Position numbers and translations under genes: made by a program
Origin: a virus
Strand: one strand, 5' to 3'
IMG/VR virus record: IMGVR_UViG_3300045738_002445
Location: 1 to 30,753 of that record
Length of the DNA: 30,753 nucleotides
Notes under the pieces: model-generated
The model's database searches: none
What the model saw: the letters and a program-made list of their open reading frames with translations, nothing else
Told to the model about the DNA's origin: nothing
Shown: positions 1-30,753 of the stretch, in pieces
Position numbering within the stretch: position 1 is the first letter of the stretch
Layout of the letters: every line of letters begins with the position of its first letter

Positions 1-179
1 ATGATCCACTCAGCCACCGGTCGATCTTGCGCGATAGCTTCAATCGTTTCCGGCAGCGCCTTGGGAGGCCGCTGGCTCACGTCCCTGAACAGCGCGTCTC
101 CGCTCACATTCGGCGGCGGTAGACAGGACCCGGCAGAGAGCGCGATCCAGATCAGTATCAGACAGATTTTCAATCTCAT
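1..179 (-). CDS. Nested outer-membrane spanin (Rz1-like lipoprotein), partial at left edge
   Basis: This ATG-initiated frame lies entirely inside the i-spanin gene in another frame and runs off the left edge without a stop. It begins with a lipoprotein-type signal: a short basic start, a hydrophobic stretch (LILIWIALSAG) and a cysteine at residue 19 preceded by AGS. A proline triplet and a polar, proline-containing region follow. That is the layout of Rz1-type o-spanins, small lipoproteins that pair with the i-spanin to fuse inner and outer membranes in the last step of lysis. An AAGGA ribosome-binding site sits 7 bases before the ATG. The nested arrangement, lipobox and SD together make this a real gene; the exact lipobox is imperfect and the C-terminus is unseen. 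Confidence 0.72.
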   Translation of the reverse strand, partial: MRLKICLILIWIALSAGSCLPPPNVSGDALFRDVSQRPPKALPETIEAIAQDRPVAEWI

Positions 180-357
180 TTTGCGTTCCTTTCGAGTCCT
201 CGATGTGTTGAAGGCGGTTGGCGTTCTGATTGGCGCGCAGACCGCGCTCGCGATCATCGGCGGCATCTGCTCTCAGCCAGACCACCACGCCAATCAGGAC
301 CGCTACCCCTACCCCGCTGGCTATCAGCTGCGCCTGCAGGTGGCCTAGACCAAACAC
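40..357 (-). CDS. Inner-membrane spanin (Rz-like)
   Basis: A 105-residue protein with a GTG start preceded by a perfect AGGAGG at 7 bases. One N-terminal transmembrane segment (about residues 10-28) is followed by a charged, probably helical region, the usual i-spanin topology: inner-membrane anchor with a periplasmic coiled coil. It overlaps the end of the endolysin gene by 13 bp and contains the nested lipoprotein o-spanin in another frame. The role, disruption of the outer membrane after peptidoglycan cleavage, is inferred from position, topology and the nested partner. Sequence similarity between spanins is too low to use alone. Confidence 0.7.
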   Translation of the reverse strand: MFGLGHLQAQLIASGVGVAVLIGVVVWLRADAADDRERGLRANQNANRLQHIEDSKGTQNEIENLSDTDLDRALCRVLSTAAECERRRAVQGREPAASQGAAGND

Positions 358-1193
358 AGAGCGACCTCCTCGGTCCGGCGGCGGACTAAGCCCCGCACGA
401 CTTTACCACCCGCCTTGTTCCACCAACTGATGGCTTCGCAGCCGCCCGCTATGTCGCCGGCATTAAGCCGACGGGTCGCGGTGCTGGTGCCCGCGCCATG
501 CCAACCGACATTGAACGCGAGACTGGTGTAGGCAGCTTTTCGAGTAGGTGGCAGCCAATAGGTCTGCGCCTTCTCTTTGACATAGCCCATCCACTTATCG
601 CGATACTCTGCGATCTCCTTGACCAGTAACGCTTTGCACTCGGCATCGGTTTTGTACTGGCCGGGCCCGGCGGTACGCGTATGGCCGTAGCAGATCGTCC
701 AGACACCCACGATGTCGCGATAGGCGTTGTTTCTCTTGCCTTCCCATTTGGCGATAAGCCGGAAAGCAATCTCATCGAATGGATCTTCGGCCACCTGCGG
801 TGCAGGGATTGACGGAGGCCGCGGTTTCGACGCCATGGCCGGGATGATCTGCGCCTCGAGGCTCACCCGTTCTTCCAGCACAGGCAGAATCGCATTGTCG
901 ACCAGCGCGCCGCCGATGGACTTTGCCAGCATGAGGCCGCCAAACAGGAAAGCTGTCCAAAAGATCAGCCGGCGGCCCGTCCGTGTTTCGGGAATCTGCC
1001 GGACGAACCGGCCGGCGATGCCGAAGGCGAAAAAAACCAGTGCGGCCGTTCCGAGGGGGTATGGATCCGCCTCGATCTTGAGCAAGCCATAAAGCGCATT
1101 CGGGGCGAGCAACGCGACCAATCCAAGCACCATGCTGACAAAGGAATACGAGCGCAGGACCGCCCGCCAGTTTTCAAGGAGGTAACGGTTCAT
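345..1193 (-). CDS. Membrane-anchored endolysin: N-terminal three-span module fused to GH24 lysozyme
   Basis: A 282-residue muramidase that cleaves the glycan strands of peptidoglycan. The C-terminal half is a T4-lysozyme-type GH24 domain with the catalytic triad in the right spacing: Glu151 (KWEGK), Asp160 (AYRD) and Thr166 before CYGHT. The N-terminal ~100 residues hold about three hydrophobic segments (roughly 15-38, 48-64, 75-98). They resemble the small holin-like DUF7940-type phage proteins (NW/AVLR start, then GRFVRQ), joined to the enzyme by a proline-rich linker (PRPPSIPAPQ). The ATG at 1193 is chosen because GGAG lies 7 bases upstream; the upstream TTG and ATG are poorly placed. A typical phage lysozyme is about 150-180 residues, so the extra module is real. 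Whether it acts as anchor, signal-arrest-release element or holin is inference. Confidence 0.85.
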   Translation of the reverse strand: MNRYLLENWRAVLRSYSFVSMVLGLVALLAPNALYGLLKIEADPYPLGTAALVFFAFGIAGRFVRQIPETRTGRRLIFWTAFLFGGLMLAKSIGGALVDNAILPVLEERVSLEAQIIPAMASKPRPPSIPAPQVAEDPFDEIAFRLIAKWEGKRNNAYRDIVGVWTICYGHTRTAGPGQYKTDAECKALLVKEIAEYRDKWMGYVKEKAQTYWLPPTRKAAYTSLAFNVGWHGAGTSTATRRLNAGDIAGGCEAISWWNKAGGKVVRGLVRRRTEEVALCLV

Positions 1194-1209
1194 CGGCATT
1201 CTCCAATGC

Positions 1210-1229
1210 AAAAAACCCCGCAGACGGGG
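1210..1229 (-). terminator. Intrinsic terminator just upstream of the endolysin gene
   Basis: On the minus strand CCCCG-TCTG-CGGGG is followed directly by TTTTTT, a compact rho-independent terminator. It follows the stop of the coiled-coil membrane gene and ends only about 17 bases before the endolysin ATG, so it separates the endolysin and spanins from the rest of the late transcript unless RNA polymerase reads through. Confidence 0.75.
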
Positions 1230-1257
1230 CGTGAGGTTGGTAATGTGAAGTGGCTAG

Positions 1258-1581
1258 TTATTCAGCCGAGTGCCGTCTTGTTCGGTCCTCGACCCGCGTA
1301 AGCAGTTCGGACATTCGATCGATGTCTCTCTGCAGGTTGGAAATGCTGAACATCAGCTCATGGTGTTTGTGGCGCATTGCCAGAAGCTCCGTTTTCAACT
1401 CAGGCGCACCGCAGCTGATTTTGGCGATTGCTTGCGCCGTCTCGTGAGCGATAGGCTTTCCCTTTTTGAACCCTCGCAATCCGGTCGCGATACCCACGAT
1501 CACTGCAGCCATCCCGGTGCCGAGGATGGTGGCCGTTTCCTTATCGAGTTCGGCAAGAAAGCTGCTGGACCATTCGTACAT
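1258..1581 (-). CDS. Small membrane-anchored coiled-coil protein, lysis region
   Basis: A 107-residue protein that I do not recognise by family. It has one N-terminal hydrophobic segment (around ILGTGMAAVIVGIATGL), then a basic stretch, then a charged C-terminal helix with heptad character (residues about 60-105). The ATG at 1581 is preferred over upstream in-frame starts because AGGAGC lies about 7 bases before it. Its 5' end overlaps the preceding gene by 41 bp. Position next to the endolysin and the single-span topology suggest a lysis-associated protein such as a holin, antiholin or holin partner. That assignment rests on context only. Confidence 0.6.
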   Translation of the reverse strand: MYEWSSSFLAELDKETATILGTGMAAVIVGIATGLRGFKKGKPIAHETAQAIAKISCGAPELKTELLAMRHKHHELMFSISNLQRDIDRMSELLTRVEDRTRRHSAE

Positions 1582-1996
1582 CGGCACCGCTCCTGTAGGC
1601 TGACAAAGCGTCGAATAACGCCAGTGTGAAATAGATACCTCCTGTTGAGAGAGCAGAAACACTGAGGCCGCCTTCGAAAGCAGGCCACACAAAGGCCATA
1701 CCGATCATGGCAAAGATGCTCGCCCCCACGATGGAACCGGCCATGCGCACGATCGGCGATCGCCGCCATGCGCCGTTGACATAGAGGGCCGTCATTCTCG
1801 AAAGCGCCACCAATGCGATAGGCGCAGACAACGCGGCATCGTCTAGGCCAAGCCGGACAAAGGTGCGGAAGCCTGCCGTTGATGTGGTGGTTTCCCCCGG
1901 CACGGCTAAGATCAGCGCGAATGTCAAGAGAAGGGCAGCGGACTGCCACTCGGCTGCCCGGCCCTCTTCCAGAACATTCGCCTTAAATGTCAGCAC
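1541..1996 (-). CDS. Multi-span phage membrane protein (possible holin)
   Basis: A 151-residue protein with three to four hydrophobic segments: roughly residues 19-34, 56-75, 84-107 and 113-133. The core with ALYVNGAWRRSPIVR between two spans looks like a small membrane protein often encoded just after tail-fibre genes in alphaproteobacterial phages; I cannot name the family. The GTG start has AAGGGG about 6 bases upstream. It is the first gene of the lysis cassette in the direction of transcription, so a holin or membrane-modifying role is plausible but not shown by any motif. Confidence 0.6.
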   Translation of the reverse strand: MLTFKANVLEEGRAAEWQSAALLLTFALILAVPGETTTSTAGFRTFVRLGLDDAALSAPIALVALSRMTALYVNGAWRRSPIVRMAGSIVGASIFAMIGMAFVWPAFEGGLSVSALSTGGIYFTLALFDALSAYRSGADVRMVQQLSCRTR

Positions 1997-2175
1997 GGCA
2001 TTCCCCTTGAGTTAAATAATCGTACCTGGAAAGCGCCGCTCATAGCTGTTGCGGCAGCAGTTCCGCTTATCCAGACGAAACACGTGGTTGAAGGTCAGCT
2101 ACAACAGACGCCAAAACCCCCGGTCACGACGCCACCACGCATAGGCGCAGATAGTCATATCCCACCCAATAAGAC

Positions 2176-2193
2176 CCCGGCAAAGACGCCGGG
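2176..2193 (-). terminator. Weak hairpin after the tailspike gene
   Basis: CCCGGC-N6-GCCGGG forms a 6-bp GC stem about 25 bases after the tailspike stop, followed on the minus strand by GTCTTATT. The T-tract is weak, so this is at best a leaky terminator or an RNA 3'-end structure. The 221-bp stretch 1997-2217 around it shows no gene. Confidence 0.35.
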
Positions 2194-2217
2194 ATAGCCG
2201 CTCGCAGAGGGGGAGCA

Positions 2218-4212
2218 TTAGAATGTGACCGACGCCTGCCAGCCGAACGACTTATCGCCACTCACCGCCGCAGAGGTTTGAACTTGGAAAGTGGTAGAAG
2301 TGAGGGCAGTTACCCGCCAAGTCACCCCCGTTGCCAAGGCCGTTGAGAAGGTCACAGAAATATCATCCACGCCGGGGGTGTACAGAAGGCTATGCGTGAT
2401 TGTGACAAAGTTGGTCGCGTCGGGTATAGTGGCGGCTCCTCGACGCTTTGTCGCCTTGTCAGTGTCGCCGCGAGACGTGATGTCATACCGCTCAGTCACA
2501 TCGGGTACTTGCCCAGCCACGGCAACCTCCCCCGCTAGGGTGAAAATATCACCATCGACCCGGTTGGATTTAGAACCTGCGCTGACGTTGTTGTAGTGCT
2601 CGTCGCAGGCCCGCGATGTGAAGTTGAGAGTATTTCCGTTTACTGATCCTGACGCACCAACGCGCACACCTGTCCCAGTGCCGCCGTCAAAGTCAAAAAT
2701 ACGAGCGGTAATGTCGCATTGGTTTGCATCGAGGTCCAAGCCAATGCCGTTGTTGTTTTCGCCATGAATTTCGGCATGTCCGACATGACTACCCGACCCT
2801 GTTACCTTCAAAGCGGTGCCTCCATTGTCTGTTCGAGACATCACCTGCCCGATCTTGGTAGCACCTTTCAACCAGACCGACGCATCACCCTGCGCAGCCT
2901 CTGTAGCCTCAAACTCTCGGAAATTCTTGAACGCTCGAAGCTGGCCAATTGTCGTGTCCGAGTTATCAACGATCAGGCCCTCCGCATAGTTGCTTTCAAC
3001 TTGCAGATAGAGCGCGTTCACGCGGGTTTCGATATTGATCCCCACAAGGTTGGCGTAGCTGTGAATAAAACCAACATCGGTCGCGCCGTTATTCGTGGCA
3101 AAGTCGGAACCAAACAGAACCCCATCGCCAGCATGAACCGCAGAGTAGATGCGGTCAATGTAGCCGTCGTGCGGCCCGAAGCAGGCAAACCCTCGCGCAT
3201 CGCCACGCCACATGTAAATGTTAGTTACAGAGGTTTCGGGCAAGTCGTCATATTCAGTTTGGCCGCCTTTCAGGGCGCATTCTGTATAAAAACTGTCACC
3301 CTTTGCATCGTAAATGATCAGATCATCTGCAAAGTAGCGCTTCCCGTAAATTTTGACGCCCGCACCCGCTGCGTTGTTCGCCTTGTTCCCGTTGAGCGTA
3401 AAGCCTTTAAGCTGGAAACCTGTCGGCACCCCCTCTGATACCAACCAATCATTTGAGCCTGTCAAAGTGGCAAAATCAGCCGTGCGGATCGAATCATCGT
3501 TCACGCCATTTGCGAGACGCAAAACGACGCCCTTTGACCCCAGCCCGACTAGGCCGCACCCCGGTTGGATAATAACCGGCTCATTAATATTGTAGGAGGG
3601 CCCAATAAGCTGCACTGGAAAGCCGCCTGCGTCTAACGCCGCCTCTTGCGCCTTATTGATGTGACTTGCCTCTGTTCCACCCCACTGCTCAGGTCGGAAC
3701 ATGCCTGCATTCGGGGCGCGCAGAACATTCAACTTCACGCCCGCCGCGTTGGTCAGGTCTTCGCCTGTGGTGACTTCCTCGTAGCGGTAGCCGTCCTTCG
3801 TTTCCCAGAGCGCACCGGGGCCGCGCGAAACATCTGAACCCGCCGCGAACGCCGCCGCGCTATCAGGTTTGGCAGGCACAACCTTAGAATAATCCCCGCG
3901 AAACCAGTTGTCGGCATATGTCCCGGTTTCCGGCCCATCGACCAGCGGGATAAGCCAATCACCGATTGCAAACGCTGCACCGTCCACCGTGCCAGCCACG
4001 TTGACCATGTAATACGTGCCGCGCTCCGCCCCACTTGGGAAAGAGCCACTCGACGCATCCCAATTGCCCACAGGTTTCAAGCCGGTTGAAATGGCCCCGA
4101 TTTGATCAAAGAGCGCCTGCGATACCGCGTTGATACCGGCCTCAAGCCCGTGGCGGGTCGCGATTTTTGGCGAAGTCCCGGTGGTGGGCAGCGTAAATTC
4201 AGGTGCGGGCAT
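2218..4212 (-). CDS. Tailspike / tail fibre with beta-helix repeats (receptor-binding protein)
   Basis: A 664-residue protein and the last structural gene of the tail module. The first ~120 residues form a virion-binding head with a GTYYMVNVAGTVDG...GDWLI segment typical of fibre N-termini. From about residue 180 to 560 there are recurring short strands with N, G and D turns (such as GFTLNGNKANN and ALKVTGSGSHVGHAEIHGENN), as in pectate-lyase-like right-handed beta-helices of tailspikes. The C-terminal ~80 residues look like a compact beta domain for trimerisation or receptor contact. The ATG at 4212 has GGAGG 5 bases upstream. It lies 15 bp after the tail-tip gene. It probably determines host range; whether it degrades a surface polysaccharide cannot be told from the sequence. 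Confidence 0.78.
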   Translation of the reverse strand: MPAPEFTLPTTGTSPKIATRHGLEAGINAVSQALFDQIGAISTGLKPVGNWDASSGSFPSGAERGTYYMVNVAGTVDGAAFAIGDWLIPLVDGPETGTYADNWFRGDYSKVVPAKPDSAAAFAAGSDVSRGPGALWETKDGYRYEEVTTGEDLTNAAGVKLNVLRAPNAGMFRPEQWGGTEASHINKAQEAALDAGGFPVQLIGPSYNINEPVIIQPGCGLVGLGSKGVVLRLANGVNDDSIRTADFATLTGSNDWLVSEGVPTGFQLKGFTLNGNKANNAAGAGVKIYGKRYFADDLIIYDAKGDSFYTECALKGGQTEYDDLPETSVTNIYMWRGDARGFACFGPHDGYIDRIYSAVHAGDGVLFGSDFATNNGATDVGFIHSYANLVGINIETRVNALYLQVESNYAEGLIVDNSDTTIGQLRAFKNFREFEATEAAQGDASVWLKGATKIGQVMSRTDNGGTALKVTGSGSHVGHAEIHGENNNGIGLDLDANQCDITARIFDFDGGTGTGVRVGASGSVNGNTLNFTSRACDEHYNNVSAGSKSNRVDGDIFTLAGEVAVAGQVPDVTERYDITSRGDTDKATKRRGAATIPDATNFVTITHSLLYTPGVDDISVTFSTALATGVTWRVTALTSTTFQVQTSAAVSGDKSFGWQASVTF

Positions 4213-4227
4213 AATCGCCTCCAATAA

Positions 4228-6423
4228 TTAAGGGTCTGTGGTTGCCGATACGCTGTCGGTGAATGCCGATGCGCTTGCGTAATCCCCGCGCGAGCGGGCG
4301 AAGTAGTAGCGGGTCACGGATGCGCCAAGGCTGCTTTCCGTGATGCTGACGACTGTGTTTTGACTGGTGTAGATGGCCGTGCCGATCAGAGAAGCCGCGC
4401 CGGTGTCGTCAGTATCGCTGCCCCAGATTTCCATCGCGCGGAAGTCGGGGTCATTCGGGGTGCGGAAGCTGGAGGTGATTTCCCCTGCCCCGCCCACCGC
4501 CGCGCCTTCGGTCGGCAGATCTATCTCAATGTCCACAACTGGTGTGGCACCTGTGATTTCCACCCAATCCGATTGGCCGCTTGAGCCCGTGGCCCGCGCT
4601 CGAATGTCATAAGTTTGCCCCGGCGTTCCGACCAAGTAGCCGAACACCTTGCCATCACCGTTGCGCACATCCACGTCGATCACGCCGCCCGTGGTGTAAT
4701 CCCCGCCTGTCTCACGATACTGCCAGTCATAGCCTACCAGCCCGCCGCTCGTGCTGGGGTCGAAAGCAAAGAGGACGCGCGGAATGATCGTGCCGCCCGT
4801 CGATTGATTGACTGCATCGCCCGTGGTGACAGAGATAGCGCCGGGACTTGCCGTGCCTGTGCGCTCGTCGTCGTAAGGTTCGTCAAAAACGTCTTCTTCG
4901 TCGGCTTCCGGGGTCCAATCGTAGATAGCTGGATCATGCTTCACCAAAGATGCGGGCAGGCGCATGGCAACCTCCCCACTTTCCCCGAGGGGGTCTAGGC
5001 CGGGGTGGATGCTTTCCACCTCATAGACGCCATCCAGCACGTCATAAGGCGCAGGCAGGGCAATGTTGACTGTCGAGCCGCCCACGAGGTTGAGCGCCTC
5101 CGGCGGCAGCTCCCCGCCTTGGATGCGCTCTTGCCGCCGCTGGCGCAGGCCGATGATCTTGCGCACCCGCATGGCTTGCGTGGCCGAGGGGCAGAATGGC
5201 AGGTCCAGCGTTTTGACCGCAGGCAGGCCCCCGTCAGCATCCCGCGCACCGGGGATTTCCCAAGGCTCCAATTCCGCCGTCTCATAGCCGCGATTGGGCG
5301 ACAGATAAGAGACGCGAAGCGTGTTCACCACCTCATCACCCGGCACCATATCGGGAAAGCTGAACCCCTGCCCCAGCATGTAGCCGAGCGTCATGTTGGG
5401 GGCGCGATATTCCCCCGCCGCATAGCCCAGCTTGCCGCCGATGCGGATAGGATCGGCCGCGCCGGAAACTAACATCGGGTTCAGCTGGTCTTCGATCTCA
5501 CCATCGTTGAACACCAACGTGCCGCCGCAGATATACCGCTTTTCTGAGCCGCCCGATTTAAGGGCCACGATCTCATCGCAAACGTCCGGCCCGTAGTAAT
5601 TGAAGGACTCGTGAAGCTGATCCTCTTGATATTGCCGGATAGGGTTTTGCCGCAGCGCGTCGCGAATACAGAGCGCGTTATTTTCGGACCACTCCCAAGT
5701 GTCGGAGTCGTCGGGAGCGTGCGCAGCCTCGCGCGGGTCATAGACCTTCGACCAGCGCCCCTCCACCTCGACCAGCGGGGGACTAGAGGGCCAGCGCTCT
5801 TGCCGCTCACCCTGCCCGCCTGCGTCCAGCTTGAGCCAGATCACGGTCCACCCCAGCCAAGCGTCGGTTGTCTTCCAAAGATGCTCCGCGTCATTCTCAA
5901 CCCACGGCGCTTCGTCAGTGAACAACGTAGGCGGCGCGGTATGGTCGCCGCGCGATATCCATACATTCAGATGGTTTTCAAAGGGATGCTCCACTGCGGA
6001 CGCCCCCGGCCCCGTTAGGTCAAATGCATCTCCGGTCAGCACAACCTCGCGCTTGTCGAGATACAGCGTGAAGGTAGATAGGTCAGACGCCCGAGAATTG
6101 AGCAGCCAGCAGCCGTAGATTTTCGGCCCCTTCACCGGCGTCCCGGCTGGCGTCCCAGTGGCCCGTGCCTCTCCATAGACGAAGCGGTGAGACGGTGCCG
6201 TGGTAAGCTGGGAAAGATCGCGCCCCACGTCCTGCGCCGATGGCTTTTTACCGAAGAGCGCGCTGGCTGCGGCGTTGATGAGCTGCGAGAAACCAAAATT
6301 CACGACACTGGTCGCGATTGACCAAGCAGAGGCGCCGCTCAACCCAAGTCCAACCAGAGCGTTGGCCCCCGCTGTGATGAGGGCCGTGCCGAGATTGATG
6401 ATTGCGGGCACTACGAATGGCAA
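4228..6423 (-). CDS. Tail-tip / host-specificity protein (lambda J-like role)
   Basis: A 731-residue protein. The N-terminus is hydrophobic and Ala/Gly-rich (residues 1-60), then comes LTTAPSHRFVYGEARATG, a segment seen at the start of J-like tail-tip proteins in alphaproteobacterial siphophages. The middle (about 90-510) is the hub-like region. From roughly 540 onward the sequence has fibronectin-III style features (GYDWQYRETGGDY, TYDIRARATGSSGQS, SVTRYYFARSRG). It should sit at the tail tip and carry the tailspike encoded next. The TTG start is kept because GGGAG lies about 7 bases upstream and it overlaps the preceding gene by 13 bp. Much shorter than lambda J (1132 aa), so similarity is functional rather than full-length. 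Confidence 0.78.
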   Translation of the reverse strand: MPFVVPAIINLGTALITAGANALVGLGLSGASAWSIATSVVNFGFSQLINAAASALFGKKPSAQDVGRDLSQLTTAPSHRFVYGEARATGTPAGTPVKGPKIYGCWLLNSRASDLSTFTLYLDKREVVLTGDAFDLTGPGASAVEHPFENHLNVWISRGDHTAPPTLFTDEAPWVENDAEHLWKTTDAWLGWTVIWLKLDAGGQGERQERWPSSPPLVEVEGRWSKVYDPREAAHAPDDSDTWEWSENNALCIRDALRQNPIRQYQEDQLHESFNYYGPDVCDEIVALKSGGSEKRYICGGTLVFNDGEIEDQLNPMLVSGAADPIRIGGKLGYAAGEYRAPNMTLGYMLGQGFSFPDMVPGDEVVNTLRVSYLSPNRGYETAELEPWEIPGARDADGGLPAVKTLDLPFCPSATQAMRVRKIIGLRQRRQERIQGGELPPEALNLVGGSTVNIALPAPYDVLDGVYEVESIHPGLDPLGESGEVAMRLPASLVKHDPAIYDWTPEADEEDVFDEPYDDERTGTASPGAISVTTGDAVNQSTGGTIIPRVLFAFDPSTSGGLVGYDWQYRETGGDYTTGGVIDVDVRNGDGKVFGYLVGTPGQTYDIRARATGSSGQSDWVEITGATPVVDIEIDLPTEGAAVGGAGEITSSFRTPNDPDFRAMEIWGSDTDDTGAASLIGTAIYTSQNTVVSITESSLGASVTRYYFARSRGDYASASAFTDSVSATTDP

Positions 6424-6815
6424 GTCCAGGCTCCCAGAAATTTAGCAGGGGCGATGGCCAGGCCATGCTCCGACTTTGCAGCGTATTCGCCGGGTTGAAT
6501 GCAGATCGCCAAAGCTGCGCCCAAGGGGTCCGCGCTCTTGATAAGCGCCAGATCGCCCGATTGAGGGTCGTCAGTATCAGGCAGGTTAAAGGTGGCCCTG
6601 CTCCACGCCAGATAACCGCCGGCGCGGCGCAGGATGAGATGAGCCCCAAGGGCGCTGTGATAGATTGCAGTGGCATTCGTTAAGGGATCGACAGCGTGCA
6701 AAGCCTCAAATGCCACACACGCCGCTGTGCAGTCGCTCCTTAGTCCCCAAGCGAACGGCCCGCTCATGTAATTGAAAGCCGCGTGAAACGCAGCCCGCGG
6801 CGTTACTCTGGCCAA
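6411..6815 (-). CDS. DUF6950-like distal tail protein
   Basis: A 134-residue protein in the place where many siphophages, and gene transfer agents, encode an NlpC/P60-type tail peptidase. Features include GPFAWGLRSDCTAACVAFEA near the N-terminus, GDLALIKSADPLGAALAICI in the middle and EHGLAIAPAKFLGAW at the end, matching my memory of DUF6950 phage proteins. A Cys near residue 29 and a His in EHGLA could mirror an NlpC/P60 Cys/His pair, but I do not see a convincing full catalytic set. The start is uncertain: the TTG at 6815 lacks a good ribosome-binding site, and an ATG at 6767 would omit the first 16 residues. It overlaps both neighbours by 13 bp. Confidence 0.65.
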   Translation of the reverse strand: MARVTPRAAFHAAFNYMSGPFAWGLRSDCTAACVAFEALHAVDPLTNATAIYHSALGAHLILRRAGGYLAWSRATFNLPDTDDPQSGDLALIKSADPLGAALAICIQPGEYAAKSEHGLAIAPAKFLGAWTCHS

Positions 6816-7384
6816 TTTTGAGGGTTGTACCGTCGTTTAATAGCGTTCTGCACATGCCGCCCTGCCGTGTCGGTCGGGTATCTGCTGATCTGGTCTTCAT
6901 AGCTATGAGTGATCGAGGCTGAGAGACGCGCCCCCGGCCCGGTGCCTATGCCCAAGACCATATCGTGCGAGAGGTCTTCGCCTGCCCGCGTCATGGAGCC
7001 TGTGCGGCTGTCAAAGTAGCCGGAGAACAGCCAGACCGGATCAGCCACAAGCACATTGCTGCCCGCTGTCGTCGTCGCACCGAACCAAACGCGGATAGAG
7101 CGGTTGCGGATGATCTTGCCCCGCTCTGCCAGCATATCCTCAACCGTGGCGGCAACCTTCACCGATGCCTCAGATGCTGACAGACCGCCCGCTTCTTCCG
7201 GTGCCTGAAACTGCACTAGCTTGCCCGCGCCCAGCCACGTTTGCCCATCCCACGACATTTCGCCCACGCCGGAATGAATGTGGATCATTCCCCCCGGCCA
7301 ATCGGCTTCTGTGAGAACAACCGGGTGAAAATGCCCGGACAAAGCCGAGATAAGCTCCGCAGAAGCGCCGCGCGTCAGTCCCAT
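6803..7384 (-). CDS. Distal tail / baseplate-type minor tail protein
   Basis: A 193-residue protein of a type common between tape measure and tail-tip genes in alphaproteobacterial siphophages: an N-terminal HPVVLTEADWPGG segment, WDGQTWLGAGKLVQF, then a beta-rich core with IRVWFGATT and PVWLFSGYFDSRTG, ending in a SYEDQISRYPTDTAGRHVQNA helix. I recognise the pattern but not a firm family name. It probably builds the ring or hub between tail tube and tip. ATG at 7384 has GGAGG 7 bases upstream. The gene overlaps both flanking genes (10 and 13 bp), as expected in a tightly coupled tail-tip block. Confidence 0.68.
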   Translation of the reverse strand: MGLTRGASAELISALSGHFHPVVLTEADWPGGMIHIHSGVGEMSWDGQTWLGAGKLVQFQAPEEAGGLSASEASVKVAATVEDMLAERGKIIRNRSIRVWFGATTTAGSNVLVADPVWLFSGYFDSRTGSMTRAGEDLSHDMVLGIGTGPGARLSASITHSYEDQISRYPTDTAGRHVQNAIKRRYNPQNWPE

Positions 7385-8127
7385 GGATCGACCTCCGACC
7401 AGCCGTCAGCGTATTCGTCTTCAAAGACCTCGCGGAAGTCCCACTGGAAACCGAACGAGCCGGATAAGCCCTGCACGGTGCGGGGAACGCTCACGGCCTC
7501 AAAGACGATGTTTTCACGGTTGCCAATGCCCACTAGCCCCGACAGCGTGAAGGCGCTGGCCTTGTCCGTCCGAATGGTAGCCCTGCCTGCGGCGTCGGAT
7601 CGTGTCACCCGAAGCGCATAGGCGGCTTCTGTGCTTACCCCGTCCGTAACGCTGATTATCTCAGAAGGCCGCGCTACGATCCGTGAAGGCGGTAGCCCTG
7701 TAACAGTCAAGCTGTGCCATCCGCCATCTGTGGAAGGCTCGCCGCTTAGAGCATATTCGCCCTCATTCCAGAGCAGCCCCGCGCTGCCTGCAGTCCAAAG
7801 CAGTTCCGTCCCGCCATCGGTCCACTCGAGAATATCAGCGCGAAGGTCGTATTGCCCCTGATAGAGCCACCACAGCGCAGAACGAGCTTGCACCCTTACA
7901 AGCTGCGGCCCGCCCGCCCACATGCGGTTGAGCATCCGCACATAGCCCGCGCCCGCAAGGTCCGTGCCAATGCCTGTGACGTTGGCGGTTGCCACGCGCC
8001 GCGCCCGCTGCGCCGAAGATGTGCGCGACCTTCCTTCGATCAGACCGACAGAACGCGATTGCGGGTATACCTCGGCCAGTTCCCAGCCCGTAAGCTGAAA
8101 AGGAGGCCACGCGATAACCTCTGTCAT
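7375..8127 (-). CDS. Minor tail protein following the tape measure
   Basis: A 250-residue protein directly downstream of the tape measure, the usual position for a distal tail protein that closes the tube. It begins with IAWPPFQLTGWELAEVYPQS, has a basic region with RSRTSSAQRARRVATA, and continues with beta-rich sequence. I cannot give a family name. The ATG at 8127 overlaps the tape-measure stop as ATGA, so translation is probably coupled; a GTG four codons further upstream is possible but has no better ribosome-binding site. No catalytic motif is visible. Confidence 0.65.
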   Translation of the reverse strand: MTEVIAWPPFQLTGWELAEVYPQSRSVGLIEGRSRTSSAQRARRVATANVTGIGTDLAGAGYVRMLNRMWAGGPQLVRVQARSALWWLYQGQYDLRADILEWTDGGTELLWTAGSAGLLWNEGEYALSGEPSTDGGWHSLTVTGLPPSRIVARPSEIISVTDGVSTEAAYALRVTRSDAAGRATIRTDKASAFTLSGLVGIGNRENIVFEAVSVPRTVQGLSGSFGFQWDFREVFEDEYADGWSEVDPWD

Positions 8128-10358
8128 GATGGCGACCACGCTGATTTGCTTCGTTTGAATGAGCTCTGCGCCGAGCCGACCGATTGCTTAACAATGCCGC
8201 CGCGCGCCTGCTGGATACCTTCGGCAACCATCTCGCGAATTTCCGTGTTTCCCCGCGCCCCGCTCACATAAATGTTGAACGTTCCACCGCCCCCGATGGC
8301 CGCTGTGTCACGGGTAGAAACGACATTTGCGGGGCCAGTTATGATCTCCGGCCCATTCTCCCCGGCAACCCCAAACTGGCCCGATGGGATGCGGCCACCC
8401 TTATCGAACATGCCCGCAAAGCTACCAATCAAGCCGCCGAGGAAGCCACCGCCCCCACCAGACCCACCGCTGCCGTTTCCGCCGAAAAGGCTTTGGAATG
8501 CCTGATCCAGAAACATATCGCTAAGCTGGTTCAGGATATTCCCCAAAAAGTCCGAGAACGAAGAAGCCGCCTTTGCTGCACCGGACAACATGCCCGCCAA
8601 GCGATTGCCCAAGGTGTTTGCCTCAGATGTAGATTCCCGCAATTTATCCGGCATTGTGTTGAGGGCAGGCTGTGCCGCGCTGGCCGCTGCTGTGACTCGG
8701 TTCGCCGCCGTCGCTGCCGATGTTGCCGCCGCTTGGGCACCATCCGCGATTCCGACACCTAAGCCGTCCATAAGGTCACGACCAAGGCGCATCCAAACCC
8801 GCGAGGGCGACTGCGTTTCGGTTTCGTCACGCGCAGCGCCTTCGATCGCGTTGATATAATCGCGGGTCTGCTGTTCAAGCCCCGGTTGGGTTTCGGCCAG
8901 ACCAACCCCAAGGCCGGCACCTAAGTCGCGGCCTATTGCACGGCCAGCAGCCGCCGTTTCGGCATTCACATCGCGCAAGGAGAAGATTGATGTGACCTTC
9001 TCCTTTAGCGCGGTCCATTTCTCAAAAATGCCATCCACAAAGCCTTGTATCGCATCCATGCCCCACTGCTTGAGCCTTTCGGGCAGCGCCGAAACGACCG
9101 CGATGATATCTGCGACCGTCTGCCGGAACCCCGGTACGACCGCCTCCATAATCCCCAGAACAGCATTCACAGCCGCTTCAGAGATTGCCTCCCATCCTTC
9201 CCAAATTCCGGTTAGCCCAGAAATTGCGAGTTTCAGGTCGTTGGTCAGGACACCCACGATCAGCTTGATCGCTCCTTCGATCACTTGGGTCGCGCCATTG
9301 ACGATCCCCTTGATGCCCTCCCATACGGAGGAGAACACCGACTTCAGCATGTTCAGGCCGGTTTCGAGGATGGGGAATTTTTCCACCAGCTTGTCCCAAT
9401 TCGCTGCAACCGCAGCGGCCACCCCAACGACTGCGCCGAAGGCCAACACCGCCAGGCCGATGGGTGACGCCAGCGCCGCGATGCCCGCTGCGACGAAACC
9501 AAGAGCGATTGCGAGCGGCCCGATCACTGCCGCTAGAGCCGCGCCAATGCCGATGAATTTGCGAACCTCGGGCGAAAGGCTAGAAAACCAATGCCCAAGG
9601 TCTGCGATATACTCCGCAATCGTCTTCAGCGTTGGTGCCAAAGATACCGCGATCTGGTTAGCAAGCCCGCGCGTCACCAACCCGATGGCGCTGATGGCGT
9701 CGTTGGCCTCCTCGATCGCGTCCGCCTCCACCTCCGAAACAGCGATGCCGAAGCGCTCAATTTCATCCGAAGCCGTTGCAATGGTATCAGCGTCTAGGCG
9801 TCCCGCCATGATGCCTGCCCGGTCGCCAAACAGCGCCATCGAAACCGCCGCCTGCTCTGCCTCCGGCACCGTCTCTTTGATCGCCCGGTTAATCACCGCG
9901 ATTTTCTGGTCAAGGTCCATATCAGCAAGGTCAGACGCCCTGAGACCGATCTTTTCTAGAGCCCCCGCCGCTGGCCCCTTGCCCGTTGCCGCGACCTGCG
10001 AAAGGCGCTTGGTGAGCTGCCGCCCGACCTGCTCAAGTTCCCCAGCAGAGATGCCCGCACGATCCGCTGCCCGCTCTAGCACCTGCATAGAGCGCGTGGA
10101 GGTGTTGAGCGATTGCGCCATCTTTGATTGAGCGTCAATAGTCGTCAGCGACGATTTAACTGCAACCGCCGCGACGCCCGCCAAAGGCAGCGTCATGCGC
10201 TTTGTCATGGTCTTGCCGATGGAGCGCATTCGCTGGCTGGTTTTGTGAAGCGATCTTTGCAGGCCGTTCATAGATGCCTGCGCCCGCTTAGCCCCCTTGT
10301 CGAAGGCCGCGCTGTCTAGGCTAAGAAGTGCGCGCAGGGCGCCAATTTCAACGGCCAT
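8124..10358 (-). CDS. Tail tape measure protein
   Basis: A 744-residue tape measure that sets tail length and leaves the tail during DNA injection. The N-terminal ~55 residues are basic and helical (KRAQASMNGLQRSLHK). A long Ala-rich helical region with low-complexity hydrophobic spans follows around residues 270-330. The end is Gly-rich (NGSGGSGGGGG, about 655) with FDKGGRIPSGQFGVAGENGP, the motif seen near the C-terminus of many siphophage tape measures. By the usual ~1.5 angstrom per residue, 744 residues suggest a tail of about 110 nm. ATG has GAGG 7 bases upstream. It is the longest gene in the window and sits just after the tail chaperone, as in lambda. Confidence 0.92.
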   Translation of the reverse strand: MAVEIGALRALLSLDSAAFDKGAKRAQASMNGLQRSLHKTSQRMRSIGKTMTKRMTLPLAGVAAVAVKSSLTTIDAQSKMAQSLNTSTRSMQVLERAADRAGISAGELEQVGRQLTKRLSQVAATGKGPAAGALEKIGLRASDLADMDLDQKIAVINRAIKETVPEAEQAAVSMALFGDRAGIMAGRLDADTIATASDEIERFGIAVSEVEADAIEEANDAISAIGLVTRGLANQIAVSLAPTLKTIAEYIADLGHWFSSLSPEVRKFIGIGAALAAVIGPLAIALGFVAAGIAALASPIGLAVLAFGAVVGVAAAVAANWDKLVEKFPILETGLNMLKSVFSSVWEGIKGIVNGATQVIEGAIKLIVGVLTNDLKLAISGLTGIWEGWEAISEAAVNAVLGIMEAVVPGFRQTVADIIAVVSALPERLKQWGMDAIQGFVDGIFEKWTALKEKVTSIFSLRDVNAETAAAGRAIGRDLGAGLGVGLAETQPGLEQQTRDYINAIEGAARDETETQSPSRVWMRLGRDLMDGLGVGIADGAQAAATSAATAANRVTAAASAAQPALNTMPDKLRESTSEANTLGNRLAGMLSGAAKAASSFSDFLGNILNQLSDMFLDQAFQSLFGGNGSGGSGGGGGFLGGLIGSFAGMFDKGGRIPSGQFGVAGENGPEIITGPANVVSTRDTAAIGGGGTFNIYVSGARGNTEIREMVAEGIQQARGGIVKQSVGSAQSSFKRSKSAWSPS

Positions 10359-10668
10359 TCTTTGTCCTCGAACTGTTGTGCATCGCCTTCATCCACGCAC
10401 GAACATAGACTGCATCAGCTTGATCATTTGACTGCTGCGCCTGCCCTGTAGGGCATTCCGGCATCTTGTTGGGGCTATGGAAGGCGAACCGCGCATACTG
10501 CGCCTGTTGCCACGCGAGGCGTGCATCACGCAGGGTTGAAGCCTCGGTGATGATGTAGATTTCGCGCAAAGTGTGGTGTTGGAAACTGGCGGGCGGCTGG
10601 CCCGCCAGAACCCAATTTCGGAAAAGGGCGGTCCAGCCTATTTCTTCGGGGGGACCGCCCTTTTCGAG
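10348..10668 (-). CDS. Frameshift extension of the tail assembly chaperone (G-T type)
   Basis: This frame is open without interruption from the slippery site at 10668-10674 to a TGA at 10348-10350 (106 codons) and has no convincing independent start: the only candidate is an internal TTG without ribosome-binding site. Read after a -1 shift it begins LEKGGPPEEIGWTALFRN and contains PPASFQHHTLREIYIITEA, close to the 'fW..TprEl' pattern of phage tail assembly chaperones. The fused product would be about 207 residues (101 from the upstream frame plus 106). As for lambda gpGT, the longer form would bind the tape measure and recruit tail-tube subunits. It ends 11 bp inside the tape measure gene. 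Confidence 0.75.
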   Translation of the reverse strand, partial: LEKGGPPEEIGWTALFRNWVLAGQPPASFQHHTLREIYIITEASTLRDARLAWQQAQYARFAFHSPNKMPECPTGQAQQSNDQADAVYVRAWMKAMHNSSRTKNGR

Positions 10669-10674
10669 TTTTTT
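10621..10674 (-). promoter_or_regulatory. -1 programmed ribosomal frameshift signal
   Basis: On the minus strand a canonical heptamer A AAA AAC (10674-10668) lies in the correct phase of the chaperone frame (codons GGA AAA AAC). Seven bases later starts GGGCGGTCC, which pairs perfectly with GGACCGCCC after a 17-base loop; flanking GAAAA and TTTTC extend the stem to 14 bp (arms 10652-10665 and 10621-10634). The stop of the zero frame lies in the loop. Heptamer, spacer and stem together are the standard architecture of -1 frameshift sites. Confidence 0.85.
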
Positions 10675-10970
10675 CCTTTCTTAGCCTCCGGGAAGGCTCC
10701 CTCGGCCACTTCGCCAAGCAGATTGCCCGCTTCGGTCACGCCAATCTCGTCGACAAGCTGGCTGGCGCGGCCCACATCGACGCCCGCACCATCGTCAGCA
10801 CACTCCGAGACAAGCGTCACAATATCAGAAATGCGGAATCCTGTTTCCAACCCCTGCAAGACCTCGATCAGCCCTTTGTCGAACCGATCTTCAATCGCCA
10901 TCATGGCGCGGGTCGTCATGCGGAAAGTCTCGCTCTTCCCAGCGATCTGCCGTGTTACGCCTGAGATCAT
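10638..10970 (-). CDS. Tail assembly chaperone, short form (lambda G-like)
   Basis: A 110-residue protein starting as ATGA overlap with the stop of the tail tube gene. It contains FRMTTRAMMAIEDRFDKG and LETGFRISDIVTLV, a pattern like the tail chaperones of gene transfer agents and Rhodobacterales siphophages (rcc01691-type, phage_TAC group). The C-terminus is basic and low in complexity (KKGKNSKRAVPPKK) because it is the frameshift region. The short form is made by normal termination at 10638. It holds tape measure and tube proteins soluble before tail assembly and is absent from the finished virion. Confidence 0.8.
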   Translation of the reverse strand: MISGVTRQIAGKSETFRMTTRAMMAIEDRFDKGLIEVLQGLETGFRISDIVTLVSECADDGAGVDVGRASQLVDEIGVTEAGNLLGEVAEGAFPEAKKGKNSKRAVPPKK

Positions 10971-11413
10971 GTTGCAGCAGTGCCTTTCATGAACGTGACC
11001 GCACCGCTGGTACGGATGTTGAGGTTCATGGCAATAATGTCGCCCACGTCGTTCGTCTCAAGCGCAGGGTTGATGTAGCCGGTGAATTCAAACGTGTCCC
11101 CTGTCGATTGACCAGTTTCGACTGGCAGGGTCGTGCGGAAACCAACCAACGTGCCCGCCATTTGATAGCCGACTGCCGTTTCATAGCCGTCGGATGTATA
11201 GCCAGCGGGAATTGTGACCTCACCCGCGTCTTTCAGCCCGGGGATGTACTCACGGAAACCACCCGCGCTATCGAGGTTGGTGGCGTCCTGATATTCGATC
11301 TCAACTTCGGGAACCACGAGCCCTTTCACTTCGGGAATGCCGGTCCATGTGGTGCCGCCGTCGTCAGACCATTCAGCCGTGGCACCAAAGACAATACGCT
11401 GTTTCGTCGCCAT
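10967..11413 (-). CDS. Major tail tube protein
   Basis: A 148-residue protein that forms the stacked hexameric tail tube. Visible features are AEWSDDGGTTWTGIPEVKGL at the N-terminus, EIEYQDATNLDSAG in the middle and TFEFTGYINPALETNDVGDI towards the end, a Gly/Thr-rich beta protein of usual length for this role. The ATG at 11413 has AAGGA 9 bases upstream; the in-frame TTG at 11422 would place the SD against the start and is rejected. Its stop overlaps the chaperone start (ATGA), matching the fixed order tube, chaperone, tape measure. Confidence 0.85.
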   Translation of the reverse strand: MATKQRIVFGATAEWSDDGGTTWTGIPEVKGLVVPEVEIEYQDATNLDSAGGFREYIPGLKDAGEVTIPAGYTSDGYETAVGYQMAGTLVGFRTTLPVETGQSTGDTFEFTGYINPALETNDVGDIIAMNLNIRTSGAVTFMKGTAAT

Positions 11414-11463
11414 AGCGATCAATCCTTATATAGCGTTTGAAGATTGCCGGTTAGCCCCGGCGG

Positions 11464-11817
11464 TTAGTCCCGGTAGGTCACCGAGAAAGTCATGGAGACG
11501 CGCGGCAGATACCCCGCATCGTCATCATCGTTGTCGCGCGTCGCATCGAGGAACATCCCCAGAACCGGCCCGCCCACATAGCCTTCGAGAACAGCCCGGA
11601 CGCCGCGGGCAAGCGTTTCCGCCTCGGCCGAAGTCGCCCCGTAGCAATCCACTTGCACCCGGCCCCGCATCAACCCTTTGCCGCTCAGAGACATGTTCCT
11701 GATGCCGGATGACTGAAACAAGGAGACGCGCTGCGCGCCGACCTCTTGGCCGAACACTCCCCATTTTACAGGGGCGGTAAGAGCACCAGAGAGAAGGGCT
11801 TGAAGGTGGTATTTCAT
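11464..11817 (-). CDS. Tail terminator / tail completion protein (DUF3168-like)
   Basis: A 117-residue protein beginning MKYHLQALLSGALTAPVKWG, with RGRVQVDCYGATSAEAETLA in the middle: the pattern of DUF3168 tail proteins, which cap the head-proximal end of the tail tube and join it to the connector. A DNDDDD acidic stretch lies near residue 97. Its ATG has AAGGA close upstream and begins 1 bp past the stop of the gp10-like gene. A longer upstream open frame exists but is out of keeping with the family length. Order within the module (gp10-like, DUF3168, tube) supports the call. Confidence 0.85.
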   Translation of the reverse strand: MKYHLQALLSGALTAPVKWGVFGQEVGAQRVSLFQSSGIRNMSLSGKGLMRGRVQVDCYGATSAEAETLARGVRAVLEGYVGGPVLGMFLDATRDNDDDDAGYLPRVSMTFSVTYRD

Positions 11818-11818
11818 T

Positions 11819-12280
11819 TCATCCTTTCGCCGCCTTCTTAGCTCGCCGCGCCATTGTCTTTTCGATCTCTTCCCAGAGCCGTTTGCCCAAGCCTTCAAGC
11901 AACTGGTGCTTGTTTGCGTCCCATGCAGGTTGAAGCATCGGCGTCGGGCTGACCGCGCCGACGTATCTGCCAGATTTCTGAAAGCGTGGGCCTGTACCGA
12001 ATTCGACAAGATGCGCTTGTGGCTCAAAGGAGCCCACAAACATGTTCGTCACACTGGCCCCGCGGGGAGCGTAACTGTCGCCCTTCTGGCTACTTTTAAC
12101 CGCAGAAGTGATGCGGAAAGCCGCCTCAGCCCCTGGCCAAAAAGCCTCTGCCATATCGAGCACAGGCCTCAGCTCCTTTTTCATTGCGCGACGGGCGACG
12201 GCTTTCGATGTCCCGCGCGGCAGTTGAGCTAGGGCCTTTTCGATCTCGCGAAAGCCCGTGGTCTTTAAGGTCACTGTCAT
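11819..12280 (-). CDS. HK97 gp10-like head-tail / tail completion protein
   Basis: A 153-residue basic protein with LKTTGFREIEKALAQLPRG at the start, KAVARRAMKKELRPV next, then SFEPQAHLVEFGTGPR, the H-LVEFGT box characteristic of HK97 gp10-family proteins. The end is a Lys/Ala-rich tail (RRAKKAAKG). It acts at the head-tail joint or in tail completion. The ATG at 12280 has AGGA 9 bases upstream; 35 extra codons upstream are open but do not fit the family. It sits between the adaptor and the DUF3168 gene as in HK97-type genomes. Confidence 0.87.
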   Translation of the reverse strand: MTVTLKTTGFREIEKALAQLPRGTSKAVARRAMKKELRPVLDMAEAFWPGAEAAFRITSAVKSSQKGDSYAPRGASVTNMFVGSFEPQAHLVEFGTGPRFQKSGRYVGAVSPTPMLQPAWDANKHQLLEGLGKRLWEEIEKTMARRAKKAAKG

Positions 12281-12305
12281 TTTGCGATGTCCTGATTGTG
12301 TTCGA

Positions 12306-12626
12306 TCAGGCGGTGCGGCCTTCAACCACCAGATAGACCCACTGCCGATCCGTGATCGCGTCAACCTCTGTGATGTTGTAAACATTGCCGCGCCGCACGT
12401 CCCGCGCCAGCCAATCCGTTGTGATCTGCCGCGCCCCGCTGTTCTGCCGCATTTTGATCTTGTAAACAGGACGCCCAGCCAGCCGCGCCCCTTCGACAGC
12501 CTCTCCGCCGCGTAGGTAAATGATCGTCACGCGCCGCTGGAACTGCTCCGCCCAAAGAGGCTTTGTGCCGCCCAGTCCGTCGGGCTCGGTATCTGCCGGA
12601 GCGTCAAATGCCAGCCGATCGATCAC
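12306..12626 (-). CDS. Head-tail adaptor / joining protein (SPP1 gp16-HK97 gp9 type)
   Basis: A 106-residue protein starting RLAFDAPADTEPDGLGG, then WAEQFQRRVTIIYLRGGEAV, ending TDRQWVYLVVEGR. This is the phage head-tail joining fold (pfam05521-like): a small beta barrel bound to the connector ring. GTG start overlaps the stop of the connector gene as GTGA, so the two are likely translationally coupled. Length is typical (about 105-115 residues). Confidence 0.85.
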   Translation of the reverse strand: MIDRLAFDAPADTEPDGLGGTKPLWAEQFQRRVTIIYLRGGEAVEGARLAGRPVYKIKMRQNSGARQITTDWLARDVRRGNVYNITEVDAITDRQWVYLVVEGRTA

Positions 12627-13198
12627 AGCATCACCCAGCGGTGCTTACCGAGCAGCACATCGACAGCGAAGGGCATGGGCCGCTGCTCTTTGTCCGAAGC
12701 TGCCGAGCGTTGTTCATACCAGTGCGCCACCAGCATGCAGATCGCAGCCTTGATATCCCAAGGCACGTCATCGGGCGCGCCATAGCCTGCTGTAAAGGTG
12801 AGCTGCACAGGCGTTAGAGACCGCCGCTCAAGCGCGGGCCCCGCAAAACCGCTCAGAAACTGAACCCGCACGCCGCGCGGATCGGTGATGACTTGATAAT
12901 CGGCTGCGTCGATCGTCTGAGTTGCCCCGTCCACGTCGATATATTCCACCTGAACCGCCGAGACGTTCGGGAACGGCAAGCGCAGGCAGGACGCCCAGCT
13001 GGTATAGTCCTGACGCCACTGCTGGTTGACGATGCAACGGCCCAGAATACCGGTGAAGCCATCGAGGTGGTCTGTCGCAGCCTTGATCAGCCGCTCTACC
13101 AGACCGTCATCATCGGCAAAGTCGATGATCGTGTGATCCTTGGCTTCCTGCACCGTGATGGGCAAAGAGGCAGGCGCTGTGACGCGGACGGGGGTCAT
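12623..13198 (-). CDS. Head-tail connector protein (gp6-like)
   Basis: A 191-residue protein with PASLPITVQEAKDHTIID at the start, then LVERLIKAATDHLDGFTG, RLPFPNVSAVQVEYIDVDG and PVQLTFTAGYG...VPWDIKAAICMLVAHWYEQR. These are the landmarks of the phage gp6-like / phiE125 gp8 connector family, which docks under the portal and forms the next ring of the DNA channel. ATG at 13198. It follows the capsid gene and a 46-codon gene and is coupled to the adaptor gene by a GTGA overlap. Confidence 0.87.
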   Translation of the reverse strand: MTPVRVTAPASLPITVQEAKDHTIIDFADDDGLVERLIKAATDHLDGFTGILGRCIVNQQWRQDYTSWASCLRLPFPNVSAVQVEYIDVDGATQTIDAADYQVITDPRGVRVQFLSGFAGPALERRSLTPVQLTFTAGYGAPDDVPWDIKAAICMLVAHWYEQRSAASDKEQRPMPFAVDVLLGKHRWVML

Positions 13199-13201
13199 TG
13201 T

Positions 13202-13342
13202 TTATTTCCCGCCGTAGGGGAATGGATCGAGGCCGAGCTTCTTCGCCTGCGCGGCTGTCATGCTGACTTTGGGGCCCGGCTTTTTCGTGGCCTTCGCGGT
13301 CGGCTTTTTCTCTTCCGGGACTGGCTTCTTTTCGTCGCTCAT
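13202..13342 (-). CDS. Small Lys/Pro-rich protein between capsid and connector
   Basis: A 46-residue protein of unknown function. The start MSDEKKPVPEEKKPTAKATK is strongly charged and disordered, and the end is SMTAAQAKKLGLDPFPYGGK. The ATG at 13342 has GGAG 8 bases upstream; the longer open frame upstream reads through the capsid end and lacks a signal. Small basic proteins in this slot occur in other HK97-type genomes and may contact the capsid or DNA, but nothing here proves a role. Confidence 0.6.
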   Translation of the reverse strand: MSDEKKPVPEEKKPTAKATKKPGPKVSMTAAQAKKLGLDPFPYGGK

Positions 13343-13397
13343 CTTTTCAACTCCATTAGAGAGGGAAGCCCCGGCCATCGCGGCCGAGGCGATTGGC

Positions 13398-14633
13398 TTA
13401 AACGCCGTCATCCATTTGCAGGATGCGGATAGCTTTGGGATCGACCACAGCCCCGCCGACACGCTTCGTGGTGTAGAACAACACCTTAGGCTTTGCGGTG
13501 AACGGATCGCGCAACACGCGCACGCCGGTACGATCGACGATCAGATAACCGCGGGCGAAGTTGCCAAAGGCGATCGGCGTGGTGTTGGCTGCCATGTCGG
13601 GCATGTCCGGCATTTCCGTGACCGGATATGCCAGCAGCTGCGAGGGTTGACCTGCAACGCTAGATGGCTGCCACAGCTGACGGCCATCAGCATCACGCAG
13701 CTTGCGGATTTTGCCCAAGGTGGTCCGGTTCATGACAAAGCGCGCGCCATTGGTGTAGCTGGCCGGCGTTCCGTAGATAAGATCGAGGAGCTCATCCTCG
13801 GTCACAGCGGTTGTCGCTGCGGCAGGATCAACACCGATGGCACCCAGTGGGTTTGCCCCGGCATTTGCGGCCCCGGTTGCGTAGCTCAGGAAACCATTCG
13901 GTTTGTTGACACCGTTGCCCGCGACGAAGGCCAGACCTTCTTGCTTGGCGAACTCGGTCTGGACCTCATTGGCCAACCAGCTTTCCAGATCGACCGCAGC
14001 ATCATCGAGCATCCCCTGCGTGGCCCCGGGGTTGGCGTAGATTTCGCCGGGGGTGATCACCATCGAGCCGAAGGTCGGCGTGCTGGTTTCCGGGCGCGCC
14101 TCTTCCTCGCCAACCCAGCCGGAGCCGGTGCCGCGCAGGTTGAACAGCTTGGTGAACCCGGCCGTGGAGATGTTCTGCACCGAGGCGATCGAGCGCATGG
14201 CCGAGACTTCCACCAGCTTGTCGGTGATGGTGCGGTCCCATTCCACCGGCGCCAGAAACCCGCCTTCAGGATCGGCACCTTTGTTCAGATTGGCCTGAAC
14301 TTGGCCCTTGCTGAAATGCGCCTGGAAGGCTTCGGTGTATTCCGCATCTTTCACCGCATCCGGCCCGGTACCGCTCAGTGACATTGCTGCGATCTTGGTA
14401 TTGGCCGCATCGATGGCCGCCTGAAGTTCGCCTACGCTCGTGTTGATCCGGTCAACCTGCTCAGACTGGACCACGTCGCCCATACCTTTCTTCAGGTCTT
14501 CCAGTTCCTTCTGGTGTGCTGCCTTGAACGCCTCGAAGGTCTTGCCCTGCTCTTCGATCAGTGCCTTGATATCGGTGCTGGCATCAGCGCGCACACCGAC
14601 AAGCCCGCGAACGGGTTGTTTGAAGTGTTTCAT
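13398..14633 (-). CDS. Major capsid protein, HK97 fold with N-terminal delta domain
   Basis: A 411-residue major capsid precursor. Residues ~20-85 are a charged coiled-coil delta domain (LIEEQGKTFEAFKAAHQKEL) that acts as internal scaffold and is normally cut off by the head protease, probably near residues 105-120 before the folded core starts at ADPEGGFLAPVEWD. Core landmarks are GEIYANPGATQGMLDD, QEGLAFVAGNGVNKPNGFL (the usual GxGxxKPxG box) and RFVMNRTTLGKIRKLRDADG, ending at FYTTKRVGGAVVDPKAIRIL. ATG has AAAGGGG 6 bases upstream. The protease gene lies just upstream, as required for maturation. Confidence 0.95.
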   Translation of the reverse strand: MKHFKQPVRGLVGVRADASTDIKALIEEQGKTFEAFKAAHQKELEDLKKGMGDVVQSEQVDRINTSVGELQAAIDAANTKIAAMSLSGTGPDAVKDAEYTEAFQAHFSKGQVQANLNKGADPEGGFLAPVEWDRTITDKLVEVSAMRSIASVQNISTAGFTKLFNLRGTGSGWVGEEEARPETSTPTFGSMVITPGEIYANPGATQGMLDDAAVDLESWLANEVQTEFAKQEGLAFVAGNGVNKPNGFLSYATGAANAGANPLGAIGVDPAAATTAVTEDELLDLIYGTPASYTNGARFVMNRTTLGKIRKLRDADGRQLWQPSSVAGQPSQLLAYPVTEMPDMPDMAANTTPIAFGNFARGYLIVDRTGVRVLRDPFTAKPKVLFYTTKRVGGAVVDPKAIRILQMDDGV

Positions 14634-14644
14634 TTGAAACCCCT

Positions 14645-15475
14645 TTAGATTTTCAGTTTTTCGGTGTTGCCGCGAAGCGCGGCGATGATGTCAGCGCTCG
14701 GCATGACGTCAGGAGGCGATACGTCAGCCCCCCCTTGCAGTTCCGCGAGGAGGCTACGGCGCTCCCGGCGGGACAATCCCTGTGCGGCCATACTGGCCTC
14801 AATCTTGGCAATGGCCGAAGCACGTTTGCCGTTGTCTTTGTCTTGCTCGATCTCGGCATCGGAAAGATACCCATCGGCGAGCCCAGTCTTCACCGCATCC
14901 TCACCAGTGAAGAACGTCTCAGCATCCATCCATGCCTCAACGTCTTCGGCTTTCGATCCGGAGCGCTCGGCGTATAGATCCCGCATCGCCCGGTCGAAGG
15001 GCTCCATCATCGTCGCTGCCGCCTGCATATCGTGCCGGTTGCCGATCGTGATGCCCCAGGCGTTGTGGACCATAAGGAATCCGGTCTTTGCGACTTTGAT
15101 TTCATCACCGGCCATGGCGATCACCGAAGCGGCGGACGCGGCAAGGCCCAGCACATTCACTGTGACCTTGGCCTTGTGTTCGCGCAGCATGTTGTAAATC
15201 GCCACGCCCTCAAAGAAGTCGCCGCCCGGGCTGTTGATATCGACCCGAACGTCACGCTCGCCGATCGAGCGCAGCGCCCCGGCGATCCGCTTGGACGTGA
15301 TACCGTCGCCATAGTCTCCGCCGCCGATCTCGCCGAGAATGGAAATCGATGCCTCATCGCTTGTGGCCGCGTGGATCCCCGCGTTCCAGCGGTCGACCAC
15401 ATCAGTGCGCGGTTGCCATTCCATGTTGGAGAGGGCTTTGAACGCTTTGATCTCGGGAAGTTTACGCAGGCTCAT
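14645..15475 (-). CDS. Head maturation protease, ClpP-like (S14 type)
   Basis: A 276-residue prohead protease. The ClpP-like core spans about residues 45-205. The oxyanion turn is DINSPGGDFFEG (80-90), the nucleophile is Ser114 in GLAASAAS, and the catalytic His is 137 in MVHNAWG, with spacing like ClpP. The third residue is less certain. It cleaves the capsid delta domain and itself during head maturation. The C-terminal ~70 residues are helical and charged, probably a scaffold or capsid-binding tail. ATG has AGGAGG 5 bases upstream and overlaps the portal stop by 14 bp. Confidence 0.93.
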   Translation of the reverse strand: MSLRKLPEIKAFKALSNMEWQPRTDVVDRWNAGIHAATSDEASISILGEIGGGDYGDGITSKRIAGALRSIGERDVRVDINSPGGDFFEGVAIYNMLREHKAKVTVNVLGLAASAASVIAMAGDEIKVAKTGFLMVHNAWGITIGNRHDMQAAATMMEPFDRAMRDLYAERSGSKAEDVEAWMDAETFFTGEDAVKTGLADGYLSDAEIEQDKDNGKRASAIAKIEASMAAQGLSRRERRSLLAELQGGADVSPPDVMPSADIIAALRGNTEKLKI

Positions 15476-16709
15476 TCTGCCCTCCTATCTTTTGCTGGCC
15501 CAGGGCCGCCGGCAGATCGTTCCGGCGCTCGAGGTCCATCCATTCGCGCGGCTCTTCGGGGTGCAGCCATGGCGTATGACCGCCTGCGCCAAGCCCTTTA
15601 GCGAAGAACTCCGCCTGATCCTTCATGGACCCGCGCAGCAATGCGCCGGCGTTGAACTTGACCTCATACTCATCGGCCTCGCGATCGGTCAGCAGCGAGC
15701 GTTCGATCGCCTGCTGCCACGCCTCGAACCAAGGGTTCAGGCCATAGCGGACAAAGAACTGCCCCAGCACATCGATGCCTGAGCCCCATGACGTATCGTC
15801 GACCCCCAGAAGCGGACGCGGGACGCCGAAGGGGCGCGCCGTTTCTTCGATCTGGTGCTTTCGGTTCTCCAGTCCCTGCCCGTCTCGGCCGGGGTGCTGG
15901 TTTGGAACCAGGTCCATGCCTTCTTCGAGGATCTTCCACTTGTGCGCATTCTCGGCGCCCGCATCATCGTTCATGCTGGCCTTGAGCCGCTCATAGGCCT
16001 CGGGCGAAAGCTTCTCTTTATGCCTAAGCGCGCCGCCGATGATCATCCCGTTGCGGAACATCCGGGCCGCGGACTTCTCGGCTTGTAGGGCCAAGCCGAT
16101 GGCTTCGGCAGACTGCTTCACCAGAGAAAGGCCCGTGATCCCGTCATCTGACAGCCCATAGCGCAGATGGAATACTTCGGACTGCGGGAGCGTGATGGGC
16201 CCGCGGCTGCCGCGCGTCACCACATACTCCAGCGCCCAATCGTCGCGCTGCTTAACCGTTACCCGATCCCCCGCGATTGGCACAAGCTGCATCACGCGGG
16301 GGCCGCTGCGCACGATCATCGCGAAGGCATCGCCATCCGTCAGCGCCCGTTGCTGCATCAGGCTGCGGAACTCGAAAGCGGTCTGCCAAGCGTTCGGCTT
16401 GCGGTGCAGCACCCGAAACAGAGGGTGATCGCTGGCCTTTGATTTGTCCGCCTTGCGCTGCATGTGCAGCGGCAGCATCCCGATGCTGAAGGCAATGAGC
16501 GACACGCAGCGCAGGATGGTCGTGTTCTTCATCGCCGACTTGGCATTGATATGCGCCCCGGATTCCGTCATGCCGCCGCCGCCCGTGCGCATGAACTCCA
16601 AGAGCGCTGGATCATCCAGACCGTTGAACACAGCGCCGCCCGGAACGCTGGCCTGCACCTCCTTTTTGCTCTCTGCGGCGGGGCGCCGGAACAGATTTAG
16701 AATTCCCAT
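15462..16709 (-). CDS. Portal protein (HK97 gp3 type)
   Basis: A 415-residue portal protein that forms the dodecameric ring at one capsid vertex. Features include MGILNLFRRPA at the start, NTTILRCVSLIAFSIGMLPLH, HPLFRVLHRKPNAWQTAFEF and ARPFGVPRPLLGVDD, followed by the long wing/stem helices. All are family landmarks (the NAxxxxCVxLIAxxIAxLP and FGVPxxLLG boxes). Length is typical. The ATG at 16709 has AAGG 7 bases upstream. It is placed between terminase and protease, the standard HK97 order. Confidence 0.95.
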   Translation of the reverse strand: MGILNLFRRPAAESKKEVQASVPGGAVFNGLDDPALLEFMRTGGGGMTESGAHINAKSAMKNTTILRCVSLIAFSIGMLPLHMQRKADKSKASDHPLFRVLHRKPNAWQTAFEFRSLMQQRALTDGDAFAMIVRSGPRVMQLVPIAGDRVTVKQRDDWALEYVVTRGSRGPITLPQSEVFHLRYGLSDDGITGLSLVKQSAEAIGLALQAEKSAARMFRNGMIIGGALRHKEKLSPEAYERLKASMNDDAGAENAHKWKILEEGMDLVPNQHPGRDGQGLENRKHQIEETARPFGVPRPLLGVDDTSWGSGIDVLGQFFVRYGLNPWFEAWQQAIERSLLTDREADEYEVKFNAGALLRGSMKDQAEFFAKGLGAGGHTPWLHPEEPREWMDLERRNDLPAALGQQKIGGQNEPA

Positions 16710-16718
16710 AACACCGCC

Positions 16719-18428
16719 TTAAAACGTCAGAATGCCGCGCTCTTCGTAAACCGATGGCCCACCGTGCCCGACTGGGTTCCAGCTCATCAGCATCACGGCG
16801 TTGAACAGCGCCATGAGCGGGTCGATCTTTGCCGACCCACTGCGCGCCTTGGTCACCAGCACGGCATTGCCGCGGGTCTCTGTCTTCGCATTGCCCACAC
16901 ACCACCGCATGAGCCGCTGGTCGCAATGCACCAGCGTCTTGTTCTTCAGCTTAACGGGCGTCCCCTTGATCGCCGCGTTCAGCTTGTAGCCTTGGCTGAT
17001 CGCCCGGATGTCCTCGATCTCAAACCCAGCTTCGATCAGCGCGTCGACGATCGAAGCCACACCTTCTGGGTCCATCCCGATCCCGTCTTCTTCTGGCAGC
17101 AGCCCCGCCTCCTGTAGCCGATGGCAGATCGCTACGATCTCGGGGTTGGCCTCGGCGTCGAGGTTGTCGACCAGCGTCAGATCACCGGCCTCGACCAGCT
17201 CGTGCAGTTCGGGCGCGATGCTCTTGCGCAGCGTCAGCACACCCCGATCCGCCCAAGCCCGGCCCCAGTGCATCCAGCGCTTTGTTTCCGCGTGACGTCC
17301 CAACACCGAGACACCCAACAGATCGTCCAGCCCGCCACCGTCGAGGCCGACAACGCAGACCTCGGAAGAGGCGATGATCTCATCGAGCGTCATCTCCGGC
17401 CGCCCAGCCCCGGCCCAGTGGTCCGCGCCGATCCACCGCTCGGAGTGCAAGCCTAAGCCGATCTCAATATTGAGATGTTGGCTCATCCAAATCTGTTCTG
17501 CCTCAGGGCTGATTGCCCCGTTGTTCGTGTAATCATCTTCCAGACGCTGCTGGCTGATAGAGCGGCCGAGGTTCGGCAGCACCAAGGGCCAGTTCTCGCG
17601 GTTGCGCCAGTACCGCTCCTTTTTCTGCAATGCCTCCGGAAACTCATAGAGCACCGGCAACATGATCGGCCGCGAGCCAGCTTTACCGTCCCGGATCGCC
17701 CGGGCCTTGCCGATCTCGGCCTTCCAAATGCCCGCCGGCTCTTTGTCCGACTGGGTGGTGATCATCATCAGCTGACCACCGGTCATGGTGATCCCGCCGC
17801 CCCTGATCTGTTGCATCACCTGCTGCGCGCCGTTCTTCTTTCCGAGTTCGTGCAACTCATCGATGATTGTCATAACCGGGATTTCTCCGGTTACGATCGA
17901 GGTGTCGAAGGTCTTCACCTCCAGTTCCGTGCCTGTTTTGTAGCGTGTGATCGTCTTGGTGTGATCCTGAACCCGGAAGACCTTGGCCAGTTTCTCATCC
18001 AGCCGGATCATGCCCTGCGCCTGATCGAAGAGGCGGTTCGAGATGTTCTGCGATGGCCCGATCAGTAGCATCTGACCGTTGGGTGACTCGTTCATGTAAA
18101 GCGCGGTCAATGCGAGCCCCGCGCTATAAGTTGTCTTCGAGCTCTTCTTCGGAACCATGCAGAGCAGTTCCCAGACGAGCCTTTCCTTCGTCTCCGGATC
18201 CTCGCTGGCCAGAAAGGCGACCAGCACATCGCGGAACCAATCGCCGCAGGCTTCGCTCATCGGCGGGTTGCCTGCGACATCGGGCAGCCGGAGCCGGTTG
18301 AAGAATGCCAGCGCCTTGCGCGCCTTGGCCTCATTCAGCGGCACATCGGCCATTGGTGTCTCGCGGCGGCGCAGCCGCTCCCACCAATCCGGACAGGCGA
18401 ACCGCGGCAGCGGCTCAGTGGAGTCCAT
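16719..18428 (-). CDS. Terminase large subunit
   Basis: A 569-residue DNA-packaging motor. The ATPase part has a Walker A-like VPKKSSKTT (residues 92-100), a deviant P-loop as in HK97-type TerL, Walker B VMTIIDE (Asp190, Glu191) and a coupling motif ITTQS (223-227). The nuclease part starts at about residue 355 with VVGLDGGGLDDLLGV (Asp363 likely metal ligand) and ends with KIDPLMALFNAVMLM. ATG at 18428 overlaps the small-subunit stop by 14 bp. It cuts concatemeric DNA and pumps it into the prohead through the portal, whose gene follows 9 bp after its stop. Confidence 0.95.
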   Translation of the reverse strand: MDSTEPLPRFACPDWWERLRRRETPMADVPLNEAKARKALAFFNRLRLPDVAGNPPMSEACGDWFRDVLVAFLASEDPETKERLVWELLCMVPKKSSKTTYSAGLALTALYMNESPNGQMLLIGPSQNISNRLFDQAQGMIRLDEKLAKVFRVQDHTKTITRYKTGTELEVKTFDTSIVTGEIPVMTIIDELHELGKKNGAQQVMQQIRGGGITMTGGQLMMITTQSDKEPAGIWKAEIGKARAIRDGKAGSRPIMLPVLYEFPEALQKKERYWRNRENWPLVLPNLGRSISQQRLEDDYTNNGAISPEAEQIWMSQHLNIEIGLGLHSERWIGADHWAGAGRPEMTLDEIIASSEVCVVGLDGGGLDDLLGVSVLGRHAETKRWMHWGRAWADRGVLTLRKSIAPELHELVEAGDLTLVDNLDAEANPEIVAICHRLQEAGLLPEEDGIGMDPEGVASIVDALIEAGFEIEDIRAISQGYKLNAAIKGTPVKLKNKTLVHCDQRLMRWCVGNAKTETRGNAVLVTKARSGSAKIDPLMALFNAVMLMSWNPVGHGGPSVYEERGILTF

Positions 18429-18897
18429 GGCTCGATTCTTGGCTCAGTTCGCGCTCGAGTTCATCGTCCGCCTCATGCCCCATAAGTTCGCGGCGCTGTT
18501 TAACCCCCGGCGATTGCTGGCGCGGCTGATCGCTGCCCATCTCGCGCTCGGCGATCTCACGCTCCGCCTTCTCAAGCAGCGGCTCCAGTGCACGCATGGC
18601 CGAGACGCTGCCTTTGTCCGCCTGGGCATCGAGCCGGAGGATATTGCGAGCCCGCATTTCTGCGATCGCCATCTCCCGCGCCAGCTTGGCCTTGACTTTC
18701 CCACTTTGAAAATAATGCTTCCTCAGCGTCGGTACGCTGATGCCCAGTTCCCGCGCGATCTGCGAGTTATTCAAACCCGCGACCAGCAAGGCTCTGATCT
18801 TACTCGCATTTTTAGAAGTGGCGATATGACCGGTTCGACCCGGACCACCGCGCCCCTCAGGAATAGGGTCACCCAGCAAGTCAAATCTCTGATCCAC
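18415..18897 (-). CDS. Terminase small subunit
   Basis: A 160-residue DNA-recognition subunit. A clear helix-turn-helix at about residues 36-62 (ALLVAGLNNSQIARELGIS, then TLRKHYF) would bind the pac or cos region. The middle is a charged oligomerisation helix (LEKAEREIAEREMG) and the C-terminus is disordered. GTG start is used; a GGAG lies 11 bases upstream, rather far, so expression may be low or depend on coupling. It overlaps the large subunit gene by 14 bp. Confidence 0.88.
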   Translation of the reverse strand: MDQRFDLLGDPIPEGRGGPGRTGHIATSKNASKIRALLVAGLNNSQIARELGISVPTLRKHYFQSGKVKAKLAREMAIAEMRARNILRLDAQADKGSVSAMRALEPLLEKAEREIAEREMGSDQPRQQSPGVKQRRELMGHEADDELERELSQESSHGLH

Positions 18898-18957
18898 CAG
18901 AAAAAAATCTCCGAATGATGGGGCTGCCGGTTTCCGCTCTGGCGGGGTGGCAGACTT

Positions 18958-19311
18958 TTACCCCCCCTCCCCTCGGCGTTCCTGCCGCTGCTTCTCGCTG
19001 TCGTGGCAGGCTTTGCAGAGGCACTGAAGGTTGTTGCGATCCCAGAACAGGTCCGGATCACCACGATGTGGGCGCTTATGGTCAGCCACCAGCTTTGATG
19101 TGTTCGCTTCGATCCGTTTGCACCAAGCGCAGGTGAAGCGCGCCTCTTCGAGAACCGACCAGCGCAACCGACGCCAGCGGGCCAGTGAATACCAGCGGTG
19201 CGACGAGTGGCGCGGGCCTTCGGCTTTGACAGGCTTCTTTGGGTCCGCATTCAACCGCGATGCAGTCCGACCGATCCGCGCGCCCATGCCACGACCAGCA
19301 AGCCTACCCAC
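18958..19311 (-). CDS. HNH endonuclease (packaging-associated)
   Basis: A 117-residue basic HNH nuclease. The beta-beta-alpha-metal core is clear: a Cys pair (FTCAWC, residues 61 and 64), LVADHKRPHRGD (Asp77-His78), NNLQCL (Asn94) and CKACH (Cys99, Cys102, His103). HNH genes next to terminase are typical of HK97-like cos phages, where the enzyme works with terminase in specific genome cleavage. The GTG at 19311 is preferred because GGAGG lies 6 bases upstream; a GTG at 19332 lacks one. It is the first gene after the putative late promoter and leader hairpin. Confidence 0.88.
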   Translation of the reverse strand: MGRLAGRGMGARIGRTASRLNADPKKPVKAEGPRHSSHRWYSLARWRRLRWSVLEEARFTCAWCKRIEANTSKLVADHKRPHRGDPDLFWDRNNLQCLCKACHDSEKQRQERRGEGG

Positions 19312-19342
19312 GCGACACCTCCGCCCACCCACAAACGCAACT

Positions 19343-19371
19343 CGCCCGGAGAGGGTGATCCTCTCCGGGCG
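19343..19371 (-). terminator. Strong leader hairpin before the late operon
   Basis: A perfect 12-bp inverted repeat, CGCCCGGAGAGG / CCTCTCCGGGCG, with a 5-base loop. On the minus strand it is followed by AGTTGCGTTTG, a poor T-tract, and on the plus strand by CTATTGGGG. It lies about 15-45 bases downstream of the expected start of the late transcript. It could be a conditional terminator, an RNA stability element or part of a packaging site. Confidence 0.55.
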
Positions 19372-19391
19372 CTATTGGGGTGCATGTCGGT

Positions 19392-19420
19392 TGTATAGCC
19401 CCCACCAAATTAGCGATCAA
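19392..19420 (-). promoter_or_regulatory. Candidate late promoter
   Basis: On the minus strand TTGATC (19420-19415) and TATACA (19397-19392) are separated by exactly 17 bp, four of six matches each to sigma70 consensus. It overlaps the stop of the unknown 222-residue gene and points to the HNH-terminase-head-tail operon, with no other promoter-like site in the gap. Not proven. Confidence 0.5.
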
Positions 19421-20085
19421 CAACTTTTTAAAGCAGCCTGCCGCCAAGGCTGCCTAGAAGGCATCTCATCACTGACGCTCCAACGCGACAAAGATGAACA
19501 GAAACCGAGGTTTACCCGTAGCTCGAGCAGTGCTGACCACCATTGAAGATAATCACGTCGAGCGCCCGCGATCATGCTCGCTTGGGGTTGATAGGTCACA
19601 GGGCAGACCCGGCTTTCGAACCGCTTCACTTTACGCGGACCAACTTCGCTCAACCAGCAGACATGCTCGGTCGCGGCCTTCTGACCTTCAAACCGCTTCT
19701 GGTGCCAGCCCACCGGCACGCATCGCGGCGTCACGCCGACATAGGCTTCCGGCACAGCACGCGCCCGCGCCAACTCAGCAATCTGCACCGCCATGCGCCG
19801 GCCACCGCAGCCCTCGGGCAGCACGGCCACCGCTGAGGCAACGATGTCAGCATCATGGTCTGGGTACGACCGGCCGCCGCCATCGATCTTGCAGCCCAAC
19901 AGCCCGCGCTGCGCCATGCGGTAAGCGTTGCCGACATGGCCATAGCCCGGAGCCAATGTGCCCTCATCCTCAAAGTCGATCGAAGCGCACTCATCGGCGA
20001 ATGCCCATTCCAACAGCCGCTGGATTGAGATCGGCTTACGCACGCGGCCCATCGCCTCAGCCTTCAAAGGTACCATCTGCATCAT
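19417..20085 (-). CDS. Unknown protein in Q-antiterminator position
   Basis: A 222-residue protein whose family I do not recognise. It begins VRKPISIQRLLEWAFADECA, has several Cys residues (GLLGCKIDGGG, LPEGCGGRR, HVCWLSEVGPRKVKRFESRVC), and ends with YLQWWSALLELRVNL followed by WSVSDEMPSRQPW. The Cys pattern could bind zinc, but spacing is irregular. ATG overlaps the upstream stop as ATGA. It is the last gene of the early/replication run and lies directly before the putative late promoter and leader hairpin, the location of Q in lambdoid phages. A late-gene activator or antiterminator role is therefore an inference from position only. Confidence 0.6.
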   Translation of the reverse strand: MMQMVPLKAEAMGRVRKPISIQRLLEWAFADECASIDFEDEGTLAPGYGHVGNAYRMAQRGLLGCKIDGGGRSYPDHDADIVASAVAVLPEGCGGRRMAVQIAELARARAVPEAYVGVTPRCVPVGWHQKRFEGQKAATEHVCWLSEVGPRKVKRFESRVCPVTYQPQASMIAGARRDYLQWWSALLELRVNLGFCSSLSRWSVSDEMPSRQPWRQAALKSC

Positions 20086-20693
20086 GCGCCCTTCTCATCC
20101 AACCAGCCGCGCAGCATGGCTTCGGTTTCGTGATAGCGCCGTAGCCAGTTCCGCTCTTCGCCGGTCACCAGCACGCCGCGCGCTTGGCGATCCTCGATCA
20201 GTTCGACCCGGCGCGCATAGTCCGCGGCCCGCTCGTTGATCCCGGCCCATTCGCGATCGGCGAGCGGCGGGCGCTTGTGGCTTTTCCAGAACGCATACTC
20301 AGCGACCAGTCGGCCCGGCACTGCGGCTGCCTTGCGCCCGGCTGCCGATACGAACCACGACCGCAGCCCCGGCACATCCTGCAACGGCATGCGCTCTCGT
20401 GCCTCAGCAAATCCAAGAAGGCTGACCCGGCTGGGCCAGAAGACCTTGTTCGTACCTTCGCCCTTGGTGCGCATGCAGGCAGCCAGCACCCGCAGGGACT
20501 CGTCGGAGAGATACCCAAGGTCATCCGCCATCTGATCCAGCTTGCGCCGCTGATCTTCGGCCGAGGTGTGATGCTTGAACCGCATCCCGTCTTTCACCAG
20601 CGGATCGATGAAGAGCCTGCGCACCCGGGCCCGGTTGGTTTCCTGCGGCGCAGCGGCTTCCTGCGCGCTGTCGGTGGTTGTGATCTGATCCAT
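20082..20693 (-). CDS. Conserved phage replication-region protein (helicase-loader position)
   Basis: A 203-residue, highly charged, mostly helical protein. After a disordered Gln/Thr/Ala-rich N-terminus it reads RVRRLFIDPLVKDGMRFKHH, then LDQMADDLGYLSDESLRVLA and VFWPSRVSLLGFAEARERM, with an Arg-rich C-terminal helix pair. I recall similar proteins after initiator genes in Rhodobacterales phages but no named function. Its place directly downstream of the initiator equals that of lambda P, so loading of the host helicase is possible but unproven. The start is uncertain: ATG at 20693 is used, and ATG at 20702 has its G-rich tract too close. Confidence 0.6.
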   Translation of the reverse strand: MDQITTTDSAQEAAAPQETNRARVRRLFIDPLVKDGMRFKHHTSAEDQRRKLDQMADDLGYLSDESLRVLAACMRTKGEGTNKVFWPSRVSLLGFAEARERMPLQDVPGLRSWFVSAAGRKAAAVPGRLVAEYAFWKSHKRPPLADREWAGINERAADYARRVELIEDRQARGVLVTGEERNWLRRYHETEAMLRGWLDEKGA

Positions 20694-20712
20694 TTGCCCC
20701 ATTCCCCTTTTC

Positions 20713-21411
20713 TCAACCCAGTCCCGCCGCTGCCTGTTCGGCATCGGTGAGCAGCTTCGCAGCGATGATGTGATCGGCGATCCACGGTTTAAGATCGGTA
20801 AGCGCATCAGCCCGACCTTCACGCCATCTGGCGACGGCATCTTGCGCATCGCGCTGAACCATCAGGTTTTTGGAAAACTTCGCGCCCTGCGCCCTTTGGT
20901 TCTTCTGTGGTTTATCTATATTATGCACAAAAGCAGATTTGCCCCCTTTTCCGTGCAAATCTGCCCCCTTTTGCGAGACAGGAAAGGGGGCATTTCTACC
21001 CCCTTTTAAGGGTGCATTTTTACCCCCTTTTAGCTGCACGATCTTGGCCCGTGTGAGGAAGCCATATTGCGTGCTACGCCCCCGGCCGACACCCGCAAGA
21101 ACAACGATCCATTCAGCGTCGACCAGTTCCTTGATTACCCGCTTGATCGTGTCATCTGAGCAGCCGTGAATCTCAGCCAGCTGACGCCGGGACGGATCGC
21201 ACCGGTGGGTTTCGCGGTTGGCGAACTCCAGCACCAACGTGTCGGCGACAAGCCTTGCCATAGGGCTCAGGGTGCTGTCGCGGCGGACGCTTTCCATCCA
21301 GCCCCATCGCTGCTGGCGCCACTCTTCCGGCGCAATAACGCGAAGTTCCCCCTCGAAGGGAGACGGCTCAATGTCGTATTTGCGCCTTGGGTCCACAGGT
21401 TCCGTCCTCAC
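20713..21411 (-). CDS. Replication initiator-like protein with helix-turn-helix domain
   Basis: A 232-residue protein with a helix-turn-helix of the phage replication-initiator type at about residues 48-115: LSPMARLVADTLVLEFANRE, CDPSRRQLAEIHGCSDDTIK and a wing ending GRSTQYGFL. A low-complexity linker with repeated LKGGKNAP/LKGGRNAP units (127-160) follows; those codons carry the iteron-like DNA repeats. The C-terminal helices (about 180-232) may contact the helicase or its loader. The arrangement, DNA-binding domain, origin inside the gene, interaction domain, matches lambda O in principle, not in sequence. The GTG start at 21411 has only a weak ribosome-binding site; start uncertain. Confidence 0.72.
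   Translation of the reverse strand: MRTEPVDPRRKYDIEPSPFEGELRVIAPEEWRQQRWGWMESVRRDSTLSPMARLVADTLVLEFANRETHRCDPSRRQLAEIHGCSDDTIKRVIKELVDAEWIVVLAGVGRGRSTQYGFLTRAKIVQLKGGKNAPLKGGRNAPFPVSQKGADLHGKGGKSAFVHNIDKPQKNQRAQGAKFSKNLMVQRDAQDAVARWREGRADALTDLKPWIADHIIAAKLLTDAEQAAAGLG
20897..21031. repeat. Iteron-like repeats with adjacent AT-rich stretch: candidate phage origin
   Basis: Four direct copies of RCCCCCTTTT at 20941-20950, 20963-20972, 20998-21007 and 21022-21031, each preceded by a T-rich half (consensus about WTTTYTRCCCCCTTTT), plus one inverted copy at 20981-20991. Neighbouring direct copies are 22-35 bp apart. Immediately to the left, 20897-20940 is AT-rich (TTTATCTATATTATGCACA) in an otherwise GC-rich gene, like a DNA unwinding element. 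All lies within the initiator gene. Confidence 0.65.
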
Positions 21412-21515
21412 ATGCCTGTTGGCACGACGAAACGCCGTGCCTATGCCTTACTTGTCGGCCTGCTTTAACCGCCTGCCGAACCATTCCGATTGGTTTTCAG
21501 AACGACGCGCCCCTC

Positions 21516-21980
21516 TTACGGAGGCTGCGCCGCCTGGTCTGTGCTGTCGGGTGAACCGGGCGGCTTAATGATCAGCGGCCACTGGGCGCGGAACTCCGCC
21601 CTGTCAGGCCGCCAGCGGATGTACTGCCCCCGGAAAGGCAATCCATAGAGGCGGTCATAGTGGACCTGTAGCGAACCGAAGTCGCCAAAGCCCTCATCGC
21701 GCGCGAGTGTCTCAAACCAATCCGGCGTGACCATCACAGCATTGCCAAGGGTTACCTTGTCAGCCTCGATGACGATCTCTTCGGAGCGGCTACAGGGCGC
21801 GACAATCAGGCGGTGGCACTCCGGCGACTTCATCCAGAGCGGTGGCACAGCGCCGCAAAAAGCATGGACAGTGCCGCCGACCGCCACATGGGGCCGCTTG
21901 CCATGAGGCTTGATCACGCTGGCCTTGATGCCAAAGATGATAGCGCGGGCGTCCTCTGGCGAGAAGTTATAGGCGACCAT
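21516..21980 (-). CDS. ASCH-domain-like protein
   Basis: A 154-residue protein with the outline of the ASCH fold (PUA-like, nucleic-acid binding): MVAYNFSPEDARAIIFGIKA at the start with the F/I-xGxK box, a middle beta region (IVIEADKVTLGNAVMV), then WFETLARDEGFGDFGSLQVH and a final GQYIRW. Known relatives include YqfB, an N4-acetylcytidine amidohydrolase; the Thr of its Lys-Thr-Glu triad appears replaced here, so I do not claim that activity. ATG has GGAGG 7 bases upstream and overlaps the methyltransferase stop as TGATG, so the two are co-translated. Role may be RNA or modified-base binding. The 104 bp that follow (21412-21515) hold nothing I can identify. Confidence 0.65.
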   Translation of the reverse strand: MVAYNFSPEDARAIIFGIKASVIKPHGKRPHVAVGGTVHAFCGAVPPLWMKSPECHRLIVAPCSRSEEIVIEADKVTLGNAVMVTPDWFETLARDEGFGDFGSLQVHYDRLYGLPFRGQYIRWRPDRAEFRAQWPLIIKPPGSPDSTDQAAQPP

Positions 21981-22681
21981 CAGGCGACCTCCGTCATAGC
22001 GGCCTGAACGCGGGCACAAGCCGCCTCAAAATGATCAGGATTCTTCTCGATCCCAATGGCACGGCGGCCCAGATTGGCAGCTGCGACCAGCGTGGTGCCG
22101 GCCCCCATGAAAGGATCAAGGACAAGATCGCCTGCGCGGCTGGAATTTGCGATATAGCGCGCCATGAGCTCGACCGGCTTTTGCGTCGGATGCACAGCCC
22201 CCGCAGGACGCGCCATGCGCGTGATCCGCTTATCGCCACCATTCGCGATGTCTCGCGCACGCCCCTTCCAAAGGTAGAGCGTGAACTCGCTGTCCTTCAT
22301 GTAGAAGCGCGTTCGGGAGGGTACGATCTTATCCCAGGTCAGCAGACTGTGAAACCGGAACCCCGCACCCAGAAACCCCGCATGAGCGGCAAACAGGTTC
22401 TTGTCGTCGCACATCACATAGGCGTCGGCATCCGGTGACAGGGCGCGGTAGATCGGCCCGCCGATATCGCCCCATTCGACCACATCCATGAGCAAACCGC
22501 TGTTATCGTAATTCACGGCGGACAGTTTGCCGCCCATCGCACCGGCACGATTTCCACCAGAGGTCAGCCGGTAAGGCGGGTCAGTGACCAGCAGGTCTGC
22601 CTGACCTTCGAGGCCCCGCAAAACATCCAGCGCATCACCAAGATAGAGCGTGCACGACCCGAAATGACGCACGGCGCTCAT
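21980..22681 (-). CDS. DNA (adenine-N6 or cytosine-N4) methyltransferase, orphan
   Basis: A 233-residue SAM-dependent DNA methyltransferase of the N4/N6 group (pfam01555-like). The catalytic motif TDPPYRL lies at residues 33-39, and the SAM-binding motif LDPFMGAGTT at 188-197, the order DPPY then FxGxG of the beta class. VHPTQKPVELMARYI (163-177) is also typical. It lacks the extra C-terminal domain of CcrM. No restriction enzyme gene is adjacent, so it is probably an orphan enzyme that protects phage DNA or alters regulation. ATG has AGGGGGG 4-5 bases upstream and overlaps the stop of the 82-residue ORF as ATGA. Confidence 0.92.
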   Translation of the reverse strand: MSAVRHFGSCTLYLGDALDVLRGLEGQADLLVTDPPYRLTSGGNRAGAMGGKLSAVNYDNSGLLMDVVEWGDIGGPIYRALSPDADAYVMCDDKNLFAAHAGFLGAGFRFHSLLTWDKIVPSRTRFYMKDSEFTLYLWKGRARDIANGGDKRITRMARPAGAVHPTQKPVELMARYIANSSRAGDLVLDPFMGAGTTLVAAANLGRRAIGIEKNPDHFEAACARVQAAMTEVA

Positions 22682-22926
22682 ATTTCCCCCCTGCCGGAAT
22701 GAAGAGTGCACCTGTTTTCTGGGCGCTCGCACTGACTGAATACCCGGCCTACTGAAACGAGCGCCTGCAACGCGACGAGCTCTTGGACTAGAATGGAAAC
22801 ACAAGCCAAATGTTGATCATCTGGTTGCCGCGCGACATATTTGAATAGTGATATGGCGCGCTTTGAGTGGTCCCCTTCTCTTTTCAGAATTTGGCGGATT
22901 TCCCGCGCGTGAAGATCAATGACCAT
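22678..22926 (-). CDS. Hypothetical protein upstream of the methyltransferase
   Basis: An 82-residue protein of unknown family. It starts MVIDLHAREIRQILKREGDH and has a central hydrophobic helix (LACVSILVQELVALQALVSV). ATG has GAGG 9 bases upstream and the stop overlaps the methyltransferase ATG (ATGA), so it is likely co-translated with it. The N-terminal helix with HAREIRQILK could be a small DNA-binding motif but that is weak. No function is claimed. Confidence 0.5.
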   Translation of the reverse strand: MVIDLHAREIRQILKREGDHSKRAISLFKYVARQPDDQHLACVSILVQELVALQALVSVGRVFSQCERPENRCTLHSGRGEI

Positions 22927-23107
22927 AAGCCAAATCCTCTACGATTAGCCCCACGAAAGCTTTGCCACGCGAATTGGATGGGGCGGAGCGCATCCCCAGA
23001 CGCTGCGCACCGCCCCAGAACCGCAGCTCGACAGAGGGAACGCAAAGATGCCCCTCCGGAGCCTGCGAATGACGAAATCGAACAACCGAGACCGCTGAAT
23101 TGGTCAC
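22916..23107 (-). CDS. Possible small protein (63 aa) linking regulator and methyltransferase genes
   Basis: A 63-codon frame with a GTG start that overlaps the stop of the upstream regulator as GTGA and ends 11 bp inside the 82-residue gene. The overlaps at both ends match the style of this operon. The protein (VVRFRHSQAPEGHLC, then LRFWGGAQRLGMRS) resembles nothing I know, and a competing open frame of similar length overlaps it, so this may be chance. Confidence 0.35.
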   Translation of the reverse strand: MTNSAVSVVRFRHSQAPEGHLCVPSVELRFWGGAQRLGMRSAPSNSRGKAFVGLIVEDLAYGH

Positions 23108-23550
23108 ACCCCACCGCCAGTCCGCACAGCAGCCGGCTTTCCGCCGGCAATCGGCGCCAGCAACTCCATCAGTTCCACGGCAATCGGGCGCAGCACAGCA
23201 GCTTCACGATGATCGACGTGACCATCAGTCAGCGCCTCCGCCAAAAGCGATGAGAACGCGGTCGCGGCGCAAAGCGTCGGCATGTGCTCAGGCTGGCAAC
23301 CCTCACCCTTTCGAGCCGATTGCCCTACCATGGCCAAAATGTCGGAAGTGAACCCCGGCCCCAGTGCGGCGAAGAGCGACATCAGGCCAGCTGCGGTCGG
23401 CGTCACCCCCTCTTCATAGCTGCGAAGGGTTCGGGCCTTGATGCCTGTGACCTCTTCCAAAGCCTCAAACGAATAGGTCTTGCCGTGGCCCACCCGCAGA
23501 CGAAGTGCCGCGTCGATCTTATCGGAAAGGGCTTGGCTGGAAATCTTCAT
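23104..23550 (-). CDS. Helix-turn-helix regulator in CII position
   Basis: A 148-residue protein. The N-terminal half has a helix-turn-helix-like segment (KTYSFEALEEVTGIKARTLR, then SYEEGVTPTAAGLMSLFAAL). The C-terminal half is a hydrophobic helical domain (LAEALTDGHVDHREAAVLRP) that probably oligomerises. It is the second gene of the leftward early transcript after the Cro-like gene, the slot of CII in lambdoid phages, and may control lysogeny or replication genes. The ATG at 23550 is preferred (GGA 7 bases upstream) over the ATG at 23562, which has no ribosome-binding site. Confidence 0.6.
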   Translation of the reverse strand: MKISSQALSDKIDAALRLRVGHGKTYSFEALEEVTGIKARTLRSYEEGVTPTAAGLMSLFAALGPGFTSDILAMVGQSARKGEGCQPEHMPTLCAATAFSSLLAEALTDGHVDHREAAVLRPIAVELMELLAPIAGGKPAAVRTGGGV

Positions 23551-23638
23551 GTTTGTTTCCATGGTTTTGATGCAGTGGCCAAAGCAGGTTCAATGCATGG
23601 CAGGGAATTCTGATCGAGAAGGAACGAAAGGTGCAGCA

Positions 23639-23908
23639 TCAAGCGACCCCCTTTTTACTGGTACCTTCGTCAGCATCGTTATCAGAATGACGTGCCTCTC
23701 CGAGAGAGCAGGGCTCCTCATTCCGGCTATGCACCCAGCTGACTGCTGGCACCTCACCTTGGGTCAACCTGTCAATGCGCACAGCAAGTTCCAGACTTGG
23801 AACTTTGCGACCATTACAGAGCAACGACAGATAGGAAATGCTGACTTTGAGGTCATCAGCCCACTCACGCCGCGACTTTTGGCTGTCTTCTATATGCTGC
23901 TTCAACAT
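23639..23908 (-). CDS. Cro-like repressor
   Basis: An 89-residue protein with an XRE-type helix-turn-helix at about residues 12-50: SRREWADDLKVSISYLSLLC, NGRKVPSLELAVRIDRLTQG. The C-terminal 35 residues are acidic and probably disordered. It is the first gene of the leftward early operon, divergent from the CI-type repressor and separated from it by 113 bp containing two palindromes. It likely binds these operators to favour lytic growth, as Cro does. ATG start is used; the ribosome-binding site is weak (GAGAAA). Confidence 0.75.
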   Translation of the reverse strand: MLKQHIEDSQKSRREWADDLKVSISYLSLLCNGRKVPSLELAVRIDRLTQGEVPAVSWVHSRNEEPCSLGEARHSDNDADEGTSKKGVA

Positions 23909-23911
23909 AAG

Positions 23912-23938
23912 ATAAATATTTCTCTCAGAAACATTTAT
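23912..23938. promoter_or_regulatory. Operator candidate, proximal to cro
   Basis: A 27-bp palindrome: ATAAATATTTCT, CTC, AGAAACATTTAT, with 12-bp arms matching at 11 of 12 positions. It lies 4 bp upstream of the Cro-like start and inside the spacer and -10 region of the leftward promoter, so a bound repressor would block it. Confidence 0.6.
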
Positions 23939-23945
23939 ATGTCAA
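23917..23945 (-). promoter_or_regulatory. Leftward early promoter for the Cro-like gene
   Basis: On the minus strand a perfect TTGACA (23945-23940) is followed after 17-18 bp by GAAATA/AAATAT (about 23922-23916). The -10 is weak but AT-rich, and the start of the Cro-like gene follows within 10 bp, suggesting a leaderless or short-leader transcript. Confidence 0.55.
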
Positions 23946-23959
23946 CATCGATTATTTAC

Positions 23960-23981
23960 TGCGAGAAACAATTTTCTGGCA
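23960..23981. promoter_or_regulatory. Operator candidate, proximal to the CI-type gene
   Basis: TGCGAGAAA, CAAT, TTTCTGGCA: 9-bp arms with one mismatch around a 4-bp spacer. It shares the AGAAA/TTTCT half-site with the other palindrome, in the opposite orientation, and sits 40 bp before the repressor start, where it could serve autoregulation. Confidence 0.5.
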
Positions 23982-24021
23982 GTCCATCGGCAAGACAGAG
24001 CCAGTGTGCAATGACGCGCCC

Positions 24022-24642
24022 ATGACACTCGCACTTAAGAAAATTCTGTCAGAACGCGGCATCAAGCAAAGCGCACTTGCTGACGAACTCGAGATATCGA
24101 GAGGCTACATGAGTCTCTTACTCACGGGCAAGCGCGCCCCCTCGCCAGCCCTACTTGAGCGCCTGGCCGACTACCTTGATTTACCAATTGGCTCGCTGTT
24201 CGACGGGGAAGAAGACGCTCGCGGCTCAATCGGTCGAAGCTCGATCAAACACTTGCGCATACCAATGCCACAGATACATGCTGCGCTGCGAGCGCTCGAC
24301 ATACGAGGCCACTCGGTCGACCTAATGGAAATGACGGAAACACTTGCCGGATTTAACCTTGAGGAAGACGATAGAGTATTCGTTGATCGAGAGTATGAGC
24401 TTCAGATCAACGATCTTGTCGTTCTTGAACTACTTTTAGAAGGCAAGCTGTGGCGCCGGACTGTAGTCCGCTATGTAAAACCATGGTTCGTAACGCACTC
24501 GAATAATGAACCAGCCCTTCACTCAGATCGCAAAGAATTAAGAGTACTAGGCAAGGTCATCGCCGCCACGCGCACCTACCCCAAAGATCTGGACAACTCT
24601 CAGCGCATTCCCAGACCACTCACGCGAGAGCCGTCCATTTAG
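24022..24642 (+). CDS. CI-type prophage repressor with apparently inactive S24-like domain
   Basis: A 206-residue regulator. Residues 3-60 are an XRE helix-turn-helix (KQSALADELEISRGYMSLLL, TGKRAPSPALLERLADYLDL). Residues ~78-195 resemble the LexA/CI C-terminal fold (MTETLAGFNLEEDDRVFVD, DLVVLELLLEGKLWRRTVVR, RKELRVLGKVIAATR). The position of the catalytic Ser in GDSM-type proteins is occupied by Thr (TETLAG, about Thr105/107), and the usual Lys position appears to be Arg (VVR, Arg150). It probably dimerises but may not self-cleave after DNA damage. It maintains lysogeny by repressing the early promoters. The ATG at 24022 is used; a GTG at 24004 is possible. No clear ribosome-binding site, perhaps leaderless. 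Confidence 0.75.
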   Translation: MTLALKKILSERGIKQSALADELEISRGYMSLLLTGKRAPSPALLERLADYLDLPIGSLFDGEEDARGSIGRSSIKHLRIPMPQIHAALRALDIRGHSVDLMEMTETLAGFNLEEDDRVFVDREYELQINDLVVLELLLEGKLWRRTVVRYVKPWFVTHSNNEPALHSDRKELRVLGKVIAATRTYPKDLDNSQRIPRPLTREPSI

Positions 24643-24975
24643 CAACCGATTCAGCTGGCACGGCACCCCAGGGTCGAAGAGCAAGAAACATTTGCAGCCC
24701 ACCAACTGAAATGCCTTCAGGCACCAGTCCCGCGCTCAGGCAACTGTGCGCTGCGCCCCTCTATGCTCATTAGCGGACTTAAAGCGATCACCCAATAGGC
24801 CCCACCAAAGCCCGCATCACGCCGCACGCTGAACCTACACACACATCGAAGCGACCCAGCACGCGCGCCGAAGCAGCACTAAGCCCCCCCTAACCTCTAA
24901 ATGTTACTAATAGAAAACTTTATATTGACTAAAGTAATTTCTGTGAGTTACCAGAATGGGGAAAGGGAGTATGGC
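24643..24975. other. Gene-free stretch with AT-rich promoter-like end
   Basis: No coding frame on either strand has a credible start or ribosome-binding site over these 333 bases. Up to about 24890 I see nothing recognisable: no tRNA, no repeat, only a 4-bp TGCC/GGCA hairpin. The last 80 bases turn AT-rich and contain TTGACT at 24925-24930, described separately. Confidence 0.6.
24912..24942 (+). promoter_or_regulatory. Putative rightward promoter/operator of the ParB cluster
   Basis: TTGACT (24925-24930) is a good -35, but at 17 bp the -10 would be TTACCA, which is poor. The element is embedded in an inverted repeat: ACTTTA (24917-24922) pairs with TAAAGT (24930-24935), and outer AGAAA (24912-24916) with TTTCT (24938-24942, with a 2-base offset). 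The AGAAA/TTTCT half-sites match those of the two switch palindromes. The first gene of the cluster starts 33 bp later. Confidence 0.4.
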
Positions 24976-25257
24976 ATGCAATCGAACTGTTGGACAAAAA
25001 CCATTCACACCGCCCACGCGATCGTCACGAACCCCGAACACTTTCACACGCAACCCGCGATACTTGCCTGCGCATGGGACATCCTCATGGCCGAGCGCGG
25101 CAAGCGCGTAGACCTCGATCGCCTCGGCCCGCCAGCGCATATCGTTAAGGCTGAACCGTTCAATCCGGTACTGGCAGACTTCGAAAGTCGCACCCCACGC
25201 ATCCTCGACCGCATTCGCCAGCATGTCGCACAGAGCACCAGCGGTGATGCGGCATGA
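24976..25257 (+). CDS. Hypothetical protein, first gene of the ParB cluster
   Basis: A 93-residue protein of unknown family. Readable parts are IVTNPEHFHTQPAILACAWD, ILMAERGKRVDLDRLGPPAH and a C-terminal helix ESRTPRILDRIRQHVAQ. The ATG at 24976 has GGGAG 6 bases upstream; the 25 open codons before it have no signal. Its stop overlaps the next ATG (ATGA). Placement directly after the rightward promoter-like site makes it an early gene. Confidence 0.6.
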   Translation: MQSNCWTKTIHTAHAIVTNPEHFHTQPAILACAWDILMAERGKRVDLDRLGPPAHIVKAEPFNPVLADFESRTPRILDRIRQHVAQSTSGDAA

Positions 25258-25541
25258 AGCTCACATTCCCTGATCTCGAAAGTGCCGTCGCCGCGGCGAA
25301 GGATGCCGGGTTCAGCATCGGCGCACCCCATCGGAATGAACCGATCGGCCTGATGCACGGGAGCTTCCACATCGCGAAGTGGCGCAGCCTTCACCGCTGC
25401 GATCGTAAGCTCTGCCACGCTGTAATCCACCAAAGCTATCCCGGTGAAGTTACCGTGGTTTTGCAGGCCACCTGCCCTAAAGCGCCAGCTGCTGAAATTT
25501 GTGCAGCTGCGGTTGCCGCGTCGCCGAAAGAGGTGGCGTAA
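25254..25541 (+). CDS. Hypothetical protein
   Basis: A 95-residue protein without recognisable family. It starts MKLTFPDLESAVAAAKDAGF and has a His/Cys-containing stretch (SLHRCDRKLCHAVIHQ) before a beta strand (GEVTVVLQA). ATGA overlap with the gene before and TAATG overlap with the gene after indicate translational coupling. The Cys residues are few, so zinc binding is not claimed. Confidence 0.58.
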   Translation: MKLTFPDLESAVAAAKDAGFSIGAPHRNEPIGLMHGSFHIAKWRSLHRCDRKLCHAVIHQSYPGEVTVVLQATCPKAPAAEICAAAVAASPKEVA

Positions 25542-25759
25542 TGTCCGAGCTTCCACAGTTTGCACGCTTCTGGATGATCTGCCGGAAACCTGCCGGCCCC
25601 GGCGCTCGCACCGAGCCCCGCCAGCGCTACAGCACCCTTGAGGATGCGGCCCAAGCAGCCAGCCAACTGGCTGAAAGCACCGGCGCGCCGCACCTCGTGC
25701 TTGAAAGCGTCGCCATCATCCGCCCCGGCGACAACACGCAGAAGGGTTTGTTCCCATGA
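25541..25759 (+). CDS. Small conserved phage/plasmid-type protein
   Basis: A 72-residue protein with the pattern FARFWMICRKP, then RYSTLEDAAQAASQLAES and HLVLESVAII: an 'FW-(I/V)C ... A..EA.RLA ... (F/L)VL' layout common among small proteins of alphaproteobacterial phages and plasmids, function unknown to me. AGGTGG precedes the ATG, which overlaps the preceding stop (TAATG); its own stop overlaps the next start (ATGA). Probably a small alpha/beta fold. Confidence 0.62.
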   Translation: MSELPQFARFWMICRKPAGPGARTEPRQRYSTLEDAAQAASQLAESTGAPHLVLESVAIIRPGDNTQKGLFP

Positions 25760-25935
25760 TGACCAAGGATGAAGCAGACCTCGCCCATGCCCGCGGCATA
25801 ATCGCAGATTGCTGCCACTATTCCGATGCTGCCGTGATCGCTGCCTGCGACACGATCCTATTGCTGGATCGGAACGGCGATGACGCTCACCGCGTACGAA
25901 CTCTGCGCGACACTCTCGAAAAGACAGCGGCATGA
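25756..25935 (+). CDS. Hypothetical small protein (59 aa)
   Basis: A 59-residue helical protein (MMTKDEADLAHARGIIADCC ... LLLDRNGDDAHRVRTLRD). It fits exactly between its neighbours with ATGA overlaps at both ends, the strongest sign that it is a gene. Acidic N-terminus and a paired Cys-Cys at residues 19-20. No known family. Confidence 0.58.
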   Translation: MMTKDEADLAHARGIIADCCHYSDAAVIAACDTILLLDRNGDDAHRVRTLRDTLEKTAA

Positions 25936-26252
25936 GCGCCCCGCTCAGCCGCAGTCGCCCCGACCTCACCAAAGCATTGGAGGAAATGATGGCAGTCCAG
26001 CGCGATGAACAGCGACAGCAAGACCAGCACACCGACACCCTTGCGAGGCTCCGAGCGATGGAAGGTAGCGGACCGTGGCTGCATGAACCCTCGCGCTGCG
26101 TTCAGTCCCGCCGGTGGCCTGCCTATCTCGGCGTCATTCTGTTTGCTCTGCTGCTCGCCGCACTGGTCGCCAGCATTGCTACCGCCGCGAGCACCGCGAT
26201 CGCGCAAATCCAAATCACGCCGAACCTCGCGCTCTACTGCGGCGCTTGCTGA
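25932..26252 (+). CDS. Small membrane protein
   Basis: A 106-residue protein with a charged, Gln-rich N-terminal half (VQRDEQRQQDQHTDTLARLR, probably coiled coil) and a single transmembrane span at about residues 64-86 (YLGVILFALLLAALVASIAT), ending in a short Cys-containing tail. The N-terminus is likely cytoplasmic. ATGA overlap with the gene before. Possibly a superinfection or membrane-modifying protein, but nothing in the sequence says which. Confidence 0.6.
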   Translation: MSAPLSRSRPDLTKALEEMMAVQRDEQRQQDQHTDTLARLRAMEGSGPWLHEPSRCVQSRRWPAYLGVILFALLLAALVASIATAASTAIAQIQITPNLALYCGAC

Positions 26253-26262
26253 GGGCTGACGC

Positions 26263-26373
26263 ATGAAATGGACCACCGAAACAGTACCGGGCTTTGGCTG
26301 CACCTACCGCGTAGAGCGACTGACCCTATTCGGGCTCACTCTGTATGTGCGCTGGACCAAATCCCCCCAATAA
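26263..26373 (+). CDS. Possible very small protein (36 aa)
   Basis: A 36-codon frame with ATG, GAGG 8 bases upstream and a TAA at 26371-26373. The peptide (KWTTETVPGFGCTYRVERLT then GLTLYVRWTK) looks like a short beta hairpin. It lies in the only gap between the membrane protein gene and the ParB gene, so expression is plausible; function unknown. Confidence 0.4.
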   Translation: MKWTTETVPGFGCTYRVERLTLFGLTLYVRWTKSPQ

Positions 26374-26384
26374 TCGGAGCCTCT

Positions 26385-28232
26385 ATGACCGACCAATCCC
26401 CCATGTCGACCACCCGCACCGTGCCGCTTGATGACCTCTCGCTGCATGCCTTCAATCCGCGTCAAGTTCACGACCCCGAAGACATCGCTGCGCTCGCGAA
26501 ATCGCTGTCCATCAACGGCCTGATGCAGAACCTCAACGCGCTGGACGAGGACGGGAAGCTGGGCATTGTCGCTGGCGGCCGGCGACTTAGGGCACTGGAA
26601 CACCTGCGCGCTCAGGGCAGCGATTTTGCCGACAGCGCAGACATCGACTTCGATGCGATCCCGGTGAACGTTACCACCGACCACGCACTGGCACGCAGTT
26701 GGGCAGGGTCAGAGGGTGCCACGCAGCGCCCGCTGCATCCGGCAGACGAAATCCGCGCCTATGCCGCCATGGCCGATCACGGCAGCGATGCCGATCAGAT
26801 CGCAGCGGCTTTCGGCCAAACCCGGGCGCACGTTCAGCGCCGCCTGAAGTTGGCTGGCTTGTCGGCCTCCACGCTCGATGCCTTACGATCCGGAAACATC
26901 ACTCTCGACATCGCTCAGGTGCTCACCGTGACCGGCGGCGCAGAGCGTGAGGCACAGGCTTTGAAGCTGGCGACAGAGCATCGCTATTCCGCTGACCGGC
27001 TGCGTCATCAGTTGATGGAAGGCAATGTGCCCTCATCGGATCGCCGCGTGCAGTTTATCGGTCTGGACCTCTACCGGGCTGAAGGGGGTACGCTCGACGA
27101 GGACCTGTTCAGCGATCAATCCCGGCTGCACAACGCGGAACTGATCCATCAGCTGTTCGAAACAAAGTTGATCAAGGCTGCCGAGGATTTTCAGGCAAGC
27201 GAGGGTTTTGCCCGGGCTGTCCCTGTCTTTGAATCGTGGGTTGGCTACCAGCATACCGAAGGCATGACGCGGATTTACCGCCAGGCCATCGACCTGACCG
27301 AGGCTGACGCCACCCGACATGCAGAGCTTTGCGAACTCGGCGAAACGCAAAGCTTCACCGACGCCGAGAAGGCAGAGTTTGACGCGCTCGAACAAAGAAT
27401 GCTCGGCGACTACAAAGACGAAGAGCGGGAGGCTGCGACCGTTTTCGTACTGGTAGATCGCGATGGAAAGCTGGAGATCAGCTCCGCCTACCTGCCTGCC
27501 CAACAGCGCCCCGGCTTAAGCCCCGACACTGAGGGTGATGAGGTCGAGAAGATCGCCCCGAAGGCGCCAATCACCCAAGCCGGGATCGAAGACCTGCGCC
27601 GCATCGAACGGCTGGCACTACAGACGCGGATGATCACCCAGCCAGAACTGGCCCTCGATCTGTTGGCATTCCAGCTTTGGGCCGAGATGCCGAGTTTCTC
27701 TGGCCCCTTTAACATCCGTGCCGAAGAGCAACTGAGCCTGCCTGAAGTCGCCGATAGCATCACGGCCGACAAGCGTGTGACAGGCGAAGGCGACGACCCT
27801 GTCACATTATCTCTGGAAGACTTCGACGCGGCCTTCGATGCGTTCATCGCGAAGGGCAAGAAGCATCGCAATCAGGTGCTGACCACCCTGCTCGCCCGTA
27901 CCATGAATGCACCCTTTGCCAGCGCCGCCAACCGCACTCTGATGCAACGGCTAGACGTTACCCCGCGGAGCATCTGGACACCGACAGCAGAAAGCCTGTT
28001 TAACGCCTGCCGCTCCGAGGCGCTTGATCGCATCTGGCGTGAACTAGTGGTGACCGACGAGCGCGAGGATCAGATGGAACGCTTCGCCAAGCTGAAGGTC
28101 GGCGAGAAACGCAAGGAACTCGAAAAGCTATTCAACGACGCCAGCACGCAGGAAGCCTTGGGTCTGAGCCGCTCCGAGGTTGCCGCGATCGACAGCTGGA
28201 TACCCGAAACCATGAAGGGAGAGGCAGCGTGA
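26385..28232 (+). CDS. ParB-domain protein, large phage/plasmid type
   Basis: A 615-residue protein with a ParB N-terminal domain at about residues 11-100: VPLDDLSLHAFNPRQVHD, LAKSLSINGLMQNLNAL and AGGRRLRALEHL (the GERR box as GGRR). A KorB/ParB-like helix-turn-helix region follows (115-175: LHPADEIRAYAAMADHG, QIAAAFGQTRAHVQRRLK). The remaining ~440 residues are specific to large ParB-like proteins of alphaproteobacterial plasmids and phages. ATG has GGAG 5 bases upstream. There is no ParA gene nearby, so classical partition is unlikely. DNA binding with CTP-dependent or nuclease-like activity, or transcriptional control, are possible roles. It is the largest gene of the coupled early cluster. 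Confidence 0.82.
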   Translation: MTDQSPMSTTRTVPLDDLSLHAFNPRQVHDPEDIAALAKSLSINGLMQNLNALDEDGKLGIVAGGRRLRALEHLRAQGSDFADSADIDFDAIPVNVTTDHALARSWAGSEGATQRPLHPADEIRAYAAMADHGSDADQIAAAFGQTRAHVQRRLKLAGLSASTLDALRSGNITLDIAQVLTVTGGAEREAQALKLATEHRYSADRLRHQLMEGNVPSSDRRVQFIGLDLYRAEGGTLDEDLFSDQSRLHNAELIHQLFETKLIKAAEDFQASEGFARAVPVFESWVGYQHTEGMTRIYRQAIDLTEADATRHAELCELGETQSFTDAEKAEFDALEQRMLGDYKDEEREAATVFVLVDRDGKLEISSAYLPAQQRPGLSPDTEGDEVEKIAPKAPITQAGIEDLRRIERLALQTRMITQPELALDLLAFQLWAEMPSFSGPFNIRAEEQLSLPEVADSITADKRVTGEGDDPVTLSLEDFDAAFDAFIAKGKKHRNQVLTTLLARTMNAPFASAANRTLMQRLDVTPRSIWTPTAESLFNACRSEALDRIWRELVVTDEREDQMERFAKLKVGEKRKELEKLFNDASTQEALGLSRSEVAAIDSWIPETMKGEAA

Positions 28233-28429
28233 CCACAAAAGACCTTTGCACTGCTTTCGAGCAGTCGATCCGCCCAGTGATCAAACCGCGTGCAGTTATC
28301 GAAATGGCGATGGCAGGCCAAGGCTTAGCACACACCAGCGCCATCATGGACCCGTGCAGCGGCACTGGCGCGTTCGCCGCAGCCGCTGCGGCACAAGTGC
28401 AACCGCTGATCAGACAGGAGGACACGTAA
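28229..28429 (+). CDS. Hypothetical protein after the ParB gene
   Basis: A 66-residue protein starting at a GTG that overlaps the ParB stop (GTGA) and ending in a TAATG overlap with the next gene. Near the C-terminus it reads AIMDPCSGTGAFAAAAAA, which resembles the SAM-binding DPxxGTGxF loop of methyltransferases, but no catalytic domain follows. It may be a remnant or a chance match. Confidence 0.5.
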   Translation: MTTKDLCTAFEQSIRPVIKPRAVIEMAMAGQGLAHTSAIMDPCSGTGAFAAAAAAQVQPLIRQEDT

Positions 28430-28530
28430 TGCCACCTATTAACAGGCTGCTTTGTATTGCGACGCCAACCATAGCGGTCGGCCTTGCGCTGGTCGCTCTG
28501 GTATCACTGGTTTTGAGGGCGTTGGCATGA
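28429..28530 (+). CDS. Single-span micro-membrane protein (33 aa)
   Basis: A 33-residue peptide that is almost entirely one transmembrane helix (IATPTIAVGLALVALVSLVL) with a basic N-terminus (PINRLL). An AGGAGG 7 bases before the ATG and TAATG/ATGA overlaps on both sides support expression. Function unknown; such peptides may regulate a membrane partner. Confidence 0.55.
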   Translation: MPPINRLLCIATPTIAVGLALVALVSLVLRALA

Positions 28531-28742
28531 CCCAGATCACAACCGCCCGTCCAACACCGAGAACTGATCGCCAACGAAAGACCGACGGTACGGCAGCTAC
28601 CAGTCCCGCCCCATCGGCCTGCGACATCGCGCTAGAGGGCATGATCGTTCTCCTCGCGCGGCATATCTCCCGAGAAATGACTGCGACCGGGGAGCCTGAC
28701 GCTCCCATCAGCCCGCAGCGCGAGATCGACGCAGCTAACTAA
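28527..28742 (+). CDS. Hypothetical protein, last gene of the coupled cluster
   Basis: A 71-residue protein. The N-terminal 30 residues are basic, Thr/Pro-rich and probably disordered; a helix with DIALEGMIVLLARHISREMT follows. ATG overlaps the preceding stop (ATGA). No family recognised. After its TAA come 58 bp without features before the next gene. Confidence 0.5.
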   Translation: MTQITTARPTPRTDRQRKTDGTAATSPAPSACDIALEGMIVLLARHISREMTATGEPDAPISPQREIDAAN

Positions 28743-28800
28743 AGATAGTCAGGGTAACCGTTGTGCAATATAAAGGGCGTTCATGCCGGGGAGGAAGGCC

Positions 28801-29028
28801 ATGTATGAAGTGCAGGACCAGTGCCTTGATGGTTGCCCCCGCACGGATAACGACTGCACCTGCGCCGAATGTGAGCAGCGGAGAGCAATCCCTTATCTAA
28901 GCACTGCAAACCAAACTTTTTCTGAACTCGAAAAACCATCAAAGCGCAAGTTGGCGGACGGCAGTGGCTTTGTAATCGGAACCGTCTTTGGCATTCTGTT
29001 TTGGCTTTGCGTCTGGTGGATTTTCTGA
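28801..29028 (+). CDS. Cys-rich small membrane protein
   Basis: A 75-residue protein in two parts. The N-terminus carries five cysteines in 17 residues (Cys8, 12, 19, 21 and 24), suggestive of a small metal site. The C-terminus is one transmembrane helix ending the protein (GFVIGTVFGILFWLCVWWIF, 57-75). The ATG at 28801 has GGGAGG 6 bases upstream, better than the ATG at 28783. A tail-anchored, metal-binding protein is the most literal reading; function unknown. Confidence 0.6.
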   Translation: MYEVQDQCLDGCPRTDNDCTCAECEQRRAIPYLSTANQTFSELEKPSKRKLADGSGFVIGTVFGILFWLCVWWIF

Positions 29029-29035
29029 ACCCTCC

Positions 29036-29057
29036 CGCCTGACAAACACTTCAGGCG
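29036..29057. terminator. Small hairpin before the recombinase gene
   Basis: CGCCTGA and TCAGGCG form a 7-bp stem with an 8-base loop, just after the stop of the Cys-rich gene. No T-tract follows on either strand, so termination is doubtful; it may mark the end of the upstream transcript. Confidence 0.3.
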
Positions 29058-29082
29058 CCGATACCCAGTTGAGGAATACCTC

Positions 29083-30753
29083 ATGATCAAACCCACCGGC
29101 ACAGCTATGCCCCGCGCCTGGCTCTATGCACGCTACTCTACCAACAAGCAGACCCAGAAGTCCCTCGATGACCAAATTTCAGAATGTCAGCGGTTCGCCG
29201 ATCGGCACGGCTGGCACATCGAACGCATCCTGACCGACGCGGAGCTCACGGGGTATAGCGATCACCGGCCCGGTTATCAGGAACTACTGCGCGGAATCGA
29301 AGGCGGGATGGTCGAGGTCGTGGTGGCCGAGAACATCGAGCGCCTGACCCGCGACGGTGAGCACAGCGCTCAGCTAGAGAAGCTCTGCGCCTTTCATGAC
29401 GTCAAGATTATGACGATCATTGATGGCGAGGCTAACGCGCTGAACATGGGGCTGAAGTCGCTGATGAGTGGCGCCTTGTTGAAATCCATCGCCCTACAGG
29501 CCCACCGCGGTCTTGCGGGCAACGTGGCCGCAGGGAAAAGCGCTGGCGGCCGCTCTTACGGCTATGTCATCCCCAGAGACGAACGAGGCGACAAGATCAA
29601 GGGTGCGCTGGTCATCGATGAGGGCGAGGCGCAAATCGTCCGCCGCATCCTGACAGAGTTTGCAGAGGGGATATCGCCCAAGAAGATCGTCGACCAACTG
29701 AACCAGGACGGAATCCCAAGCCCGAGCGGAAGAGCTTGGCGCCAGAACACCGTCTTCGGCAACCGCAAGCGCGGCACCGGCATTCTGAACAATGAGCTCT
29801 ATATCGGCGTCAGGGTCTGGGATCGCCTTGAGTACCGTCGACACCCCCAAACCCAAAAGCGCGTTTCCCGCCTGCGGCCTGAGGAAGAATGGGTTCGCGT
29901 CGAGGTTCCGGACCTGAGGATCGTCGACGATGAACTCTGGGCACGAGTGAAGGCGCGCCAAGACAGCTTCCAGGTCAAACCACGACGGGGCTCCAATAGC
30001 GGCGGCGTCGGCCCCCGCCCCAAGTTTCTTCTGTCGGGCTTCCTGCGCTGCGCCAAATGCGGTGGGCCGCTAACGATCGCTGGCACCGTGCACAAACGCT
30101 ACTACTGCAAAACGGCCAAAGAACAGGGGCCCAGCCAATGCACCGGCATGACCGGGCTTTTGAAGGACGAGGCGGAACAGGCAGTCTTGGGCGGCGTGAA
30201 ACGCGCGCTGCTCGGTTCGGATGCGTTCAAGCGTTTCCGTGACGAGTATGCGAGGGCGCTCGCTGATGCGACACAGTCGCTTCAGGCCGACCGCGCTTCG
30301 GTCACCCGACAGCTCCGCGCGGTAGAGACTGAAATCCGTAATGGAACCGACGCGATCCTTGCGGGCGTGAACAGCCCCGCCCTCATTGAAGCCCTATCGA
30401 AGGCGGAAGCGCGGAAACTCAAATTGCAGGCCCAACAGCGGCAGATCGAAGATGCGCGGCCGATGCTGCCAACAGACCTAGAAGAGGTCTACGCAGCGCA
30501 TGTCAGAAAGCTGGAAACGATCCTCGCAGAACCCGAATTGGTCATCCATGCGCGCGATATTCTGCGGGTCCTAGTCGAAACCATCAGTGTCGAGGAAGTG
30601 GAAGAAGGCAGGCACCTTCTGGGCATCGAGGGAGATTTGACAAAGTTTCCAATGACATATGCAAAAGCCGCCCCGAAGGGCGGCTTTGCGAACAAAAGTT
30701 CGATAGGCTTGGTTGCGGGAGTAGGATTTGAACCTACGACCTTCAGGTTATGA
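29083..30753 (+). CDS. Large serine recombinase (phage integrase)
   Basis: A 556-residue site-specific recombinase. The resolvase catalytic domain (residues ~10-150) has the nucleophile Ser19 in YARYST, then LDDQ, and ENIERLTRD with catalytic arginines 87 and 90. The recombinase domain follows (GRSYGYVIP, 157-165, and beyond), then a zinc ribbon with Cys323, Cys326, Cys342 and Cys353, and a long coiled coil (about 370-470) used for synapsis control. ATG has GAGG upstream. The last ~20 codons are a terminator hairpin and a translated antisense tRNA segment: the ending VGFEPTTFRL is a well-known artefact of reading across a tRNA, not a protein domain. The native C-terminus in the unintegrated phage would differ after that point. 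Confidence 0.93.
   Translation: MIKPTGTAMPRAWLYARYSTNKQTQKSLDDQISECQRFADRHGWHIERILTDAELTGYSDHRPGYQELLRGIEGGMVEVVVAENIERLTRDGEHSAQLEKLCAFHDVKIMTIIDGEANALNMGLKSLMSGALLKSIALQAHRGLAGNVAAGKSAGGRSYGYVIPRDERGDKIKGALVIDEGEAQIVRRILTEFAEGISPKKIVDQLNQDGIPSPSGRAWRQNTVFGNRKRGTGILNNELYIGVRVWDRLEYRRHPQTQKRVSRLRPEEEWVRVEVPDLRIVDDELWARVKARQDSFQVKPRRGSNSGGVGPRPKFLLSGFLRCAKCGGPLTIAGTVHKRYYCKTAKEQGPSQCTGMTGLLKDEAEQAVLGGVKRALLGSDAFKRFRDEYARALADATQSLQADRASVTRQLRAVETEIRNGTDAILAGVNSPALIEALSKAEARKLKLQAQQRQIEDARPMLPTDLEEVYAAHVRKLETILAEPELVIHARDILRVLVETISVEEVEEGRHLLGIEGDLTKFPMTYAKAAPKGGFANKSSIGLVAGVGFEPTTFRL
30664..30687 (-). terminator. UUCG-loop terminator downstream of the tRNA
   Basis: A 10-bp inverted repeat with AAAGCCGCCC and GGGCGGCTTT arms. 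Read on the minus strand the loop is TTCG closed by C-G, a very stable tetraloop, and the stem runs into TTTTGC. It lies 22 bases after the tRNA 3' end and so fits as the terminator of that gene. A second hairpin, CGAAC-AAAA-GTTCG (30689-30702), sits between. Both are inside the recombinase reading frame. Confidence 0.75.
30710..30753 (-). tRNA. tRNA-Met (CAT), probably initiator fMet, 3' part only
   Basis: Read on the minus strand the window edge begins in the anticodon loop (TCATAA, anticodon CAT), then CCTGA (3' side of the anticodon stem), variable loop AGGTC, T-arm GTAGG-TTCAAAT-CCTAC, acceptor TCCCGCA, discriminator A and an encoded CCA. The acceptor implies a 5' end of TGCGGGA or, with the usual initiator 1-72 mismatch, CGCGGGA; the latter with this T-arm is typical of alphaproteobacterial initiator tRNA. 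The 5' ~33 bases lie outside the window. Confidence 0.88.
30710..30753. other. Likely attachment site (attR side, in tRNA 3' end)
   Basis: The recombinase gene abuts and overlaps the 3' half of a tRNA gene, the usual arrangement when a phage att core restores the tRNA 3' end. I see no second copy inside the window, so the opposite boundary must lie to the left of base 1. The exact core cannot be defined from one end. Confidence 0.5.

Follow-up and report, generated by a model that had tools for sequence, protein, structure and literature searches.

The locus studied here raises the question of what happens to the C-terminus of an integrase when its gene ends inside the tRNA gene into which the element has integrated, i.e., whether excision gives the protein a different end, and with what effect. 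The window (the whole stretch of DNA analysed, 30,753 bases) is an IMG/VR virus record that appears cut at gene ends. It finishes with a gene coding for a protein of 556 amino acids (29083–30753, plus strand), and the last base of the record is the last base of its stop codon, TGA (30751–30753). The protein is a large serine recombinase by domain architecture and catalytic serine. Pfam found the Resolvase (PF00239, the N-terminal catalytic domain, E 7.5e-19), Recombinase (PF07508) and Zn_ribbon_recom (PF13408) domains, the catalytic S19 in YARYS is invariant, the other invariant residues of the catalytic domain are present, and the predicted model has the coiled coil as long helices (379–457). 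Close upstream there is a ParB-like protein of 654 amino acids (26268–28232; ParB_N and HTH_ParB), and the provirus bears portal and terminase genes.

The integrase frame crosses a GC hairpin in the linker (30661–30689, just downstream of where the 3′ end of the tRNA lies) and then 44 nt of antisense tRNA-fMet (30710–30753, minus strand), the part that reaches from CCA to U33 in the anticodon loop, and ends on a TGA complementary to U33-C34-A35. The sequence-only reading had already placed the stop opposite the TCA of the anticodon loop and the frame across the 3′ part of the tRNA, and was right in both, only the length of the overlap (42 nt in that reading) having to be corrected. It had also let the frame run through the tRNA terminator. 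The hairpin is terminator-like and is indeed inside the frame, but a terminator scan of the homologous stretch of the relative L018 did not score it because the T run is weak. ARAGORN found no tRNA in the window since the record ends in the middle of it; L018, which is 98% identical, continues into a complete tRNA-Met(CAT) (11601–11677, minus strand) with the geometry of tRNA-fMet. In the Sphingobium plasmid pBSY17_1 (L156 compared with L151) there is a second copy of tRNA-fMet with a 3′ flank like the integrase linker, including a hairpin, and a 94-codon remnant similar to the integrase; the linker and terminator may be able to spread between tRNA copies.

Judged by comparison of the relatives, the overlap is a clade-wide design, a family trait. 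A tRNA could be recognised at 48 integrated members and is overlapped by the integrase gene in all of them; it is Met/fMet (CAT) in 45 cases, Gly(TCC) in two and Ser(GCT) in one. Plasmid homologues from Paracoccus, Loktanella, Sphingobium, Haematobacter and others (36–40% identity) use the same frame and end in VAGxGFEPxTFRL. Tail-bearing members had served as seeds for the families searched, and the survey of relatives did not include whole-genome chromosomes. When the tail was deleted from the query, members located at other tRNAs were also recovered. In addition, viral contigs were scanned at DNA level for the antisense fMet half in an unbiased way, irrespective of any recombinase, and a serine recombinase turned out to lie just upstream at 15 of the loci. 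The entry of the integrase frame into the tRNA is not due to chance, because 14 of these 15 keep the same frame; the fifteenth, L066, enters the tRNA as well, using a different frame. At the rest of the antisense fMet-half loci the ORFs in the tail frame were mostly short. Most members keep the frame although the length of the linker differs. L407, L402, L478 and L386 read the tRNA in another frame, like L066, the few other-frame members stopping in the T loop, and in two plasmid elements (L491 and L500) the integrase stops 10–18 nt short of the tRNA.

The position of the crossover can be inferred from members that retain VAG or VAE and then diverge. Their DNA contains a near-palindrome, GGTTGCGGG-NN-CxCGCAACC, and the dyad symmetry about the inferred dinucleotide averages 13.5/25 in attP forms, compared with 6.3 in attR forms and 6.6 at random positions. 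As far as these alignments go, the near-palindrome is attP, located inside the 3′ end of the integrase gene. The match between this attP and the tRNA is confined to about a dozen bases at the junction of acceptor and T stems. The short att core, the 2-bp central dinucleotide common to both ends and the symmetric arms have been met in relatives only. The published 17-bp att repeat on either side of phiPam-6, a functional, inducible phage with a serine recombinase that sits in tRNA-Met, reads CCCTCCTCCGCTACCAT (PMC3925955); it is the reverse complement of ATGGTAGCGGAGGAGGG, the core found in our analysis, and agrees with this position.

By homology to the relatives, and with the phiPam-6 repeat as a further guide, the window would have the left half of the core (GGTTGCGGG, the element-supplied 3′ end of the tRNA) at 30711–30719 (plus strand), and the crossover at the central dinucleotide AG (30720–30721), at the acceptor-stem/T-stem junction (nt 66/65). 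The host would supply the end of the integrated protein, V547–L556 (VGFEPTTFRL), together with the stop (30721–30753, plus strand). The crossover is therefore inferred to lie within the tRNA, the condition that the sequence-only reading had set, and because it falls at nt 65/66 about ten residues would change, not the stop alone. We sought a second att copy in the window record, which is trimmed at gene ends, and found none. When viral contigs were scanned for exact copies of the left arm, to find the attP of the window's lineage, only known relatives came up, the attL pattern had only chance-level matches in 19 viral records (trimmed proviruses), and no attL was found in the Loktanella, Sphingobium and P. 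ferrooxidans plasmids. The second att copy and the attP of the window itself are unseen because of the trimming.

Several members have two tandem att cores (VAG...VAG) in the 3′ end of the integrase gene (L026, 4590–4692; L086, 1880–2019; L165; L358; L493), and in Haematobacter these are 51 bp apart and mirrored at the other end of the element. VapC toxin genes adjoin the integrase at tRNA-fMet-type cores (L493, 3340–3750; L023, 1708–2157). One of them is annotated as tRNA(fMet)-specific endonuclease VapC, and such an element may bring along a toxin directed at its own target tRNA. Toxin-antitoxin-like pairs of DUF1778 and GNAT acetyltransferase genes were found just upstream of the integrase in L025 (1686–2499) and L026 (1662–2475).

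Direct comparison of both states of the gene was possible in three clean cases, in which attP was rebuilt from the attL and attR found at both ends of one element (tails are given up to the stop codon). In Methylosinus pMSC49a (ca. 51.7 kb, GA at both ends) the integrated ...VAGTGFEPVTFRL becomes ...VAGTRNTRFLLLVERVVPKLAA in the rebuilt attP; over a longer stretch ...ESLVAGTGFEPVTFRL becomes ...ESLVAGTRNTRFLLLVERVVPKLAA, and the tail alone goes from GFEPVTFRL to TRNTRFLLLVERVVPKLAA. In element A of Paracoccus aminovorans plasmid p_IV (ca. 101 kb, GG at both ends) AGFEPATFRL is replaced by ARNHRDQHSLEVFV, and in contig L167 (GG) AGFEPATFGL by ARNRRYLQLWNAAS. In the attB rebuilt for pMSC49a and p_IV the sequence goes on into the body of the tRNA, which keeps a 3′ flank of its own. 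Two more elements, from Haematobacter and Novosphingobium (W06 and W07), were dropped as clean pairs on account of their doubled att units and, in W07, because the dinucleotides at its two ends do not match. The same pattern appears between closely related integrases that are alike up to the core and different after it (L210/L215, 80%; L148/L172, 74%; L205/L206, 68%), and the 33 attP-form members have diverged tails that all start at one same point. For the most part these come from metagenome contigs whose circularity is not proven, and tandem junctions may be among them. In Rhizobium phage RR1-A the virion genome has such an attP in the 3′ end of the integrase gene, with the tail VVAGERFEQSPQIILGRFVA.

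The sequence-only reading had predicted that C-terminus and stop would change on excision, and had named an unchanged C-terminus after reconstruction of attP among the results that would refute it. Carried out in relatives, the reconstruction gave different C-termini in all three cases and none of the refuting results was obtained. The overlap is shown by sequence in the window and in relatives, and the location of att and the tail swap by the sequences of relatives; for the window, whose own attP has not been seen, these last two are only inferred. As a separate observation, the stretch of P. aminovorans p_IV between 11 and 440 kb (L021/W01, NZ_CP109864.1) holds at least eight serine recombinases of the family and several att-core sites in 430 kb, giving the impression that elements have accreted repeatedly at a single tRNA-fMet. 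The picture in P. versutus pBEN (W12) is similar.

The tails encoded by attP look like ssrA degrons. Proteins ending in Ala-Ala or Leu-Val-Ala carry classic ClpXP degrons, and 12 of the 33 attP-form tails (29 clusters at 60% identity) end in Ala-Ala and 20 in hydrophobic-Ala, with ends such as SLAA, ELAA, VIAA, SVAA, RLVA and FVA. Hydrophobic-Ala ends are absent from the integrated forms (0/125). The other frames of the same attP DNA gave 0/129 Ala-Ala and 3/129 hydrophobic-Ala (p 8e-10 and 4e-14), and among neighbouring ORFs the values were 7.7% and 10.7% (p 1e-5 and 2e-9, with 29 tails). The Ala codons vary and the stop is found anywhere from 43 to 127 nt from the core, indicating that the signal is at the level of protein. 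In the structure model of the window integrase, residues 535–556 are predicted to be disordered (pLDDT <50; overall pTM 0.43), as would be expected for an accessible tag. A degron-like end is missing in 13 of the 33 attP forms, and two of the three clean rebuilt tails (EVFV and NAAS) do not end in Ala-Ala. Degron function is an inference, without degradation data. Since ssrA-like ends are present in attP tails and absent from integrated forms, the exchange of C-termini is most likely a stability switch that works by loss of the ssrA-like end. The idea of a built-in switch of recombinase form holds in relatives as far as the swap is concerned; its likely effect is on stability and not an altered enzyme.

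The best explanation, to which we would give a probability of roughly 0.6, is that attP lies inside the 3′ end of the integrase gene and that the tail swap acts as a stability switch; there are no half-life or excision data for any member. In the circular or virion genome the integrase would be read across the dyad-symmetric attP into an element-encoded tail, typically ssrA-like with hydrophobic-Ala or Ala-Ala at its end. A Met/fMet tRNA gene would be the partner with which the protein recombines attP. The exchange would fall at the acceptor/T-stem junction; the 3′ end of the tRNA including CCA would come from the element and the remainder from the host. After integration the frame would enter the antisense tRNA, gain GFEPxTFRL and stop on the complement of U33-C34-A35. 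The phage-form integrase would be short-lived by ClpXP-type proteolysis, limiting lysogenisation, and the prophage form stable, both the degradation and its role being inferred. In this way stable integrase would be at hand in the lysogen to excise the element together with an RDF; once excised, the element would again encode the degron, and a new integration would be disfavoured.

It remains possible, if doubtful, that the swap does take place but is a neutral side effect of fitting attP into the 3′ part of the gene, the tail being functionless and its residues whatever the DNA happens to encode. The tails are variable, and disordered in the model, 13 of 33 do not resemble degrons, L491 and L500 manage without the overlap, and L066, L407, L402, L478 and L386 read the tRNA in another frame. 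However, a neutral tail would not account for the strong enrichment of Ala-Ala and hydrophobic-Ala in the integrase frame alone, with differing Ala codons and stops 43–127 nt from the core, nor for the retention of one frame by most members over linkers of differing length. A change in catalysis or directionality (e.g., in the response to the RDF or in synapsis) instead of protein stability seems improbable. It is true that each form belongs to just one of the two states, that these states call for opposite reactions, and that the coiled coil and C-terminal region of large serine recombinases are known to take part in directionality, but the exchanged residues come after a low-confidence stretch beyond the last predicted helix, and what attP tails have in common is a C-terminal signature and not a fold. 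Finally, a crossover in the anticodon loop, with the element carrying the whole 3′ half of the tRNA and the tail and stop unchanged on excision, could be argued from 17 loci where the whole tail and stop are followed by non-tRNA DNA, but it has very little left in its favour since a tyrosine integrase lies within 3 kb of at least 10 of them, and the rebuilt attP sites and phiPam-6 set the core at the 3′ end of the tRNA; on these alignments the anticodon loop is not where the crossover lies. These 17 loci were rejected as attP forms, most of them being explained, given those tyrosine integrases, by a second element inserted beside the first. The integrases were identified by a motif search, with PF00589 confirmed in the four tested, including L342 that the motif had missed; beside the 161-kb junction of P. 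aminovorans the strict motif was not found, and a second element there is unproved.

The preferred reading, attP inside the integrase gene with a tail swap affecting stability, can be compared with known systems. The canonical large serine integrases (phiC31, Bxb1, TP901-1) have the same domain architecture, a 2-bp central dinucleotide and symmetric att arms; to our knowledge their attP lies outside the integrase reading frame and their attB is usually in protein genes. IntM of the Mesorhizobium tripartite ICE, which also involves a met-tRNA, was considered and no tie to serine recombinases was found. The recombinase of RR1-A (JF974314.1) belongs to the same family (34% identity over 77%) and has an attP-like core in the 3′ end of its gene in the virion genome and a tail ending in RFVA, but its core is of Met type, GGTAGCGGGAG, not fMet. 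phiPam-6, or vB_PamS_Pami6, of Paracoccus aminophilus is inducible, with a serine recombinase in tRNA-Met(CAT) and a 17-bp att repeat equal to the core found here, but the available portions of the reports make no mention of the integrase running through the att site or of a tail change (PMC3925955, PMC6536676). In mycobacteriophage BPs and relatives, integration removes an ssrA-like -AA tag from the repressor (PMC9262239; PMC9934374). This integration-dependent immunity shares with our family an attP inside a coding gene and attB in a tRNA; its phage-form tag lost on integration may have a counterpart here, judged by a sequence signature in relatives alone. In contrast, attP lies in the repressor gene in BPs and in the serine integrase gene here, and the BPs integrase, a tyrosine recombinase, does not have its own tag exchanged, whereas here the host tRNA supplies the new tail to the integrase. 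Thus, among the features of the BPs type, attB in a tRNA gene is met and attP in a repressor gene and a tyrosine integrase are not. Literature searches on such tails and on ssrA-tagged serine integrases brought up no account of this arrangement.

On balance we think it probable, if only modestly so, that a whole clade of serine integrases from phages and mobile elements is self-regulated through a recombination-coupled, self-resetting stability switch, integration removing an ssrA-like degron and excision returning it; the replacement tail and its stop would come from the antisense strand of a Met tRNA gene of the host. It is understood only in part how elements with serine integrases are kept from re-integrating once excised, and how lysogeny is decided in the absence of a lambda-like circuit. 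The integrase would carry its own state sensor, its C-terminus reporting whether attP or attR is the coding source. GFEPTTFRL-type C-termini of recombinases, which might otherwise pass for annotation errors, would have a mechanistic cause. If the stability switch is true, it would be a simple form of genetic memory, with a bearing on the prophages and mobile elements of Alphaproteobacteria and on the engineering of serine-integrase tools.
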